A stretch of 64,000 nucleotides of DNA, from the NCBI RefSeq assembly GCF_001482285.1, contig NZ_LOEP01000014.1, forward strand, positions 1-64,000, written 5' to 3'. The translations under genes and the position numbers were made by a program. The notes beneath the pieces were generated by a model, which worked only from the letters and a program-made list of their open reading frames with translations, ran no database searches and was not told where the DNA came from. Shown here in pieces: positions 1 to 64,000 of this stretch (the first letter of the stretch is position 1; every line of letters starts with the position of its first letter). Source of the stretch: Haloferax sp. Q22. GTDB taxonomy: Archaea > Halobacteriota > Halobacteria > Halobacteriales > Haloferacaceae.

Positions 1-67
1 CCTCGTCGTCGCAATCACCAACTACGAACGTGGAGACAATCCGGGAAGTACCGTGATCACGGTGTGA
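1..67 (+). CDS. 3' end of an unidentified gene (partial)
   Basis: The frame starting at base 2 is open from the window edge and ends with TGA at 65-67, giving a 21-residue tail rich in Thr, Val and Gly. Its third codon positions are mostly G or C. The other two forward frames also run a short way, so the assignment is tentative. No function can be read from so short a tail. Confidence 0.35.
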   Translation, partial: LVVAITNYERGDNPGSTVITV

Positions 68-449
68 GAACTCTTCTATGACACCCTCTGCGCCCCACCA
101 AGCGCGCCCCAGATTCAGAGGGTCAACGAGTTAATAGGTTAAACGAGGATATATACTTGTCTGAGAATCCCACACTCTGATTTCACCGACTGTTAGGGTC
201 GCAAAATCTGCAAGTAAAGTGGTCGTAACAATCTATACTAACTCAGAATTTCAATGTATCCGACAGTATCGTTGTACTACCGGAAAGCAGTAGTGTGGCC
301 CGATTTTTCACCTGCGAGAACCGCAATTGGACGCGACACCAAAATCGACTGAGAGTTAAGTTCACGGATACGACGATTCGGCAGTAGCACCGACTGAGAA
401 TACGCGAGAGCTCCGGAGCGACTGTCCACGGCAGTCTCGAGGAGACGGT
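68..449. other. Intergenic stretch, no gene seen
   Basis: About 380 bases, more AT-rich than the flanks and with frequent stops in all frames. No tRNA, repeat array or convincing ORF is visible. An AT-rich patch near 145-155 could be part of a promoter, but no gene start lies at the right distance on either strand. Confidence 0.5.
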
Positions 450-983
450 TTATTCCACGAGCGCTTCGAAAGCGTCGGCCGAGGTACCCTCACGTTGCTC
501 GGAGAGGTACTGCGCGAACACCAGCACGAGGAGCGCCGCGGAGACGAACACCGCGATTGCGCTCCACGAGACGAGCGCGAATCCAGGGATCCCCGCCCAC
601 ACTCCGAGGATGAGCACCCAACTGACCGCGCCGAGAAGTGCGTAGTACCGACTCCACGACTCGCGCGCGTCGGGTTGCATCCAGAAGAACCCCCGCTTGG
701 CGACGTTCGGGACGAGTTCGACGGACCGCTCCTCGTCGTCGTAATCGACCAGTCCGGCGCTCTCGAGTTTCGGGAGGTGCGTCTGGTACAGCGAGATATA
801 CACGCGCTGTCGCTCTTCGTCGGTCACGTCCTCGACCGCCGTGCCGTTCTCTCGAGCCGCGACCATCGCCGCGAGTTGCTTCAACGAGATTGCTTCGCCC
901 GCGCGGTGAAGGAAGTAGAGAATCTGCCTCCGGCGCGAGTTACTGAGGATGCGAAAGAGCTCGTCTTTTGATAGTGTTGTCAT
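450..983 (-). CDS. DUF7344-type winged-helix membrane protein
   Basis: A 177-residue protein counted from the ATG at 983. A longer upstream reading adds 48 residues of non-haloarchaeal character and is not adopted. Residues ~5-95 form the haloarchaeal DUF7344 winged-helix domain (LFRILSNSRRRQILYFLH at the front, then a basic/aromatic wing and a DYDDEERSVELVPN-type end). Two hydrophobic segments follow near residues 115-165, so it is probably a membrane-tethered DNA-binding regulator. Targets are unknown. It is divergent from the PadR-like gene to the right. A CGATAACAAAG sequence about 80 bp upstream resembles the element repeated in the glycan island. Confidence 0.85.
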   Translation of the reverse strand: MTTLSKDELFRILSNSRRRQILYFLHRAGEAISLKQLAAMVAARENGTAVEDVTDEERQRVYISLYQTHLPKLESAGLVDYDDEERSVELVPNVAKRGFFWMQPDARESWSRYYALLGAVSWVLILGVWAGIPGFALVSWSAIAVFVSAALLVLVFAQYLSEQREGTSADAFEALVE

Positions 984-1329
984 CGTCGTGTGCGGGGGGT
1001 TCTCGCATGCGATGCGAAAGAAGACCAGGCCCGGTTGAGTCGTAATACACCACAACCAACCTTTGTTATCGTGACGTTTCCGGGAGGCACTGACCGAGTT
1101 TCTAACGAGGATTAAGCTCATCTTCACGGGATATTTACTGGGTTACAGACGGTCAGCGGGAGGGAGTTATCTCGGTCTCGGAGATGATTACGCATCTCGT
1201 CGGTTTTGAGAAAAGTCCTCGCGCCGGAATGGGAGCAAACTCGCAACAGCGGCGGTAAGGAACCCAATTGTCCAGTATAGAGGTGGCTAACAATACCCGA
1301 TGGCGGCGATACTTAGATTCGAGACTACA
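984..1329. other. Divergent intergenic region between two regulators
   Basis: About 345 bases separate the leftward DUF7344 gene and the rightward PadR-like gene and must hold both promoters. It contains TTTGTTATC at 1062-1070 (reverse GATAACAAA) about 80 bp ahead of the leftward gene. The region is otherwise without coding signal on either strand. Confidence 0.45.
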
Positions 1330-1608
1330 ATGTTCGAATTGACTGGCTTCCAGCGCGACCTGCTGTACGTGATTGCCGGCGCAGAGCGCCCGTCCGGGCA
1401 GGAGATTAAAGAGATGATCAGCAAGGACGTCGGGGAGGTGAACCACGGTCGGCTCTACCCGAACCTCGACGCCCTCGTTGAACAAGGGTACGTGAACAAG
1501 GGACAGCACGACCGCCGAACGAACTTCTACGAGATGTCCGAGAAAGGCCGCGAGTCCATCGTCGAGCGCCGGGACTGGGAAGACCGTCACGTCGGGTTCC
1601 TCGGATAG
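1330..1608 (+). CDS. PadR-family transcriptional regulator
   Basis: A 92-residue protein read from the ATG at 1330; an upstream ATG at 1300 would add ten residues that break the family start (MFELTGFQRDLLYVIAG). The pattern of first helix, G-x-EIKE, LYPNLDALVEQGYV recognition region and NFYEMSEKG wing is typical of short haloarchaeal PadR-like winged-helix proteins that bind DNA as dimers. There is no ligand domain. Its neighbour on the left is a divergent DUF7344 gene. The regulated genes cannot be named from context. Confidence 0.85.
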   Translation: MFELTGFQRDLLYVIAGAERPSGQEIKEMISKDVGEVNHGRLYPNLDALVEQGYVNKGQHDRRTNFYEMSEKGRESIVERRDWEDRHVGFLG

Positions 1609-2198
1609 CACGCCGCCGTCTCCACAGCTGAGCGACGAACCGTCCGTTCGAACACCCGAGGGCGCGAGTGGGACGCTCGCCCCGGAAGAAAGAAGACGAG
1701 AACAGCTCGTCGCTGGTGGCCGCATCGGTCCCCGCGGTCTCGTTCGGTCCTCTCCCCTTTTCAGCGCCGATTCGAGTTGAGCGACCGCAGCGGCGCTGAG
1801 CCGACCGTGTTCGACGAGGCTCAACGCCCGGCGCCGCGGCTCCTGACCCGTCCGCCGCGGTTTCGAGGCGCATAGACGCTCGGACGGCCGAGAGCGCGGC
1901 CGCAGCGAACGCCACCAGAATATCTATCAGAAATTAGTACATTCGGTCGTCGTCAAAAATATCACAAGAAGGACATTCAAATCGACACCGCAACTCAGAC
2001 ATTAATGCAGCCATAAGAAACGGATTAATTCGAGAATAAGAGGTTGCTGTCGGTCGTTTTTCTGGTCAAAGTGAATCACCAGAATTCGTCGGCAATTCGA
2101 ACAATAACGATAGCAATAGTATCATCGATAGATATTCATGTATTCCTACTAATGTAATTATCGCAACATTTATGCGTGTAATCCGCAACCCCTGAGAC
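1609..2198. other. 590-bp intergenic region, no gene seen
   Basis: The left half is GC-rich, with open frames only in shadow phases. The right half (about 1915-2190) is AT-rich and full of stops. A TATA-like ACATTTATG at about 2167-2175 sits ~27 bp before the next start codon and fits a leaderless promoter. No RNA gene or mobile-element remnant could be identified. Confidence 0.45.
2166..2175 (+). promoter_or_regulatory. TATA-like box of the Tat protein at 2199
   Basis: The AT-rich motif lies 24-33 bp before the ATG at 2199. That is the spacing expected if transcription starts at or next to the start codon, as is common for haloarchaeal leaderless mRNAs. Inferred from position only. Confidence 0.4.
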
Positions 2199-2621
2199 AT
2201 GGTAAGTGAACGGTCCACCGGGCAGGACCCAGAAACGACGACGACTGACGACGACGTCGGTAGACGCAAGTACCTCGCGCTGTGCGGGTCGGTATCGGCC
2301 ACTGGTGCACTCGCGGGGTTCTCTGGGCTCGGCTCGGCGACGGAACAGGCCGACGAACCGGTCGACGACGACGGGCACACGCTCGTCGTTGCGGGCACCG
2401 GTCCCGTCTCTTCGTTCGAAGTGACGGTCAGCGGCTCTATCTCACCGCTCCAATCGAACGGCGCGCTCAGCACGACCGGGACGGTCGGTCCCGCCGCCGA
2501 GGGTACCGTCGACGACGACTCCCGGCGCTACCAGTTCGCGGGCGACATCACCAACTTCCAGTCGACCGACGCGGTGTCGGTCTACGTCGACGGCGTCCGC
2601 ATCCCCAACGACTCGTTCTGA
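2199..2621 (+). CDS. Tat-exported small protein of unknown function
   Basis: A 140-residue protein with a twin-arginine motif (GRRKYLALCGS, residues ~21-31) followed by a hydrophobic stretch, so it is probably exported folded by the Tat pathway. There is no lipobox. The mature part (SFEVTVSGSISPLQ...; ending YVDGVRIPNDSF) looks like a small beta-sandwich and resembles haloarchaeal secreted proteins of unknown role. The ATG at 2199 is preceded by a TATA-like box at leaderless spacing. It is convergent with the NosL-like gene to the right. I do not recognise a function. Confidence 0.75.
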   Translation: MVSERSTGQDPETTTTDDDVGRRKYLALCGSVSATGALAGFSGLGSATEQADEPVDDDGHTLVVAGTGPVSSFEVTVSGSISPLQSNGALSTTGTVGPAAEGTVDDDSRRYQFAGDITNFQSTDAVSVYVDGVRIPNDSF

Positions 2622-2668
2622 GGCCGTCGGAAATTCCGTTGTTTTCGAAGCGACCGACAGCGGCGGCG

Positions 2669-3280
2669 CTACGAGCGCATGTAGCCGCTGAGCCACTCGG
2701 GCGTCACGTCGTCGAACGGTACGGTTTCCCCGCCGTATTCGGCGACGAACTCGTCGGCGTCGGAACCCGACGAAAAGGGAATCAGGTCTTTACCCATGCC
2801 TCCGAGCACGTCGCTTTCGACGACGTACGTCATCTCGGTGGCGTCGCCGAAGGTCTCAGCGCCGGTGTGAGTCGAAATGAACGTGTCGCCGCCCTCTGTC
2901 GAGAGCTCGTAGTCGACCGTCGAGTAGTCCGTGACGTACACCGCCGTCGCCTCCCAGCCCTGCTCTCGGCGTTCGAAGTAGTACGGGAACAGCCCCATGC
3001 TGAGGGTGTGGAACCACGCCGGGTTGTCGTGGTCCTCGGGCGCGTTGTCGCGGTAGAAAACCTGTCCGTTCGGGCCGGCGTGGAGGCCGATGACCATCCC
3101 GCCTTGGTCGTCTTCCTTCCCGCCCGAGAGGTCGACCGGTTCGGGCGTCGGCTCCGCGTTCGAACCGCCGCCGAGACAGCCCGCGAGGGCCGCGAGCGCG
3201 CCGAGAGAAACGGCTTTCGTCGCGGCTCGGCGCGTGAACGAACCGTTCGAGCGGTCGCGCGGCGGAGAGTCATCGTGCAT
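2669..3280 (-). CDS. NosL-like copper-binding lipoprotein
   Basis: 203 residues from the ATG at 3280. The N-terminus has a twin Arg (FTRRAATK) and a lipobox (LAALAGC), so it should be lipid-anchored outside the cell. The C-terminal half, with YVVESDVLGGMGKDLIPFSS, then SDADEFVAEYGG and a closing VTPEWLSGYM, matches the NosL family, which delivers Cu(I) to nitrous oxide reductase. No nosZ, nosD, nosF or nosY gene lies nearby, so this is an orphan copy that may serve another cuproprotein or general copper handling. Transcribed leftward, next to glmM. Confidence 0.8.
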   Translation of the reverse strand: MHDDSPPRDRSNGSFTRRAATKAVSLGALAALAGCLGGGSNAEPTPEPVDLSGGKEDDQGGMVIGLHAGPNGQVFYRDNAPEDHDNPAWFHTLSMGLFPYYFERREQGWEATAVYVTDYSTVDYELSTEGGDTFISTHTGAETFGDATEMTYVVESDVLGGMGKDLIPFSSGSDADEFVAEYGGETVPFDDVTPEWLSGYMRS

Positions 3281-3396
3281 CGTCGCTCTGTGCAGAGGTC
3301 GGGCGTCATGGTACATAAACCGTGAGAACGGTCGCTCGCGTGCGCGAACTGAACTACCCTCGCCGAGGAGGCGGACGGGTCACAAAAATGAGGGGG

Positions 3397-4722
3397 TCAG
3401 GCGACGACCCGCGCGCCCTCGACGAGCGAGCGAACGTCCGCGAACAGGCGGTCGGCGTCCTCCTCGTCGCGGGCCTCCGCCGTGATTCGGACCAGCGGTT
3501 CGGTCCCGCTGGCGCGGACGAGGAACCAGCCGTCGTCGGTGTCGACGCGGATGCCGTCGATGGTGTCGACCTCGTCGTACGTCGCGTGGATGTCGCGGGC
3601 GATGCGGTCCATCGCCTGGTGTTTGTCGTCGAACGAGAGGCTCGCGCGGCGGGTGGCGTACGCCGCCCCGCCGAGGTCGGCGACCTGCTCGGACAGCGGC
3701 CCGCCGCGGGCCACGAGGTCGGCGAGTTTGAGTGCCGCGTAGTGGCCGTCGGGTGCGAGCGTCTCGTCCGGCCAAATCCACGCGCCGGAGGGTTCGCCAC
3801 CGAAGACGTAGCCGGGTTCGGCGACCGCCTCGGCGACGTGGACGTCGCCGACCGGCGTGTAGGTGACGTGCCCCCCGGCGGATTCGACCACATCTTGCAC
3901 GAGGAGGCTCGTGTCGACGGGGACGGCGACGGCGTCGCCCGGGGAGACGGCGTCCCGCGCGAACAGCGCGAGGAGCGCGTCGCCGGGGACGTACGCGCCG
4001 GTCTCGTCGACCGCGACGAGTCGGTCCGCGTCGCCGTCGTGGGCGAGACCCACGTCCGCGTCGAGCGCGGGAACGGTCCGGCGGAGCGCAGTGAGCGTCT
4101 CGGCGTTCGGCTCGCTCTTACGAGCGGGGAACCGACCGTCCAGTTGGCCGTCGATGGTGTTGACCGTCGCGCCGAGCTCGTAGAGCGCGTCGACCGAGAC
4201 GCGACCCGTGCCGTTGCCGAGATCGAACGCGACGGTCACGTCGTCGAGGTCGTCGAACGACGAGACGAGGTGATTCACGTGGCGAGCCGCGGCGTCGGGC
4301 CACTCGCGCTCCTCGCCGAGTTCGTCCCACGGGGCGAGCGACACCTCGTCGCGGTTGAGCCGGTGGACGATGTCGCGCGTCTGGGCCTTGTCGAAGGCGC
4401 GGCCGCTCGGCGTCCAGAGCTTCAGCCCGTTGTCCGACGCGGGGTTGTGAGACGCCGTGATACCGATACCGGCGTCCGCGCCGGCCCAGCCGACCGCGCG
4501 GGCGACTGTGGGGGTCGAGACGACGCCGAGTCGGACCACGTTCGCGCCGCACTCGCGGACGCCGGCGCTCACGGCGTCGGCGAGGACGTCCCCGCTGAGG
4601 CGGGCGTCCTGCCCGACGACGACGGTGCAGGCGTCGCAGCCGACCGCGCGGCCGATTCGAAGGGCGAGTTCGGCGGTCACGGTTCGGCCAACCGGACCCC
4701 TGATTCCACTCGTTCCGAACAT
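3397..4722 (-). CDS. glmM: Phosphoglucosamine mutase / phosphohexomutase
   Basis: 441 residues with all four alpha-D-phosphohexomutase signatures in order: the start MFGTSGIRGPVG, the phosphoserine loop ITASHNPASDNG (Ser near residue 91), the metal loop DGDADRL (near 225), the sugar loop GGEPSGAWIW, and the phosphate-binding RASGTEPLVRI near the C-terminus. The enzyme interconverts glucosamine-6-P and glucosamine-1-P (or a related hexose pair) on the way to UDP-GlcNAc. That is the precursor expected for the glycan island at 43-63 kb. Archaeal members are often annotated as phosphomannomutase, so substrate preference is uncertain. Confidence 0.9.
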   Translation of the reverse strand: MFGTSGIRGPVGRTVTAELALRIGRAVGCDACTVVVGQDARLSGDVLADAVSAGVRECGANVVRLGVVSTPTVARAVGWAGADAGIGITASHNPASDNGLKLWTPSGRAFDKAQTRDIVHRLNRDEVSLAPWDELGEEREWPDAAARHVNHLVSSFDDLDDVTVAFDLGNGTGRVSVDALYELGATVNTIDGQLDGRFPARKSEPNAETLTALRRTVPALDADVGLAHDGDADRLVAVDETGAYVPGDALLALFARDAVSPGDAVAVPVDTSLLVQDVVESAGGHVTYTPVGDVHVAEAVAEPGYVFGGEPSGAWIWPDETLAPDGHYAALKLADLVARGGPLSEQVADLGGAAYATRRASLSFDDKHQAMDRIARDIHATYDEVDTIDGIRVDTDDGWFLVRASGTEPLVRITAEARDEEDADRLFADVRSLVEGARVVA

Positions 4723-4903
4723 ACCGTGGGAGACGGTGACAGGACGTTTTGGTATGTTTCGCCTACTGTCACAAACGGGCGGTCAGGCGGTACCTACTGG
4801 AAGGCGGCGAATCGCGAGGCCGGCGTGACGAATCGAGGGGCCGTGTCGCCACTCGCCGGGGCGGATGAGCGGTAAGTGGTCGGCGATTAGGCGGTGAGTC
4901 GCC

Positions 4904-5218
4904 TCACTGGAGGGGCTGGGCGTCGCCGATGGGGACCACTTCAATAGAACCGAGCGCGTCGAGCGTCACGCGGTAGCCCGCGTAGGAAAACGAGAGGAGC
5001 GCGTCCTCAGAACAGCCGAAGACCGTTTCGAGGGCGTCGGGGTCGATAGTCTGTGCGAGCGGCGGGAGCTGCGTCGGTCGGACGCCCTCGATTGCCGCAA
5101 TACTCAATACAACGTTCGTGCTTAGGAGCTCGGAAGAGTCGCGGTCGACGCGGTATGACCCGGTCGACTCGTCGTACGTCACGCGCGAGTCCTTCCAGTC
5201 GTTCGTCTGTGCCATCAT
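4904..5218 (-). CDS. HalOD1 domain protein
   Basis: About 104 residues; two adjacent ATGs (5218 and 5215) are possible starts. The segment STNVVLSIAAIEGVRPTQLPPLAQTIDPDALETVF, followed by LSFSYAGYRVTLDALGSIEV, is the haloarchaeal output domain HalOD1. This domain is found alone or fused to receiver domains and is thought to act in signalling output. No partner domain is present and neighbours are unrelated, so its input is unknown. Confidence 0.85.
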   Translation of the reverse strand: MMAQTNDWKDSRVTYDESTGSYRVDRDSSELLSTNVVLSIAAIEGVRPTQLPPLAQTIDPDALETVFGCSEDALLSFSYAGYRVTLDALGSIEVVPIGDAQPLQ

Positions 5219-5394
5219 GGGTGCCTTAACAGGCGTCTGTGTGCGATGGTTCCCCTTAAATCCATGCTATTTGTGAACAGTTGTAATTCGTGAACGTCAC
5301 GGAAATAGACGGGTACAGCCGTGGTACTCCGCGATCGCAATCTGGTGCCCACCATACACAATCAAAATTCGTGATGGTTTCGGAGGAGCGACGG

Positions 5395-6036
5395 TCAGCC
5401 CTGCCGGGCACGAAGCGTTCGGACGGTTTCGCGCGCCTCCTCGACCGTGATTTCGCGCTTGTAGAGCGCCGATCCGGGCTCCAGTAGTTCGCCGCCCGAA
5501 ACGAGGCCACCGACGTCAACCGGGCCGAAGCCGATGTCACGGATGAGGTCGGCGACGCGGGCTTTGGCGTCCGAGTCGTCGCCGGCGAGGAAGACCGCGA
5601 GACGCTCCGAGTCGGGAAGGTCCGGGTGTCCGAGGTCGCGCAGCGTCTCCCAGTGGATGGTGTTGAACGACTTGACTAGTTTCGCGTCCGGGAGCTGGGC
5701 CGCGACGAGTTCCGAGGAGGTGTCGTCACCGAGGTCGATGACGTGGAAGTTCTCGGTGTAGGGGTTCATCGCGTCGACGACTATCTTCTCCGCGAAGTGG
5801 TCCGCGTCGGGGAGCGAATCGCGCTCTCGGAACGGAACGGCGAGGAAGACCACGTCGCCGAACCGAATCGCTTGCGTCGGTTCAACCGCGCGAAGTTGCG
5901 GCCCGAGCGTCTCGGAGAGGTCCGTGAGCGACTCGACTCCGCTTTCGTTGGCTATCGCCACCTCGTGGTCCGACTCCACGAGGAGTTGGGCCAACGTCCC
6001 GCCGAGTCGGCCAGCGCCGAGTATTCCGATGTCCAT
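5395..6036 (-). CDS. NADPH-dependent F420 reductase-like protein
   Basis: 213 residues from the ATG at 6036 (an ATG two codons upstream is also possible). The start MDIGILGAGRLGGTLAQLL is a Rossmann dinucleotide-binding loop. The following DVVFLAVPF, VVDAMNP and KSFNTIHWETL blocks match the NADPH-dependent F420 oxidoreductase (Fno/NpdG) and YfiQ-like family, which moves hydride between F420H2 and NADP+. Haloarchaea have F420, but this group also contains reductases of unknown substrate, so the exact reaction is uncertain. It is a single-gene unit. Confidence 0.75.
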   Translation of the reverse strand: MDIGILGAGRLGGTLAQLLVESDHEVAIANESGVESLTDLSETLGPQLRAVEPTQAIRFGDVVFLAVPFRERDSLPDADHFAEKIVVDAMNPYTENFHVIDLGDDTSSELVAAQLPDAKLVKSFNTIHWETLRDLGHPDLPDSERLAVFLAGDDSDAKARVADLIRDIGFGPVDVGGLVSGGELLEPGSALYKREITVEEARETVRTLRARQG

Positions 6037-6190
6037 GAACAAAGATATATGTTAACAAAGTTGAATCTTTGTGTGGTCGGCGGCGAAGGATGAAGGCTCT
6101 CTCACTCGTGGTTCACTAATCGTAATGAGCCACATAACCGCATCAGACCTTCTCTATCCCGGAATCTTCAGCTATTCAGTACAATCATAA

Positions 6191-6202
6191 TTTAGTATAT
6201 AT
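6191..6202 (+). promoter_or_regulatory. TATA box of the lipoprotein gene at 6220
   Basis: TTTAGTATATAT ends 18 bp before the ATG, with its centre about 24 bp upstream. This fits a leaderless haloarchaeal promoter. Confidence 0.5.
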
Positions 6203-6219
6203 GTGGCGTTGGAAGCGAC

Positions 6220-6825
6220 ATGAACAGACGAACATTCCTCGGCGGCGTCGGAGCGAGCGTGGTGCTCCTCTCCGGCTGCCTCGGTGCGGAGGGTAACGCG
6301 CTCGACCCGGCGGCCGACCAGAACGACGACCCAGCCGGCGACGAACAGCCCGCGAGACAGGCGACCGACTCGCCCGAGCCGACCCCCGAGCCGACGACCG
6401 AACAGCCCACCGAACCGACACCCGAATCGACGCCGGAGCCGACGACCGACGCTCCCGAAGACCGCATCGACTTCGAGCGCGAGGACGACGACCCGGACGT
6501 CGTGGGCACACTCCTGACTAAGGGGCCCGTGCCGGGCGTCGTCGTCTCCTCTGACCTCCCGTACGCGAAGGCGTGGCAGAACTACGCCGAGACCGACGAG
6601 GAGGCGGAGACCTACCGCGTCGGCCTCTCAGTTGACACCGCCTCGCGAATCGGGCGGCTGAGCGTCGTCGGTCGGGTGTACGACGCCGAGGGCGAGCTCG
6701 TCGCCGAGGACACGGACGTGAGCAACAACGTCCCGGCGGACAAGAACGCGCTCATCCACCTCGTCTTCGAGGGCGACCTCGACGCGATGTACTACTTCGA
6801 GGTCGACCTCGTCGTCCCGAACTGA
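6220..6825 (+). CDS. Tat lipoprotein with FxLyD-like domain
   Basis: 201 residues. The N-terminus RRTFLGG plus SGCLG is a Tat signal with a lipobox, predicting an anchored surface protein. Residues ~35-85 are a Pro/Thr/Glu-rich linker made of repeated PEPT-like units. The rest (YAKAWQNYAETDEEAETYRVGLSVDTASRIGRLSVVGRVYDAEGELVAEDTDVSNNVPADKNALIHLVFEGD) has the beta-sandwich pattern of FxLyD-type domains. The function is unknown. The linker probably holds the domain away from the membrane, through the S-layer space. Confidence 0.75.
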   Translation: MNRRTFLGGVGASVVLLSGCLGAEGNALDPAADQNDDPAGDEQPARQATDSPEPTPEPTTEQPTEPTPESTPEPTTDAPEDRIDFEREDDDPDVVGTLLTKGPVPGVVVSSDLPYAKAWQNYAETDEEAETYRVGLSVDTASRIGRLSVVGRVYDAEGELVAEDTDVSNNVPADKNALIHLVFEGDLDAMYYFEVDLVVPN

Positions 6826-6828
6826 GCG

Positions 6829-8139
6829 TCAGGCCCCGCCGGCGTACGCCTCGAACTCTTTTCCGCGCAGGGCGAAGTAAACCACGCCGACCACGCCGAC
6901 GAGCGACGCGACCGAGAACGCCAGCGTCGGGTCGCTCGCGTAGAGCCAGCCACCGAGCGCCGCGCTCGGGATGACGATGGTGTTCCGCACGAGGTAGTAC
7001 GCGCCCGTCACCCGGCCGCCGGCGTTCCGCTCGGCCGGGCCGACGATGAGCGCCTTGTGCGCGGGGAGGCCGGCGAACCGGAGCCCCGAGAAGGCAAAGA
7101 GGGCGACGACGACCCACTGGTCCGCCGGCGCGAAGATGAGGAGGACCGGAAAGACGGCGTACACCGCGAACCCGAGGCCGACGACCGGCTTGAGACCGGT
7201 TCGCTCGGCGAGCTTCGAGACGGGGAGTTTCGTCAGGAGCGCGACGGCCATCTCGACGCCGAGGAGGACGCCGAAGAAGGCGTCTGGGCGGAGCGAGACG
7301 CCGAACCCGGTGAAGCCGACGTCGAGGAACTCCGTGACGACGATGACGAAGAAGACGTACACCATCCCGTTGGCGAACCGGATGAGCGTGTCTGCGACGA
7401 GGAGCGGGCGGAGCGTCTCCGGGAGCGACCGGAGGTCGTCGCGGAGCTGTGCGAGCCCCTCGAACGACTTGCCCAGCGAGTCCCCGCCCGCGTCGTAGAG
7501 GACGTGCTGGGCGACGGTGGCGACGATACCGAAGGCCGCGGCCACGATGAGGACGTACCGGAAGCCCTCGACGAACGTCGCCGTCGCCGCCAACAGCGCG
7601 GCCGCGATGAGCGGTCCGAGGAGGAAGCCGACGCGGCGGAAAATCTCGGTGCTGGCGAAGCCCATCGCCAGTCGCTCCGGCGGAACGCTCTGCTTGACGA
7701 TGGCAAACGTCGCACCGAGGCCGAACGACTTCCACGCCTGCGTGAGAAACAGCCCGACGAAAATCCAGAGCCACGGTTCGAGCGAGACGCCCGCGAGCGT
7801 CACCTCGGGAACTTGCGGGGCGACGAACCAGAAGAGAAAACCGGCCGAGGAGACGGTTCCGAACAGCGTGAGCGAGAGGCGCGACCCGAGGCGGTCGGAG
7901 AGCGCGCCGCCCGGATACGGGTACAGCGCCCCGATGAGGTTGCCGACGCTCCCGTAGAGACCGACCACGGTCGCGCCGGCCCCGAGCACCCGGAGGTACT
8001 CCGGAACGTACCGGCCGGTCATCTGAAACGAGAGGCTGAACGCGAACATCGCCACCGAGAGGACGAGCACGTCGCGTTCGAGTCCGACGAACTGCCGGAA
8101 GGAATCGAAGCTATCGACGGCGTCCCGGAGCGTTCCCAT
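6829..8139 (-). CDS. Major facilitator superfamily transporter
   Basis: 436 residues from the ATG at 8139; the ORF extends eight codons further but without support. About twelve hydrophobic segments are visible, with the loop 2-3 signature GALYPYPGGALSDRLGSRLSL after the second helix and a longer central loop near residues 205-230 (ARDDLRSLPETL region). This is the MFS fold, probably a drug or metabolite exporter, but nothing in the sequence fixes the substrate. It is a single leftward gene, convergent with the lipoprotein gene. Confidence 0.85.
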   Translation of the reverse strand: MGTLRDAVDSFDSFRQFVGLERDVLVLSVAMFAFSLSFQMTGRYVPEYLRVLGAGATVVGLYGSVGNLIGALYPYPGGALSDRLGSRLSLTLFGTVSSAGFLFWFVAPQVPEVTLAGVSLEPWLWIFVGLFLTQAWKSFGLGATFAIVKQSVPPERLAMGFASTEIFRRVGFLLGPLIAAALLAATATFVEGFRYVLIVAAAFGIVATVAQHVLYDAGGDSLGKSFEGLAQLRDDLRSLPETLRPLLVADTLIRFANGMVYVFFVIVVTEFLDVGFTGFGVSLRPDAFFGVLLGVEMAVALLTKLPVSKLAERTGLKPVVGLGFAVYAVFPVLLIFAPADQWVVVALFAFSGLRFAGLPAHKALIVGPAERNAGGRVTGAYYLVRNTIVIPSAALGGWLYASDPTLAFSVASLVGVVGVVYFALRGKEFEAYAGGA

Positions 8140-8187
8140 CGTCCGAGTGGTTCGCGGGAGCACTCAAGAAAGTACGGTGCGGTCGGC

Positions 8188-8625
8188 CTATTCGTCGACC
8201 GGCGGGTCGACCCAGACGACGAGGCCGTCGTCGCCCCTGACGACGCCGCGGGTCAGGTCGTCGCCGAACGGCGCGTCGTCGACGCTCTCGGGGTCGACCG
8301 CCGTCACGCGGTCGACCTCGTCGACCAGCCAGCCGAACACGGTCGCGTCCTCGTCGGCGGCGTCGAAGACGACGACGCGGGAGGCGTCCGGGTTCGACCC
8401 CACGCCGAGGAGCGAAGCCGTGTCGACGAGCATCGTCGTCGCGCCCCGGTAGTCCATCGCGCCGACGACGTGCGGCGGCGAGTCCGGGAGCGAGCGGGTC
8501 GGCTTGCGGTCGATGATCTCGGTGACGACATCAAGGGCCACGCAGTAACGCTCCTCGCCGATTTCGAATTCGAGGACCTGCGTCGGTTCGTCGAGCGCCG
8601 CGCCGGGCGCGTCCGTGAGTGACAT
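8188..8625 (-). CDS. cheW: CheW-domain chemotaxis adaptor
   Basis: 145 residues spanning a single CheW domain: LEFEIGEERYCVALDVVTEIIDR, then VVGAMDYRGATTMLVDTASLLG, and a C-terminal GWLVDEVDRVTAVDPESV. CheW proteins couple transducers to the kinase CheA. The start ATG abuts the stop codon of the transducer gene with no gap, so the two are almost surely co-transcribed and translationally coupled. No cheA, cheY or arl genes are in the window, so this is a dedicated adaptor outside a main chemotaxis cluster. Confidence 0.85.
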   Translation of the reverse strand: MSLTDAPGAALDEPTQVLEFEIGEERYCVALDVVTEIIDRKPTRSLPDSPPHVVGAMDYRGATTMLVDTASLLGVGSNPDASRVVVFDAADEDATVFGWLVDEVDRVTAVDPESVDDAPFGDDLTRGVVRGDDGLVVWVDPPVDE

Positions 8626-9669
8626 CTACGCGCTCCGGACGGAGCGCCCGTCTTCGGCCGCGTCGAGTTCGTCTTCGAGGTCGTCCACCTCGTCGTCGAT
8701 GTGGCCAACGAGGAGCGCGACCTCCGAAATCTTCGCCGTCTGCTCTTCGGTGGCCGCGGCGACCTGGTCTATCTCGCCGGCGACCTCTTCTGCGCCCCGA
8801 GCGGTCTGGTCGACGAGGCTCGCCACCTCCTCGGTGCTCGCGGCCTGCTGGTCGGTCGCGCGGGCGACCTCCTCCGCGCCGGCGGCGGCCTCACCGACCG
8901 CAGAGTCGATGTTCCGGAGGGCGGAGACGGCAGCGTCGACCTCCGAGATGCCGTCGTTGACCTCCTCGTTCGCCTCCTCGATGTTGCCGACGGTCGTCTC
9001 CGTCGTCTCCTGGATGTCACCGACGACCGTCTCGATTTCGGAGACGCTGTCGCGGGACTGCTCCGCGAGGCTCTTGACCTCGTCGGCGACGACGGCGAAA
9101 CCGGCTCCCGCCTCCCCGGCCCGCGCGGCCTCGATAGAGGCGTTGAGGGCGAGCAGGTTCGTCTGGTCGGCGATGTCGTTGATGACCTCGACGACGCTGT
9201 CTATCTGGTCGACTTTCGCGCGGAGGTCGGTGATTTCGTCGTACACCTCGGTGGTCACGTCGTCGACGGTCTCCATCGCGTCCGCGGCGTTGTCGGCGGA
9301 GCTTCGACCCTCGGCGGCGAGGTCGCGCGCCTGGTCGCTCATCGCCTTCGTCTGGTCGGCGCTGGAGGCTATCTGCTCGACGCTGGCGCTCAGATTCGAC
9401 ACCTCGCCGGCGACCTCATGCATGTTGGTCGACTGGTCGCCCGCGAGGTCGCTTATCTCCTGTGCGCTGACGGCCACGCTCTCGGAGGCGTCGGAGAGTT
9501 CGGCGACGGCCGTACCGATTTCGTCGGTCGCGTCGTCCACGTCGTCCACGTCGCCGAGGACCTCGTCTGTCGCCGCGCCGGCGGCACCGGGACCGGAATA
9601 CGTGTCGTGCTGTCGGGAGGTAGCCCCGTCTCCGGCGGCCGGTTCCCGTTCGTTTCGCTCGATTGCCAT
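8626..9669 (-). CDS. Soluble methyl-accepting transducer (Htr-like)
   Basis: 347 residues from the ATG at 9669, which has a TATA-like box ~26 bp upstream. No membrane segment is present. The protein is a long Ala/Glu/Ser/Val-rich coiled coil with the conserved hairpin tip [37 protein letters not shown] near residues 165-205, which contacts CheW and CheA. The short N-terminal region shows no PAS, HAMP or GAF domain that I can identify. It is therefore a cytoplasmic transducer of unknown input, paired with the CheW gene directly downstream. Confidence 0.88.
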
Positions 9670-9686
9670 ACGAACGAGTGTGGGAG

Positions 9687-9700
9687 TAAAGTGATAAGTA
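9687..9700 (-). promoter_or_regulatory. TATA-like box of the transducer-cheW pair
   Basis: Reading leftward, GAATACTTATCAC is centred about 25 bp before the ATG at 9669, fitting a leaderless start. Confidence 0.4.
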
Positions 9701-9936
9701 TTCGCGAACAGTATCAATAGAGATAATCTCAAATTGCCGCTAATCGCCTCAAAACGGCCAAAAATAACGGATTCGGGATTGGTATTGCAAGATAGATACC
9801 ACGCTGCCGACACTGACAGAACCAGGAATCGTCGGTCGGTTTAAAAATCACTTGTCTGGTCAAGGTCGCGGGTCGCGGTGGGGGCTCTCCGGAGTCGTCG
9901 CGACCGGGATTCGGTGGGAGGGCCGAAACGGGGTGT

Positions 9937-10923
9937 TCAGGCCAGTCGGTGCCCGGCGGCGACGGCGACGAAGCCCGCGAGCGCGACGAGGACGATGGAG
10001 CCGCCGGCGGCGAGCCCGTAGAGGTACGCGACCGTGACGCCGGCGACGCCCGCGAGTTCGCCCGCGAGAACGCCGTACAAGAGCGATTGCTTAAAGCTCC
10101 GCCCGAGCCGCGAGGCGGTGACGACGGGGATGACGAGCAGCGCCGCGACGAGGATGACGCCCATGATTCGCATCGCGCTGACGACGACGAACGCGGTGAG
10201 AATCGACAGGAGCGTGTTGACGGCGCGGACGTGGAGCCGCGACGCGCGGGCGGCGGTCTCGTCGAACGTGACGTACACGAGCGGACGGTAGGCGACCGCA
10301 ACCGAGCCGACGACGACGAGCCCCATCGAGACGAGAAGTCCCACGTCGGCCCGCGAGACGGTCGCCAGCGAGCCGAACAGATACTGGTTGATACCGACCG
10401 AGATGCCGCCGCCGGTCAGCGAGATGAGCACGCTCCCGAGGGCGAAGCCGCCGGTCAGGACCATCGCCAGTGCGGCGTCGCTCCGGGCGTCGGTGTACTC
10501 GATGAGCGCCTGCACGACGAGGGCCGCGACGACCGCGACGACGAGCGCGCCGAGGAGCGGCGGGACCGCGAGCCCGAGCGTCGCGTCGAGGAAGAGCGCG
10601 AGCGCGACCCCGGCGAAGGCGGTGTGGGCGAGCGTGTCCCCGACCATCGAGAGGTCGCGATAGACGAGGAACGACCCGACCAACGGGCCGACGACGCCGA
10701 TACAGAGCACCGAGAGGTACGCCCGCTGCATGTAGGGATAGCCGAGGAAATCGAGACCGGTGACGCCGGCGAGCCACGAGAACACCCCGCCGACAACCGC
10801 CGTCAAGAACCAGTCGAAAATCCCCGTGAATGCGTCGGCAACGAGGAGCGGCGCGAGGGAGTCGGCCGCGGAGAAATCGACCGCGAGGAGGTCGGTCGCC
10901 GCGAGCGCGACGGGGCCGGTCAC
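9937..10923 (-). CDS. znuB: Metal (zinc-type) ABC transporter permease
   Basis: 328 residues from a GTG start whose GTGA overlaps the stop of the ATPase gene. About eight or nine hydrophobic helices are seen. The segment VYRDLSMVGDTLAHTAFAGVALAL is the ABC-3 family coupling-helix motif, and IMGVILVAALLVIPVVTA is typical of ZnuB/MntB permeases. With the upstream ATPase and His-rich binding protein it forms a complete importer for Zn(II) or a related divalent ion. It is the last gene of the three-gene leftward operon. Confidence 0.88.
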   Translation of the reverse strand: MTGPVALAATDLLAVDFSAADSLAPLLVADAFTGIFDWFLTAVVGGVFSWLAGVTGLDFLGYPYMQRAYLSVLCIGVVGPLVGSFLVYRDLSMVGDTLAHTAFAGVALALFLDATLGLAVPPLLGALVVAVVAALVVQALIEYTDARSDAALAMVLTGGFALGSVLISLTGGGISVGINQYLFGSLATVSRADVGLLVSMGLVVVGSVAVAYRPLVYVTFDETAARASRLHVRAVNTLLSILTAFVVVSAMRIMGVILVAALLVIPVVTASRLGRSFKQSLLYGVLAGELAGVAGVTVAYLYGLAAGGSIVLVALAGFVAVAAGHRLA

Positions 10924-11744
10924 TGCTCATCCTCCGGTTCGGCGCGGGCGTCACCGTGGGAGTGACCGCGCTGGCGATCGTGAGAGTTGCCGTGGTAGCG
11001 GCCGTGACCGTGGTCGTGGTCGAGCACGCGCTGGTTCGCCCCGTAGGCCGCGGCGAGCGCGTCGCTGTCGGCGATGTCCTCGGTGTCGCCGTGGAAGTAC
11101 AGCCGCTTGTTGAGACAGGCGATTCGGGACGCGCGGGCCGTGACGACGCCGATGTCGTGTTCGACGAGGACGACCGTCATCCCCTGCTCGTTCAGATCGC
11201 CGAGGAGGTCGTAGAACGCCTCCCGGGACTCGGCATCGAGGGCGACTGTCGGCTCGTCGAGGGCGAGCAAGTCGGCCTCTGCGGCGAGCGCGCGGGCGAC
11301 GAACACCCGTTGGCGCTGGCCGCCCGAGAGCGCCCCGACGCGGCGGTCGGCGAGGTCCGCGATGTCGACGCGGTCGAGCGCCGAGACGACCGCCTCGCGG
11401 TCGTCGGCCGAGAAGCGGCCGAACAGATTCCGCGGGTAGCGACCCATCCGGACGACTTCGCGGACGGTGACAGGCATGTCCCGGGCCGCGTCCGTCGCGT
11501 CCTGTGCGACGTAGGCGACGCGCTCGCCGTCGGCGAAGTCGTGGGCGGGGCGGTCGAACAGACGCACCTCGCCGCGGGTCGGTCGGCGGAGACCGAGCAT
11601 CAGCGTCAAGAGCGTGCTCTTTCCCGACCCGTTCGGGCCGACGAGCCCGAGAAACTCGCCTTCGGGAACGTCGAGCGAAACCCCGTCCACGACCGGGACA
11701 TCGCCGTACGAAAAGGTCACGTCGCTGAGCGAGACAGCCGTCAT
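10920..11744 (-). CDS. znuC: Metal ABC transporter ATP-binding protein
   Basis: 274 residues from the ATG at 11744, whose ATGA overlaps the end of the binding-protein gene; the 27-codon upstream extension is rejected. It has Walker A LVGPNGSGKST (~residues 35-43), the signature ALSGGQRQRVFVARALA, Walker B LLALDEPTVALD and the H-loop VLVEHDIG. The C-terminal ~30 residues are His-rich (HDHGHGRYHGNSH, then RGHSHGD), which is unusual for an ATPase subunit and could bind or sense metal in the cytoplasm. Confidence 0.9.
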   Translation of the reverse strand: MTAVSLSDVTFSYGDVPVVDGVSLDVPEGEFLGLVGPNGSGKSTLLTLMLGLRRPTRGEVRLFDRPAHDFADGERVAYVAQDATDAARDMPVTVREVVRMGRYPRNLFGRFSADDREAVVSALDRVDIADLADRRVGALSGGQRQRVFVARALAAEADLLALDEPTVALDAESREAFYDLLGDLNEQGMTVVLVEHDIGVVTARASRIACLNKRLYFHGDTEDIADSDALAAAYGANQRVLDHDHGHGRYHGNSHDRQRGHSHGDARAEPEDEQ

Positions 11745-12790
11745 TGGGCGCCGAGTGCCGTCCGGAGCGACGGCAGGTTCACCTCGCGCATGATGTCCAC
11801 GTACCCCCAGTCGTTTTCCTCCCACTCAGTCATTACGCCGGGAAGCGGCGTGAGCGGGAGCACGTCCGCCGCGTCCGTCTCGGAGACGAGTTGCTGCGCG
11901 GCGCGGTCGGACTCCAGCGGGTCGGCGAGGACGTGTCGGATGCCGTGTTCCTCGATGGTCGCCTGCGCTCGCTCGATGTCCCGCGGCGACGGCTCCTCAT
12001 CGGGCGAGATACCGGTGAGTCCGACGATTTCGAGGTCGTAGCGGTCGGCGAGGTAGCCGTAGGCGTCGTGGCCGGCGACGAGAATCACGTCGCGCTCGCG
12101 GTCGGCGAGGCCGTCCTCGAACGCCGCGTCGAGTTCCGAGAGCGTCTCGCGGTAGGACTCGGCGTTCGCGGCGTAGGCGTCGGCGTTGGCCGAGTCGACC
12201 GATTGGAGGGCGTCGCGGAGCGTCTCGGTCGCGGTGGCGACCCGCATGGGGTCCAGCCAGAAGTGCGGGTCGAGTTCACCGTGTTCGTCGTCTTGCTCCT
12301 CGGCGTGTTCGTCGTCGTGGTGTTCGGTCTCCTCGTCGTGGTGCTCCGTCTCGTCGTGGGACTCGTCATCGTGGACGTGGCCGTCGGGTCCGATTTCGTG
12401 GAGTTCCACGTCGGCGGCGGCGTCGACCGCGACGACATCCGACCCGTCGGCTTCGAGCGACGACCGAATGTCGTCGGCCCACGGCTGAAAGCCGGGCATT
12501 CCGTGGACGAACAGGTCGGATTCGAGCACCCGCCCCTGTACGTCCGGACCGGGCTCCCAACCGTGGCCGTGCTGGCCGATGGGGACGAGCGTGTCGACGG
12601 ACGCGACGTCGCCAGCGACGTGCCGCGCCACGTCGCCGAAGACGAAGAACGAGGCCGTCGCCGTCGTCTCCGAGTCGGCCGACGAGTCGGTCGAATCGGA
12701 CGAGTCGTCACCGCCGAGACAACCCGCGAGGCCGACGGCGGCGCTTCCGGCGACTGTCGCGAGGAACCTGCGTCGGGTCTTCGTTCGCAT
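11741..12790 (-). CDS. znuA: Zinc-type ABC substrate-binding lipoprotein
   Basis: 349 residues. It starts with a Tat signal (TRRRFLATV) and lipobox (LAGC), followed by a Ser/Asp linker. Cluster A-1 family features are present: LVPIGQHGHGWEPGPDVQ with a metal His, the His/Asp/Glu-rich loop at ~residues 115-150, HFWLDP, and VAGHDAYGYLADRYDL. Such acidic-His loops are characteristic of zinc-binding ZnuA proteins rather than manganese ones. First gene of the operon, overlapping the ATPase gene by 4 bp. The promoter carries an inverted repeat over its TATA box. Confidence 0.9.
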   Translation of the reverse strand: MRTKTRRRFLATVAGSAAVGLAGCLGGDDSSDSTDSSADSETTATASFFVFGDVARHVAGDVASVDTLVPIGQHGHGWEPGPDVQGRVLESDLFVHGMPGFQPWADDIRSSLEADGSDVVAVDAAADVELHEIGPDGHVHDDESHDETEHHDEETEHHDDEHAEEQDDEHGELDPHFWLDPMRVATATETLRDALQSVDSANADAYAANAESYRETLSELDAAFEDGLADRERDVILVAGHDAYGYLADRYDLEIVGLTGISPDEEPSPRDIERAQATIEEHGIRHVLADPLESDRAAQQLVSETDAADVLPLTPLPGVMTEWEENDWGYVDIMREVNLPSLRTALGAQ

Positions 12791-12812
12791 GTTAATAGAA
12801 AGTTCATCGAGT

Positions 12813-12829
12813 ATAATAAGTGCTATTAT
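12813..12829 (-). promoter_or_regulatory. Inverted repeat on the zinc-operon promoter
   Basis: ATAATA, five bases, then TATTAT form a perfect 6-bp palindrome. It covers the TATA-like element that lies ~26 bp before the znuA ATG, so a repressor bound here would block TBP. A metal-responsive regulator of the DtxR/SirR type would be a natural candidate, but no regulator gene is adjacent. Confidence 0.45.
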
Positions 12830-13090
12830 TCTATTGTCCGAGATTGTTATACGATGCCAATCGCGGATTCGCCGGTGAGCGCCGCCGCTCTCAGTAAGGA
12901 GCAGAACATCGGCGAGAGAGATGAGGAGACAGAGAAAGGAACGGCCGCCCGCGGGTCGGCGCGAGGACGAACAGTGACGGGCAAACCACGGCCGAGACGG
13001 TCGGCTCCGCCGAGAGCCTCGGCTCGCCGTGTAATCGTCTGAAAAGTCGAGATGTCGTCTGCCGCTACAAACAGCAGTCGCGTCTCGGTG

Positions 13091-13297
13091 TTACTGCCGA
13101 ACGACGTTCGCCGCGCGGGGTCCCTTGGGCGAGGACTCGATGTCGAACTCGACTTCGGTGCCTTCGGTGAGGTCGTCGCCGCCGACGTCTTCCATGTGGA
13201 AGAACACGTCTTCGTCGTCGTCGAGGTCGCCGTCGTCAGTAGAGATGAAACCGTAGCCGCCAGTGTCGTTGAAGAAATCAACTTTGCCGTGTGCCAT
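13091..13297 (-). CDS. cspA: Cold shock protein (CspA-type)
   Basis: A 68-residue single cold-shock domain beginning MAHGKVDFFNDTGGYGFISTDDG. It has the RNP1-like GYGFI and RNP2-like DVFFHMED motifs, and the domain ends with SPKGPRAANVV. It binds single-stranded nucleic acid as an RNA chaperone. It has the usual haloarchaeal acidic insert (DDGDLDDDED). The ORF is open for 82 more codons upstream, but the domain start fixes the ATG at 13297. Single-gene unit. Confidence 0.93.
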   Translation of the reverse strand: MAHGKVDFFNDTGGYGFISTDDGDLDDDEDVFFHMEDVGGDDLTEGTEVEFDIESSPKGPRAANVVRQ

Positions 13298-13454
13298 TAC
13301 GAACAAATCGAAGGTCGGGCGACGGATAACCCTTCCGAGGGTCAAGGTACCACGACCCGCCACGTTACATTTGCCCACTATCGAACACCCGTTTCGGCAG
13401 ACGAATGCCGGACCGAGTGGGGTTGACAGCGACGACGACCGCCACTCCGAACCA

Positions 13455-14381
13455 TCACTCCGCAGACCGACCGCGCGCACCCGCGACCAACTCGCCGAGC
13501 GCCCGGCGCTTGATGAGCGCGAAGCCGGCGAAGATGGAGACAAAACCGAGCGCGGTCACGGCGTCGATGAGTTGGCCGAGGAAGGCCCAACTGAGGAGCG
13601 TCGCGGAGACGGGTTCGACGTAGCCGATGAGGTTTATCTGCGTCGGACCGAACCGGCCGAGCAGTTCGAAGTAGATGAGGAACGCGCCCGCGCCGCTGAC
13701 GACGGCGAGATAGAGCAGCGAGCCAACGGCGACGCCGGACCACTCGATAGCCGCGAGGGATTCGCCGGTGACAGTTCCCCCGGCGAACAGGAGCGCGGAC
13801 CCGAACAGCATCGCCCACGCCTGGAGCGTCCGCGCCGGGATATCCGAGGAGAAGGGGCGCGTCAGGACGGCACCGAGAGCGAAACACGCCGAGGCGACGA
13901 AGACGATGGCGACGCCGACCACATCGCTGGAGAGGAGCGCGCTCGGGTCCGGTTGGGCGACGAGGCCGACGCCCAGAAAGCCGAAGCCGAACCCGAGGAC
14001 GCCGAGCGCCGAGATGCGGTCGCCGAGGATGCCCGTCGCGAACAGCGCGGTCAGGACCGGTCCGAGACTGATGACGATGGCCGCCACCGCGCCGGGAACG
14101 TGCTCCTGTCCGAGGTAGAGAAACGCGTGGTGCGCGCCGATGAGGAGGCCGCCGGAGACGCCGACGAGCGTCCAGTCGGTCCGGCTGTGTGGCCGCCAAT
14201 AGTCGGTCGAGGCGGCGGCGTAGCCGAGGACGATGAGCCCCGCGAGGAAGAACCGAAGCGCCGCGAAGTGCAGCGGCGGGAAGTACGCGAGACCGACTTC
14301 GATAGCGACGAACGAACTGCCCCAAAGGAGTCCCAGAAGGACGAACAGTCCGGCGGCGACCCGGCTGTTCACCGAGACCAC
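13455..14381 (-). CDS. EamA/DMT-family transporter
   Basis: 308 residues, starting at GTG 14381 or possibly the GTG three codons later. Ten hydrophobic helices are arranged as two EamA repeats: GLFVLLGLLWGSSFVAIEVGL in the first, and VGSLLYLAVVSGAGAFLIYFELL plus NLIGYVEPVSATLLSWAFLGQLI in the second. This is a drug/metabolite transporter, probably an exporter, with unknown substrate. It is a monocistronic leftward gene. Confidence 0.85.
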   Translation of the reverse strand: MVSVNSRVAAGLFVLLGLLWGSSFVAIEVGLAYFPPLHFAALRFFLAGLIVLGYAAASTDYWRPHSRTDWTLVGVSGGLLIGAHHAFLYLGQEHVPGAVAAIVISLGPVLTALFATGILGDRISALGVLGFGFGFLGVGLVAQPDPSALLSSDVVGVAIVFVASACFALGAVLTRPFSSDIPARTLQAWAMLFGSALLFAGGTVTGESLAAIEWSGVAVGSLLYLAVVSGAGAFLIYFELLGRFGPTQINLIGYVEPVSATLLSWAFLGQLIDAVTALGFVSIFAGFALIKRRALGELVAGARGRSAE

Positions 14382-14594
14382 GCCCCGCTCGACGGTCGGC
14401 GACGTGCCCCCGTCGGACTCGGCCGCTCCATCGGCTCCGCCGACCGTTGCGGCCCCACCGACCGGTCCGTCCGCGCCGACCCGGATTCGAGACGCCCGCG
14501 TTCAGTTGCAGTAATATTCAGCACGTGAGCGTATCATTACCACATAATCGATAATAGTCGTTTTGTTCGGTTCGAATTTCGAACCGCTCGCGAC

Positions 14595-16022
14595 TTAGAG
14601 CGACCCGCGAAGGACCTTCGCCGCGGTTAAAATCGGGTCCCAGACGGGGCTGAACGGCGGCGCGTAGCCGAGGTCGAGACGCTCCACCTCGGCGACGGTC
14701 AACTCGGCGGCGAGCGCGGTCGCCACGGTGTCGATTCTGACGGCGGCGCGGTCGGCCCCGACGATGGTACCGCCGAGCAGTCGCCCAGTGTCGCGGTCGG
14801 CGACGAGCGTGACGGTCGTCTCGGCGGACCCGGGGTAGTAGCCCGACCGCGAACCGGCGGTGATAGTCTCCGAGACGGGGTCGAAGCCGGCATCGCGCGC
14901 CTCGTCGAGGTCGGTCACGCCGGCGCGGCCGCATTCGAGGTCGAACGCCTTCACGACCGAAGTGTTCGCGACGGTTCCGATGGGTTCGGGGTCGCCGGCG
15001 ACGGTCTGGCCGATGGCGCGCCCGGCGCGGTTCGCGGGCAGGCCGAGCGTGTTCCACGTCGGCTCGCCGGTGACGACGTGGTCGATTTCGGCGCAGTCGC
15101 CCGCGGCGTAGACGCGCTCCGCGCTCGTCCGTCCGTAGTCGTCGACCGCGATAGCGCCCGTCTCACCGAGGTCGACCGCGTCGGCGACGAGGTCCGAGTT
15201 GGGGCGGAGACCGATACCGACCATCGCCGCGTCGACCGCGAGTTCGTCGTCCTCGCAGACGACGGCCTCGACCCGGCCCGCGTCGTCGCCGCGGAGTCGC
15301 TCCACCGACGCGCCGAGGTGGAGCGTGACGCCGTGGGCTTCGAGATGTTCCTCGACCCGCTCGCCCACGGCGTCGCCGAACGAGCTGAGGACGTGGCCGG
15401 ACCGCTGGAACAGGTGGACATCGAGGCCGTGGGCGGTGAACGCCTCCGCCATCTCGACGCCGACGAAGCCGCCACCGACGATGGCGACCGACTCGGGCGG
15501 TTCCATCGCGCCGAAGCGGGCCGCGCGCGCCTCGTCGACGAACCCGCCGCCGCCGAGGTCGGCCACCGGTGCTTCGTCCGGGTCGGTGAGGAACGACCGA
15601 ATCGCCGCCGCGTCGTCCAGGCCGTGGAGCGTGAATGCACCGTCGAGGTCGATACCATCTATCGGTTCGCGGAGCGCCCGCGCACCGGTAGCGACGAGGA
15701 GGTCACCGTAGGGCTGTTCGAACGTCCCGTCCGGGCCGTCGACCGTGACGACTCGCTCGTCGGTATCGACGGCGACGACCTCGTGTTCGCGCCGGAGGTC
15801 GATGCCGCGGTCGGCGGCCTCCTCAGGCGACAGCGAGAGCATGTCGGTGAGCTTCTCGACCTCGCCTTTGACGAAGTATGGCGTGCCGCAGTGGGCGTAG
15901 GAGACCCAGCGGCCCTTCTCGAAGACGACGACCTCGCGGTCGGCGTCGGCGCGGGCGAACTTGCTCGCGGCGGAGAGTCCGGCGGCGTCGCCGCCGACGA
16001 CGACGAATGGTTCGGCAGGCAT
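14595..16022 (-). CDS. CoA-disulfide reductase / NADH oxidase-like flavoprotein
   Basis: 475 residues from the ATG at 16022; the 20 upstream codons are rejected. The N-terminal FAD loop is VVVGGDAAGLSAASKFARAD. The single redox Cys sits at about residue 45 in SYAHCGTPYF, the signature of CoA-disulfide reductases and NADH oxidases rather than dithiol reductases. A second dinucleotide loop VAIVGGGFVGVEMAEAF binds NAD(P)H, and YAAGDCAEI closes the FAD site. The C-terminal dimer domain ends with the conserved YAPPFSPVWDP. Likely role: thiol redox or peroxide/oxygen defence. Monocistronic. Confidence 0.88.
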   Translation of the reverse strand: MPAEPFVVVGGDAAGLSAASKFARADADREVVVFEKGRWVSYAHCGTPYFVKGEVEKLTDMLSLSPEEAADRGIDLRREHEVVAVDTDERVVTVDGPDGTFEQPYGDLLVATGARALREPIDGIDLDGAFTLHGLDDAAAIRSFLTDPDEAPVADLGGGGFVDEARAARFGAMEPPESVAIVGGGFVGVEMAEAFTAHGLDVHLFQRSGHVLSSFGDAVGERVEEHLEAHGVTLHLGASVERLRGDDAGRVEAVVCEDDELAVDAAMVGIGLRPNSDLVADAVDLGETGAIAVDDYGRTSAERVYAAGDCAEIDHVVTGEPTWNTLGLPANRAGRAIGQTVAGDPEPIGTVANTSVVKAFDLECGRAGVTDLDEARDAGFDPVSETITAGSRSGYYPGSAETTVTLVADRDTGRLLGGTIVGADRAAVRIDTVATALAAELTVAEVERLDLGYAPPFSPVWDPILTAAKVLRGSL

Positions 16023-16133
16023 CGTGGGAAAGTAGTACGGCCGCCGACACGTAATTTCCCCGGCCGGGCGAGGCGGGCGCACGGACGCGAGGACGACGGT
16101 CGAGAACGCGGCGAAAACGAAAGTACCGGCTCG

Positions 16134-17498
16134 TCAGCGACCGACGCCGCCGCGGTCGGCCGCGAGCGTTCCGAGCACCCACGCGCTCGCACCGGGCGTC
16201 TCGCGCGCGGTGAACTCGGTGGTCGCGTACTGCGCGAGCGCGTTTCGCGCGGCCCGAGGGTCGCCGTCCTCGTAGTAGTCGTCGCGGAAGTAGCTGTCTC
16301 CGTGGTCGACCATATGGGCGATGTCGACCAGCGCGCGCCGCGTCAGGTGCGGGTTCGAGCCGTTCGACCGGGCCGCTTCGAGGGCTTCGAGCGCGCCGAG
16401 TTTCGCGTCTCTGACCGCGGCCGCGGACTCGACTGACTCGTACCGGCCTCGCTTGACCGCCGTGACAGCGTCTTCGAACACGCGGCGGTGCGTCTCGGCG
16501 GTGTGAGCGCCCACGAGCGAGGTGGCGAAGCGGTCGCTTCGGAGGGCTTCGCGGACAGTGCGGACGCCCGAGCCAAACTCGATGAACGTCTCCACCAGCA
16601 GGTCTTTGGCCGGCGTTGATTCGAGTTCCTCGGTGTCGAACCCCTCGGCCGCGACGACGGATTCGAGCCCTCCCTCCTCGGGGTACTCGGCCCCGCGGTC
16701 CTCGATAATCACGGCGAGCGAGGACGCGGTTGACTCGAATACGTCGGTGAAGTCAACCGGGTCGACAATCGACGCCAGATAGCGGTCGCGGACGTGGCGC
16801 GCGCCGTCGAGCGACGCCCGCGCGGACTCGACCGCGTCGAGCAGTTCGCCGACTCGCGGGGCGCTGCCGGCGTAACGACTGTACTCGTCGGTGTTGTCGA
16901 GATACCGGGACGCCGCCATGACGAGGTTCTCGATGGCCTCGTACACGACGAGCGCCCGGTCCGGTTCGTCCCCGAGGTAGCGCGTTCCGAGCCGGAACGA
17001 CTCGATGTCGGCGCGGACCGACTCGGCCTCATCGCGCACGTCGGCCTCGGTGAGGTCGCCGACCGCGGCGTCGTAGGTCCCCTTCGCCATCGCCGCGGCC
17101 CCGCGATCGTAGCGCAGTCCCCGAAGCGCCTCGAAGGGCGTCTCGTCCGCCGTCGTCCGTTCGAGGTCCTCGGCGGCGTCCGCGTACGCCTCGGCGTAGA
17201 TTTCTCGGACCGCCTCGTTCGGGACCTCCTCCGGAGACATCGTCTCGGGACACGAAGCGAGGAGTTCGCGGGCGCGAGCGCGGCCCCGTTCGAGGTACGA
17301 CTCCGCGATGGGGACCGGAACGCGGGCCGGGAACGCCGGCGACCCGAGTTCCCTGACCTCCCGGAGCGCCGCCGCGTCAAGTGCCGAGTCGTCGGATTCG
17401 GATTCGGATTCACCCGCGTCGAGTGCCGTACAGCCCGCGAATCCGGCGACGCCGACCCCGGCGAGCGAGGCGAGCACGTCGCGTCGCGTTCGGGGCAT
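16134..17498 (-). CDS. Helical Tat lipoprotein of unknown function
   Basis: 454 residues. The N-terminus TRRDVLASLAGVGVAGFAGC is a Tat signal with lipobox, so the protein is anchored on the outer face. The rest is almost entirely acidic amphipathic helix with conserved-looking aromatic and Arg positions, for example IYAEAYADAAEDLERTT and YLDNTDEYSRY. The pattern suggests a large helical bundle. I do not recognise the family. It follows the second lipoprotein gene with only one base between them, so the two are probably co-expressed. Confidence 0.75.
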   Translation of the reverse strand: MPRTRRDVLASLAGVGVAGFAGCTALDAGESESESDDSALDAAALREVRELGSPAFPARVPVPIAESYLERGRARARELLASCPETMSPEEVPNEAVREIYAEAYADAAEDLERTTADETPFEALRGLRYDRGAAAMAKGTYDAAVGDLTEADVRDEAESVRADIESFRLGTRYLGDEPDRALVVYEAIENLVMAASRYLDNTDEYSRYAGSAPRVGELLDAVESARASLDGARHVRDRYLASIVDPVDFTDVFESTASSLAVIIEDRGAEYPEEGGLESVVAAEGFDTEELESTPAKDLLVETFIEFGSGVRTVREALRSDRFATSLVGAHTAETHRRVFEDAVTAVKRGRYESVESAAAVRDAKLGALEALEAARSNGSNPHLTRRALVDIAHMVDHGDSYFRDDYYEDGDPRAARNALAQYATTEFTARETPGASAWVLGTLAADRGGVGR

Positions 17499-17499
17499 C

Positions 17500-18111
17500 T
17501 CAGGCGTCCTCCGTCTCGGTTCGGAGCGACGACGGGAGGTGACAACTGCTTCCGCCGCCGTGTCCCCAACTCGACTCGTCCTGCGACGAGTAGGGCAGTC
17601 GCACCAGCGAGGCGACGACGTGGCGGTCGTCCACGGAGCACTCGACCGACGCCGGCCGGAGCGGGTAACAGAAGTCGAGGTGGACGGCGCTGTCCGGCGG
17701 GTGCGTGACGTACAGCAGTTTTACCCGGTGGCAAGCGTCCGTCCGGTGCTGGGTGATGACGAGCGTCTGCGCGTCGAAATCCGTCTCGTCGATGAACGCG
17801 CGAGCCTCGTCGATGCCGTCGGGGTCCGCCGCGAACTCGACGTCTGCGCGTTCCTCGTCGGTGGTGACGAGGAAGTCGTCGAGGTACGACGACCCCGCCC
17901 CGTCGTCGTCGCGGGCGGCGTCTCGGAAAATCGCGCTCTCGGTGTCGTTTCGGAGTTGGAGCTGGTCGTAGTCGGTGACGAGCGTGTCCGGGGAGGGACC
18001 GTGCGGCTCGTCGAGGCTGGAACTGGACCCCTCGCCGGAGCACCCGGCGAGCGCGGCGGCGAGGGACGCGCCGCCGGCGCGGAGGACCTGTCTGCGGGTC
18101 GGCAGGGACAT
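17500..18111 (-). CDS. Tat lipoprotein, first gene of a lipoprotein pair
   Basis: 203 residues from the ATG at 18111 (the upstream 26 codons are rejected). LPTRRQVLRAGGASLAAALAGC is a Tat/lipobox signal. The mature domain has Cys residues at QHRTDACHRVKLLYV, LDFCYPL and ASVECSV that could pair as disulfides or bind metal, and ends with a Gly/His/Ser tail WGHGGGSSCHLPSS. The family is not recognised. The gene directly downstream encodes another lipoprotein, suggesting a surface complex. Confidence 0.75.
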   Translation of the reverse strand: MSLPTRRQVLRAGGASLAAALAGCSGEGSSSSLDEPHGPSPDTLVTDYDQLQLRNDTESAIFRDAARDDDGAGSSYLDDFLVTTDEERADVEFAADPDGIDEARAFIDETDFDAQTLVITQHRTDACHRVKLLYVTHPPDSAVHLDFCYPLRPASVECSVDDRHVVASLVRLPYSSQDESSWGHGGGSSCHLPSSLRTETEDA

Positions 18112-18221
18112 ATGTCGGTTCTCCAACCGAACGCCCGCGGTATGTGTTTTCCGATATGTTGGGTCGCCGCCGGCCGAACCGCGGGACATTTCCCCGACGG
18201 TCGCCTCGTCTCGACCGACAG

Positions 18222-18794
18222 ATGCGCGAGGACGAGTTGGCGACGCGGGTGGTCGAGCACTTCCGGGCGGCCTTCGACGACGTGGAGATTCACCTCGAAG
18301 AGCCGTACGACCACTACGGGAACCGCGGCGTCGCCGACGTGTACGTCAGGGTGCGGACGCCCGAACCGGTTGACTACCTCATCGAACTCAAGGCCGACGC
18401 CGCCGTCCGCCACGCCACCGGTGCGAACGAAATACTCCGTCAGTACCGCCGCATGGAGCGCTACTTCTACAAGGACGACGAACACGCCATCCGGACGAAA
18501 CTCGGCCGCGAGGGGCCGGGCGTCCACGCGCTGTTGCTGTTCGCGCCGACGAAACGCTGCGTCGAGCACGTCCGGGAACACGCCGCCCTGTACGAGTCGG
18601 TCGACCCCGACGCGACCGTCGAGGGCGTCGAGGCCGTCCGAAAGGTGGCGTTCCTGACCAACCTCGACCGCGCGCCCGAGGGCGAACTCGGCTTCCTCTC
18701 GCTCAACGGGCCGCTCGCGTTCGACTCGGTCCCCTTCCGCGAGGCCGTTCCGTCGGGGTCGCGCCTCGCGGACGCCCTCTGGGGCGACGGCTAG
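18222..18794 (+). CDS. PD-(D/E)XK nuclease-like protein
   Basis: 190 residues from the ATG at 18222; the longer reading from 18144 overlaps the divergent lipoprotein start and is Arg/Pro-rich, so it is not used. The order of motifs D in GVADVYVRV, then E-x-K in YLIELKAD, then a conserved Gln in ILRQYRRMERY is the arrangement of the PD-(D/E)XK nuclease fold. The fold call is an inference from these residues. It could act in repair or restriction, or be a non-catalytic relative. No restriction partner is adjacent. Confidence 0.7.
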   Translation: MREDELATRVVEHFRAAFDDVEIHLEEPYDHYGNRGVADVYVRVRTPEPVDYLIELKADAAVRHATGANEILRQYRRMERYFYKDDEHAIRTKLGREGPGVHALLLFAPTKRCVEHVREHAALYESVDPDATVEGVEAVRKVAFLTNLDRAPEGELGFLSLNGPLAFDSVPFREAVPSGSRLADALWGDG

Positions 18795-18832
18795 CGGACA
18801 CGCTCATACACCCCCCGTTCGTAGGGGCTGGC

Positions 18833-19291
18833 ATGGGAACGATTCGAGAGTCGGTTCGAATCCCGTTGGGGGACCTCCGTCAGCAGGTCGCTGACAGCTT
18901 CGGCGTCGCGGCGTCGCTCGTCGAGATACACGGTATCCGGCTCGAAGACGGGGCGCTCGAAGTCGACGCGAGCTACCCCGACGGCGAGGACGTGCCGGTC
19001 GTCGAACTGTTCGTCACCGACCCGACCGGGAACACCGAGTCCTACGTCACCGAGTTGGACGGCGCGAAGAACCTCCTCATCGCCGGCGAGGACGTGCTCG
19101 TCGAACTCGTGGACTACGACCCCGAGCGCGGCGAGGTGTTCGTCTCGGTGAAACATCGACAGGACGGCGAGATGGTGACCGTCCTCGGCTGCGGCGAGAA
19201 GTGGGTGATTCCGGTCGAGCGCGACGACGCCGAGGAGTCCATCCGCTGTCGGATTCAGAGTGCCGTCGGGCCGACGGGCGACGACTCCTGA
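18833..19291 (+). CDS. Conserved haloarchaeal hypothetical protein
   Basis: 152 residues, starting MGTIRESVRIPLGDLRQQVADSFGVAASLVEIHGIRLED. The sequence is acidic and predicted to be mainly beta with no signal or membrane segment, hence cytoplasmic. I do not recognise a domain. It lies 38 bp after the PD-(D/E)XK-like gene on the same strand and could be read from the same transcript. Confidence 0.7.
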   Translation: MGTIRESVRIPLGDLRQQVADSFGVAASLVEIHGIRLEDGALEVDASYPDGEDVPVVELFVTDPTGNTESYVTELDGAKNLLIAGEDVLVELVDYDPERGEVFVSVKHRQDGEMVTVLGCGEKWVIPVERDDAEESIRCRIQSAVGPTGDDS

Positions 19292-19312
19292 CCGCGACTG
19301 CGGTTCAGAGCG

Positions 19313-19768
19313 TTACCCCTCGTATTCGACGTAAGAGACGCAGTACCCCTCGGGAGCGATTTCGCCCGCGACGATGGCGCACGCGCCCACGCCGTCCCCG
19401 TTTTTGTCCTCGATGTAGTACCGACAGGTCGAACACTGCTTGCCGTCTTTCGGCTCGTCTTGGTACGAGACGGCCTCCTGCGACGAGAGGCTGTCAGGGT
19501 TGCGCTGGGTCCCGTCGAGGGACGTGGCGGTCGCGTACGCCTCGGGAACGCCCCCAGTCGAACCCGACGACTGCGTCGTGGTTGCGGTCGCTGTCGTCGT
19601 CTCGGTCGCGCCGCCACCGCCGCCGGAACAGCCGGCTAACCCGGCCATCGCGGCGGTCCCGGTGAGCCAGATGAACCGTCTCCGGGTGCGGCCGGTGTCG
19701 CGGGTCTCCTGACTCCGCGTCGGTCGGGTGGTCGCGTCTCGGCGTGGCGTCCGCTCGTCGTCTCTCAT
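19313..19768 (-). CDS. High-potential iron-sulfur protein (HiPIP)
   Basis: 151 residues from the ATG at 19768. The N-terminus contains a Tat motif (TRRRFIWLTG) and lipobox (LAGC), then a Thr/Ser linker. The C-terminal ~60 residues carry four Cys in the HiPIP arrangement: QCSTCRYY, then GACAIVAGEIAPEGYC, which would hold one 4Fe-4S cluster working at high potential. HiPIPs carry single electrons to cytochrome oxidases or reaction centres; here the partner is unknown. Exported with its cluster inserted, as the Tat route allows. Confidence 0.85.
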   Translation of the reverse strand: MRDDERTPRRDATTRPTRSQETRDTGRTRRRFIWLTGTAAMAGLAGCSGGGGGATETTTATATTTQSSGSTGGVPEAYATATSLDGTQRNPDSLSSQEAVSYQDEPKDGKQCSTCRYYIEDKNGDGVGACAIVAGEIAPEGYCVSYVEYEG

Positions 19769-19933
19769 GCCAACCAATGACGCGCGCCGTCGGTAAAACC
19801 GAGCCAGCCGGTTCCCATGTGGCAAGAATTGCGGACGCGTTGATGGTGCCACGACACTAAGTAACACGGATACGCGAATCGGGGGGCGAGAGAGCGAAAA
19901 TCGGAAGATGGAGGGCGACGAGCCCAGTGAACC

Positions 19934-22615
19934 TCACTCGTCCGGCCGAATCCGGGCGAGTCGCATCGCGTTGCCCGTCACGCCCATCGTCATCCCGGCG
20001 TCGCCCGCGAGCACCGCGAGCGCGACCGAGACGTAGCCGAAGGGAACGCCGACCGCGAGGACGGCCTTGATGGCGAGCGACGCCCAGATGTTCTGCCGGA
20101 TGACACCGTTCGCCCGGTGGGAGAGTTCGTAGAGATACGGGAGCTTCGAGAGGTCGTCGGCCATGAGGGCGATGTCGGCCGTTTCGAGGGCGGTGTCGGT
20201 GCCGGCCGCGCCCATGGCGACGCCGACGGTGGCGGTGGCGAGCGCCGGGGCGTCGTTGATGCCGTCGCCGACCATGGCGACCGAGCCGTACTCGTCGAGC
20301 AGTCCCTCAACGGCGGCGACCTTGTCCTCCGGGAGGAGACCAGCGCGGAAGTCGTCGACGCCGACCTGCTCGGCGATGGCGCGGGCGGTCCCCTCGTTGT
20401 CGCCGGTGAGCATGACGACCGAGAGGCCGGCCTCCCGGAGCTTCGCGACCGTCTCGCGGGCATCGGGGCGGACCTCGTCGGCGACGGCCACGAGGCCTTC
20501 GAGGGCGTCTTCGGTGCCGACGACGACGACCGTCTTGCCCTCCGACTGGAGGCGTGGAATCGTGTCCTCGACGAGGTTGAGACAGCCGTGGCGGTCACAG
20601 AGCTGTCGGATGTCCTCGGAAAGCACCTCGTCGGGGCCGGTGACGTGGACGTGTTCGAGGTCGAAGCCGAGTTCCTCGAAAAAACCGGGCTTGCCGGCGA
20701 AGTGCGGGACGCCGTCGAGGTCGGCGCGGACACCCTTGCCGGTGACGCTCTCGAAGTCGTCGACCTCGCGGGCGGCGACGCCCGTGCCCTCCGCGTGGGT
20801 GACGATGGCCTCGCCGATGGGGTGTTCGCTCCGGGCTTCGAGGCCGCGGGCGCACCGCAGGACGTCCTCCTCGGAGTTCCCGTTGAGCGGGACCACGTCG
20901 GTGACGGTGAGTTCGCCCTTCGTGAGCGTGCCCGTCTTGTCCACGGCGATGGCCTCGACCGAGCCCATCGCTTCGAGGTGCGTGCCGCCCTTGATGAGCA
21001 CGCCGTTTTTCGCGGCCGACGTGATGCCCGAGACGACCGAGACGGGCGTCGAGATGACGAACGCGCAGGGGCAGGCGAGCACGAGCATCGTGATGCCGTA
21101 GACGAACCACGTCACCCAGTCGAGGCCGAACGCGATGGGCGGTATCGCCGCGACCGCGACCGCGACGACGACCATGACGGGGGTGTAGTACGACGAGAAG
21201 CGCTCGACGAACTGCTCGCGTTCGGTCTTGTTGGACTGGGCGTCCTCGACCATCGAGACGATGCGCGAGAGGGTGTCGTCGCCCGCGACGGACTCGACGC
21301 GGACTTCGAGGTAGCCCGCCTCGTTGACGGTGCCCGCGAACACCTCGTCGCCCTCGGCCTTGTCGACCGGGACGGACTCGCCGGTGATGGGGGCCTGATT
21401 GACCGCGCTGTCGCCCGTGACCACCGTCCCATCGACGGGAATCTTCTCACCGGGCTTGACGGCGACCACGTCGCCGAGTTCGAGTTCCTCGACGGGAACG
21501 ACCGCCTCGACGCCGTCGCGGAGGACCGTCGCCTCGTCGGGCGAGAGGTCCATCAGTTCGCGGAGGGAGTCGCGCGTGCGGTCCATCGAGTAGCGTTCGA
21601 GCAGTTCGGAGACGCTGAAGAGGAACGCGAGCGTCGCGGCCTCGAAGTAGAGGCTCGTCGGCCCGGAGATGAGACTCGCGGTCACGGCGCTGAGAATCGC
21701 CGCCGACATCAGAAAGTCGATATCGAGACTGCGGTTCTTCGCCGAGTAGTAGCCGTTGCGGAGGATAGCCTGCCCGCCGAGCGCGGCCCCGAAGATGTAG
21801 AGCAGTTCGGCGACCGTGAACGAGACGCCGAGGACACTGGCGACGACGAGTTCCAGTCCGAACAGGTACTCGGCGGCGATGCCCGCCGCGAGGAAGCCGC
21901 CGCTTATCCACGTTTTCACCGCGCGCGTACTGCGCCAGACGCTCTCGCGGTCCGTACCGGTGTCAGCGTCGGCGTCGGCGTCTGCCTCGTCGCCGTCGGT
22001 CCCGGTGACCTCGTACCCCGCGGCTTCGATGGCCGAGACGACCGAATCGAGGTCCGCGTCGGCCGCGAGCGTGACGACCGCGGTCCCGGTCGTCGGGCGC
22101 GTCTCGTAGGAGAGCACGCCCGGCGCACCGCGAAGGGCGTTTTCGACCTTTCCGGCGCAGGAGGCACAGTCCATGTCCGGCACGGTGAACGAGACCTCGC
22201 GCGTCGAGGGGCCGTCTTCGACGGCGTAGCCCGCGCCCTCGATGTTGCCCCGGATGTCGTCCGGCGTGGTCCGATCGGGATCGTATCCGACGACGAGTCG
22301 GCCGGTCGTCGCCCGCGGGTCGACGTCGCCGACGCCGTCGAGTTTCCGGACGCTCGATTCGACCTTGTTCGCACAGGAGGCGCAGTCCATGTCCGGCACG
22401 GAGAACTCCGCGCGGGTCGAATTGGCGGCGGGCGACGAGTCTCCCCCCGACTCTCCGACGGACGAGTCGGTCCGGGTCTCGCCGGCCGCTCCCGACTCCG
22501 ACGCACCCTCGACCTCGCAGGCGTCGTCGCACCCGCAGCTGTCGCCGTCGGGCGGATTAGTGGACGCGTCCGCCCCGTCACCGGGGTCGGGGTCGCGTTC
22601 GTCGTGTTCGCTCAT
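19934..22615 (-). CDS. P1B-2-type heavy-metal ATPase (Zn/Cd/Pb exporter)
   Basis: 893 residues. The N-terminus is Cys-rich (SCGCDDACE). Two heavy-metal-associated domains follow, with MDCASC motifs near residues 76-81 and 148-153. The ATPase core has CPC (~514-516), DKTGT with the phosphorylated Asp (~558), SEHPIGEAI and GDGINDAPALA. The last helices read RQNIWASLAIKAV and LAVLAGDAGM; the Lys and Asp here match ZntA-type Zn/Cd/Pb pumps rather than Cu pumps. It would export divalent heavy metals. A TATA-like box sits at leaderless distance. Confidence 0.9.
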   Translation of the reverse strand: MSEHDERDPDPGDGADASTNPPDGDSCGCDDACEVEGASESGAAGETRTDSSVGESGGDSSPAANSTRAEFSVPDMDCASCANKVESSVRKLDGVGDVDPRATTGRLVVGYDPDRTTPDDIRGNIEGAGYAVEDGPSTREVSFTVPDMDCASCAGKVENALRGAPGVLSYETRPTTGTAVVTLAADADLDSVVSAIEAAGYEVTGTDGDEADADADADTGTDRESVWRSTRAVKTWISGGFLAAGIAAEYLFGLELVVASVLGVSFTVAELLYIFGAALGGQAILRNGYYSAKNRSLDIDFLMSAAILSAVTASLISGPTSLYFEAATLAFLFSVSELLERYSMDRTRDSLRELMDLSPDEATVLRDGVEAVVPVEELELGDVVAVKPGEKIPVDGTVVTGDSAVNQAPITGESVPVDKAEGDEVFAGTVNEAGYLEVRVESVAGDDTLSRIVSMVEDAQSNKTEREQFVERFSSYYTPVMVVVAVAVAAIPPIAFGLDWVTWFVYGITMLVLACPCAFVISTPVSVVSGITSAAKNGVLIKGGTHLEAMGSVEAIAVDKTGTLTKGELTVTDVVPLNGNSEEDVLRCARGLEARSEHPIGEAIVTHAEGTGVAAREVDDFESVTGKGVRADLDGVPHFAGKPGFFEELGFDLEHVHVTGPDEVLSEDIRQLCDRHGCLNLVEDTIPRLQSEGKTVVVVGTEDALEGLVAVADEVRPDARETVAKLREAGLSVVMLTGDNEGTARAIAEQVGVDDFRAGLLPEDKVAAVEGLLDEYGSVAMVGDGINDAPALATATVGVAMGAAGTDTALETADIALMADDLSKLPYLYELSHRANGVIRQNIWASLAIKAVLAVGVPFGYVSVALAVLAGDAGMTMGVTGNAMRLARIRPDE

Positions 22616-22636
22616 ACTCGGCAGTAGTCAGGGACC

Positions 22637-22648
22637 GTTTAATAATTC
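22637..22648 (-). promoter_or_regulatory. TATA-like box of the P1B ATPase gene
   Basis: On the minus strand GAATTATTAAAC is centred ~27 bp before the ATG at 22615, consistent with a leaderless promoter. Confidence 0.4.
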
Positions 22649-22710
22649 ACCTGTTAGAAACGGGGGGTTGTATGTTTTAACTTCATAAATTAAGCGTTCT
22701 CAGTTAACAA

Positions 22711-24120
22711 TCAGAGGAACGGCGGACTCGCGGTCGGCAGCGAGATGAGCCACAGGCTGAGAACCGTGTAGAGAATCATCACGGCGACGAAAGGGAACTG
22801 GCTCCGGACGGCCTGCAGTCGGCTGGGAAAGGTCCGGTAGGCCTGCGAGTGCGCCACCCACACCGCGAGCAGGTGACCGACGAGAACGAACACGACGTTC
22901 AGGCCGCCGAACCACGCGGGAAGCGTGAGGACGACCGGGTTCGCCGGTGACGACAGCGGCGACGACAGCGCGTGCACCAGCATCGGCGACAGCGAGACGA
23001 AGAAGCCGAAGTAGTGCGCGAGGTGGTAGCCGGCGGCGATAGCGAGCAGCGAGGGCGCGAACTTGACCGCGAGGTCGAGCGGCGTCTCGAAGGTGTCGAT
23101 GCGGTGGGCGGTCACCCGCGCCGCGAGGACGTAGAGGCCAAGGAAGACCGCGAAGCCGCCGAGGTAGAGCAGTCCGTAGACGAGAAGCGGCGGGAGTCCG
23201 ACGCCCGCGAGCCACCGGATGGCCGCCGCGCCCTGTTCGGTCGTGACGAAGCCGCTGAAGGTGAGTTCCCAGACGAGGACGACCGCGACGGCCACGTCGC
23301 CGAGGTCGGTCAGGTCGTCGTCGGTGACGAGTCGCATCCCCGGCAGGCGGACCGAGAGACCGTCTTCGTCGAGGCGAACCGGCGCGACCCGGCCGTAGAA
23401 GTGCAGGAAGACGGAGACCGGGTCGACCTTGTCGAACCACGCGTCCGCGCCGACGACGACCGCGCCGGCGACCGTGACGACCGAGTAGGCGACGAGCGCG
23501 GTCGCGAGGACCGACGGCCGGGTCGTGACGGCGGTCGCGGTCTCGACCCAGACGAGCGCGAGAATCCCCGCCACTGCGGGCCAGCGACCGAGTCGCTCGG
23601 GGTACGAGACGAAGCCGTTCGGAACCGCGGCGGCGACGGTCCGCCACGGGTTCAGCGCGCACCACGTGTCGGCCACGAGGTACGAGAACATCGTGTACCC
23701 GGCACGGAGACCTGCGAAGACGACGATAACGGCGAAGCTGACGGTCGGGACCTGCGGGCCGGTATAGCCGAGATAGACCACGAGTGCGAGGAGCGCGAGG
23801 CCGAGGACGCCACCCGTGACCCGCAGGGCGCGCAGGACGCTGTCTGAGATACCCGCTTCGGACCCGGTCTGCCACAGGTGGACGCGCTCGATGAACCGGC
23901 GGTCGGTGACGAAACTGGCGAGGAGTGCGGAGGCCCCGACGGTCGCGCCGCCGGTGGCGAGATAGAGCCACTGCGGGACCGCGAGGTTGTCCTCCGACGC
24001 GCCCGCGAGGCCGACCGCGGCGTTGCTCGCGGCCGCCGGGTCGGCGAGAAGCGACAGGAGGCTCGCCAGTAGGAGACCGAGACCGAATCGTCTGAGGGAG
24101 AGGGGTCGGAGTCGGGTCAT
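22711..24120 (-). CDS. Polytopic membrane protein of unknown function
   Basis: 469 residues from the ATG at 24120, which overlaps the stop of the zinc-finger gene (ATGA). A signal-like N-terminus precedes about ten to twelve hydrophobic helices. Conserved-looking polar sites include WCALNPWRTV near residue 160, HFYGRVAPVR and GYHLAHYFGFF, whose His residues in membranes could bind metal or heme. I do not recognise the family. Co-transcription with the C2H2/TM protein and proximity to an iron-transport-like lipoprotein and a metal ATPase hint at metal handling, but this is inference. Confidence 0.75.
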   Translation of the reverse strand: MTRLRPLSLRRFGLGLLLASLLSLLADPAAASNAAVGLAGASEDNLAVPQWLYLATGGATVGASALLASFVTDRRFIERVHLWQTGSEAGISDSVLRALRVTGGVLGLALLALVVYLGYTGPQVPTVSFAVIVVFAGLRAGYTMFSYLVADTWCALNPWRTVAAAVPNGFVSYPERLGRWPAVAGILALVWVETATAVTTRPSVLATALVAYSVVTVAGAVVVGADAWFDKVDPVSVFLHFYGRVAPVRLDEDGLSVRLPGMRLVTDDDLTDLGDVAVAVVLVWELTFSGFVTTEQGAAAIRWLAGVGLPPLLVYGLLYLGGFAVFLGLYVLAARVTAHRIDTFETPLDLAVKFAPSLLAIAAGYHLAHYFGFFVSLSPMLVHALSSPLSSPANPVVLTLPAWFGGLNVVFVLVGHLLAVWVAHSQAYRTFPSRLQAVRSQFPFVAVMILYTVLSLWLISLPTASPPFL

Positions 24121-24374
24121 GATGCGAAGACGATAAACAGCATGAGGAAGCCGAAGTACAGCAGGACGAGGACGCCGAGCGCGCGGATGCGGAACGACTT
24201 GAGTTCGTCTTCCTCCTCGTAGTACGCCTCGCGGTACGCCTCGACCTCCCCGGCGTCGAGGTCGTCGGGGTGTCTCGCGCCCCGGTGGAGGACCAGCAGT
24301 CGCTCGGTCGGATACGCCTCGCCGCACGCTGTGCAGGTGTGGCGGTCGCGCGTCGCGTCGGTGTCCGTGGTCAT
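24117..24374 (-). CDS. Small zinc-finger membrane protein
   Basis: 85 residues from the ATG at 24374. The N-terminal part has a C2H2-like finger, CTACGEAYPTERLLVLHRGARH, with the right Cys-x2-Cys and His-x4-His spacing. An acidic linker (YYEEEDELKSF) and one C-terminal helix (LGVLVLLYFGFLMLFIVF) follow. It overlaps the membrane-protein gene downstream by 4 bp. A finger tied to the membrane more likely binds a protein partner than DNA. Confidence 0.8.
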   Translation of the reverse strand: MTTDTDATRDRHTCTACGEAYPTERLLVLHRGARHPDDLDAGEVEAYREAYYEEEDELKSFRIRALGVLVLLYFGFLMLFIVFAS

Positions 24375-24517
24375 CCGATAGTCACTCGAAGTTCGGGGAG
24401 GGTGGCTTCTGAACGTTTCTATCGCGGGTGTTCGCGCCGTTGACATCGAACGGGCCGGGGCCGGCGGCGGGCCGCGAGTGCGAGCAGCGAGACGCGCGAC
24501 AGCGGCGGGGCGACGCC

Positions 24518-25582
24518 TCAGACGTCGAACCGCATCGATTCGAACTCCATGAACGCCGTCTCGTAGCCGTCGTGGCGCGCAACCTGTGGTGGCACGTCCA
24601 CCGAGAGCGTCAGCGAGTCGCCGGATTCGACGCCGTCGACCCCCACGCCGTAGTGATAACTGAGGTCGGGGTCGAGCGTCCGGTCGAGTCGCGCCCCATC
24701 GAGCACCGCGGTTCCGCCGCGTTCGAGCGTGGCTCTGACGCCCATCATCGGCAGGACGAACTCGTTGTACGGGGTCCGCGCCGAGACGTAGAGGTACGAG
24801 CCGTCGACGCCGAACCGAGAACCGTCGTCGACGACGAGGGCGTCGAACAGGGCGTCGGCGCTCGTCCGTCGGCCGAGGTGGCGACCGGGGAGGTCGTCGA
24901 CGGCGGGCGCTTTCCCGGTCGGGACACCCATCATCTCCATCGCGGAGACCGCGCCGCGCGACCCGGCATCGTCGCCGAGCCGACGCAGTTCCACGTCGTA
25001 GAGGTCGTCCGTCTCGAAGGCGAACTCGAACGTCGCCGTCTCGGCCGCGTCGAACCGCCCGGCGAACGAGCCGGTTCGGGAAAGCGAGGTGCCGCCGATG
25101 TGCACGCGGGCCTCGTAGTCGCCCTCGCCGTCGAGAACGTAGTTCGAGCCGTAGTGCATCCCCATCTGCTGGGAGAGCATCGGGTAGGCGACCTCCTCGC
25201 TCACGAGGTCGCCGTCGCGGAGAATTTCGATGGAGACGCCGGCGTCCAGCGGGAGGACGGTCCCCGTCTCAGCGTCCCACAGCGACGCCATGAGGTGAAT
25301 CGAGTCGTCGGCCTCGACGACGGTCTTCCCGAGTTCCGAACCGGCGGCGGTCCAGAAGCGGTGGGGGTACGAGTAGGTGAGCGCGACGCCGTACGGACCG
25401 GCGGTCGTCTTGCCGTACATTTTCATCCCCTCCGTGATGGCGGGGAGGTAGACCGCGGCCGGGCGGTCCTCGACGAGCGGCGGGTCGCGCCACGCCGACT
25501 GTCGTTCGAATCCGCCGAGACACCCTGCAGTGGCGGCGATCGCGCCGATGCCGAGCGTCTTGATGGCGTCGCGTCGTTTCAT
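24518..25582 (-). CDS. Iron/copper transport-associated lipoprotein (P19/Tp34-like)
   Basis: 354 residues. The start MKRRDAIKTLGIGAIAATAGC is a Tat signal with lipobox. The first half contains PAITEGMKMYGKTTAGPYGVALTYSYPH and YPMLSQQMGMHYGSNYVLDGEGDYEARVHIGG. Both are characteristic of the Fe2+ transport-associated P19/Tp34/FetP family, where Met and His bind Cu or Fe at the cell surface. The second half (~residues 200-354) repeats a beta-sandwich pattern and may be a second domain. Partners of the FTR1/FetM type are not in the window. Confidence 0.75.
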   Translation of the reverse strand: MKRRDAIKTLGIGAIAATAGCLGGFERQSAWRDPPLVEDRPAAVYLPAITEGMKMYGKTTAGPYGVALTYSYPHRFWTAAGSELGKTVVEADDSIHLMASLWDAETGTVLPLDAGVSIEILRDGDLVSEEVAYPMLSQQMGMHYGSNYVLDGEGDYEARVHIGGTSLSRTGSFAGRFDAAETATFEFAFETDDLYDVELRRLGDDAGSRGAVSAMEMMGVPTGKAPAVDDLPGRHLGRRTSADALFDALVVDDGSRFGVDGSYLYVSARTPYNEFVLPMMGVRATLERGGTAVLDGARLDRTLDPDLSYHYGVGVDGVESGDSLTLSVDVPPQVARHDGYETAFMEFESMRFDV

Positions 25583-25780
25583 GGTGTCTCGATAGCGTCT
25601 CGTCGGGTCATGGTGAGCGACCGCCGCGCGTCTCCACGAAGCGGTCGAGTTACCGCAGCTAGCGGCCCGGTGCCAATGTCGGTTGCGCTTCCGCGTCGGG
25701 TTTCGAGGGGTGCTGGTTTCGTTATCAACTGCCGGTTTCCCGCATCACGTTTATGTCTCCGGTCGCGCTCCGTTCGGACG

Positions 25781-27427
25781 ATGAACGACTCGCCGCTCGA
25801 CGGTCTCGACGCCCGCACGATGGCGCTGGCGTATCTCGGCTTCGGGACCGCGGGCATCCTCGGCGGCGAGTTACTCCTGTTGGCCGTGCTGGGTGCGCCC
25901 ACGGCCCCCGTGGCCGAGCTTATCAAGGGGTTGTCTTTCGTCGCCGTCTCTACCGCGTTCGTCTGGGCGCTCGCCTCCCGGAAAGACCGGCGAATCGAGC
26001 GCCAACAGGCGTCGATTCGGTCGTCTTTGGACCAGCTTCGAACCGTAGTCGCCGCGTCCCCGGTTCCGATTATCGCGGTCACGCCCGAGGGGCGCGTAAC
26101 GAGGTGGAACGACGCCGCCACGGAGGCGTTCGGCTGGGAGCGCGACGAGGTGCTCGGCGAGCCGCTCCCCTACAGCGCGGGCGAGAACAGCGAGAACAGC
26201 GAGGAGGTTATCCGGCGGACTATCGCTGAAGACGGCCTCTCGGACATTTCGGTCGAACGACGGCGCTCGAACGGTGACCTCCGAGGGTTTCGGCTCTCGA
26301 CGGCAGTCGTCCGCGACGCCGACGGCGAGCCCGTCGAAATCGTCGGCGTCTTCGTCGACGTGACCGACCAACAGCGACGGGAGCGTCGCCTCCGCGAGTT
26401 CGAGCAGGCCGTCGAACAGGCGGGGCACGCGATTTACCTCACGACGCCGGACGGAGAGATTACGTACGTCAACCCGGCGTTCGAGGAGACCACCGGCTAC
26501 GACGCCGCGGAGGCGGTCGGCGAACCCGCGTCGATTCTCAGTTCTGGCGAGATGCCGGACGCGTACTACGACCGGCTGTGGCGGACCATCCAGTCCGGTG
26601 AGACGTGGCAGGAGCGGATTATCGACCGTCGGAAGGGCGGTGAGCTCTACACCGCGATACAGACTATCGCACCCATCGCGAGCGACGGCGACATCCACGG
26701 CTACGTCGCCATCCAGTCGGACATCACTGAGTCGGAGCTGACCAGACAGCGGCTCGGCGTCCTCAACCGGATGTTCAGGCACAACCTCCGAAACCGGATG
26801 AACGTCATCGAGGGCTACGCGGAGCTGATTCGCCGGAACGCGGCCGGCGTCACCGACGAGGAACTCACCGACGCCGCGGAGACCATCGTCGAAGCGGCGA
26901 GCGAACTCGTGGCGCTCTCGGAGAAAGCCCAGACCGTCTCGGACGCCCTCGAATCCGAGGCGACGCCGCGACGTGTCTCGGCGCTCGTCGAGTCCGCCGT
27001 GTCGCGAGCCGAGTCGACGTATCCCGAGGCGACGATACGAACCGACATCGAGACGGGGCTGTTCGCGCGAGTCGACAGCCGCGTCGGCGCGGCGCTCGAC
27101 GAGTTGGTCGCGAACGCGCTCAAACACGGCGGCGAGACGGTCCACATCGACGTGTGCCGAATAAAAGACGACGACTCGAAGCTCGTCGTCCGCGTCGCCG
27201 ACGACGGGCCCGGAATCCCCGACGAGGAATGGCGAGTCATCAAGCGCGGCGAGGAGACGCCGCTCAAACACGGAACCGGGATGGGCCTGTGGCTGGTCCA
27301 CTGGGTCGTCAAGAAGGCGGGCGGAAGCATGGAGTTGGAACCCTCACCCCTTGGAGGTACGGCTGTGACGCTGAAACTGCCGGTCGGAGCGGAGCGACCG
27401 CGAACGTGGTTCCCGAGCGAGGAGTGA
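25781..27427 (+). CDS. PAS-domain sensor histidine kinase
   Basis: 548 residues from the ATG at 25781; the open frame extends 450 codons upstream but that part is the shadow of the opposite-strand lipoprotein gene. Two N-terminal helices (residues ~10-65) are followed by two PAS domains (~75-195 and ~205-325). The H-box FRHNLRNRMNVIEGYAELI has the phospho-His at ~334. The kinase ends with DELVANALKHGG (N-box), VADDGPGIPDEE and GTGMGLWLVHWVV. It is a membrane-associated sensor kinase with unknown stimulus; no response regulator is adjacent. Confidence 0.9.
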   Translation: MNDSPLDGLDARTMALAYLGFGTAGILGGELLLLAVLGAPTAPVAELIKGLSFVAVSTAFVWALASRKDRRIERQQASIRSSLDQLRTVVAASPVPIIAVTPEGRVTRWNDAATEAFGWERDEVLGEPLPYSAGENSENSEEVIRRTIAEDGLSDISVERRRSNGDLRGFRLSTAVVRDADGEPVEIVGVFVDVTDQQRRERRLREFEQAVEQAGHAIYLTTPDGEITYVNPAFEETTGYDAAEAVGEPASILSSGEMPDAYYDRLWRTIQSGETWQERIIDRRKGGELYTAIQTIAPIASDGDIHGYVAIQSDITESELTRQRLGVLNRMFRHNLRNRMNVIEGYAELIRRNAAGVTDEELTDAAETIVEAASELVALSEKAQTVSDALESEATPRRVSALVESAVSRAESTYPEATIRTDIETGLFARVDSRVGAALDELVANALKHGGETVHIDVCRIKDDDSKLVVRVADDGPGIPDEEWRVIKRGEETPLKHGTGMGLWLVHWVVKKAGGSMELEPSPLGGTAVTLKLPVGAERPRTWFPSEE

Positions 27428-27502
27428 CCAACTCCACAGTTGTACAGTATATACAATCCCCATCTGGCCAAGAGGTGACGCCCGTCGAGCCGAGCGTCCG
27501 AT

Positions 27503-27919
27503 TCAGGCCTCGAGGAGTTCGACGAGGTTCCCCTCCGGGTCGCGGACGAACGCGATTCTCGTACCGCTTTCGGTCGTCTGCGGTTCGCTGAGCGTCTCGG
27601 CGTCGGACGGGAGTTCCGCCACCGCGGCGTCGACGTCGTCGACGGAGAGCCCGAGGTGGGTCGCACCGGGGCGGTTGAGCGTCGGTTCGTCGGTGTCGGC
27701 ACCGACCGGGTCGTACTCGACGAGTTCGACGCGTACGTCGCCGCCGTCGAGGTGGGCGAACCGCGCCGACGCGCCGTCGACCGAGACGGCGGTGGCGAAT
27801 TCGTCGCCGCCGACTTCGAAGCGGGAGACGACCGGCAGGTCGAGCGCGTCGCGGTAGAATTCGAGCGTCGAATCGAGGTCGCGGACGGTGAGACCGACGT
27901 GGTGCGCGTTGGAGTTCAC
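27503..27919 (-). CDS. VOC/glyoxalase-family protein
   Basis: 138 residues from a GTG start at 27919, chosen because the family begins AHHVGLTVRDLDSTLEFYRDAL. Two beta-alpha-beta-beta-beta modules are visible, the second from ATHLGLSVDDVDAAVAELP to RIAFVRDPEGNLVELLE. Metal ligands are plausible at the first His, the Glu of VRVELVEY, the His of ATHLGL and the final Glu. It could be a lactoylglutathione-lyase-like isomerase or a dioxygenase; the substrate cannot be told. Confidence 0.85.
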   Translation of the reverse strand: MNSNAHHVGLTVRDLDSTLEFYRDALDLPVVSRFEVGGDEFATAVSVDGASARFAHLDGGDVRVELVEYDPVGADTDEPTLNRPGATHLGLSVDDVDAAVAELPSDAETLSEPQTTESGTRIAFVRDPEGNLVELLEA

Positions 27920-28188
27920 GGTTCGTCTGCGCGCGCAGAGACCCAAAGGCGCTTCGCTCGGAACGCGGTCGGCAGACGGTAACCGACCGAGACTGACCCG
28001 CGTTCGCTGGAACAAGTGCTGGATGCGCCTCCTCTCAGTTCACTGGACAGTGTTTCTCGTGCGCGCCCGCGAGGCGCGAGGCGGGTCGGGTCCCGTCGCC
28101 CAGCAGAGACCGTATCGCATATACCCGCTGGGCCGCCCAGATAGGGTACGATGGAACCGACAGGCACGCGATGCGAGGTGGTGCGACC

Positions 28189-28557
28189 GTGAGCGAACCG
28201 TTCGTCGAATCGCTCCCCGGGCGAGCCGTCCCCAAGTCGTTCGTCGCCGAACTCGAGACGAAAGAGGCGATTCAGCAGGCCGTCGCCGTCCGCGGTTACA
28301 ACCTCGAACGCGACGGCGAGACGGTTCAGCACGCCTACCAACTGGTCGTGAACGTCCGCGGGAAGTACATCCTCGGGCTTCACCTCACGAACGGGACGTG
28401 GCGCGTCGTCTTCGACACCCGCGACCACCCGAAACTCGCACAGGAAGGCCCGCGCGCGGCCTACGAGGCCGTCCACGACGCGCTCTACGAGCGCGCGCCC
28501 TCCGACGCGAAGATAGACTTCGAGTCGACGCCGCGGTTCTGGAACGCCACGCAGTAG
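28189..28557 (+). CDS. Conserved haloarchaeal hypothetical protein
   Basis: 122 residues from GTG 28189, or 128 from ATG 28171; the family start is unclear. The protein has no signal or membrane segment. The middle (TVQHAYQLVVNVRGKYILGLHLTNGTWRVVFDTRDHPKLAQEGPRAAYEAVHDALYER) looks like a compact alpha/beta fold. I do not recognise a function. It is a single gene followed by a T-run at 28572-28576 that may end its transcript. Confidence 0.65.
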   Translation: MSEPFVESLPGRAVPKSFVAELETKEAIQQAVAVRGYNLERDGETVQHAYQLVVNVRGKYILGLHLTNGTWRVVFDTRDHPKLAQEGPRAAYEAVHDALYERAPSDAKIDFESTPRFWNATQ

Positions 28558-28571
28558 GTCGTTCAGCGACG

Positions 28572-28576
28572 TTTTT
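28572..28576 (+). terminator. T-run after the 28189 gene
   Basis: Five T residues 15 bp after the stop codon, in otherwise GC-rich DNA. Archaeal terminators are often simple T-tracts. Evidence is weak. Confidence 0.25.
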
Positions 28577-28979
28577 CTACGTTTCAGCGTTCTCACGACC
28601 GTCAGCAGCGCGTGCGAACGCGCGCGCCGCGGCGACGACCCGGCCGAACCGACACCACCGTGTCCGCAGAAACTCGGGTGTGCCACGGCTCTGGTGGACG
28701 CGCCGTACGGGTGGCGGAGTCAAATTCGGGAGTACAGAGCGTCAGAACAGCGGTTCACCACCGGAAGTACCCGCCGATGGTATGCAGGTGGGATTGAACG
28801 TCTTAAATCACGAATTCGGGCGTTAGGAGCGTCCTAACCCCTCGAATAGACCAGTAAGTCGCTGCGAAATTAAATATATCCGGAACATACGAAAGGCCAA
28901 CAGGAGCCGGAACATGTGGCCGCTCGAGGTCCCGTGTGGTGGGCACGAGGTGGGTCTGAGGCCGGTCCTGGGTAGAACA
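28577..28979. other. Intergenic region holding the first pilin promoter and leader
   Basis: The first 280 bases hold no gene I can support. A clear AT-rich promoter (AAATTAAATATAT at about 28866-28878) lies ~105 bp before the pilin ATG, so the mRNA should have an untranslated leader of roughly 75-80 nt instead of being leaderless. An upstream in-frame ATG at 28914 would add 22 residues that do not look like a type III signal peptide. Confidence 0.5.
28866..28878 (+). promoter_or_regulatory. TATA box of the first pilin gene
   Basis: AAATTAAATATAT is the strongest TATA-like string in the 400-bp gap. It implies a transcription start near 28900 and a leader of about 80 nt before the pilin ATG. 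Confidence 0.5.
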
Positions 28980-29414
28980 ATGGATATCAAGAAATTCCTT
29001 AGCGAATCACGCGCAGTCTCGCCAGTCATCGGCGTCATCCTCATGGTCGCGATCACAGTCATCCTCGCGGCCGTCATCGGTACCTTCGTCCTCGGTCTCG
29101 GCGACCAGGTCGGCGACACCGCCCCGCAGGCGAGTTTCAGCTTCGAGTACGATGGGACTGACACGGTGACCATCACGCACGAAAGCGGTGACGCAATCAG
29201 CTTCGACGACCTGAGCGTGTCCGAGACTTCGGCTGCGAGCGTGGACAGCGAAACGCCCAGCGATGCCAACAGCGACGGTAACATGAACGCTGGTGACACC
29301 ATCGCAGTCGAGTTCAGTGCTGGCCTTAGCGACGGCGACGAAGTGCGCCTCGTCTGGACCTCCGAATCGGGCTCCAACTCCGCGACCCTGCAGAAGTACA
29401 CCTACAACGCCTGA
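28980..29414 (+). CDS. pilA: Type IV pilin (PilA family)
   Basis: 144 residues from ATG 28980. The start [18 protein letters not shown] carries a class III (prepilin) signal; the peptidase PibD should cut after Ala, before VSPVIG. The hydrophobic helix [34 protein letters not shown] is the conserved assembly domain of Haloferax PilA pilins, which form adhesion pili. The rest is a small acidic beta domain ending [19 protein letters not shown]. The next gene encodes a near-duplicate. The gene is preceded by an ~80-nt leader. Confidence 0.92.
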
Positions 29415-29448
29415 ACGGTCCGCAGCGTCACAGCCAACCGAACCTCAA

Positions 29449-29454
29449 TTTTTT
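29449..29454 (+). terminator. T-run between the pilin genes
   Basis: Six T residues 35 bp after the first pilin stop. With a separate promoter at 29535-29543 for the second pilin, this suggests two separate transcripts. Confidence 0.35.
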
Positions 29455-29533
29455 CGGACGTTACTCCGCGAGCGACGGCGTTCTCCGATTCAGGTACGGA
29501 ACACGCATGATACGTGAAACGTCTTCTCAATAC

Positions 29534-29543
29534 TAGTTTATAT
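29534..29543 (+). promoter_or_regulatory. TATA box of the second pilin gene
   Basis: TAGTTTATAT lies ~115 bp before the second pilin start, again predicting a long leader. A Shine-Dalgarno-like GGAG at 29641-29644 sits 8 bp before the ATG. Confidence 0.45.
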
Positions 29544-29652
29544 CCTCGGAGAACGTCAGACTATCTGTTAGGTTAGAAAGCAGGCGTTCGAGGACCGATT
29601 CGAATTTTTCTCAACGGTCGCCTCTCGTCCGGCACACCTAGGAGAGACAACT

Positions 29653-30078
29653 ATGCAAATCAAGAGAATCTTCACAGAATCACGCGCAGTCTCGCCGGTC
29701 ATCGGCGTCATCCTCATGGTCGCGATTACTGTCATCCTCGCGGCCGTCATCGGTACCTTCGTCCTCGGTCTCGGCGACCAAGTCGGCGACACCGCCCCGC
29801 AGGCGAGTTTCAGCTTCAGCTACGATGGTGCTCAGACGGTAACTGTCACCCATGAAAGCGGCGATGCAATCGATGCTGACCGAATTACGATCACCGGTGA
29901 CGGTGTGGATTCATCTGTGGCGATTGCCTGGACGGACAGCAGCATCAATGCGGGAGACACTGCATCGGTGACAACGTCGGCCAATCCCCTGACAGGTGGT
30001 GAAACCGTCCGCGTCGTCTGGACCTCGGAATCCGGTTCCAACTCTGCGACCCTGCAGAAGTGGACCTACAACGCCTGA
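29653..30078 (+). CDS. pilA: Type IV pilin (PilA family), tandem copy
   Basis: 141 residues. From [10 protein letters not shown] through APQASFSF it is identical to the preceding pilin (about 47 residues), and the C-terminal [20 protein letters not shown] differs by one residue. The middle of the beta domain (TITGDGVDSSVAIAWTDSSINAGDTASV) differs strongly. The same PibD cleavage site is expected. It has its own promoter, a leader and a GGAG ribosome site, so it can be expressed separately from the first copy. Such pairs are known in Haloferax. Confidence 0.92.
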   Translation: MQIKRIFTESRAVSPVIGVILMVAITVILAAVIGTFVLGLGDQVGDTAPQASFSFSYDGAQTVTVTHESGDAIDADRITITGDGVDSSVAIAWTDSSINAGDTASVTTSANPLTGGETVRVVWTSESGSNSATLQKWTYNA

Positions 30079-30232
30079 TGGTAGAATCGGCGACGAGCCA
30101 CACAACGCCTGATTCGGAATAACAATTTCTTTCGGAACTATCCCATAGAGAAACATCCACCTCGAATCCATAGTATTGTATTTGTAGCACAAACTTATCT
30201 GTTCGAAGACCGTACACTCGAACAGAGACCCA

Positions 30233-31570
30233 ATGCCCAGCGACCCGCCCGCCGTCGCCTACCTCCGCGAGCATCGCGAGGACATCGTCGACCTCGCGGC
30301 GACGCTCGTCGGCCACGACACGCAGAACCCGCCGGGAGACACGCGGGGACTCGCGTCGGAGGTCGAATCGTTCTTCTCCGACCTCGGTATCGAGACCGAG
30401 CGCGTCGCCTCGGACCCGACGAAGCCGAACCTCGTAGCGACGCTTCCGGGTGCGACAGACCGGACGCTCGCCCTGTTGGGGCACCTCGATACGGTCCCGT
30501 TCGAGGCTGACGAGTGGACGCGCGACCCGCTCGGCGAGCGGGAGGGAAACCGGCTCTACGGACGTGGCGCGACCGACATGAAAGGGGCAATCGCCGCGAT
30601 GCTCGCGGTGGCGGAGGCGTACGTCAAAACCGGGACGGTACCTGCGACGGACCTCGTGTTCGCGTTCGTGAGCGACGAGGAAGTCGCCGGGAAGGCGGGA
30701 TTGCCGACGCTGCTGGACCGGCGCGGGCTCTCGGCCGACGCCTGCGTCATCGGCGAGACGACCTGCGAAGGCGACCGACACTCGGTGACCGTCGCCGACC
30801 GCGGGAGCATCTGGCTGGAACTCGAAGCGACGGGGACTGCGGCCCACGGCTCCCGACCGATGCTCGGCGAGAACGCCATTCACCGCCTCTACCGCGCCGT
30901 GAGCGACATCGAATCGACGCTCGGTGACTATTGGTTCGAGTTCGACCCGGCGGTCCGGGCGCTCGTCGAGGAGTCCGCGGAGTACTACGCGCCGCAGTTT
31001 GGCGAGGATGCGGCGCGAGAGCTGTTCGAACGACCGTCGGTCAATCTGGGCGTCCTCTCGGGCGGCGACCGGGTGAACGTCGTCCCCGCCGCGGCGCGGG
31101 CGAAACTCGATGTTCGCGTGACGGCGGGCGTCGAGACGGAGGCGGTGCTCGACGGGGTTCGAGAGGTCGTCGCCGGCCACGACGGTGTCGAGATTGTCGA
31201 CGCGGACTGGTCGGTCGGGACGTTCGAGGACCCCGACGGCCCGCTGGCAAACGCCGTGGGCTCGGTCGCTGAGGGCGTCACCGGTGGGCGCGTGTTCCGG
31301 CGGAGCGCAACCGGCGGCGGCGACGCGAAACGGATGCGCAACGCGGGCGTCCCGACCGTCGAGTTCGGGCTGGGAACTGAGACGGCCCACGCAACTGACG
31401 AGTTCACCACAGTCGGGGCGCTCGCCCGCAACGCCGAGGTGTACGCCAGACTCCCCGACGAGTTGTTGCGGCAATTCGATAGTGGTACCAGAACGTTTGA
31501 TTCGACGGGCGTGTCACCAGCAGGCACGACTCCTTCGCGACGCGGACGACGAGAGAGTAACTCACAATGA
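30233..31570 (+). CDS. M20-family metallopeptidase / deacylase
   Basis: 445 residues. The M20 metal-site blocks are present: LALLGHLDTVPF (His and catalytic Asp), YGRGATDMKGAIAAM (bridging Asp) and FVSDEEVAGKAG (catalytic Glu pair). These are followed by the dimerisation-domain AAHGSRPMLGENAIHRL and the final AHATDEFTTV His. The family includes succinyl-diaminopimelate desuccinylase, acetylornithine deacetylase and aminoacylases; without dapE or arg neighbours the substrate is open. A TATA-like CAAACTTATCT sits ~35 bp upstream. The last ~35 residues look like a non-conserved tail. Confidence 0.87.
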   Translation: MPSDPPAVAYLREHREDIVDLAATLVGHDTQNPPGDTRGLASEVESFFSDLGIETERVASDPTKPNLVATLPGATDRTLALLGHLDTVPFEADEWTRDPLGEREGNRLYGRGATDMKGAIAAMLAVAEAYVKTGTVPATDLVFAFVSDEEVAGKAGLPTLLDRRGLSADACVIGETTCEGDRHSVTVADRGSIWLELEATGTAAHGSRPMLGENAIHRLYRAVSDIESTLGDYWFEFDPAVRALVEESAEYYAPQFGEDAARELFERPSVNLGVLSGGDRVNVVPAAARAKLDVRVTAGVETEAVLDGVREVVAGHDGVEIVDADWSVGTFEDPDGPLANAVGSVAEGVTGGRVFRRSATGGGDAKRMRNAGVPTVEFGLGTETAHATDEFTTVGALARNAEVYARLPDELLRQFDSGTRTFDSTGVSPAGTTPSRRGRRESNSQ

Positions 31571-31583
31571 CACAGAACGCACT

Positions 31584-32699
31584 ATGACACCCGACGAACT
31601 CCGAACGACGATTCCGGCCCTCGACGACGTCACGTATCTCAACACCGGCGCGCACGGCCCGAGCCCGCGCCCCATCGTGGAGCGGGCGACCGAATTCCTC
31701 GAATACCACGAGTACGACTCGCCGGGCGACGACGGTCCCTATCCAACCGCGTTCGACGCCTACGAGGCCGTCCGCGAGGACGTGGCCGCGTTCATCGGTG
31801 CCGAGACAGAGGAGGTGGCGCTGACCCAGAGCACCACCGACGGCATCAACCGCATCGCCACCGCGCTCGACTGGGAACCGGGCGACGTGGTCGTCCGAAC
31901 CGACCTCGAACATCCGGCGGGCATCCTCCCGTGGCGGCGCCTCGAACGCGAGGGCGTCGAGGTCCGCGTCGTCGAGAGCGACGCGGGTCGGCTCGATATG
32001 GACCAGTACGCCGAGGCCGTCAGTGACGCCGACCTCGTCTGTTTCAGCGCTCTGACGTGGAACTACGGAACGCGACTCCCCGTGTGCGAACTCGCCGACA
32101 TCGCCCGCGACGCCGGCGCGCTATCGGTCGTCGACGCGGTCCAGTCGTTCGGCCAGTATCCCGTCGACGTGGAAGACTGGGGGGCAGATATCGTCGCCGG
32201 CGCGGGCCACAAGTGGTTGCTCGGGCCCTGGGGCGCGGGGTTCCTGTACGTCCGCCGCGACGTGGCCGAGGACATCGAACCACACGCCGTCGGCTATCGC
32301 GGCGTCACGGAACCGAACGCCGACGGCCTCGACTTCGCGCCGGGTGCCAAGCGCTTCGAGGTCGGAACCACCAATCCAGCCCCGCACGTCGCGCTCCGAG
32401 AGGCTATCGACATCGCCGAGCGCGTCGGTCTCGATCGGACCGAAGCGAACATTCGCAATCTCGCGAGCCGGTTCATCGAGGCCGTCCCAGAGGGGCGGCT
32501 GTTGAGCCCACATGACCCGGAATCGGGACTCGTCTCGTTCGAAGTCTCCGACCCGGAGGGAACGGTCGAACGGCTCAAGTCGGCGGGAGTGGTCGTCCGG
32601 ACGCTTCCCGAGCCGAAGGCAGTCCGCGCGTCGTTCCACAACTTCAACGACGAGTCGGACGTGGCGACGCTTCGCGACGGACTCGACGAGGAGTGGTAG
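31584..32699 (+). CDS. Class V aminotransferase (cysteine-desulfurase-like fold)
   Basis: 371 residues from ATG 31584. PLP-enzyme features include YLNTGAHGPSPRPIVERA at the start, LTQSTTDGINRIA for phosphate binding, SVVDAVQSFGQYPVDVEDWGAD with the PLP-binding Asp, and AGAGHKWLLGPWGAGFLYV with the Schiff-base Lys. The group includes isopenicillin-N-epimerase-like and selenocysteine-lyase-like enzymes. No catalytic Cys loop typical of SufS is obvious, so a transaminase or lyase on an amino acid is likelier. It starts 14 bp after the M20 gene and may share its transcript. Confidence 0.85.
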   Translation: MTPDELRTTIPALDDVTYLNTGAHGPSPRPIVERATEFLEYHEYDSPGDDGPYPTAFDAYEAVREDVAAFIGAETEEVALTQSTTDGINRIATALDWEPGDVVVRTDLEHPAGILPWRRLEREGVEVRVVESDAGRLDMDQYAEAVSDADLVCFSALTWNYGTRLPVCELADIARDAGALSVVDAVQSFGQYPVDVEDWGADIVAGAGHKWLLGPWGAGFLYVRRDVAEDIEPHAVGYRGVTEPNADGLDFAPGAKRFEVGTTNPAPHVALREAIDIAERVGLDRTEANIRNLASRFIEAVPEGRLLSPHDPESGLVSFEVSDPEGTVERLKSAGVVVRTLPEPKAVRASFHNFNDESDVATLRDGLDEEW

Positions 32700-32812
32700 C
32701 TCCGTCGCTCGCGGGGGTCGTCGAGAACGTGATTCGCGTGCGGTCGTTGACTCTCCCGCAGAATCTGCCTCGTCAGTGAACGTTCATATCCGGCGAGGGG
32801 GAACCCCTGAGT

Positions 32813-33289
32813 ATGCATCCCACGGCACGAAACTTCGCCGACCAAGTACGTGATTCTCACGGCTTCGAAGTGACTATCGAGGAGTTCCCGGAGGGGACCA
32901 AGACGGCCGACGACGCGGCCGCGGCCGTCGGCTGCGACGTCGCCCAAATCGTCAAGAGCATCGTGATGCGCGTCGGCGACGAGACGGTCGTCGTCCTCAC
33001 GAGCGGCGCGAACCGCGTCGACGAAGCCACGCTCGCCTCCGAATTCGGCGTCGAACAAGGCTCAGTACGAAGCGCCAACCCCGGCGAGGTGAAAGAAGCG
33101 ACCGGCTGGAGCATCGGTGGCGTGCCGCCGACCTGCCACGCGACCGACTGTCCCGTCCTCGCGGACCCGACGTTCGAGTCGTTCGACCGAATTTGGGCCG
33201 CCGCGGGAACCCCCGAGGCGGTGTTTCGACTCACGCCGGGGGACCTACAGACACTTTCCGCGCCGCGATTCGTGGACGTGTTCGAGTGA
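32813..33289 (+). CDS. YbaK/EbsC-type aminoacyl-tRNA deacylase
   Basis: 158 residues covering one YbaK/ProX domain: ADDAAAAVGCDVAQIVKSIVMRVGDETVVVLTSGANRVDE, the catalytic-region Lys in QIVKSIV, and SIGGVPPTCHATDCPVLADPTF (the GxxP loop). Such proteins hydrolyse mischarged tRNA, for example Cys- or Ala-tRNAPro, to keep translation accurate. Transcribed toward aIF-1A, which points the opposite way. Confidence 0.88.
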   Translation: MHPTARNFADQVRDSHGFEVTIEEFPEGTKTADDAAAAVGCDVAQIVKSIVMRVGDETVVVLTSGANRVDEATLASEFGVEQGSVRSANPGEVKEATGWSIGGVPPTCHATDCPVLADPTFESFDRIWAAAGTPEAVFRLTPGDLQTLSAPRFVDVFE

Positions 33290-33368
33290 GACGAGGCGAA
33301 ATGACCAGACCTCCGGCAGGCGATCCGCACTCGCGCTCGCGTTCTATGTTGTCGGGCGCGACGAGAGC

Positions 33369-33390
33369 AACACCACGATGTCCGCTGTTC
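33369..33390 (+). repeat. ORB-like element, outlying left copy
   Basis: AACACCACGATGTCCGCTGT plus TC matches the local origin-recognition-box consensus (core GTCCGCTGTTC after AACACCAC). It sits between ybaK and aIF-1A, ~1.5 kb left of orc. Confidence 0.7.
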
Positions 33391-33496
33391 TGTTCCGTCG
33401 GTACTAACCGGGAATCGCTGCAGAGAAAACACGGGGCTATCATGGAGCTACGGCTGGTTCATCAGGCGAGATAAACTCTCCTTTCGGAGAAAATGA

Positions 33497-33781
33497 TTAC
33501 TGGATGTGGCCTTCGCGCCGGAGCTGGTCCGCGTCCTCGCCGGTGTATCGCCATTCGATGTTGGCTTTCTCGTCCTGCCAGTCCCACGGTTCGACGAGCA
33601 CGACGTCGCCCTCGTTGATCCACGTGCGGTACTTCATGCGGCCGGGGATGCGGCCCATGCGGTTCTTTCCGTCTTCACAGCGGATTCGGACGTGATTGCC
33701 ACCGTTGTGCTCTGTGACGACTGCGAACAGCTCGTTGTCGTTGGGCATTCGAAGGTTTCGACGCCCTTGATTTTCACTCAC
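33497..33781 (-). CDS. eif1A: Translation initiation factor aIF-1A
   Basis: 94 residues of the S1/OB-fold initiation factor 1[88 protein letters not shown]. It binds the ribosomal A site region and promotes 43S-type complex assembly and start-codon selection. It is a complete, normal-length copy lying within the origin region, with ORB elements on both sides. Haloarchaea may carry more than one copy; whether this is the main one cannot be told here. Confidence 0.95.
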
Positions 33782-33870
33782 GTTCTTGCTCGGACCCGGA
33801 GACGGATAACTTATCGGATACTCGTGATACCAAATGTCATGACGTTGAAACCGCGGTGACGACGGTTTCG

Positions 33871-33892
33871 AACACCACGTTGTCCGCTGTTT
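33871..33892 (+). repeat. ORB element
   Basis: AACACCACGTTGTCCGCTGT followed by TT; matches the 22-bp local consensus except for the final base. Confidence 0.75.
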
Positions 33893-34046
33893 TCCGACAG
33901 ATTAGCCGCCGATAGGGATTGGTTCGTGGCCACACACCACGCAGTTTCGCTCGAGGCCTCATTTTAGGATACCGATCGTGATCGGTTATCACCGAGTCGT
34001 CGCTGAAGCGGTCGGACGGGTCGCGGGGGAGTCGAGGATCCCCTGC

Positions 34047-34068
34047 AACACCACTATGTCCGCAGTTG
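34047..34068 (+). repeat. ORB element (variant)
   Basis: AACACCACTATGTCCGCAGT then TG; one change in the GCTGTT arm (GCAGTT). Confidence 0.7.
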
Positions 34069-34396
34069 TTCGTCGACTCAGCCCCTGCAAAGACGCTTTC
34101 TCCAGGTCGTGAGGTTCCACCGAGCCACGAAGGACAGACGTCGTCGGTAGACGAGGCGTCGGTAGACGAGTCACTTCCACAGTATCGCCGCTATCACCGC
34201 CGCGGTTGCTCACGTCCCTCTCGGTCACGTGTTCTCTCTCGGAGCGTTCATAGGAGTCAAGCGGAGCGGGAACCGAGAGTACGGGTTCGGGTGAGCAGGC
34301 AAGCGAAGCGGTCGGGTCGACGCGGTCGCGTGAGAACCAACGACGCGTTTGTGTGACAATCGCTTCAGTACGTGTTCAGTGGGTATTTCGTAGGAA

Positions 34397-34473
34397 TGTT
34401 TGATTGGTGTTTGATTGGTGTTTGATTGGTGTTTGATTGGTGTTTGATTGGTACTCTATTGGTACTCTATTGG
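34397..34473 (+). repeat. Seven tandem 11-bp direct repeats in the origin
   Basis: Five perfect copies of TGTTTGATTGG start at 34397, 34408, 34419, 34430 and 34441. Two copies of the related TACTCTATTGG follow at 34452 and 34463. The 11-bp spacing is close to one helical turn, so the repeats present the same DNA face. They end 17 bp before an ORB element. They may be initiator-binding iterons or a bent/unwinding element. Confidence 0.9.
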
Positions 34474-34489
34474 TTTGATGGTTGACACC

Positions 34490-34511
34490 CACACCACTTT
34501 GTCCGCTGTTC
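34490..34511 (+). repeat. ORB element
   Basis: CACACCACTTTGTCCGCTGT then TC; full core with one change at the first base. Confidence 0.8.
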
Positions 34512-34559
34512 TCGGTGAGTGTGAACGTAGGGGTGAGACGGTGTGAAACGGGGAACACT

Positions 34560-34581
34560 CACACCACTTTGTCCGCTGTTC
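34560..34581 (+). repeat. ORB element
   Basis: A second copy identical to the 34490 element, 70 bp to the right. It is the innermost right-facing copy beside the AT-rich block. Confidence 0.8.
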
Positions 34582-34647
34582 TTGGCGTGAGGCGGTACCC
34601 CCCTTCGTCGTGAGTTGGTTCTCTCCCGTCGGTTTTCAATCAGTCGG

Positions 34648-34776
34648 GTTAGTTTAGATTCCTGCAGAGATGAACAAAAAGGGTCGTCTCCAAACAGCCC
34701 TCATACAATTACTATAATTGCCTGTATTACGGACTTAGTTTAAGCTATTATATATTAAATCTTTCTCTATATCAAA
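34648..34776. other. AT-rich DNA-unwinding element
   Basis: A marked AT-rich block (for example ATTATATATTAAAT near 34747-34760) in a GC-rich genome, bounded by inward-facing ORB elements. This is the expected place for duplex opening by Orc1/Cdc6 and MCM loading. Confidence 0.75.
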
Positions 34777-34822
34777 GCACGCGGTTCCGTCCAGTTGTTC
34801 CACCGGTTACCTTCGTTTCCCA

Positions 34823-34844
34823 GAACAGCGGACAAAGTGGAGGG
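34823..34844 (-). repeat. ORB element, right arm of the origin
   Basis: GAACAGCGGACAAAGTGG matches the reverse consensus; the last four bases diverge. It faces the 34560 copy across the AT-rich block. Confidence 0.75.
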
Positions 34845-34862
34845 GGTGTGTCCCCGGTCGAG

Positions 34863-34869
34863 TATATAA
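34863..34869 (+). promoter_or_regulatory. orc1: TATA box of orc1/cdc6
   Basis: TATATAA in a stretch of mixed sequence predicts a start near 34893, just at the end of a degenerate ORB element (34877-34898) and ~43 nt before the ATG. Confidence 0.55.
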
Positions 34870-34876
34870 AACACGA

Positions 34877-34898
34877 GAACAGCGGACACTCCGGACAC
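34877..34898 (-). repeat. Degenerate ORB element over the orc promoter
   Basis: GAACAGCGGACA is perfect; the distal half (GTGGTGTT) is altered. It lies between the orc TATA box and start codon, so Orc binding here could repress its own gene. Confidence 0.55.
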
Positions 34899-34935
34899 GG
34901 TGGTTTTATCAACGAAGTGGTCGAACCGTGGTAGT

Positions 34936-36186
34936 ATGCCCCTATTCGAGCGGGACACCGAGATCTATCGGGATCGGGACGCCCTCCGCGAGGATTACCA
35001 GCCCGAGGAACTCGTGGGGCGCGACGAGGAACTCCGTACCTTCCAGGCTGCGCTGCAACCGGTTATCAACGGCGAACAGCCCAACAACATCTTCCTCTAC
35101 GGGAAGACCGGCGTCGGCAAGACCGCCGCGTCGCGGTACTTACTCGGGCACCTCCGTGAGGACGCGAGCCACTACGACGACATCGACCTCAGGGTCGTCT
35201 TCCTGAACTGCGACGGACTCACGAGTTCGTATCAGATCGCGACCCGACTCGTCAACGAGTTCCGTTCGGAGTCGAACCAGATCAGCACGACGGGCTACCC
35301 GCTCGGGTCCGTCTACGAGATGCTCTGGCAGGAACTCGACGACTGCGGCGGGACGATAATCATCGTTCTCGACGAGATCGACCACGTCAACGACGACAGT
35401 ATCCTCTATCAACTCCCGCGGGCCCGCGCCAACGGGAACCTGGACGTCGCGAAAGTCGGTCTCATCGGCATCTCCAACGACTTCTCGTTCCGCGACGACC
35501 TCTCGCCGAAGGTCAAAAGCTCCCTGTGCGAACAGGAGATTCACTTCCCCGCGTACAACGCCAAGAACCTCCGCGCCATCCTCGAACAGCGTGCCAAGGT
35601 TGCGTTCCGCGAGGGCGTCCTCTCCGACGAGGTGATTCCGCTCTGTGCCGCCTACGGCGCGAAAGACGCCGGTGACGCCCGCCAGTCCATCGACCTGTTG
35701 ATGAAAGCCGGCGATTTGGCCCGCGACGACGACACCGACCGTATCGAGGAGGAACACGTGAAACGCGGTCGGCGCGCCCTCGAGCGGGGCCGCATCAAAG
35801 AGGGAATCAACGGATTGACCGAACACGGTCACCTCGTCCTCTACTCGCTTCTGACGCTCGAGCTGGAAGACGAGACGCCGATTCGCTCCCGCGACGTTCG
35901 GCCCCGATACACCCGGTTTACCGAACTCGCCAACCGCGACCCGCTCGTCCCGCGACGGATGCGCGACCACCTCAGCGAGCTCGCGATGCTCGGAATCGTC
36001 TCCGTCACCGAGCGAAACGAGGGCCGACGCGGCGGGACGTACCGCGAGTACGCCCTCGATATGGACGTCGGGCTCATCGTCTCGGCCATGCGCGACACCA
36101 TCGAACTCGTGGGCGTCCACGAGACGGTCGAACCCTTCCTCGACGGTGAGAAGACGAGCACGCTCGACGATTTCATCCAGCAGTAG
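34936..36186 (+). CDS. orc1: Orc1/Cdc6 replication initiator
   Basis: 416 residues from ATG 34936. The AAA+ module has Walker A GKTGVGKT (residues ~56-63), Walker B TIIIVLDEIDHV (~145) and sensor 1 LIGISNDFSF (~180). Arg-rich sensor 2 and a C-terminal winged helix (SRDVRPRYTRFTELANRDPLVPRRMRDHLSELAMLGIVSVTERNEGRRGGTYREYALDM) bind ORB DNA. It begins inside the origin it should recognise, flanked by ORBs on both sides. Haloarchaea have several orc paralogues, each matched to its own ORBs, so the number suffix is not certain. Confidence 0.95.
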   Translation: MPLFERDTEIYRDRDALREDYQPEELVGRDEELRTFQAALQPVINGEQPNNIFLYGKTGVGKTAASRYLLGHLREDASHYDDIDLRVVFLNCDGLTSSYQIATRLVNEFRSESNQISTTGYPLGSVYEMLWQELDDCGGTIIIVLDEIDHVNDDSILYQLPRARANGNLDVAKVGLIGISNDFSFRDDLSPKVKSSLCEQEIHFPAYNAKNLRAILEQRAKVAFREGVLSDEVIPLCAAYGAKDAGDARQSIDLLMKAGDLARDDDTDRIEEEHVKRGRRALERGRIKEGINGLTEHGHLVLYSLLTLELEDETPIRSRDVRPRYTRFTELANRDPLVPRRMRDHLSELAMLGIVSVTERNEGRRGGTYREYALDMDVGLIVSAMRDTIELVGVHETVEPFLDGEKTSTLDDFIQQ

Positions 36187-36201
36187 ACGACCCGACTGAA
36201 A

Positions 36202-36223
36202 TTACTGCGGACATGATGGTGTT
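36202..36223 (-). repeat. ORB element
   Basis: TTACTGCGGACATGATGGTG then TT, 16 bp after the orc stop codon. Confidence 0.6.
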
Positions 36224-36357
36224 AGTCTCGAACCCACCTCCGTCGGAGCGGTTCTCTGCCGTGTTTTGGAAGTGGTTGCTACTTCGATTCGTTCTTCAGC
36301 AGCATGCGTTCGTTCGGGTTCACCGACCGATTTCGTTACCGATTTCCGACCGCTCGG

Positions 36358-36379
36358 AACACCACGATGTCCGCAGTAA
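36358..36379 (+). repeat. ORB element
   Basis: AACACCACGATGTCCGCAGT then AA. Confidence 0.7.
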
Positions 36380-36403
36380 ATCGGCTATTTTCGCCGCTTG
36401 TTC

Positions 36404-36425
36404 GAACAGCGGACAGTGTGGTGTT
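36404..36425 (-). repeat. ORB element (perfect)
   Basis: GAACAGCGGACAGTGTGGTG then TT; a full match to the reverse consensus, facing the 36358 copy with 24 bp between them. Confidence 0.8.
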
Positions 36426-36486
36426 TCTAACTTACGCGACCAACTGTTCACCAGATAGCGGCCATCTCAGCGGCTCGCTAGCCGTA

Positions 36487-36508
36487 CAACAGCGGACATA
36501 CCGGTGTT
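36487..36508 (-). repeat. ORB element (variant)
   Basis: CAACAGCGGACATACCGGTG then TT. Confidence 0.6.
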
Positions 36509-36559
36509 CGATGTCGCGTCTTTCCACGTTCGAAAGCGACGTTCACTCCGCGTCTGCGA

Positions 36560-36581
36560 CAACAGCGGACGCCGCGGTTCT
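36560..36581 (-). repeat. Degenerate ORB element
   Basis: CAACAGCGGACGCCGCGGTT then CT; the core AACAGCGGAC is kept and the distal part is altered. Confidence 0.5.
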
Positions 36582-36657
36582 CAGCCGTCGTTTTCTCCGT
36601 TCCGCTGTCGGTTGTCATCGAGCGTTTCGATAACCGGCCGGCGGACTGTCGGTCTCG

Positions 36658-36679
36658 AACACCACATTGTCCGCTGTTC
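36658..36679 (+). repeat. ORB element (perfect)
   Basis: AACACCACATTGTCCGCTGT then TC, just beyond the end of the parA-partner gene. Confidence 0.8.
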
Positions 36680-36719
36680 TCCGGATGTTCGAGTCGGTTT
36701 TGTTCGACTCTTCGGCTTC

Positions 36720-37298
36720 TCACTCCTCGCGAGTTTCGAGGACGGCGTCGGCGATTTTCTCGGGATACTCGGCGGCGACGCGGACGAGAGCGTCGTGGAA
36801 CTCGCGGCCGGTCAGGTCGCGCACGTCGTGTTCCCGGCGGAGGTGCGATTCGACCTCGAACTCGGCGTCGTCCAGTCGGTCGAGCGTCGCGGTTCGGACG
36901 TAGATGCTTTTCGCGGTCGTCGCCTCGAACTCGAACGCCGGACCGCCCGCTGCCTCCGTCGTCTGCTCCGTCTCGTCGATGCTTTCCGGGCCGTCTTCTT
37001 CCGCGGTCGACTCGGCCGGCTCTCCGGGTTCATCGCGTTCGCTGCTCTCGGCGGTCCCACTGCTTTCGCCCGCGTCGTCACTCTCGCTCGTTTCGTCTGA
37101 CTCCGAGGCGGCCTCGGGGTTCGAATCGGGCGCAGCGTCGCCCTCGGACTTGGGTTCGACTGCTGGTTCGGATTCCGACTTCTCAGACCCGTCGGGGGTG
37201 TCTTCGCCCGGGGGCTGCTCGTCGTTGGGTTCTGCGTCTGATTCCGATTCCGATTCCATCGCCTCGCCGAGGCCGGCGAACCGGTTTTCCTTAGGCAT
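36720..37298 (-). CDS. Acidic ParA-partner protein, candidate centromere-binding protein
   Basis: 192 residues. Residues ~12-120 are an Asp/Glu/Ser/Pro-rich segment that is probably disordered. The C-terminal ~70 residues are folded: AKSIYVRTATLDRLDDAEFEVESHLRREHDVRDLTGREFHDALVRVAAEYPEKI. A short beta strand followed by two helices is like a ribbon-helix-helix DNA-binding unit, an inference from pattern only. The start overlaps the end of parA by 8 bp, the usual position of the ParB-like partner. It has no ParB nuclease-type motif. It may bind the repeat tract upstream of parA. Confidence 0.8.
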   Translation of the reverse strand: MPKENRFAGLGEAMESESESDAEPNDEQPPGEDTPDGSEKSESEPAVEPKSEGDAAPDSNPEAASESDETSESDDAGESSGTAESSERDEPGEPAESTAEEDGPESIDETEQTTEAAGGPAFEFEATTAKSIYVRTATLDRLDDAEFEVESHLRREHDVRDLTGREFHDALVRVAAEYPEKIADAVLETREE

Positions 37299-38118
37299 CG
37301 TCGGTTCCTCCGCGTTCGACGATCTCCGCGAGCTGGTCGAGTCGGTCGAGCATGTCGTTCGACGGGTCGTACTCCCGGAGGGTCTTCCCGTCGCGCCAGG
37401 CGCGACTGAACGCGATTCGGTGTCTGATTCCCGGTCCCTTGGAGTCGGGGTCGTCGAACAGCTCCGAGCGGGCGAACGGGGGGATGAACTGCTCGAAGGG
37501 AGAGTCTTCGAGGTCGCGAATGATGCGCTTTTCTTCGTTGTTCCCGGTGAGGTCGTTGGGGACGATAGCGAGAATGTCGAGGTCGACCTCGCGGCGAATC
37601 GGTCCGATTTGTTGTTCGAACATCCGCTCGAAGCCGCTCACGCTCGGCTCGCTCATGAGGAGCGGAACGACGACGTTCCCGGTTCCGATGAGCGCCGCGT
37701 CGGACAGCGGGCCGAGGCTCGGCGGCGAGTCGATGACGATGTAGTCGTACTCGTCGTCGTCCAAGAGCGGGTCGACGATTCGGCGGCGGACCCAGAGCAC
37801 GCCGAACGTCGAGTTCCGGACTCGGTCTTCGATATCGTCGAGGTCGACGTGGGCGGGAAGCACGTCGAAGCCCTCGCGGTCGCGTATCACTTCGCGCACG
37901 TCCACGGGCTCGTCGTCGGTCAGCACGTCGCCGACGTTCGGCTCCGACGACTCGTAGGCGTCTTTCATCCCGACGCCCTCGGTCGCGTTCCCCTGCTGGT
38001 CGAGGTCGACTAAGAGCACGTCGTTCCCCCGTGCGGCGAGCGCGTCGGCGAGGTTGATGGCAATCGTCGTCTTTCCGACGCCGCCTTTCTGGAGCGAGAC
38101 GCTCACGGCTCGCGACAT
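37291..38118 (-). CDS. parA: ParA-family partition ATPase
   Basis: 275 residues. The deviant Walker A KGGVGKTT occupies residues 11-18, followed by DVLLVDLDQQGNAT (A') and YDYIVIDSPPSLGPL (Walker B). ParA ATPases bind DNA non-specifically when ATP-bound and move replicons by interaction with a centromere-bound partner. No N-terminal HTH domain is present, so regulation would come from the partner, as in small ParA (type Ib) systems. The gene is the first of a two-gene operon and begins 27 bp from the 9-bp repeat tract. Confidence 0.93.
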   Translation of the reverse strand: MSRAVSVSLQKGGVGKTTIAINLADALAARGNDVLLVDLDQQGNATEGVGMKDAYESSEPNVGDVLTDDEPVDVREVIRDREGFDVLPAHVDLDDIEDRVRNSTFGVLWVRRRIVDPLLDDDEYDYIVIDSPPSLGPLSDAALIGTGNVVVPLLMSEPSVSGFERMFEQQIGPIRREVDLDILAIVPNDLTGNNEEKRIIRDLEDSPFEQFIPPFARSELFDDPDSKGPGIRHRIAFSRAWRDGKTLREYDPSNDMLDRLDQLAEIVERGGTDDA

Positions 38119-38144
38119 CTATCGAGCCTCCTGCGGAGCGCGAT

Positions 38145-38767
38145 GTTCACAAATTGTACACAGTCTACGCTGTGTCTGCCGTTTGGGCGGTGCAAACTCC
38201 GTTTGAACTGTGGACTGTGCGGACATTTGAGGGACTTGAACGGACCTTCCGCGGCGTACCACATAATTTTATCCACGACTTTTGAACCGTTGGGACTGCT
38301 TCTACATTCTACAAATTCTACAATGTTTACAAATTTTAAAAATTGTAAACTGTCGCCTGTCGCCTGTCGGTATCCGGTGATTCGCCTGCGCTCTCCGTTT
38401 GTGGACTGTTTCAGCTTCGTCCGGGGCGTTCGGTTTCCAAACATCGCTCGCGATCTGCGAATCTTTCACACTGTGCGAATCTTTCGCGGTGTAGACTACC
38501 TCAACACTCCACAACCTCTATACTTCGTGCAAATTCTACAATTTGTACACGTTCTACACGGTCTGGAACTCGTAAGCGGTGCGAACTTCCCAGACGGTTT
38601 CAGATTCCTCCACCGTTCGAACCGTTTGGAGTGCTTCGGCAGTCTGCACTCTCTTCGCTGTTTCCACTGCGCTCGAAGTTCACGCTCTCCTCGAAGTCTG
38701 CACTGTCACCGCAGTTTACACCATCCTCGAAGTCCGCCCGGTGTCGACTGTGCGAACTTCGTTCCGG
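38145..38767. repeat. Tract of imperfect repeats in 9-bp register upstream of parA
   Basis: Cutting the sequence every 9 bp from 38145 gives units such as GTTCACAAA, TTGTACACA, GTCTACGCT, GTGCAAACT, and TTCTACAAA at 38307 and GTTTACAAA at 38325. From about 38453 the register is shifted by 2 and continues: TCTTTCACA, GTGTAGACT, TTCTACAAT, GTGCGAACT, GTCTGCACT (38642 and 38696), GTTTACACC, GTGTCGACT. Nearly all units have a pyrimidine, usually T, at position 2. Loose consensus GTYTNCACT, about 69 units. It fills the whole gap before parA and is probably a centromere; see findings. Confidence 0.75.
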
Positions 38768-38825
38768 CCGCCGCCTGATTCAAACTGAACCGAAGAAAGC
38801 GATATTCAGCGTCTCTCCCCCGCAG

Positions 38826-38847
38826 ATACTGCGGACACAGTGGTGTT
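38826..38847 (-). repeat. ORB-like element, outlying right copy
   Basis: ATACTGCGGACACAGTGGTG then TT, between the repeat tract and msrA. With the 33369 copy it brackets the whole origin/partition module. Confidence 0.65.
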
Positions 38848-38862
38848 GTCCGTCGTCTCGTC

Positions 38863-39396
38863 TCAGTTGGCGAGCTTGTCGGCGAACTTCTCGCGGACCT
38901 TCTCGATTTTCGGGCTCGCGTGGAACTGGCAGTACGCGTCGTCGGGGTTCTTTTCGAAGTAGTCTTGATGGTACTCCTCGGCCTCGTAGAACGTCTCTAA
39001 CGGAGCCAACTCCGTGACGACCTTGTCGTCGTACTCCTCGTCGAGGGCTTCGATGTAGGCCGACGCCTGTCGCTCCTGTTCGTCGTCGTGATAGAGGACG
39101 ATAGAGCGGTACTGCGTCCCCACGTCCGGTCCCTGTCGGTTGAGCTGTGTCGGGTCGTGGACCGCGAAGAACACCTCGAGCAGTTCGTCGTAGCCGACGG
39201 CCGCGGGGTCGTACTCCACCTGCACGACCTCGGCGTGGCCGGTGTTCCCCGAACAGACCTGCTCGTAGCTCGGGTTCTCCGTCTTCCCGCCGGCGTAGCC
39301 CGACGTGACTTCGCTGATACCGTCGAGTTCTTTGAACGCGGCTTCGACACACCAGAAACAGCCGCCACCGAACGTCGCAGTCTGTGTGCTTCCCAT
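38863..39396 (-). CDS. msrA: Peptide methionine-(S)-S-oxide reductase
   Basis: 177 residues with the MsrA active site GGGCFWCVEAAF (catalytic Cys13, with Cys16 close by), GYAGGKTENPSYEQVCSGNTGHAEVVQVEYDP and DVGTQYRSIVLYHDDEQ. It repairs the S-form of methionine sulfoxide in proteins using thioredoxin-type reductants. A C-terminal Cys in DDAYCQFHASPKI could be the resolving residue. Complete and of normal length; single gene. Confidence 0.95.
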   Translation of the reverse strand: MGSTQTATFGGGCFWCVEAAFKELDGISEVTSGYAGGKTENPSYEQVCSGNTGHAEVVQVEYDPAAVGYDELLEVFFAVHDPTQLNRQGPDVGTQYRSIVLYHDDEQERQASAYIEALDEEYDDKVVTELAPLETFYEAEEYHQDYFEKNPDDAYCQFHASPKIEKVREKFADKLAN

Positions 39397-39583
39397 AGGT
39401 CCGGTTACGTCGCCGAGGAATTAAGCCCCGCGGCGGGGGCAGTCACGGCCGAAGTCTGGTGCTCGGGACGACCGCCGACCCACGCGGCGCTCCGACGAGC
39501 GAGTCCCGGACGCGTCCGTGGGTTTTCCCGACCGGAATGTACCCGAAGCCAACATTTAACCGCCCTGTCTGTCAGCAATTACT

Positions 39584-39988
39584 ATGGAAGACGTATTCGT
39601 TGCGAGGCTCATGTCCACGACCCTCCACACGGTCACCCCAGACACGCTCGTCGAAGACGCGGCGCAGTTGATACTGGACAACAACATCAGTTCGGTCATC
39701 GTCGTCGACGAGGACAACCGACTCGAGGGTATCCTGACGACGACCGACTTCGTCGACATCGTCGCGAAGAGCCAGCCGAAAGCACAGACGACCGTCGAGC
39801 GCTACATGACCACCGACGTGATTACCGCGGGAGCGCAGGATTCCATCGTCACCGTCGCGGAGTCGATGACCGAACACGGCTTTCACCACATGCCCGTCGT
39901 CGACGACGAGGAGGGCGTCATCGGGATGATTACCACCTCGGACCTCGCGGCCTACCTCTCGCAGACCGGACAGCTGGCGCGGTCGTAA
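39584..39988 (+). CDS. CBS-domain pair protein
   Basis: 134 residues made only of two CBS motifs: LMSTTLHTVTPDTLVEDAAQLILDNNISSVIVVDEDNRLEGILTTTDFVDIV and YMTTDVITAGAQDSIVTVAESMTEHGFHHMPVVDDEEGVIGMITTSDLAAYL. CBS pairs bind adenosine nucleotides or SAM and act as energy or ligand sensors. No effector domain is attached; the partner is unknown. Convergent with surE. Confidence 0.92.
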   Translation: MEDVFVARLMSTTLHTVTPDTLVEDAAQLILDNNISSVIVVDEDNRLEGILTTTDFVDIVAKSQPKAQTTVERYMTTDVITAGAQDSIVTVAESMTEHGFHHMPVVDDEEGVIGMITTSDLAAYLSQTGQLARS

Positions 39989-40018
39989 CGCGTTCTTTTC
40001 CCTGCCGGTAACTCCGCG

Positions 40019-40894
40019 TTACTCCACCTGTTCGGAGAGGCTCTCGACGACGCTCGCCAGCCGCGGGTCCGTCGCGTGGCCGTGGTGGACCGCAAGGGGC
40101 GAGACGCTCACCTCGCCGTCGACCATCGCGCGGCGGTCGCTCCCGACCGGATAGCGGTCGCGGTGTTCGTCGTCGAGCGGGAACGGGTTCTCGAAGCCGA
40201 CGGCGTCGGGCCACGAAACGTCTTGGAGTCGGACGTAGACCTCGCCGTCGTCGAGGTCGTGCTCGCGGTCGCCGTCAGGGAGTGCGCCGGCGTCCGCGTG
40301 GTGGTCGACCTGCTGGTCGTAGTCCGCGAAGGGGCAGGTCACGCGCATCCGGGGACGTGGCACGTCCGCCGGGGCGTTGACGTTCAGGAGGTCGACCTCG
40401 TCGAACACGTCCGTGCCGAAGACGCGCTCGGTCAGGGCGCGGGCGACCCGGGCGGGCCGGGAGAAATCGTACTCCTCGGGCGGGTGGCAAAAGAAGTCCC
40501 GCGCGTGGTAGCTGGAGACGGCGATGGCCGGCGTCCCGAGGAACGCCGCCTCGACGCCCGCGCCGACGGTTCCCGACCGGCCGACGACGTAGTTGCCCGC
40601 GTTCGGCCCGTCGTTGATACCGGAGACGACGATATCGAAGTCGGCGTCGAGGCCGCGGAGCCCGTAGGCGACGCAGTCCGCCGGGGTTCCTTCGAGGGCG
40701 TACCCCCACGGGTGGTCGCGGCGGACCGCGTGTTCGTTGCGGGCGCGGCCGACGCCGCTTTGGTTCTCAGCGGGTGCGACGACGGTCACGTCGCCGATTG
40801 CGGTGAGTTCCTCGCGCATGGCGGCGATGCCGGGCGCGTCGATGCCGTCGTCGTTGGTGAGGAGGATTCGGAGCGGAGACGAGGAGTCGGTCAT
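40019..40894 (-). CDS. surE: 5'/3'-nucleotidase SurE
   Basis: 291 residues. The metal site begins LRILLTNDDGIDAPGI (Asp15, Asp16), then AENQSGVGRA (Ser), VVSGINDGPNAG (Asn) and YSGTVGAG-like GRSGTVGAGVEAAFLGTPAIAVS. SurE dephosphorylates nucleoside monophosphates and is linked to stress survival in many organisms. Haloarchaeal members often carry the acidic insert near residue 215 as here. Complete. Confidence 0.93.
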   Translation of the reverse strand: MTDSSSPLRILLTNDDGIDAPGIAAMREELTAIGDVTVVAPAENQSGVGRARNEHAVRRDHPWGYALEGTPADCVAYGLRGLDADFDIVVSGINDGPNAGNYVVGRSGTVGAGVEAAFLGTPAIAVSSYHARDFFCHPPEEYDFSRPARVARALTERVFGTDVFDEVDLLNVNAPADVPRPRMRVTCPFADYDQQVDHHADAGALPDGDREHDLDDGEVYVRLQDVSWPDAVGFENPFPLDDEHRDRYPVGSDRRAMVDGEVSVSPLAVHHGHATDPRLASVVESLSEQVE

Positions 40895-40924
40895 CTACTC
40901 GGGAATTTCTGCCGGCCGTCGTAG

Positions 40925-41848
40925 CTATTCCGGATTCGGACCCGGTGACGTATTCGACCGCCGCCTCGCCGTCGGTAGCGGGTCGTACTCCACGTCGTCG
41001 ATGGTCGCCCGCCAGTACGGCAGGTCGCCCGACGGGAGGTTCCACGCCACCTCCGCCGTCGTTGGCACGCGAACCCCGTCCAGTTCGCGGTAGTCGCTGA
41101 AGTATCCCGTCCACGGGCACCGCTCGAACTCGCCGTCCCCCGTGTCGCGCCACCGGTCCGCGGTGACGCGCACTATCTCGTCGTTCTCGTCGAAGTGGAA
41201 CACGACAGTCGCGGTCGAGCCGCGGTGGGCGAGCGTCGCCCGGGCCGAACGGTCGTCTCTCGGCTCCCAACTGACGCCGTGGCCGGGGAGAAACGCGGTC
41301 GGGAACCAGACCATCTCGGCGAGGTGGCGGGCGAGTTCACCTTCGTCCAACTCGGGTGAGCGCGGGGCATCCGCGACGGTGATAACCGAAAGGAACTTCG
41401 CCTCCAACGACCCCACACCGCCGACGAAGGCGTCCACGACCCGGACCGGTAGAAACGGCACGAGATCGATTCGGGCGTCCCAGACGAACCCCGGCGGGGC
41501 CACCGTGTAGTGCTGGGTCGCCGTCATCGACTTCCACGGCGAATCCGCGTCGCCGAGTCTGAACTCACCCGTCTGGCGGAGCCGGACCGACTGGACATCG
41601 GGGTGCTCGCCCGGTAGCACGCGTTCGAGATACCGGCGAACTGGGGCGGGCAGATCGCTGAGGTCGGCCGTGTCTGTCGCCCCCGCATCGTTCGTGGTCG
41701 ATTCGGCCTGTTCTCGCCGGAGTGCATCGAGCAGTCGAGCGGCCGTATCGTCGGCGCGCGCCCGGATTACGACGAGGAGAGCGCCGACGGCGAGCGCACC
41801 GCCGACAAGCGCGAGGCCGAGTCGTCCGAGCGTTCGCTTGTATGACAT
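40925..41848 (-). CDS. DUF6544-type membrane-anchored protein
   Basis: 307 residues from the ATG at 41848 (an upstream reading adds 45 Arg-rich residues and is rejected). One N-terminal transmembrane helix (LGLALVGGALAVGALLVVI) is followed by a soluble domain with LPAPVRRYLERVLPGEHPDVQSVRLRQTGEFRLG, WDARIDLVPFLPVRVVDAFVGG, ELARHLAEMVWFPTAFLP and YFSDYRELDGVRVPTTAEVAW. This block order is that of the DUF6544 family, a LolA/LppX-like fold candidate of unknown role. Probably faces the exterior. Confidence 0.75.
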   Translation of the reverse strand: MSYKRTLGRLGLALVGGALAVGALLVVIRARADDTAARLLDALRREQAESTTNDAGATDTADLSDLPAPVRRYLERVLPGEHPDVQSVRLRQTGEFRLGDADSPWKSMTATQHYTVAPPGFVWDARIDLVPFLPVRVVDAFVGGVGSLEAKFLSVITVADAPRSPELDEGELARHLAEMVWFPTAFLPGHGVSWEPRDDRSARATLAHRGSTATVVFHFDENDEIVRVTADRWRDTGDGEFERCPWTGYFSDYRELDGVRVPTTAEVAWNLPSGDLPYWRATIDDVEYDPLPTARRRSNTSPGPNPE

Positions 41849-42060
41849 ACCGAACGGTACGTGGGAGATCGATATGAGTCTCGCCGTGACTCTCACAGTC
41901 TGACGCAGACCGTCTTCCGGCCACGGGCGGTGTCGTCGCGAGCGGCGCTCCCCCGGCCAAATTCCTGTCAACGTGACGTTCATAAATTCGAGATACTCAC
42001 GAACGCGTGAATATAATTCAAACGGTGACTTTATGTAATTAAGTTCGTACTAACGAACGA
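41849..42060. other. Promoter region of the winged-helix operon
   Basis: The AT-rich end (about 42008-42042) holds two TATA-like strings, TGAATATAATTC and TTTATGTAATTA. The second is ~25 bp before the ATG at 42061. An inverted repeat sits between it and that ATG. Confidence 0.4.
42043..42058 (+). promoter_or_regulatory. Inverted repeat, candidate operator
   Basis: GTTCGT, four bases, ACGAAC: a perfect 6-bp palindrome immediately upstream of the predicted transcription start. It is well placed for autoregulation by the winged-helix protein encoded downstream. Confidence 0.45.
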
Positions 42061-42324
42061 ATGCGCACCGAACCGATGCGGCCGGCACGCCGGGCACCCG
42101 CCGACATCGCGGTTAATCTCCCGTTAACTCGTCTAATTTCGGTAGATTCGTCTCTGTCGTGGTCGACGGCTCTCTGGTCTGCGACCGCCACGACTGCCGC
42201 GAGCGATGCGGGCCGTCGCCCCTGCCGGGCCACCTTCTCCACTCGCCGTCGAACCCCCTTGACAGCGACCCCCGACTGGACAGCCGACCGACCCGTTTCC
42301 CCAAGCGAGGTGGGCGTTGCGTGA
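42061..42324 (+). CDS. Possible leader ORF ahead of the regulator gene
   Basis: 87 codons from an ATG at leaderless distance from a TATA-like box. Its stop overlaps the next gene's GTG start (GTGA), as in translationally coupled pairs. The product (MRTEPMRPARRAPADIAVNLPLTRL...) is Arg/Thr/Ala-rich, not acidic, and resembles nothing I recognise. It could equally be an untranslated leader with a fortuitous open frame. Confidence 0.3.
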   Translation: MRTEPMRPARRAPADIAVNLPLTRLISVDSSLSWSTALWSATATTAASDAGRRPCRATFSTRRRTPLTATPDWTADRPVSPSEVGVA

Positions 42325-42617
42325 GCCACGTCGGCGAGACCGACGACGTGCCGTGGGACGACGTGGGCTTCGTCATCAGCTCTCGCTACCGCATCTCCGT
42401 TCTCGATAGGCTCTCGGAGGGTCCGGCGACGCCGACGCAAATCGCCACCGACTCCGAGAGCGCGGTCGCTCACGTCTCGCGGGCGCTGCAAGAACTCAGA
42501 GACCGGTCGCTCGTTGAACTCCTCGTCCCGGAACAGCGTCGAAAAGGGCGGGTGTACGGCATCACCGACGACGCCGAGAACATCTGGGACGTCATTCAGA
42601 CACAGCAGATGACGTGA
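42321..42617 (+). CDS. Winged-helix DNA-binding protein (ArsR-like)
   Basis: 98 residues from GTG 42321. WDDVGFVISSRYRISVLDRLSEGPATPTQIATDSESAVAHVSRALQELRDRSLVELLVPEQRRKGRVYGITDDAENIWDVI is a small winged helix-turn-helix of the haloarchaeal ArsR-like kind. The longer in-frame reading from 42159 adds Cys/His/Arg-rich residues and is not supported. It lies at the left border of the glycan island, convergent with a FemAB-like gene, and could regulate itself through the upstream palindrome, and possibly the island. Confidence 0.82.
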   Translation: MSHVGETDDVPWDDVGFVISSRYRISVLDRLSEGPATPTQIATDSESAVAHVSRALQELRDRSLVELLVPEQRRKGRVYGITDDAENIWDVIQTQQMT

Positions 42618-42675
42618 GTGCGGCCGTCTCGCGGCTTTCTCACGGCAGATCTGGCGCGTCGTGCGACCGACCAAC

Positions 42676-43713
42676 TCACTTCGTCGCGATTCGCTCCGAC
42701 CCCTTGTTCAGGAGCTGGTAGGTCCGCTTGGCGAGGTTCATGCCGACGCCGGTCGACTCGACGACGTAGTACGGGACGAGCTCGCCGCCGAACTTCGATT
42801 TGTAGTTGCAGAGCCGTTCCGTGTTCGCGCCGACGAGGTCGTACTTCGTGACCGACGCGAGCGCTTCGTCTTCGACGATGTCCTCGATGATGGTCCAGTG
42901 GAGCAGGCTGTTGATGCTGACGCCGTCGTACTCGCCGCGCGCGCCGCCGAGCCAGAAGTAGCCCACCTCGTCCGAGAAGGGAACGATCATCCCGCTGAGG
43001 TACTCGCCGTCTGGGTCGCGGGCGACGTACACGCGACACCGGTCGCCGAGGTTTTCCACCAGCGACTCGACGAACTCCCACGGCATTCCGAACGGTTCGT
43101 CCTGCTCGTCGTACCGCGAGACTACGTCGTCGTAGACGACGCGAGCGCCGTCGAGTCCCTCGTCCGCGATGGTGATATCGAGTTCGCGGGCTTGCCGAAT
43201 CTCGCGGCGGAGGCTGCTGCTGAACTGGGCCTGTATCTCGTCGAGCGAGCGCCCGCCGAGGTCGAGTCGGTAGGTGAAGGAGGGCTTGACCGCGAAGCCG
43301 GTCCACTCGAACGGACGGGGGTCGAGGTACGCCGGCGAACAGAGCAGGCGGACGAACGTCCGGTTCGAGCGGATGCCGAGCTCCTCGACCACGAGGTCGG
43401 CGAACTCGCGGTTCACCGACTCGTAGGCGCTCTGTTTCGGGCTGTTCGGCATCATCACCGGGCCGATGTAGGGAATCGCCATCGACGGCGGCGGCGAGAC
43501 GACGACCCGTCCGAGGGGGTTTCGGCGGACGAACGTCGGGAACAGCGCGACCGGTTCTTGGCCCTTGAAGACGCCGAACAGGTGCATTTCGCCGTCGAAG
43601 TGCTCGTCGATGGCGGCGAGCACCGCGGGGGTGTGGAAGACTTCGGTGCCCGACGAGGGGAGCGCGGCTCCCCACTCGTCGAGGCTCAGGGGTTCGATAC
43701 GGAGTTGTGACAT
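42676..43713 (-). CDS. FemAB-like GNAT aminoacyltransferase (copy 1)
   Basis: 345 residues. The fold is the double GNAT domain of FemAB/BioF2-type enzymes: VALFPTFVRRNPLGRVVVSPPPSMAIPYIGPVMM in the first domain, SSSLRREIRQARELDITI (the helix typical of Fem proteins), then YVARDPDGEYLSGMIVPFSDEVGYFWLGGA and NSLLHWTIIEDI, YDLVGANTERLCNYKSKFGG in the second. Bacterial relatives add amino acids from aminoacyl-tRNA to peptidoglycan. Archaea lack murein, so the acceptor here is probably a glycan or nucleotide sugar. A second copy lies next to it. Confidence 0.82.
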   Translation of the reverse strand: MSQLRIEPLSLDEWGAALPSSGTEVFHTPAVLAAIDEHFDGEMHLFGVFKGQEPVALFPTFVRRNPLGRVVVSPPPSMAIPYIGPVMMPNSPKQSAYESVNREFADLVVEELGIRSNRTFVRLLCSPAYLDPRPFEWTGFAVKPSFTYRLDLGGRSLDEIQAQFSSSLRREIRQARELDITIADEGLDGARVVYDDVVSRYDEQDEPFGMPWEFVESLVENLGDRCRVYVARDPDGEYLSGMIVPFSDEVGYFWLGGARGEYDGVSINSLLHWTIIEDIVEDEALASVTKYDLVGANTERLCNYKSKFGGELVPYYVVESTGVGMNLAKRTYQLLNKGSERIATK

Positions 43714-43765
43714 GTGTCGTAGTCGTGTGATTGGATGGTCGTCGGGCGATACGTCGGTCGGGTCG

Positions 43766-44854
43766 TCATCGGTGGAGGAACCCCGAGACGAGTCGCGACG
43801 GGAGGCTCGTCCCGTTTCCCCGGGACAGCATCTCTATGCCGGGGCCGAGGCGGCTCTTATACAGGTGCGCGATGGTTCTGACCGGGAGCGCGCCGTGCTC
43901 GATCTGGTAGAACGTGACGAGTTCGGGGTTGTACTTGCTCTTGTAGCGGTTGAGTCGGCGGTTGTTCGCGCCGACGAGGTCGTAGCGGTGCATCCCGGCG
44001 GCCATGCCGTCGCGCATGATGCGCCAGTCCAGCAGGTCGTTGACGTCGATGCCGAAGTCCCGCTGGGGTTTGACGCCGCCGAGCCAGCGGTAGAGCGTGT
44101 CGCCGTACTGCAGGACGAGAATCCCGCTCACGAACGCCCCGTCGTACCGGAAGACGTAGGGCCGGACCTGTCCCGCGGGGAGCGCGTCGTACAGGTCCAT
44201 GACGAACTGCGGCGGTACGTCGAACGACAGGTCCTGTTCCTCGTAGCGGTCTTTGACCAGCGTGAGAATCGAACAGATGTCGTCGCGGTCGCCCTCCTCG
44301 ACACCCGAGACGAGCTTTCGGCCGTCGCGGATGTTCCGCCGGGCGCTCCGGCTGAACGACATGAGGAGGTCCTCTTCGCCCCGGGTCAGGTCGACGTTGT
44401 AGGTGTACTTCGGCGACACGTCGCAGCCGCCCCACAGGAACGTCCGCATGTCGGTGTAGTAGTCGCCGACGCGGACGTGCGTGTAGTTCGGGCCGATGTG
44501 TTCGTCCAGCCACTCGGTACAGCCGTCGATGAACTGGTTGCGGCGGCGCTCGAACTTCCGGCTCTTGATGTTGCCGGCGTCGAGCATCACGGGCCCGAGA
44601 TACGGGACGCCGATGTGCGGCGGCGGGGAGAACGCCGTCTTGACCAGTCCCTTCCGAATCTCGAAGACTGGAAACAGCCCGACCGGCTCTTCTGTCTTGA
44701 AGCCGACGAGCAGGTGAAGTCTCGAGTTCGAGTACTTCGCCTGCAGTCGCAGCGCCTCGTACTGGTGGAAGAGACTCGCCTGACTCGACCGCTCGACGTA
44801 CGTGTCCCACTCGTCGCGGTCGCGGTGGTCGAACTCGACAATCTCGATGGTCAT
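43766..44854 (-). CDS. FemAB-like GNAT aminoacyltransferase (copy 2)
   Basis: 362 residues from the ATG at 44854. It shares the block order of the neighbouring copy: VGLFPVFEIRKGLVKTAFSPPPHIGVPYLGPVML, SFSRSARRNIRDGRKL, YVFRYDGAFVSGILVLQYGDTLYRWLGGVKP, NDLLDWRIMRDGM and YDLVGANNRRLNRYKSKYNPEL. The two proteins clearly come from a duplication but have diverged. They are on the same strand, 52 bp apart. The TTTGTTAT element at 45080 lies ~225 bp upstream. Confidence 0.82.
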   Translation of the reverse strand: MTIEIVEFDHRDRDEWDTYVERSSQASLFHQYEALRLQAKYSNSRLHLLVGFKTEEPVGLFPVFEIRKGLVKTAFSPPPHIGVPYLGPVMLDAGNIKSRKFERRRNQFIDGCTEWLDEHIGPNYTHVRVGDYYTDMRTFLWGGCDVSPKYTYNVDLTRGEEDLLMSFSRSARRNIRDGRKLVSGVEEGDRDDICSILTLVKDRYEEQDLSFDVPPQFVMDLYDALPAGQVRPYVFRYDGAFVSGILVLQYGDTLYRWLGGVKPQRDFGIDVNDLLDWRIMRDGMAAGMHRYDLVGANNRRLNRYKSKYNPELVTFYQIEHGALPVRTIAHLYKSRLGPGIEMLSRGNGTSLPSRLVSGFLHR

Positions 44855-45073
44855 GGGCTGCGGGAGGACCGGCGGTCTTCGCGCTGCGTCCGTTGTCGTC
44901 GACACCCTCGACTGCGGTCGTCGCGTTCGCTCTGTCCGAACCGACCAATTCGACCGAAATCAGCCGATTCACCCGCCGACTCGGCGGCCCCGTAAATCGA
45001 CCCGCGATCCGGTCGGGCCGCGTCAGCGTGTATCATTCGAAAAGACATTCTCGAACTACTGTGACGGGAGGAT

Positions 45074-45090
45074 GGGGATTTGTTATGAAG
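45074..45090 (-). promoter_or_regulatory. TTTGTTAT element, copy 1
   Basis: GGGGATTTGTTATGAAG on the plus strand (reverse CATAACAAATCCCC), in the gap upstream of the FemAB-like pair. One of five copies with core GGG-N-TTTGTTAT in the glycan island. Confidence 0.5.
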
Positions 45091-45124
45091 CGACTAGCCG
45101 GCGTTCGCGCCGGCCTGTCCGCCG

Positions 45125-46444
45125 TCAGGGAGTCTCTGCCGTTGCCCGTAGGCGCTCGATACCGTCGGCGTCGATGCCGTAGCCGTGAGTCGGTTCTCCG
45201 GAGATCCTGGTGGCGACGTACTCGGCGATGGCGTAGGCCATCCACGCCTGACACCACCGCATGAGCGTCATGCGCTTGGTGTAAAAGCGGTGTTTGCGGA
45301 AGTAGAACCGACCCTCGGACGGGACGTACATGTTCGCCAGCGCCCAGTCAATGGCGCGCTCGGCGCGGTCGTACTGCCCGGCGTAGGTGAACACGAGGAT
45401 GCCTTGTGCCGTCGCGTGGATGTCGCGGGGGTAGGGGTGCTCCTCGTCGAAGTTGGGCGCACCGTCCTCGTCGAACAGTTCGCGGGCGTAGAAGTCGAGG
45501 CCGCGTTCGAGCGTCTCGTCGTACCGACCGCTGCCGACGAGTTGCTCGTAGCGCTGGAAGCACTCGACGATGAAGCCGTTGTGGTGGTTGTCCATCGAGA
45601 GGTGCGAGGCGCTCGCAGGCTCGCGGTAGTACCACCCGCCGCGGTCGGTCTGCTTGGACGCGACGAAGTCGTACACCTTCTCGGCGCGTTCGAGCAGTTC
45701 CTCGTCGCCGAAGTAGTCGTACAGCTCGACGAACAGTCGCGCCCCGATAGCCAGCGCGTTGAGGGTGTAGCTGTCCTTCGGGTGCGAGAGGTAGTAGTCC
45801 ATGACTGCGCCGTCGTCCTTCGGCCGGTAGTTGAGGTCGTTGAGCATCACGTCGACGGCGGTCTTGGCGATGTCCGGGTAGTCCGGGTCGAACTCCCGAC
45901 CCGCGAGGAGCGCCTTGACGCCGTAGGCCGTCGAGACGATGTTCGGCGAGTGTGGAATCCCCGACCGCGGGCCGTTGCGGCCGGAGATATGCTGGATGAC
46001 GTGGCGGTGACTACCGGCGAAGCCGCTGTAGCCCTTGGCTTGGTTCTCGACGAGCCACTCCGTCAGCGAGGCCGCGTCGTCGCGGTACGTCTCCGCCGGG
46101 CGGTCGCCGTCGAACCACTCGGCCAACTGGGCGCGGGTTCGGTTCGCCATGGCGAACAGCGTGATACCCTTGAAGTTTCGGCGCTTCTCGACGAGGAACA
46201 GCGGGCGGACGTTGACGGGCGAGCGCTTGATGAACTCCTGGACCGCGAGGTTGAACCAGCGGTTGTCGATGGGAACCGACAGCAGGAGCCTGCTGCTCAT
46301 GCCGTCGCCGTAGTCCCAGCCTTTGTAGTCGCGTTCGCGGGCGTAGTCGAGCACGTCGTCGAGTACGTCGACGTACCGCTGGAGTCGCTCCGTGTCGGCG
46401 TCGGCGTCGCCGTCCCGGTGATACTGCTTCGATGGTGGATTCAT
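45125..46444 (-). CDS. Alpha/alpha-barrel protein of glycan clusters
   Basis: 439 residues, cytoplasmic, no signal. Repeated helix-hairpin segments with conserved aromatics (HSPNIVSTAYGVKALLAG, DSYTLNALAIGARLFVELYDYFG, DNHHNGFIVECFQRYEQLV, DIHATAQGILVFTYAGQYDRAERAIDWALANMY, RWCQAWMAYAIAEYV) indicate an (alpha/alpha)6 toroid. That fold is shared by glycoside hydrolases, epimerases and prenyltransferases. Haloarchaeal homologues sit in surface-polysaccharide loci. The reaction is unknown; sugar binding is plausible given the HH and DN motifs. Confidence 0.72.
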   Translation of the reverse strand: MNPPSKQYHRDGDADADTERLQRYVDVLDDVLDYARERDYKGWDYGDGMSSRLLLSVPIDNRWFNLAVQEFIKRSPVNVRPLFLVEKRRNFKGITLFAMANRTRAQLAEWFDGDRPAETYRDDAASLTEWLVENQAKGYSGFAGSHRHVIQHISGRNGPRSGIPHSPNIVSTAYGVKALLAGREFDPDYPDIAKTAVDVMLNDLNYRPKDDGAVMDYYLSHPKDSYTLNALAIGARLFVELYDYFGDEELLERAEKVYDFVASKQTDRGGWYYREPASASHLSMDNHHNGFIVECFQRYEQLVGSGRYDETLERGLDFYARELFDEDGAPNFDEEHPYPRDIHATAQGILVFTYAGQYDRAERAIDWALANMYVPSEGRFYFRKHRFYTKRMTLMRWCQAWMAYAIAEYVATRISGEPTHGYGIDADGIERLRATAETP

Positions 46445-46497
46445 GATATAGAATAGCCTCTCTGAGGGGTATTGGCTGTCCGAGAGGAAGCCCGCTG

Positions 46498-46514
46498 GCG
46501 GCTTTGTTATGGAG
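46498..46514 (-). promoter_or_regulatory. TTTGTTAT element, copy 2
   Basis: GCGGCTTTGTTATGGAG on the plus strand, 54 bp before the start of the alpha/alpha-barrel gene. It overlaps a small inverted repeat (AAGCC ... GGCTT at about 46488-46504). Confidence 0.5.
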
Positions 46515-46540
46515 CCGATACCGGCCGACGCCGTCGAATT

Positions 46541-47542
46541 CTACTGAGAGAGCGAGTGATTCGTGCCGCCGGCGGTCGCGCTGTCGGTCTCCGCCTCGCC
46601 CGAGTCGTCGCGGGAATCGCGCTCGGCGAGGAACTCGCGATAGTACTCGGCGACGGGGCCGACCCACGCGCCGCGGTCGAGCGCCCGTTCGATGATGCGG
46701 CGGTAGAGCCGGCGGTAGCCGGGGAACTCGTCTTCGTTGAAGTACCGAGGGTGCCACAGCACCGTCATCACGGCGTCGTTCGCCTCGGCCTCGTCTAGGA
46801 GGCGCTCGCACTCGGCCCACGCCTCGTCGAACGCCGACCCGGGGTCGGGAAGCGACACCTCCATCAGCGTCAGCGGGAAGACGACAAAGTCGTCGTCGAA
46901 GGGTCTGAACGGCCGGTAGCCGTGTTGGAACCCGTTTTCCGAACTCGACCCGGGGCTGGCGTCGTACTTTAAGCCGAGTTCGCGGTGGTAGCGCCACGTG
47001 TTCGGCCCGAGTTTGAGGTGGTGCTGGCGGCCGCCGACGATTTCGTGGCCGAGCACCGCTTCGAGTTCGCGCTTTTCGGTTCGGAGGCGGTCGAAGTCGT
47101 CGCACGACCGGAACGAGCCGTGGATGCCGACCTCCCAGCCGCCCCCGTCGAGGTCGCGGACGGCGTCGGCTATCGACGCCGAATCGAGGTCGTACCGGCC
47201 GAGGTGTTCAACCCAGTTCTTCGGTTCGAGCCAGTCCGAAAGCGACCCCGTTTCGAGGAGGCTCGGCTCGTTGAGGAAGTAGAACGACGAGCGGACGCCG
47301 AGGTCGCGTTCGAGCGCCATGATATCCTCGAACTGCCAGTAGGGGTTCTCCCGCCGGAGGAGCGTCCGGAGGTGGTAGCTGGGGTTCGACTTCGCCGCAT
47401 AGTACAGCCCCTGATACGTCTTGTACGGGCGGTCCACGTCGTGGGTCAGACAGACCGCGAAGCCGGGGCCGGATTCGCTCGGCTCCGTGCGGGTTACGCG
47501 GAGGTCATCTCGCGCATCCGAGTCTCCCTTCTTCTCACGCAT
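46541..47542 (-). CDS. Polysaccharide deacetylase-family protein
   Basis: 333 residues from the ATG at 47542, overlapping the epimerase stop by 8 bp; the longer frame is the shadow of that gene. The NodB-like barrel has the metal Asp/His start FAVCLTHDVDRPYKTY, SSFYFLNEP, GGWEVGIHGSFRSCDDFDRLRTEKRELE and AVMTVLWHPRYFNEDEFPGYRRLYRRII. It would remove N- or O-acetyl groups from a saccharide. As the last gene of the Wbp-like operon it may trim the diacetamido sugar or a lipid-linked glycan. No signal peptide, so it acts in the cytoplasm. Confidence 0.85.
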   Translation of the reverse strand: MREKKGDSDARDDLRVTRTEPSESGPGFAVCLTHDVDRPYKTYQGLYYAAKSNPSYHLRTLLRRENPYWQFEDIMALERDLGVRSSFYFLNEPSLLETGSLSDWLEPKNWVEHLGRYDLDSASIADAVRDLDGGGWEVGIHGSFRSCDDFDRLRTEKRELEAVLGHEIVGGRQHHLKLGPNTWRYHRELGLKYDASPGSSSENGFQHGYRPFRPFDDDFVVFPLTLMEVSLPDPGSAFDEAWAECERLLDEAEANDAVMTVLWHPRYFNEDEFPGYRRLYRRIIERALDRGAWVGPVAEYYREFLAERDSRDDSGEAETDSATAGGTNHSLSQ

Positions 47543-48620
47543 TCTCGTACTCCGAGAGCGCGGCGACGATTCGCTCGGCGGCGCTCCCGTCACCGTACAG
47601 CGAGGGTTTTTCGGGAAGCGGGTCGTCATCGGTCAGCGCCGCCCGAATCGCGGTCGCGTCCGCGCCGACGAGGACGTTCCAGCCAGCGTCGACGGTTTCG
47701 GTCCACTCGGTTTCGTCGCGGAGCGTGAGACATCGGGCGTCGAGGTAGAACGCTTCCTTCTGGACGCCGCCGGAGTCGGTGGCGACGCGCTCCGCGCCGT
47801 CGAGCAGGCGGACGAAGTCGAGGTAGCCGACCGGCTCCACAAGGATGACGTTCTCGGCGTCGGCGAGCCGCGACCAGAGGCCGCTGGCTTCGAGCGCACC
47901 CTCGGTCCGCGGGTGGACCGGGAACACGACCGGGAGTTCCGACGACACGAGCCCGTCCACGATGCCTTCGAGGCGGTCGCGGTCGTCGGTGTTGGCGGCG
48001 CGGTGGACCGTCGCGAGGACGTACTCCCCGTCTCGGAGGTCGAGGTCGGCGAGTATCGACGACCGCTCGCGGGCGGTCTCGCGGACCCGGAGGACGGCGT
48101 CGTACTGCACGTCGCCGGTGACGGAGACGCCGTCGCGGATGCCCTCGGCCGCCAGCGTCTCGGCGGCCGATTCGGAGGGCGCGAACAGCAGGTCCGAGCA
48201 GTGGTCCGTCAGCACGCGGTTGACCTCCTCGGGCATCTCCCAGTTGTAGCTCCGCAGGCCGGCCTCGACGTGCGCCAGCGCGGGCTCGCGCTTTGCTGTC
48301 ACGAGTGCCGCCGCGAGCGTCGAGTTGGTGTCGCCGTAGACGAGCACCACGTCGGGCTCCTCGTCGGCGATGACGGCGTCCAGACGGGTCATCATCTCGG
48401 CGGTCTGGGCGGCGTGGCCGCCCGAGCCGACTCCGAGGTTGTAGTCTGGCTCTGGGATGTCGAGCTCGTCGAAGAACACGCCCGACATCGACTCGTCGTA
48501 GTGCTGGCCGGTGTGGACGAGCACCTCGTCGTGGTCGCGTCTGAGCGCGTCGGAGACGGGGAACGCCTTGATGAACTGCGGGCGCGCGCCGACGACCGAG
48601 AGCACTTTGAGGCGGTTCAT
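47535..48620 (-). CDS. wbpI: UDP-GlcNAc 2-epimerase family (WecB/WbpI-like)
   Basis: 361 residues from the ATG at 48620; a 694-codon open frame includes it but its upstream part is a shadow. Non-hydrolysing epimerase motifs: VVGARPQFIKAFP, HTGQHYDESMSGVFF, VYGDTNSTLAAALVTAK, HVEAGLRSYNWEMPEEVNRVLTDH, HPRTEGAL, and LVATDSGGVQKEAFYL. WecB acts on UDP-GlcNAc; WbpI acts on UDP-GlcNAc(3NAc)A. The operon has the three genes for C3 amination and acetylation, so WbpI-type activity is favoured by context. Overlaps both neighbours. Confidence 0.87.
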   Translation of the reverse strand: MNRLKVLSVVGARPQFIKAFPVSDALRRDHDEVLVHTGQHYDESMSGVFFDELDIPEPDYNLGVGSGGHAAQTAEMMTRLDAVIADEEPDVVLVYGDTNSTLAAALVTAKREPALAHVEAGLRSYNWEMPEEVNRVLTDHCSDLLFAPSESAAETLAAEGIRDGVSVTGDVQYDAVLRVRETARERSSILADLDLRDGEYVLATVHRAANTDDRDRLEGIVDGLVSSELPVVFPVHPRTEGALEASGLWSRLADAENVILVEPVGYLDFVRLLDGAERVATDSGGVQKEAFYLDARCLTLRDETEWTETVDAGWNVLVGADATAIRAALTDDDPLPEKPSLYGDGSAAERIVAALSEYENA

Positions 48621-50056
48621 CGGCTCGCACCTCCGTGCGGCGCGTCGGTCCCCACTGCGACTTCGGCCTCGGCCTCGGAGTCGGTCTCTGACGACTCGCC
48701 CCGCGGTCCGCCGCCGATTTCGTACACGCGGTGGCCGATGTCGCCGAGGGTGCCGCGGCCGTCGACGACGACGAGGTCGTCGAAGGCGGTCCAGTCGATG
48801 CCGTCGAACTCCTCGTGCGGCGTGACGACCACGGCCGCGTCGATAGCGCGGGTTGGCAGGTCGGCGAGCGAGACGGGGGTCGCGCCGAAGGACGCGACGA
48901 CCTCGTCGGAGAGCATCGGATCGACCGCGAGGACGGTCGCGCCGAGTTCGTTCAGTCGGTCGATGACGCCCGCAGCGGGCGTCGCGCGGGTCTCGGCGAC
49001 GCCGGGGCGGTAGGTGACGCCGAGGACGGCGACGGTCGAACCTTCGATGTCGCGTCCCGCCGCGGCCAGCTCGTCGCGGAGCTTGTCGGCGGTGAACGCC
49101 GGCATGCTGTCGTTGACCTCGCGGGCGGTCAGGAACAGCGGCGTCTCGGCCTCGACTCGGCTCGTGATGAAGTACGGGTACCACGGGATGCAGTGGCCGC
49201 CGACGCCCGGGCCGGGCGCGTGGATGTCGCAGTACGGCTGGGTGTTGGCCGCGTCGATGGCCTCGGTCACGTCGATGCCGAGGTCGTCGCGGAGCCGCGC
49301 GAGTTCGTTGGCGAGCGCGATGTTCACGTCGCGGTAGACGCCCTCGAACAGCTTCACGGCCTCCGCGGTCGTCGCGTCGCGCACGGGAATCACCTCGTTC
49401 GAGGTGAGCTCGCCGTAGACGAGCGCCGCGACGCGGGTGCTCTCGGCGTCGACGCCGCCGACGATTTTCGGGTGCGACTCGGTGATGTCGCGGAGCGCCC
49501 GGCCCGACGAGGTCCGCTCGGGGCAGAACGCCACCCCGAACTCGCCGGCTGAGAGACCGCTTCGCTCCGCGAGGTACGGGACGACGAGGTCTTTGCTCGT
49601 CCCCGGCGGGACGGTACACTCGACGACGACGAGGTCGCCGGGCGCGAGGCCCTGTGCGATGCTGTCGAGGACGGCCTCGAACGCCGCGAGGTCGGGTTCG
49701 CGGTCGTCGGTCAGCGGGGTCGGAACGATGATGACGTGAATCGCGGCTCCTTCAGCCGCGGCGACGCCGTCGGTGGTCGCCCGGAGCGCGCCGCGTTCGG
49801 CCTGCTCGGCGACTAACTCGGGGAGTCCCGGTTCCTTCGCCACGTGGCACTCGCCGTCGTTGACGCCGCGGACCACGTCCTCGCTGATGTCGACGCCGGT
49901 GACGTTACCCGTCGCGCGGGCGTAGACGGCCGCCAGCGGGAGGCCCATCTTGCCGAGGCCGTACACCGCGACGGGAACCTCGCCGGCGCGCAGGGCCCGC
50001 GTCTGTTCGTCGGGCGAACGGTCGGAGCCGTACAGTCCGGGGTGCTCGCGGCTCAT
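48617..50056 (-). CDS. wbpA: UDP-N-acetylhexosamine 6-dehydrogenase (WbpA/WecC-like)
   Basis: 479 residues. Rossmann start VPVAVYGLGKMGLPLAAVYA, VVVECTVPPGTSKDLV, the FCPERT block, the central LFEGVYRDVNIALANELARL helix, and the catalytic Cys near residue 288 in GPGVGGHCIPWYPYF. It oxidises the C6 hydroxymethyl of a UDP-HexNAc to the carboxylate with two NAD+. With wbpB, E, D and I beside it, the substrate is probably UDP-GlcNAc; WecC activity on UDP-ManNAc is the alternative. ATGA overlaps link it to the genes on both sides. Confidence 0.88.
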   Translation of the reverse strand: MSREHPGLYGSDRSPDEQTRALRAGEVPVAVYGLGKMGLPLAAVYARATGNVTGVDISEDVVRGVNDGECHVAKEPGLPELVAEQAERGALRATTDGVAAAEGAAIHVIIVPTPLTDDREPDLAAFEAVLDSIAQGLAPGDLVVVECTVPPGTSKDLVVPYLAERSGLSAGEFGVAFCPERTSSGRALRDITESHPKIVGGVDAESTRVAALVYGELTSNEVIPVRDATTAEAVKLFEGVYRDVNIALANELARLRDDLGIDVTEAIDAANTQPYCDIHAPGPGVGGHCIPWYPYFITSRVEAETPLFLTAREVNDSMPAFTADKLRDELAAAGRDIEGSTVAVLGVTYRPGVAETRATPAAGVIDRLNELGATVLAVDPMLSDEVVASFGATPVSLADLPTRAIDAAVVVTPHEEFDGIDWTAFDDLVVVDGRGTLGDIGHRVYEIGGGPRGESSETDSEAEAEVAVGTDAPHGGASR

Positions 50057-51102
50057 TGCCGGCCCTCCGGGGTCTCTGTCGTCTCCGCGGCCGCCGCGGC
50101 CCCGACGCTCCGAATCGCCGATTCGGCATCGGTCTCGATGCGCCGGGCGAGTTCGATGGCGCGCAGGCCGTCGGCCGGGGTGACGAGGACCGGGCCGCCG
50201 TCGGTCGCGGCGTCCACGAACGCCTGTAGCTCGCGCTTCAGCGGCTCGCCGGTGTTTATCATCGGCTGTTCCATGACCACCTCGTGGCGGTAGCGGACGC
50301 CCCCGTTGTCCCGGAGGTAGTCCGGCCGCGACTGGCGGAAAATCTGGACCGACTGGTTCAGGTAGTCGACCCGGATGAGCCGGTCGCGCGCGGTGATGTC
50401 GAGCGTTCGCGTCTTCTGCTGGGTAAGCCGACTCGCGGTGAGCGAGGCGATGACGCCGTTCTCGAAGGTCAGCTGCGCCGTCGCGTACTGCTCGTCGGGC
50501 GTGGCGGTCGCGGCCACGCGGTCGACCTCGGCGTCGACCAGCGAGAGCACCACGTCGATGTCGTGAATCATGAGGTCCATGACGACGCCGTCGCCCATCT
50601 CGCGATTCAGTGGCGGGCCGAGCCGGTTCGCGGTGATGGCGATGGGTTCGACGCCGTCGAGGAGGTCGGGGAGGGCTCGGACGGCCGGATTGAACCGCTC
50701 GATGTGGCCGACCTGCAGCACGACGCCGCGGTCCTCGGCGAGCGCGGCTAACTCCGCGCCCGCGTCGAGGTCGTCGACGAAGGGTTTCTCAACGAGCGCG
50801 TGGACGCCGGCGTCGATGCACTGCCGGGCGACCGATTCGTGATAGGGCGTCGGCACCGCGACCGTCACCACGTCGACATGTTCGAGAAGTTCATCGATTC
50901 CGTACGCGTCGGTGCCGAAGTCGGCGGCGACCTCGGCGGCTCGCTCTGCGTCCGCGTCGGCGACGCCGACCAGTTCGACGCCGCGAAGCTCCGCGTAGAC
51001 CCGCGCGTGGTTGGTTCCCATCGACCCGACGCCGATGACGCCCGCGCGGACCGGGCGCTCTCGGCCGCCGTCGGCGCGGAGTCCGTCGGGTTCTCGGCTC
51101 AC
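50053..51102 (-). CDS. wbpB: Gfo/Idh/MocA-family sugar 3-dehydrogenase (WbpB-like)
   Basis: 349 residues from GTG 51102, whose GTGA overlaps the aminotransferase stop. The N-terminal NAD loop is AGVIGVGSMGTNHARVYAEL, followed by TVAVPTPYHESVARQCIDAGVHALVEKPF (EKP motif) and VGHIERFNPAVRAL with the His typical of the family. In the Wbp pathway this enzyme oxidises C3 of UDP-GlcNAcA to the 3-keto sugar. The pairing with a DegT aminotransferase and a hexapeptide acetyltransferase supports that role. Confidence 0.85.
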   Translation of the reverse strand: MSREPDGLRADGGRERPVRAGVIGVGSMGTNHARVYAELRGVELVGVADADAERAAEVAADFGTDAYGIDELLEHVDVVTVAVPTPYHESVARQCIDAGVHALVEKPFVDDLDAGAELAALAEDRGVVLQVGHIERFNPAVRALPDLLDGVEPIAITANRLGPPLNREMGDGVVMDLMIHDIDVVLSLVDAEVDRVAATATPDEQYATAQLTFENGVIASLTASRLTQQKTRTLDITARDRLIRVDYLNQSVQIFRQSRPDYLRDNGGVRYRHEVVMEQPMINTGEPLKRELQAFVDAATDGGPVLVTPADGLRAIELARRIETDAESAIRSVGAAAAAETTETPEGRQ

Positions 51103-52202
51103 CTCGCCACCTCCACGTAGTTGGCGACCGCAGTCCCGATGCGTTCCACGTCGGCCTCGCTGAGTCCGGGGTGGACCGGCAGCGAGAGCACCCGTGCCGC
51201 GGCTTCCTCCGCGACGGGGGCCGACACCGCGAGGTGTTCGTACGCGGGTTGCTTGTGGACGGGCTTCGGGTAGTAGACGCCCGTGGCGATGCCCTTCGCG
51301 TCGAGGTACGACTTGAGAGCGTCGCGCTCGACGCCGTCGCAGGCGACGGTGTACTGGTGGAAGACGTGAGTCCGGTCCGGCGGCGTGTGGGGCGTCGTGA
51401 CCGGCGAGTCTTCGAGGTACTCCGTGAGCGCGGCGGCGTTCGCCTGTCGCGCGCGGGTGAACTCGGGGAGGCGTTCGAGCTGGACCCGGCCGATGGCCGC
51501 GGCGATGCTCGTCATGCGGAAGTTGTGGCCGACCTCGGCGTGTTCGTAGCCGGAGACGCGGCCGTGGTCCACGAACCGGGCGGCGCGCTCGGCGACGTCC
51601 GCGTGGTTGGTGGTAATCATGCCGCCCTCGCTCGTGGTCATGTTCTTCGTCGGGTAGAACGAGAAGCACGCGGCGTCGCCGAAGGAGCCGACGCGCCGTC
51701 CCTCGACTTCCGCGCCGTGGGCCTGCGCGGCGTCTTCGACGAGCAGGAAGTCGTACTCGTCGGCGAGTTCCGTGAGTCGCGTCATGTCGGCCGGGAGACC
51801 GTAGAGATGGACCGCGATGACCGCGTCCACCTGCTCGCCGGCCCTGAGTCGCGCTTCGAGCGCGTCGGGGTCGATGTTGTACGTCCGCGGGTCGATGTCG
51901 ACGAATCCCACCTCGGCCCCCGTGAATGCGACGGCGTTGGCCGTCGCGATGAACGTGAAGGGCGTCGTCAGGACGCGGTCGCCGGGGCCGACGCCGAGCG
52001 CGTGGAGCGCGGCGTGGAGCGCCGTCGTTCCGTTGGAGGTGGCGACGCCGTGGTCGGCCCCGCAGTAGTCGGCGAACTCCCGCTCGAAGCCCCGGACCTC
52101 GGGGCCGTCGGCTATCATGCCGCTTTCGAGGACGGCCGCGATCCGGTTCCGTTCGGCCGCGCCGAGTTGGGGCGCAGCGATGGAGATGTGGTCTGAACTC
52201 AT
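51099..52202 (-). CDS. wbpE: DegT/DnrJ/EryC1 sugar aminotransferase (WbpE-like)
   Basis: 367 residues. Conserved blocks: IAAPQLGAAERNRIAAVLESGMIADGPEVRGFE, TSNGTTALHAALHALGVGPGDRVLTTPFTFIATANAV, LLVEDAAQAHGAEVEGRRVG, and the PLP Lys in CFSFYPTKNMTTSEGGM. It transaminates a keto-nucleotide sugar with PLP and glutamate; context points to the 3-keto sugar made by the WbpB-like enzyme. Overlaps the genes on both sides by 4 bp. Confidence 0.9.
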   Translation of the reverse strand: MSSDHISIAAPQLGAAERNRIAAVLESGMIADGPEVRGFEREFADYCGADHGVATSNGTTALHAALHALGVGPGDRVLTTPFTFIATANAVAFTGAEVGFVDIDPRTYNIDPDALEARLRAGEQVDAVIAVHLYGLPADMTRLTELADEYDFLLVEDAAQAHGAEVEGRRVGSFGDAACFSFYPTKNMTTSEGGMITTNHADVAERAARFVDHGRVSGYEHAEVGHNFRMTSIAAAIGRVQLERLPEFTRARQANAAALTEYLEDSPVTTPHTPPDRTHVFHQYTVACDGVERDALKSYLDAKGIATGVYYPKPVHKQPAYEHLAVSAPVAEEAAARVLSLPVHPGLSEADVERIGTAVANYVEVAR

Positions 52203-52774
52203 CGTCGTATCCTGTTTTCTCCCCGCAGTTGCTCCGGCAGTTCGCGGTGGACGGCGGGGACGCCCACGGCGAGGGTTCGCGGCGGCACGTCGTTCACGAC
52301 GAGCGCGCCGGCGGCGACGAACGCGCCCTCGCCGACGGTCACGCCGGGGAGAAGCGTCGCGTTCGCGCCGATTGAGGCGTGGTTCTCGATTGTCGGGCCG
52401 ACCAGTTCCGCGTCGGTGCGGACCGGGTAGGGGTCGTTCGTCATCACCACGCCCGGTCCGACGAACACGTCGTCGCCGATGCGGGTGTTGGTGGGGATGT
52501 AGACGTTCGTCTGGATGCTCACGCGCGACCCGATGGTCGTAGTACCGTCGACGACCGTCTCGGTCCCGAGGAGGACCTGGTCGCCGATGGTCGTGTGCTC
52601 GCGGACGAGGACGTTGTGGCCGGTGACGAAGTCGTCGCCGATGGTCACGTCGTCGTAGACGATGGTGCCGGCGCGGATTCGCGCCCGGTCGCCGATGATC
52701 GGGTCGTTACCGTCGCCGTAGCCGATGGTGACGCCGTCGTCGACGTGGGATTCGACGCCCACCTCGGCGCTCAT
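52199..52774 (-). CDS. wbpD: Hexapeptide-repeat N-acetyltransferase (WbpD-like)
   Basis: 191 residues forming a left-handed beta helix: repeated I-G-x4-I/V units such as DPIIGDRARIRAGTIVYDDVTIGDDFVTGHNVLVREHTTIGDQVLLGTETVVDGTTTIGSRVSIQTNVYI. The later segment is IENHASIGANATLLPGVTVGEGAFVAAGALVVNDVPPRTLAVGVPA. It transfers acetyl from acetyl-CoA to the 3-amino sugar. First gene of a six-gene leftward operon. The TTTGTTAT element lies ~140 bp upstream. Confidence 0.9.
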   Translation of the reverse strand: MSAEVGVESHVDDGVTIGYGDGNDPIIGDRARIRAGTIVYDDVTIGDDFVTGHNVLVREHTTIGDQVLLGTETVVDGTTTIGSRVSIQTNVYIPTNTRIGDDVFVGPGVVMTNDPYPVRTDAELVGPTIENHASIGANATLLPGVTVGEGAFVAAGALVVNDVPPRTLAVGVPAVHRELPEQLRGENRIRR

Positions 52775-52911
52775 CGTCGTCCACCTCGCGTCGGTCGCGC
52801 TCCATCGACTGTCTGTGTCGACTCGGCGGTCGGCCGAATCGACTGGAAAATCTGGAATTTCATATCATGTCGGCGGGGAGTCTGCCTGCCTTAGCGAAAT
52901 TCAGTCTCGGT

Positions 52912-52931
52912 GAGGGCTTTGTTATGGAGTG
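52912..52931 (-). promoter_or_regulatory. TTTGTTAT element, copy 3
   Basis: GAGGGCTTTGTTATGGAGTG on the plus strand, upstream of the Wbp-like operon. It shares GGCTTTGTTATGGAG exactly with copy 2. Confidence 0.55.
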
Positions 52932-52956
52932 ATTGCCACCCGAAATCCGGTCGCAG

Positions 52957-53754
52957 TCACTTCGTAACGCTGCGGCGGATTCCGGTCACGGAGCGCTTGA
53001 GAAGCGCCACGCCGGGCGCGCCGTCGCCCAGCCAGAGCCAGACGGCGCTCCCGAGCAACGCGAGTTCGAACGCGACAAGCACCCACGCCTCGGGTCGGCC
53101 GAGGAAGACGACGAAGCGGCGCAGGTAGAACCACGTCTGGGCGAAGAAGCCGCCCATCGACGACTCGCTGCCGTGGGACAGCGGCCAGAGGAACGCCCGA
53201 ATCACGTCGTAGTTCCCGAAGAAAAAGCCGTTGTACAGCAGGTCCGCGGGGATGTGCGAGAGGTAGCCGAGGGCGAAGGCGACGCCGACCGTCGCCGCTC
53301 CGTAGCGCCGCGCGACGACCACGACGAGTATCGAGACCGGCACCGAGACGAGAATCGAGTGCGCCACCGAGATACCGCTCGGGAGGATGCCGAACGACCA
53401 CGCCAGCGGCTTGTCGACGAGGTCGGGGAACTGCGTTCCGAACAGCACCGCCAGCGCGGCCCAGCCGTCGAGCTTCCGGTCGGTCGCCCGCGCCCACAGT
53501 GAGACGATGATGTAGCCGACAGCGGCGTGCTCCCACGGGAACATCAGCGGTCGCTCCCGGTCGGTCGGTTCGTCGTCGTTGCGGTCGGTCGAGCCGCCGT
53601 TACGTGTCGGCAATTCGTCGTTCCGGTCGAGTGACGCCGCGTCGTCGGGTCCGTGTTGGCGGTTCGTCGTCGCGGGATGAGAGTGGGGATAGGCGTCTGA
53701 GACATCTGATTTGTGGGGCGCATCGGGGGTCGGCTTGGAGGACGTTCCGTTCAC
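52957..53754 (-). CDS. DUF457-type membrane metal-dependent hydrolase
   Basis: 265 residues from ATG 53754; an internal ATG before FPWEHAAVGY (about residue 71) could be the true start, since the preceding 70 residues are polar and poorly ordered. The membrane domain has FPWEHAAVGYIIVSLWARA, LFGTQFPDLVDKPLAWSFG, SVAHSILVSVPVSILVVVVA and ALGYLSHIPADLLYN. These His/Asp sites mark the DUF457 (YdjM-like) family of predicted membrane hydrolases. The role in the glycan island is unknown. Confidence 0.8.
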   Translation of the reverse strand: MNGTSSKPTPDAPHKSDVSDAYPHSHPATTNRQHGPDDAASLDRNDELPTRNGGSTDRNDDEPTDRERPLMFPWEHAAVGYIIVSLWARATDRKLDGWAALAVLFGTQFPDLVDKPLAWSFGILPSGISVAHSILVSVPVSILVVVVARRYGAATVGVAFALGYLSHIPADLLYNGFFFGNYDVIRAFLWPLSHGSESSMGGFFAQTWFYLRRFVVFLGRPEAWVLVAFELALLGSAVWLWLGDGAPGVALLKRSVTGIRRSVTK

Positions 53755-53845
53755 CTCGAGTGCGGACTGCGTCCGTCCGCATCGATGCGAACGATTTGAG
53801 GCGAAACGGCGCGCGAGCGCCCGGTCAGGGAACCCGAGTGCACGT

Positions 53846-53863
53846 CCGGGTTTTGTTATGGCG
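53846..53863 (-). promoter_or_regulatory. TTTGTTAT element, copy 4
   Basis: CCGGGTTTTGTTATGGCG on the plus strand, between the leftward DUF457 gene (92 bp) and the rightward glycosyltransferase-like gene (116 bp), so it could serve either. Confidence 0.5.
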
Positions 53864-53978
53864 ACTGTAACTTCCTCGTGGCGGTTTTCGCGGCCGGAAG
53901 TCGGCGTGGATTCGAGCGGCGGCGGCGGGTAGACGCCGTATAACTACTCCCGCGGGGCGCGTGGAACTGCCAGAGAGT

Positions 53979-55058
53979 ATGCGATACCTGTTCTTCACCA
54001 ACACGCCCGCGCACGTTCACCTCTACAAGTACGCCGTCAGAGAGCTTCAGGCGATGGGTCACGACGTGCTCGTCCTCGGCCGCGACTACGGCTGTACCAA
54101 GGACCTGCTTGAGTACTACGACCTTCCGCACGAGATTTACGGCTCCTGCGGGACGACGAAGTACTCGCTTTTCAAGTCGCTCCCGTTCCACTACGTCAAC
54201 ATCTTCCGGGCCGTGCGGCGGTTCAAGCCCGACCTCATCTTCGGGATGGGCGGCTACGCGGCCCACGCCGGGGCCGTCTCGCGGACGCCCGTGGTCCTCC
54301 TGCTCGACTCCGAGCCGACCTCGCTGGACCACGTCGTCTCCCGGCCGTTCGCCAAGGCGATTCTGACGCCCCACACCTTCGGGAAGGACCTCGCGGACAA
54401 CCACTACCAGTTCCGCGGGTTCAAAGAGACGGCCTACCTCCATCCCGACGTGTACGAGCCTTCGGTGGACATCCGAGCCGAACTCGGTCTCGCCCCCGAC
54501 GAGAAGTTCGTCGTCGTCCGGTTCAACGCGTTCGGCTCGCACCACGACGTGGGCCACGGCGGGTTCACCCCCGAGCGCCGCCGCGAACTCATCGAAATGC
54601 TGGGCGAGCGCGCGACCGTCTTCGTCCTCGACGAGAGCGAGGAGCGCCGCGACGGCGACCTCGACACCCGGCCGTTCGACTTCCATCCCGCGCTCGTCCA
54701 CGACGTGCTCGCCGAAGCGAGCCTGCTCGTCGCCGACACCCAGACCATGGTCACCGAGGCGGCGCTGCTCGGGACGCCCGCCATCCGGTCGAACTCCTTC
54801 GTCGGCGACGACGACATGGGCAACTTCGTCGAACTCGAACGGCAGGGGCTCATCTCCAACCTCAAGTCGTTCGACGACGTGATGGCCCGCGCCGAGGAAC
54901 TCCTCGCCGACGACGGCGCGAAGGCCCGCTGGGCCGAAAAGCGCGACGCGTTCCTCGCGGACAAGGTCAACCTCACCGACGTCATCGTCCAGGTGGCGCT
55001 GAACTACGGCTCCGTCGAGACGGTCGACTCGCTGACGAGGCATACGGTCCCGGCGTAA
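53979..55058 (+). CDS. DUF354 glycosyltransferase-like protein
   Basis: 359 residues from ATG 53979. The start MRYLFFTNTPAHVHLYKYAVRELQAMGHDVLVLGRDYG and later KPDLIFGMGGYAAHAGAVSRTPVVLLLDSEPTS, HPALVHDVLAEASLLVADTQTMVTEAALLGTPAIRSNSFVGDDDMGNFVELE are DUF354 blocks. DUF354 has a GT-B-like fold related to 2-epimerases and glycosyltransferases, so it probably transfers or modifies a nucleotide-activated sugar. First gene of a rightward group, followed after 228 bp by a GT4 enzyme. Confidence 0.82.
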   Translation: MRYLFFTNTPAHVHLYKYAVRELQAMGHDVLVLGRDYGCTKDLLEYYDLPHEIYGSCGTTKYSLFKSLPFHYVNIFRAVRRFKPDLIFGMGGYAAHAGAVSRTPVVLLLDSEPTSLDHVVSRPFAKAILTPHTFGKDLADNHYQFRGFKETAYLHPDVYEPSVDIRAELGLAPDEKFVVVRFNAFGSHHDVGHGGFTPERRRELIEMLGERATVFVLDESEERRDGDLDTRPFDFHPALVHDVLAEASLLVADTQTMVTEAALLGTPAIRSNSFVGDDDMGNFVELERQGLISNLKSFDDVMARAEELLADDGAKARWAEKRDAFLADKVNLTDVIVQVALNYGSVETVDSLTRHTVPA

Positions 55059-55286
55059 TCGGCGTCGCGCCATCGCCGACCCCACGCCGGCGGCGTCCGC
55101 CGCAATCGAAGCCCAGCCCGGTGCGTCTGCCCGCTCCCGGAGACGGTCAATCGACCCATAACTAACCGCCGAACCGCCCAATTTTCTCGCATCGACCGGC
55201 GCGCGCTCCGCCCGCCTCGATCGCGTCCCGTGACGCGGACCCGCGATTCCTCGACCAGACCCGCAGAATCAACCAGAACCAACCCC

Positions 55287-56345
55287 ATGAAGCCCAAGCA
55301 AACACTCCTCATCGTCGGCCCGAAAGGCACCGGCGGCATCGACCGCTACATCACCGAACAGCGTCGCTACCTCGAAGACCGGATGGACGTGCGCGTCTAC
55401 ACGCGCTACACCGCGCCGAAGGGTGAGGGGCTCGAACTCGCCGCACGAATGCTCCTCTCGTCGCTCATTGCCGTCGTTCTCTTCCCCTTCCAGCGACGCC
55501 CGGACATCGTCCACGTCCACTCGTCGCACACCTACTCGTTCTACCGCGCGGCGTTCTTCGCCCTGTTTTCGAAGTACGTCTGGCGCGTCCCCGTCGTCCT
55601 CCACATCCACGGCTCGTCGTTCGACGACTTCCTCGCCACCGACTCGCGGGTCGTCCGCCGACTCCAGTCGCTCGTCTTCGACGCCGTCGACGACGTGGTC
55701 GTCCTCTCGGAGTACTGGCGCGGCCTCGTCTCCAGACTCGCCGGCGAGGAGAAAGTCCACGTCATGGCCAACGCCGTCGAACCCGCGGAGTACGACCCGA
55801 CGTACCCGACCGACCCCGTCCACCTCGTCTTCGTCTCGAACCTCATCGAGCGCAAGGGTATCCGCGAGTTCCTCGACGCCGTCGAGATACTCGAATCCAC
55901 GCCCGGCCTCGACTTCGAGGTGAGCATCGGCGGCCGCGGCCCCCACGCCGACCGCGCCGAGGCGGTCGCCGCCGCCTACGACAACGTCTCGTACCTCGGC
56001 TTCCTCTCCGAGGAAGACAAGCGCGACCTCATCAGCCGCGGCACCGTGTTCGTCCTCCCGACCTACGCGGAGGGGCTTCCCATCGCCATGCTCGAAGGCA
56101 TGGCCGGCGGCAACGCCATCGTGACCACGCCCGTCGGGAGCATCCCCGAGGTCATCACCGACGACCGCGGGATTCTCGTCGCGCCCGGCGACGCCGAGGA
56201 GCTGGCGCGGGCGCTCGCGCGACTCGTCTCCAACCCCGAGGAGGCCGTTCGCATGGGCCGGACGAACCGGGCGGTCATCGAGGAGCGCTACTCGTGGCAG
56301 TCGAACGCGGACGAGCTGGTGGCGATGTACGCCGACGCGGCGTAG
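55287..56345 (+). CDS. Family 4 glycosyltransferase
   Basis: 352 residues from ATG 55287. The GT-B fold shows KGTGGIDRYITEQRRYL at the acceptor side, PDIVHVHSSHTYSFYRAAFF, VPVVLHIHGSSFDDFL and the donor-site block VFVLPTYAEGLPIAMLEGMAGGNAIVTTPVGSIPEVI, which carries the E-x7-E pair of retaining GT4 enzymes. It adds a sugar from a nucleotide donor to a growing lipid-linked glycan on the cytoplasmic face. Donor and linkage are unknown. Confidence 0.9.
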   Translation: MKPKQTLLIVGPKGTGGIDRYITEQRRYLEDRMDVRVYTRYTAPKGEGLELAARMLLSSLIAVVLFPFQRRPDIVHVHSSHTYSFYRAAFFALFSKYVWRVPVVLHIHGSSFDDFLATDSRVVRRLQSLVFDAVDDVVVLSEYWRGLVSRLAGEEKVHVMANAVEPAEYDPTYPTDPVHLVFVSNLIERKGIREFLDAVEILESTPGLDFEVSIGGRGPHADRAEAVAAAYDNVSYLGFLSEEDKRDLISRGTVFVLPTYAEGLPIAMLEGMAGGNAIVTTPVGSIPEVITDDRGILVAPGDAEELARALARLVSNPEEAVRMGRTNRAVIEERYSWQSNADELVAMYADAA

Positions 56346-56465
56346 CGTCGGGGCCAGTCTTTCTTTTCTCCGAAGCCCCCGCGGAGACGGCGCTCTTCTC
56401 GATGTTCGTTTTGGCGGCCGTCAACGGAGTCAGGTTTTTAATGTTAACTCATCTACAGTTACTGG

Positions 56466-57380
56466 ATGGACGACACTGCACTCGACTCGTTGGTGCGGGA
56501 CGACGTCGGTGGTCGGGCGCTCGCGAGCGTCCTCGCGCACGCAGAGCGCGGCGATGGAACTGTCACGTACGACGCTGTGAGCGATGCCGTCGACGCTGAG
56601 ACGTGGGGTCGGCTGCTCAGGACTGGCGTGCTCGTGCCCGCCGACGACGTGTTCGTCGTCGACGACCCGCCAGCCGTTCGGGACGCACTCGCCGACGCGG
56701 GTATCGAGGTCGGCGCCGCGACCACTCAGCCCGCTCCGACGACTGACGAATCGGTGTGGAGACCGGTCGACAAACTCGCCGGAGCGGGCGCAATCACCCT
56801 CGTGGCCGGCTATCAGGTGCCAGCCATCAAAGCGGCGATTGTCGGTCCGATGGACCTCGTCCTCGGGCCGCTCGCCGGGGTGCTTCCGTTCCCGCTGCTC
56901 GTCGTCGTTCTCGCGACGGCGGTTGCGCTCGTCTCGACGGGCTTCCGTCGCCGGTTCCTCGACGAGGACGGAATGGACGCACAGAGAGAGCAGATGCAAC
57001 GGATTCGAGAAAAACTCAGTACCGCGAAGCAGCGCGGGGACGATGCCGCCGTGGAACGTCTCACCGAGCGTCAGCAGGAGCTGATGCGAGATCAACTCGG
57101 GACGATGAAAAACAACCTCCGGCCGATCGTGTGGTCGATGCTCATCACGGTGCCCGTCTTCCTCTGGCTGTCGTGGTTCGTGATGAACCCCGCAGGAGCC
57201 ATCGTCACGGCCGCACCGGTGATTCCGATAGCCGACCGCATCATCTGGAGCGCGCGGTTAGTCGGACCGATGCAAGTTTGGATGGTGTGGTACTTCGTGA
57301 GTTCACTCGCCTCCAACCTGTTAGTCAAGCGAACAGCTCGCCGGCTGTTCGACCAGAACACCGCCCAGACCCCCGCGTGA
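56466..57380 (+). CDS. DUF106 (EMC3/TMCO1-like) membrane insertase homologue
   Basis: 304 residues. A ~90-residue acidic N-terminal domain is followed by three or four transmembrane helices, a cytoplasmic coiled coil DAQREQMQRIREKLSTAKQRGDDAAVERLTERQQELMRDQLGTMKNNLRPIVWSMLITVPVFLWLSWFV, and a final helix. That arrangement is DUF106, the archaeal branch of the Oxa1/YidC/EMC3/TMCO1 superfamily that helps insert membrane proteins. The extra N-terminal domain is not part of the minimal family. Its place inside a glycan island is unusual. Confidence 0.83.
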   Translation: MDDTALDSLVRDDVGGRALASVLAHAERGDGTVTYDAVSDAVDAETWGRLLRTGVLVPADDVFVVDDPPAVRDALADAGIEVGAATTQPAPTTDESVWRPVDKLAGAGAITLVAGYQVPAIKAAIVGPMDLVLGPLAGVLPFPLLVVVLATAVALVSTGFRRRFLDEDGMDAQREQMQRIREKLSTAKQRGDDAAVERLTERQQELMRDQLGTMKNNLRPIVWSMLITVPVFLWLSWFVMNPAGAIVTAAPVIPIADRIIWSARLVGPMQVWMVWYFVSSLASNLLVKRTARRLFDQNTAQTPA

Positions 57381-57509
57381 GGAACGCGGTCGGTGGTCTC
57401 CAGCACGCGTCGCGTCGTCCGCCTCCTGTCGTTCTGACGCGCTCCGTGTAACCGATAGTCCGACCGAAAAAAGAAAGCGTGCAAAGCGTGCTGAGTGGCT
57501 CGTCCGGCC

Positions 57510-59360
57510 TCAGTCGGCCGGTTGCGGCGCGTCTTCGGCTTCCGTCGCGCTCGCGGCACCCTCAGCGACGCCGCGGCCTTCGCGGTCGATGTACTTGCGG
57601 ACCCAGAGTTCGCCGGTGATGATGCCGGAGATGGCGCTCATGTGCTCGGCCTCGCCCGTGAGCTCCTCGCGCTGGAGGCGACGAATCTCGTCGGCGTCGA
57701 AGTACGGGCGCTCGCAGGCGGAGTCGAGCAGGTCGTCGATGCGCTCGCGGAGCGCGCGGTTCGTCCGGTACCAGTCGCCGATGGTCGAGCGGCCGCCGTA
57801 GGTGTGCACGTCGCCGACGAGGCGCTCGCGGATGCGGTCGACGGAGGTGCCGACGACGAAGCCGGCGGCGTGTTGCCACATCGGGCGCGCCGGCGGGACC
57901 TTCGTCCGCTCGTAGGGGATGTCCGCGAGTCGGCTGTCGAGGCGGCGGACCAGTTCGACCTTCGGGTAGGCCGTCCCCGCGGGAATCTTCCCGTTGGTGA
58001 ACGGAACCGAGCCGACGCGGTGCGAGAGGGGCATCTGGGTCACGGCCCGGAGGAACTCGGTGTCGCTGAAGGGGACCCGCGTGCCGGCCTGGCTCTCGGC
58101 GATGGGGTTGCTGGCGAAGTCGCACCGCGGGAAGTAGTTGCGGTAGTAGCAGTCCATCGCGGTGCTGTAGAGGTCCGGCTGGTCGCTCTTGCGCACCTCC
58201 TCGCGGTAGGTCGTCATCGGGTCGAATTCCGTCCGCAGGAGCCGCCGGGCATCGTCCACGTCGATGCGGTGCTTCGCGCGGTAGAGCGCCGCTTCGGGGG
58301 ATTTACTTCCCTCGACGGCGGCCCGACCGATGCCGTCGCCCATCATCCCGCCCTGCCCGCAGCCCTCGATGAGCACGTCGGGCATGTCCTCGATGTTGAA
58401 CACGTTCGCGAGGTTGACGAACGTCGAGAGGCCGACCATCCCGCTGGTCAGCTGGACCGATTTGTCGAGCGAGTCGACGAGCGCGTCCGATTCGACCGGG
58501 ACGCGCCTGTTTTCGAGGCCGAGCACCTTGGAGACCTTCGCGGCGAGTTCGAGGTTACTCCCGTTCGCGGGGTTCGAGTCGTAGGTGTAGGTTGTGAGGT
58601 CGTGGTAGCGGCTGAGTTCGCCCGCCATCGAGCGACTGTCGAGGCCGCCGGAGAGCCACAAGCCGATATCGCCGTCTATCGTGTCGGCCATGTCGGCGAT
58701 GACGTCCTGATAGGCCTCGGTGAGGTCGTCGAGGTAGGAGTCGTCGGCGCTCTGTTCGAACGTGTGGTGCCAGTACGACTCGATTTCGGGGCTCGCGCCG
58801 GCCCGGTAGTCGAGGACGGACCCCGAGGGGAGGAACTTCACGCCCTGCACGAGCGTCTTATCGCCCCAGACGTGCCCGATCATGAGCAGGTCGCTGATGG
58901 CGCGCTCGTCGACCTGCGGGTCGTCGAGGAGGGTCGTCAGCGCGCCGACCTCGGTCCCGAAGGCGAACGGCTCGCCCGCGACGTAGAAGCACTGTCGCGT
59001 CCCGAGTTTGTCGCTGGCGAGCACGACGCGTTCGTCGTCGCCGTCGACGCCGACGACGAGGAACGAGCCGTCGAGTTCGGGGAGGAGCGCGTGCGGGTCC
59101 TCGAACAGTCGGGCGAACAGCCCGTCGGCGTCGAGGTCGAGTTCGTCGAGGTTCGTCACCGCGCCGTATATCGCTCCCACGCGCGAGCCGTCCTCCCAGA
59201 CGGTACAGCCCTTGGGGTCTCTCGCGCCGTGGTGGAGGACCGAGACACCGAAGCGGCCGGTCGACCGCGTCGCCGACTCGTACCAGTCTTCGTGGTGGAG
59301 TTCGGCCGCGCAGGCGTCGAGCGTCGCCGCGTCGAGGACGCCGCCGACGAAGCCGGTCAT
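57510..59360 (-). CDS. Asparagine-synthase-like amidotransferase lacking the Cys nucleophile
   Basis: 616 residues. The N-terminal half resembles the glutaminase domain but begins MTGFVGG; the catalytic Cys2 is Thr, so glutamine hydrolysis by the usual route is not possible. The second half has the ATP-pyrophosphatase loop LWLSGGLDSRSMAGEL (~residue 235) and extensive synthetase-domain sequence, so adenylation of a carboxylate is possible. Relatives in O-antigen loci (WbpS type) amidate sugar carboxylates. A TTTGTTAT element lies 83 bp upstream. Monocistronic, leftward. Confidence 0.85.
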   Translation of the reverse strand: MTGFVGGVLDAATLDACAAELHHEDWYESATRSTGRFGVSVLHHGARDPKGCTVWEDGSRVGAIYGAVTNLDELDLDADGLFARLFEDPHALLPELDGSFLVVGVDGDDERVVLASDKLGTRQCFYVAGEPFAFGTEVGALTTLLDDPQVDERAISDLLMIGHVWGDKTLVQGVKFLPSGSVLDYRAGASPEIESYWHHTFEQSADDSYLDDLTEAYQDVIADMADTIDGDIGLWLSGGLDSRSMAGELSRYHDLTTYTYDSNPANGSNLELAAKVSKVLGLENRRVPVESDALVDSLDKSVQLTSGMVGLSTFVNLANVFNIEDMPDVLIEGCGQGGMMGDGIGRAAVEGSKSPEAALYRAKHRIDVDDARRLLRTEFDPMTTYREEVRKSDQPDLYSTAMDCYYRNYFPRCDFASNPIAESQAGTRVPFSDTEFLRAVTQMPLSHRVGSVPFTNGKIPAGTAYPKVELVRRLDSRLADIPYERTKVPPARPMWQHAAGFVVGTSVDRIRERLVGDVHTYGGRSTIGDWYRTNRALRERIDDLLDSACERPYFDADEIRRLQREELTGEAEHMSAISGIITGELWVRKYIDREGRGVAEGAASATEAEDAPQPAD

Positions 59361-59661
59361 CGAAGACCCTCGCGTCCGGTTCGCTCGGCGGTCTGTGGCG
59401 TGACTACTGTGAGTAACATCGTTGCCCGATATCCGCGTGCGTCGGGTTTTGTTATCACGCGCCTATACGGCCGTGCGGCGGCGTCGAGCGTCGTCGAACC
59501 GACCGGAACCGAGGTTCGAACGGGTCTCTGCCTCGGATGGCCCCTCGACGCCCGACGCTTCGGTTGCTGACTCCCGAGACGCGGGGAAGAACGTCCATAC
59601 CGTCCGCCGACACCGATTACATTCTCAATAACAAACTACGCTACTCGCCTTCTCTCACGGG
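59361..59661. other. Divergent promoter region
   Basis: About 300 bases between the leftward asparagine-synthase-like gene and the rightward membrane-protein gene. It contains TTTGTTAT copy 5. An AT-richer patch (TTACATTCTCAATAACAAACTA, given here only in part, near 59618-59639) may hold the rightward promoter; it includes ATAACAAAC, similar to the reverse of the element. Confidence 0.4.
59441..59459 (-). promoter_or_regulatory. TTTGTTAT element, copy 5
   Basis: GTCGGGTTTTGTTATCACG on the plus strand, 80 bp upstream of the asparagine-synthase-like gene. Confidence 0.5.
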
Positions 59662-61464
59662 ATGAAGCAACGCGATTCGCGGCTCACGAGAACACTCCTC
59701 CTCGTCGGATTTCTCGCGCTAGCCGTCGGTATTCTCGTCGCTCGCGCGTCGCCGGCGCGCGCGTACGAGGTTTCAATCTACCAGTCGACTCCGGTGGTCT
59801 TCTGGGTCGGCGTGGCGGTGGCGGTACTGACCTCGTTGGTCGTGGTCGTTCGCGCCCCGAACAGTCGGTTCGCAGCCGGTGGCGTGGGTCTGGCGGCCCT
59901 CGCGATAGCCGCGGTCTCAGCCCTTCCGCTCGTCCGGGAGTACTACTTCTACGGGTTCAACGACTCGTTGACGCACCTCGGCTGGGCGAAGTCGCTCGCC
60001 TCGGAGACGCTGACGCCGCTCGAAATCGTCTACCCGAGCGGCCACATCTCCGCTGGGATATTCAGCGCCGCCCTCGGCGTCGAAATCACCACCGCGATGA
60101 TGCTCGTGGTGTTTTTCGTCTCGGTCGTCTACCTCGTGTTCGTCCCGCTTCTCGTCTCGCTCATCGTCCCCGACCGTCGGGCGGTCCTCATCGCCGTGTT
60201 CTCGGCGCTGTTGTTCCTACCGGTGAACCTCAACGGGTTCAAGCTCATGTTCTTCCCGTACTCGCTGGCGTCGTTCCTCGGACTGGTGCTTCTGTACCTC
60301 TTCTTCAAGCACCAGTTCTCCGGCACCGACGCCGTCGAGAGCCGGTGGCGCGGTCACATCACGCCCGTCTCCGTCCTGTTCGCCATCGGGACGGTCGCGC
60401 TGGTGTCGTACCACCTGCAGGTCGCCGTCAACTACCTCGTGTTGTTCGTCGTCGCCGCGGGTATCCAACTCGTCCAGCGCTGGCGGACCCCGGACGCCGT
60501 CGCCGAACAGCGACCGGTGTACGGCCTGACCATCGTCTTCGCCGCGGCCTTCGTCTACTGGCTGACGCAGTACACCGTCGGCTTCTCGACGGGCGGTCTG
60601 TTCGTCGAGGGGTTGCTCGGGATTCTCTCGGGGAGTTCCGAGGCCGGAACGGCTATCTCCCAGCGCACCGGTTCCGTCACCGCCGTCGGCGGCGGCATCT
60701 TCGATGTGTTCGTGAAGCTGTTCCTCGTGAACGCGGTGTACGCCCTGATTACCTTCGGCGTCTTCCTCGGCGTCCTGTTCGGGCGGTTCCCGCAGCTGTC
60801 GGGTCAGGGACGGACCATCCTGCGGACGCTGACGTTCAGCCTCGTCGTGTTGGTGCCGTACTTCTTCGCGCACCTCCTCGGCGTCATCTCGGAGACGAAC
60901 TTCTTCTTCCGCCACGTCGGCTTCGCGATGATTATCGCGACCGTCGTCGGGAGCGTCGGGCTGTTCTACGCGTTCGAGTGGCTCGCGGGGACGAGCTACT
61001 GGTCGAAGTACGGGCGGGCGGTCAAGGCCGGCACGCCCGTCGCGACGGCGCTCGTCATCGGGCTCACGCTCATGGTGATGTTCCCGTCGCCGTACATCTA
61101 TCTCCCCTCGAACCACGTCCCCGCCCAGCAGATGGGGGCGTACGACACCGCGTTCGAGATGTCCGACGAGGACATTCGATACGTGGGTATCCGCGGGAAC
61201 CCCGACCGCTTCGCCGAGGCGCTCCCCGAGCGAACCACGCCGGCGCTCGGCTTCACGACGCCCGACGAGGCGCTCACCGACCTGCCGAGCTACTACGACG
61301 GCCCGCGGTATCTGATGGTCTCGAAGACCGATTACGACCGCGAGGTGGTCGCGTACCGCGAACTCCGGTACTCCGCGGCGAATCTCACAGCCGTCCAGAA
61401 CCAGCCCAACGTGAACCGCGTCATGTCGAACGGTGCGGCCGACCTCTACTACGTGTCCGGGTAG
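59662..61464 (+). CDS. Large membrane protein, possible glycan polymerase or GT-C
   Basis: 600 residues. About twelve hydrophobic helices occupy residues 10-480, with a soluble C-terminal ~110 residues ending YYDGPRYLMVSKTDYDREVVAYRELRYSAANLTAVQNQPNVNRVMSNGAADLYYV. An early outside loop has EYYFYGFNDSLTHLGWAKSLA, an Asp near the second helix as often found in GT-C glycosyltransferases. The C-terminal domain recalls haloarchaeal membrane proteins of sialidase/polymerase-like annotation, but I do not recognise the family. Position before the flippase suggests a Wzy-like or GT-C role. Confidence 0.72.
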   Translation: MKQRDSRLTRTLLLVGFLALAVGILVARASPARAYEVSIYQSTPVVFWVGVAVAVLTSLVVVVRAPNSRFAAGGVGLAALAIAAVSALPLVREYYFYGFNDSLTHLGWAKSLASETLTPLEIVYPSGHISAGIFSAALGVEITTAMMLVVFFVSVVYLVFVPLLVSLIVPDRRAVLIAVFSALLFLPVNLNGFKLMFFPYSLASFLGLVLLYLFFKHQFSGTDAVESRWRGHITPVSVLFAIGTVALVSYHLQVAVNYLVLFVVAAGIQLVQRWRTPDAVAEQRPVYGLTIVFAAAFVYWLTQYTVGFSTGGLFVEGLLGILSGSSEAGTAISQRTGSVTAVGGGIFDVFVKLFLVNAVYALITFGVFLGVLFGRFPQLSGQGRTILRTLTFSLVVLVPYFFAHLLGVISETNFFFRHVGFAMIIATVVGSVGLFYAFEWLAGTSYWSKYGRAVKAGTPVATALVIGLTLMVMFPSPYIYLPSNHVPAQQMGAYDTAFEMSDEDIRYVGIRGNPDRFAEALPERTTPALGFTTPDEALTDLPSYYDGPRYLMVSKTDYDREVVAYRELRYSAANLTAVQNQPNVNRVMSNGAADLYYVSG

Positions 61465-61782
61465 GGGTGTAGGGACGCGGGGTCCGATTTTCACGCCGAT
61501 GCTAGAACCGCTACCGCCGGTGCCGCCGCTGTTCTCTTCCGACCGGCGGCCTGTGGGCCGATGGTCCCTGCCCCGCCGCACGGGTTCGGACACCACGGCG
61601 CTCGGCAGGTCGCTCTGCCTCGTCAAACAGCGCCTAATCCGCGCGACTACGGGAACCGCGGCCCCGCGGAATCCAGTAGCGAGTCAATAATTAATCGCCT
61701 CCTGAGCCGATGTGTATCCGAGTGTTACCGTTCGTGAATACGCCGGGTCTCCGCCGAAGCGACGACCCGCGAGGTGCGTTCG
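61465..61782. other. Intergenic region before the flippase gene
   Basis: 318 bases with no supported gene. A TATA-like CAATAATTAATC near 61685-61696 could start a transcript with a ~70-nt leader for the flippase. GC-rich inverted repeats upstream of it (for example CGCGGCCCCGCG near 61657) may form an RNA hairpin. Confidence 0.4.
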
Positions 61783-63303
61783 ATGAGAGATAAGATTCGC
61801 TCGGTCGTCCGGACGATTCGCCGCCGGTTCGTTCCCGGCGACGACGACAGCGACCTCGCAGAGCGGACGGTGAAAAGCGGGATGTGGGTGTCGGCGATGA
61901 ACGTCCTCGACCGGGTGCTGAAGGTCGTCATGTTCATCGTCCTCGCGCGGTTGCTCGGCCCCGAGGCTATCGGGCTGATGGGTATCGCGCTTCTCACGAT
62001 CTCGGCGCTTCTGAGCCTGACGAACCTCGGTATCGACGCCGCGCTCATCCAGCGCGTCGACGACGACGTGGACGAGTACCTGAACACGACGTTCACGCTC
62101 GAACTCCTCCGCGGCCTGCTGATGAGTTCGGTTCTCTACTTCGCGGCCCCGTCGCTCGCCTCGCTGTTCGGCGAGCCCGCCGCGCGGGACCTCATCCGCG
62201 CCATCGCGCTGGTCCCGATTTTCCTCGCGCTGCGGAACCCCGCGATGGTCTACTTCAAGAAGGACCTCGCGTTCCACAAGGAGTTCGCCTACCGGGTCAG
62301 CGGGACGACGGCCTACGTCGTCGTCGCGCTCGGCTACGCCGCGGTCAGCCCGACGGTCTGGGCGCTCATCTTCGGCTACCTCGCCGACGCAAGCGTCCGC
62401 TCGGTCGTGACCTACTTCCTGCACCCGTACCGCCCGCGCCCCGCGCTGAACCGGGCGTATGCAGCCGAACTCATCGGATACGGGAAGTGGGTCACGGGGT
62501 CGTCCATCGTCGAGTTCCTCTACGGACAGGGCGACGACGCGGTCGTTGGCTGGCTCCTGACGGCGACCTCGCTCGGTTACTACCAACTCGCCTACCGCAT
62601 CTCCAACGCGCCGGCGACCGAAATCGCCGTCGTCGTCTCCAGCGTGATGTTCTCGACCTACTCGAAGCTCCAGGAGGACCAACGCGCCCTCCGCGAGGCG
62701 TTCTTCAGCACCTTCCGGCTCACGGCGTTCGTCGCCTTGCCCATGTCGGTCGGCATCTACCTCGTCGCGCCCGCCTTCGTCGGCGCGTTCCTCGGCGAAG
62801 ACTGGCTCCCGATGGTGCTCGCCATGCAGATTCTCGTCGCCTACGGGCTCTTTCGGACGCTCTTCGCGACGTTCAACCCCGTCTGGCGCGCCGTCGGCCG
62901 CCCCGATGTCCAGACCAAACTCGGCTTCCTCAGGGTCGCCCTGCTCGCGATAGCCATCGTCCCCGCGACGAGCGCCTACGGCATCGAAGGGACCGCCCTC
63001 GCGGTCACGGGTATCCTCGCGTTCCCGATGGTCCCGCTCTACGCGCGCGAAATGAAACGAACGCTCGGCACGACTTACCGCCGGTTCCTCCGAGAGCTCT
63101 CGTACCCCGTCGCTGCCAGCGGCGCGATGGCGCTGGCGGTCCTCGCGGCGCAGAACCGCGTCGGGTCGCCGCTCGTCGAGTTCGCGGTCCTCGTCGCTAT
63201 CGGCGTCGTCGCCTACGCCGTCAGCGCCGCGTCGCTCATGACGCTCTTCGACTGGCGGGTCAAACAGAACCTCCGGGAACTCGTCTCCGTGATGTCCAAG
63301 TGA
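61783..63303 (+). CDS. Wzx-type polysaccharide flippase (MOP superfamily)
   Basis: 506 residues from ATG 61783 (a GTG three codons upstream is open). About fourteen helices. The front block LAERTVKSGMWVSAMNVLDRVLKVVMFIVLARLLGPEAIGLMGIALLTI and later RAIALVPIFLALRNPAMVYFKKDLAFHKEFAYRVSG, LIGYGKWVTGSSIVEFLYGQGDDAVVGWLL and YYQLAYRISNAPATEIAVVVSSVMFSTYSKLQ match lipopolysaccharide-type flippases of the MOP/PST family. It would move the lipid-linked glycan across the membrane. Last glycan gene seen in the window. Confidence 0.92.
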   Translation: MRDKIRSVVRTIRRRFVPGDDDSDLAERTVKSGMWVSAMNVLDRVLKVVMFIVLARLLGPEAIGLMGIALLTISALLSLTNLGIDAALIQRVDDDVDEYLNTTFTLELLRGLLMSSVLYFAAPSLASLFGEPAARDLIRAIALVPIFLALRNPAMVYFKKDLAFHKEFAYRVSGTTAYVVVALGYAAVSPTVWALIFGYLADASVRSVVTYFLHPYRPRPALNRAYAAELIGYGKWVTGSSIVEFLYGQGDDAVVGWLLTATSLGYYQLAYRISNAPATEIAVVVSSVMFSTYSKLQEDQRALREAFFSTFRLTAFVALPMSVGIYLVAPAFVGAFLGEDWLPMVLAMQILVAYGLFRTLFATFNPVWRAVGRPDVQTKLGFLRVALLAIAIVPATSAYGIEGTALAVTGILAFPMVPLYAREMKRTLGTTYRRFLRELSYPVAASGAMALAVLAAQNRVGSPLVEFAVLVAIGVVAYAVSAASLMTLFDWRVKQNLRELVSVMSK

Positions 63304-63758
63304 GGTCGGCGTTCGGCCGACTCGACGGGCCCGCTGAGTGGTCGATTCGACTGACTCTCATTGCTAGCTGAACCTTCGACGTGAATCAAACCTATCAAAA
63401 CACCGTCAGAAAATGTGGGTGTGGTGAAACGAACGCCCTCGCAAGGTTCGGTGGGAGCGTAATTACCAGTTCATAGATTGATTATCTGGCGAGCAGAGAC
63501 GTTTCACGGACTGATTTTGATTCGACACCGCATGTCGATTTGGCTCGTATAGTATCGATTAAGTGGTCGTTTTCGACCGCCAATATGGCGACATATACAT
63601 ATTTAGTTGATATTTTCTTGAGAGAATATAAGGTGTGTCTCTGGAATGCAACTGGTAACTAACTGGCCTCCATCCGAAGCAAACCCGCATGTAATCGTAG
63701 CTAACTAGATTATACCTCGCAATAATGATTATCACCTTAACGAGGGCTTTCCTCGGGT
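63304..63758. other. AT-rich intergenic region at the right edge
   Basis: 455 bases with stops in every frame and strongly AT-rich from 63480 on (for example ACATATACATATTTAGT near 63591). No gene or repeat array is supported. A TATA-like GATTATACC near 63708 may serve the gene at 63759. Confidence 0.45.
63741..63755 (+). promoter_or_regulatory. Hairpin directly before the last start codon
   Basis: CGAGG, GCTTT, CCTCG is a perfect 5-bp stem with a 5-base loop ending 3 bp before the ATG at 63759. In an mRNA with a short leader it would lie where a ribosome binds. Confidence 0.4.
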
Positions 63759-64000
63759 ATGGCACGACTAACCGATGGAGATGACGACGAATCTGCGGCG
63801 GATTCAGACTCCATCCTCGAATCGCAACTCAACAGGCGGAACTACCTCAAACTCGGTGCGATGGCCGCATCGACTGCCCTCTCTGCCGGCGTCGCGTCGG
63901 CTGCGTCTGGACCAGAGGAGCGCTTCGGTATCCAATGGGACCGCGTCGTCAACGCGGTGGACGACCTTGGAATGGACCCCAACGGAAACGAACCGATAGA
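63759..64000 (+). CDS. Tat-exported protein, 5' part (beta-helix type likely)
   Basis: 80 codons from ATG 63759 to the window edge. LNRRNYLKLGAMAASTALSAGVASAA is a Tat signal. The mature start PEERFGIQWDRVVNAVDDLGMDPNGNEPI resembles the opening of haloarchaeal right-handed parallel beta-helix (pectate-lyase-like) proteins, which often accompany surface-glycan loci. The gene is cut by the window, so domain content cannot be confirmed. Confidence 0.7.
   Translation, partial: MARLTDGDDDESAADSDSILESQLNRRNYLKLGAMAASTALSAGVASAASGPEERFGIQWDRVVNAVDDLGMDPNGNEPI

Follow-up and report, generated by a model that had tools for sequence, protein, structure and literature searches.

A 9-bp repeat array beside parA as a candidate centromere of a Haloferax megaplasmid

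Introduction

The ParA(delta)-ParB(omega)-parS system of plasmid pSM19035 belongs to partition type Ib and contains 7-bp heptads (WATCACW), 7-10 units in number (PMC9499535), of which at least four contiguous ones are required (PMC9499535). Type Ib also comprises ParF-ParG-parH of TP228 and ParA-ParB-parC of pCXC100, where a repeat centromere is located directly upstream of the par operon; parC consists of direct repeats only (PMC5016525). In the Sulfolobales, SegB of the SegAB system is a chromosomal ribbon-helix-helix protein which binds to imperfect palindromes (PMC12284271, PMC5120986), and the Sulfolobus plasmid pNOB8 encodes a three-protein partition system, ParA-AspA-ParB (PMC9178275). 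A 2016 review listed among the open questions how halophilic archaea segregate their chromosome and several megaplasmids, what form archaeal centromeres take, and whether these are clustered or dispersed (PMC5120986).

The preliminary description of the tract analyzed here knew of no such array in haloarchaea. A search of the open literature likewise revealed none, which is weak evidence of novelty as subscription papers were outside its scope.

Results

Periodicity and organization of the tract

The tract occupies the gap between parA and msrA in the window, i.e. the whole 64-kb stretch of DNA that was analyzed. Autocorrelation of positions 38145-38767 peaked at lags 9, 18, 27 and 36, with matches of 0.38-0.41 and z values of 7.2-8.7 relative to dinucleotide shuffles; with lags 45 and 54 included, identities of 0.35-0.41 and z values of 5-9 were obtained (dinucleotide-preserving shuffles). 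The Fourier spectrum of this interval has a single dominant line at 9.0-9.05 bp with a power of 15.5, compared to a maximum of 4.4 for any period in 200 shuffles. Comparable 9-specific periodicity was absent from the remainder of the 64-kb window, where the runners-up were coding stretches. The proposed 9-bp register was thus borne out.

Since 9 bp equal three codons and an open frame of 211 aa spans the tract, it might be regarded as coding sequence of a repetitive protein. However, identities at lags 3 and 6 were below expectation with the same shuffles, demonstrating that the period does not reflect codon structure. The frame is open because a unit read as nGT nYR nAC yields stops rarely or never, and in Haloferax orthologs it is interrupted by 1-7 stops. 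Owing to the deficit at both lags and these stops, a coding function was rejected. A decaying tandem duplication without function, on the other hand, would not have retained its register across dozens of diverged lineages whose units differ. The probability that the tract is either of these is negligible.

A profile HMM for the array, trained on seven Haloferax upstream regions, was applied to the window by a Viterbi parse. It returned three array segments with 57 complete 9-mers (consensus nGTnYRnAC), separated by a gap and an out-of-register stretch:

38138-38232, no strand: array segment 1, nearest to parA, flanked by the TATA-like site and the start codon of that gene (HMM parse)
38233-38271, minus strand: array gap with the TATA-like sequence ATAAAATTATG, to which the HMM assigns no array state (sequence)
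38272-38353, no strand: array segment 2, AT-rich, with units such as TTCTACAAA and GTTTACAAA (PWM scan and HMM parse)
38354-38397, no strand: out-of-register stretch with three copies of the heptamer CTGTCGC, containing the slip (TRF and HMM parse)
38398-38762, no strand: array segment 3, comprising about 40 units and showing an 18-bp super-period (Fourier, PWM scan and HMM parse)

Judged from its sequence, the TATA-like gap is probably the parA promoter. A PWM scan of positions 38121-38237 gave a score of 32.5, while the sampled chromosome did not exceed 9.2. The array contains about 60 units in total, not about 69 as counted before, and the earlier division of the whole parA-msrA gap into 9-mers applies to the three segments but not to positions 38233-38271 and 38354-38397. 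Within the latter stretch the register shifts from 3 to 5 (mod 9), which is the 2-nt slip that had already been noticed. Positions 2 and 4 of the unit are nearly always pyrimidines and position 7 is nearly always a purine; the T or C reported for position 2 was found in 57/57 complete units, a count that is somewhat flattered by the motif-fitted parse. Throughout the tract, the maxima of T and A are in antiphase, at a distance of approximately 4.5 bp. The unit is therefore a near-palindrome and the tract reads identically from either strand. In the distal array (38450-38767) the 18-bp period is stronger than the 9-bp period, as though two unit classes alternated.

ParA and its partner protein

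Two overlapping genes of the same orientation were identified beside the tract:

37291-38118, minus strand: parA, encoding a Walker ATPase of the ParA/AAA_31 family of 275 aa without N-terminal HTH (Pfam AAA_31, E=2e-35; ORF)
36720-37298, minus strand: partner gene, encoding a predicted centromere-binding protein (ORF; 8-bp overlap with parA)

In the parA product, AAA_31 starts at residue 3 and KGGVGKTT is located close to the N-terminus. The partner possesses an N-terminal MPKENRFAGL motif with the conserved NRFAGL, an acidic low-complexity linker, and a C-terminal domain made up of a KSIYVR strand segment and helices. In type Ib systems, a flexible N-terminal tail of the partner activates ParA through an arginine finger; the arginine of NRFAGL, a candidate for this role, is absent from the partners of Halobacterium, Halocatena and the system's own paralog, which start like MSDDDPFADL. 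In the Haloparvum partner gene (L026, ~4950-5150), the acidic linker includes a tandem SSSDPT-type hexapeptide, corresponding to an 18-bp coding repeat.

Comparison of the partner with Pfam, NCBIfam and PHROGs gave no match above chance, and neither Pfam nor NCBIfam contained a ParB match that would point to a ParB/Noc fold. A profile search against solved structures (PDB) detected no match, including none to SegB, and a Foldseek search of PDB and viral models found no match and no ribbon-helix-helix. Relatives in phage records were not found. The AF2 models show an unordered strand segment followed by helices of 21-22 and at least 14 residues, the first of which is unusually long; they represent the monomer, in which an intertwined dimer cannot appear. 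In a haloarchaeal survey, the family was present in 176/391 genomes and 55/86 genera, while it was not found in the sampled non-haloarchaeal members of the phylum. The sequence comparisons suggest that the partner belongs to an undescribed family that is apparently restricted to haloarchaea.

Conservation of the array and covariation with the partner

ParA orthologs from named genomes and parA-partner pairs from the 391-genome survey were compared. The order of parA followed by the partner gene is kept in nearly all haloarchaeal loci examined. For each locus, the best period among 4-20 was determined in a fixed 150-bp interval preceding parA, taken without selection. It was 9 in 69/85 and 18 in 8/85 haloarchaeal parA-partner loci, together 77/85, though these loci are not independent. 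By contrast, only 4/31 bacterial parA loci had a best period of 9 or 18, and positions far upstream of parA on these contigs gave mainly multiples of three, as is typical of coding DNA. The register beside parA is hence conserved in relatives. Contrary to the earlier assumption, neither the unit nor the length of the tract is unusual: 9 bp is the rule among haloarchaea, and most arrays of Haloferax and Natrialbaceae extend over 430-870 bp in register.

The spelling of the unit varies by system. It reads nGTnYRnAC in both Haloferax and Natrialbaceae and CTATTCnnr in pNRC100 of Halobacterium, while a paralog array in the genome from which the window comes (contig C31) has AATTATTTG-like units. 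The tract of H. mediterranei can be aligned with that of the window over 150 bp only (73%) and still contains ~73 units, indicating that the register is conserved but the bases are not. Between close Haloferax species, indels in multiples of nine are over-represented among the longer indels only, and as the species pairs are not independent, this was not counted as evidence. Arrays on chromosome-size contigs are shorter (median ~140 vs 368 bases, p=0.0015). An initial assumption that chromosomal copies have lost the array was only partly true, as shorter arrays are retained. The orthologs of Halolamina and Haloparvum have kept the partner but few units, which counts against the centromere reading, while the ParA ortholog of Halospeciosus (L044) has neither a partner gene nor an array.

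In some Haloferax, a second parA system of the C31 type (L159 = G078:C2:294703; G244:C3:43554) has its strongest array downstream of the partner gene rather than upstream of parA. In pNRC100 (L088), the 230 bp before parA contain CTATTC upstream of a TATA-like TTATAAG and inverted GAATAG downstream, so that the orientation flips at the promoter.

Covariation between array and partner was analyzed with 58 dereplicated systems by cross-scoring of array models and 2000 permutations. The cross-score correlated with identity across the seven residues at the strand by which the partner is predicted to contact DNA (r = 0.69). When identity in the rest of the domain was regressed out, the correlation was r = 0.44 with p = 0.0005 (the permutation minimum), a procedure that reduces shared ancestry but does not remove it. 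In pairs less than 45% identical elsewhere in the domain, the mean cross-score rose from -0.02 to 0.26 with growing strand identity. Apart from a remaining share of common ancestry, this covariation, along with the partner-less ParA that has no array, is the best non-experimental evidence that the partner may read the array.

The replicon and its putative origin

The region around the partition genes contains the following elements:

34900-36186, plus strand: orc1/cdc6 replication initiator gene (Pfam Cdc6_lid and Cdc6_C; the H. gibbonsii pHG2 ortholog is annotated likewise)
34042-36683, no strand: putative replication-origin region with about ten ORB-like repeats GAACAGCGGACAnnGTGGTGTT in both orientations around orc (repeat search)
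38826-38847, plus strand: outlying ORB-like repeat just past the array (repeat search)

The window aligns with the complete 336-kb plasmid pHG2 of H. gibbonsii, suggesting a megaplasmid of about 330 kb as host replicon. The nearest orthologs (at least 60% identity, plasmid collection) are on circular plasmids of 100-505 kb. Orthologs reside on complete megaplasmids, where they adjoin orc in Haloferax, and others, e.g. in Halolamina (L045) and Halospeciosus (L044), on chromosome-size records. Near the putative origin, a probable eIF-1A gene is located at 33497-33781 and annotated likewise in pHG2 and pHME505. Upstream of orc, beside ORB-like repeats, positions 34397-34474 comprise five exact copies of TGTTTGATTGG (11-bp tandem, TRF) followed by the diverged ATTGGTACTCT, an iteron-like arrangement.

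The outlying repeat places the array within the span of the ORB-like repeats and, together with the partition genes and orc, in an origin/partition module. This position, 2-4 kb from orc, would also suit a part of the origin itself, such as iteron-like sites or an unwinding element bound by Orc1/Cdc6. However, the array tracks the parA-partner pair rather than orc, being present without nearby orc in the stretches shown of Haloterrigena pHTUR04, Salinigranum and Halostagnicola. Moreover, its unit covaries with the partner strand and the ORB-like repeats differ from it in sequence. A role of the tract in replication instead of partition is thus highly unlikely.

Satellite arrays

Whole-genome searches with a 5-unit palindromic pattern, allowing at most two mismatches, detected the main array, single sites at C6:128243 and C56:43509 and, on contig C31, the paralog array and C31:44353. 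A reversed control pattern gave 0 matches in the whole genome. Contigs C6 and C56, like the window, align to pHG2, so the array and the satellites on these two contigs share one megaplasmid. In a motif scan, the array scored 32-38 and the satellites 17-19, while 340 kb sampled from a Haloferax chromosome yielded at most 9.2 and no satellites. Column-permuted motifs peaked at 17.7 on the plasmids scanned (arrays included), a value close to the scores of two Haloferax satellites, for which reason synteny is needed in addition to the score to support the weaker satellites. The MFS/VOC satellite has counterparts at the equivalent position in H. gibbonsii and a further genome (G266) and a diverged one in H. 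alexandrinus; the Usp/IclR satellite recurs, more weakly, in H. gibbonsii and H. alexandrinus. Three Natrialbaceae plasmids have a syntenic satellite in common, with scores of 34-48 where the chromosome reached 8.9 at most. It lies by a PAS/GAF-domain gene, 0.43-0.47 of the circumference from the main array (L223, L225, L226), and it is possible that this nearly opposite position marks a terminus-side site. A candidate satellite of N. bangense (125663) was discarded because it failed to score under the motif model. Nearly all satellite-type sites lie on the replicon that carries the system, one pattern match on a chromosome (G244:C1) being a counter-example.

These sites bear on the question whether the partner merely represses parA and a few other genes, in which case the long array would be a multi-site operator that plays no part in segregation. 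In favor of this, array units stand on both sides of the probable parA promoter, the array is near the start codon of parA in those lineages that were compared, and several satellites are located upstream of genes. An array of 430-870 bp, however, far exceeds the needs of an operator, and a regulator does not require the near-confinement of its sites to its own replicon. In addition, the Usp/IclR site and the site at 104465 of Halostagnicola are gaps between convergent genes and therefore unlikely to be promoters. A purely regulatory function of the array is accordingly improbable.

Discussion

As far as sequence comparisons can tell, the tract is very likely to be both centromere and operator of a plasmid ParA system that resembles type Ib and has a new predicted centromere-binding protein. 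The centromere and operator function proposed in the preliminary description is strongly supported by conservation beside parA in different haloarchaeal families, covariation with the partner and satellites on the same replicon, but the partner, envisaged there as ribbon-helix-helix, matched no known family or structure.

In the most probable account, the tract serves the megaplasmid as centromere while its parA-proximal end acts as operator. Partner dimers, possibly of the ribbon-helix-helix type, would bind to successive near-palindromic 9-bp units via the KSIYVR strand. Each dimer would be turned by about -51 degrees relative to the previous one, which might result in a left-handed protein filament around the DNA. 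By analogy to bacterial type Ib systems, the N-terminal NRFAGL tail may contact nucleoid-bound ParA-ATP and trigger hydrolysis, by which the plasmid would be moved or spaced along the nucleoid. Units flanking the parA promoter could mediate autorepression, and the few short satellites on the same replicon may provide extra centromere sites. The spelling of the unit and the matching strand residues might define replicon identity and thereby permit several systems per cell. Haloferax is polyploid; an active centromere may be less important there than in low-copy systems.

Long runs of 9-base units beside partition genes, whose system-specific spelling tracks the predicted DNA-contact segment of the partner, are what a replicon-specific centromere is expected to look like. 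The arrays are concrete centromere candidates in dozens of genera, including the genetically tractable Haloferax and Halobacterium pNRC100, and thus provide an experimental target for the sorting of many replicons in salt-loving archaea. With sequence predictions for both the DNA site and the protein contact, centromere function, specificity swap and plasmid incompatibility are directly testable.

Of the traits of type Ib, the locus displays a small ParA ATPase without N-terminal HTH, a small partner whose gene follows directly, probably within one operon (8-bp overlap and gene order), and a run of contiguous short repeats that precedes both genes and whose centromere role is predicted. The ParB/Noc-fold partner of type Ia/chromosomal ParABS and the SegB homology characteristic of SegAB were not found. 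Membership in type Ib is incomplete, as a ribbon-helix-helix could not be demonstrated and the partner has no recognised relatives. We slightly favor an undescribed, haloarchaea-wide partition class, in which a new protein family would read 9-bp arrays, the spelling and strand residues would form an address code, and each megaplasmid would have its own main and satellite centromeres.

The omega/heptad array of pSM19035 is the nearest model for the tract. What both have in common is a small ParA, a small partner, contiguous short units over the par promoters and several arrays per plasmid; most haloarchaeal sites comprise at least five units, compared to the minimum of four contiguous ones in pSM19035. 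Unlike the heptads, the haloarchaeal units are near-palindromic 9-mers, about 60 in number, and their spelling varies between systems. Satellites are located tens of kb away, and the partner, unrelated in sequence, has a long acidic linker. TP228 and pCXC100 share with the haloarchaeal systems the repeats directly upstream of the par operon; the flexible N-terminal tail of their partners may have an equivalent in the haloarchaeal partner. The repeat unit of pCXC100 parC is reportedly also 9 bp long. However, these systems are bacterial, their centromeres have far fewer repeats, and the haloarchaeal partner is without detectable homology to theirs. Like SegAB, the locus encodes an archaeal ParA and, just downstream, an archaea-specific partner whose DNA binding is predicted here, with sites upstream of the cassette, but the partner has no sequence match to SegB among solved structures. 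A relative of AspA or ParB of the pNOB8 type was not found here, and we know of no 9-bp array in pNOB8. What connects pNOB8 with the haloarchaeal system is the partition of an archaeal plasmid by ParA and a centromere-binding adaptor, the latter being predicted in the present case.
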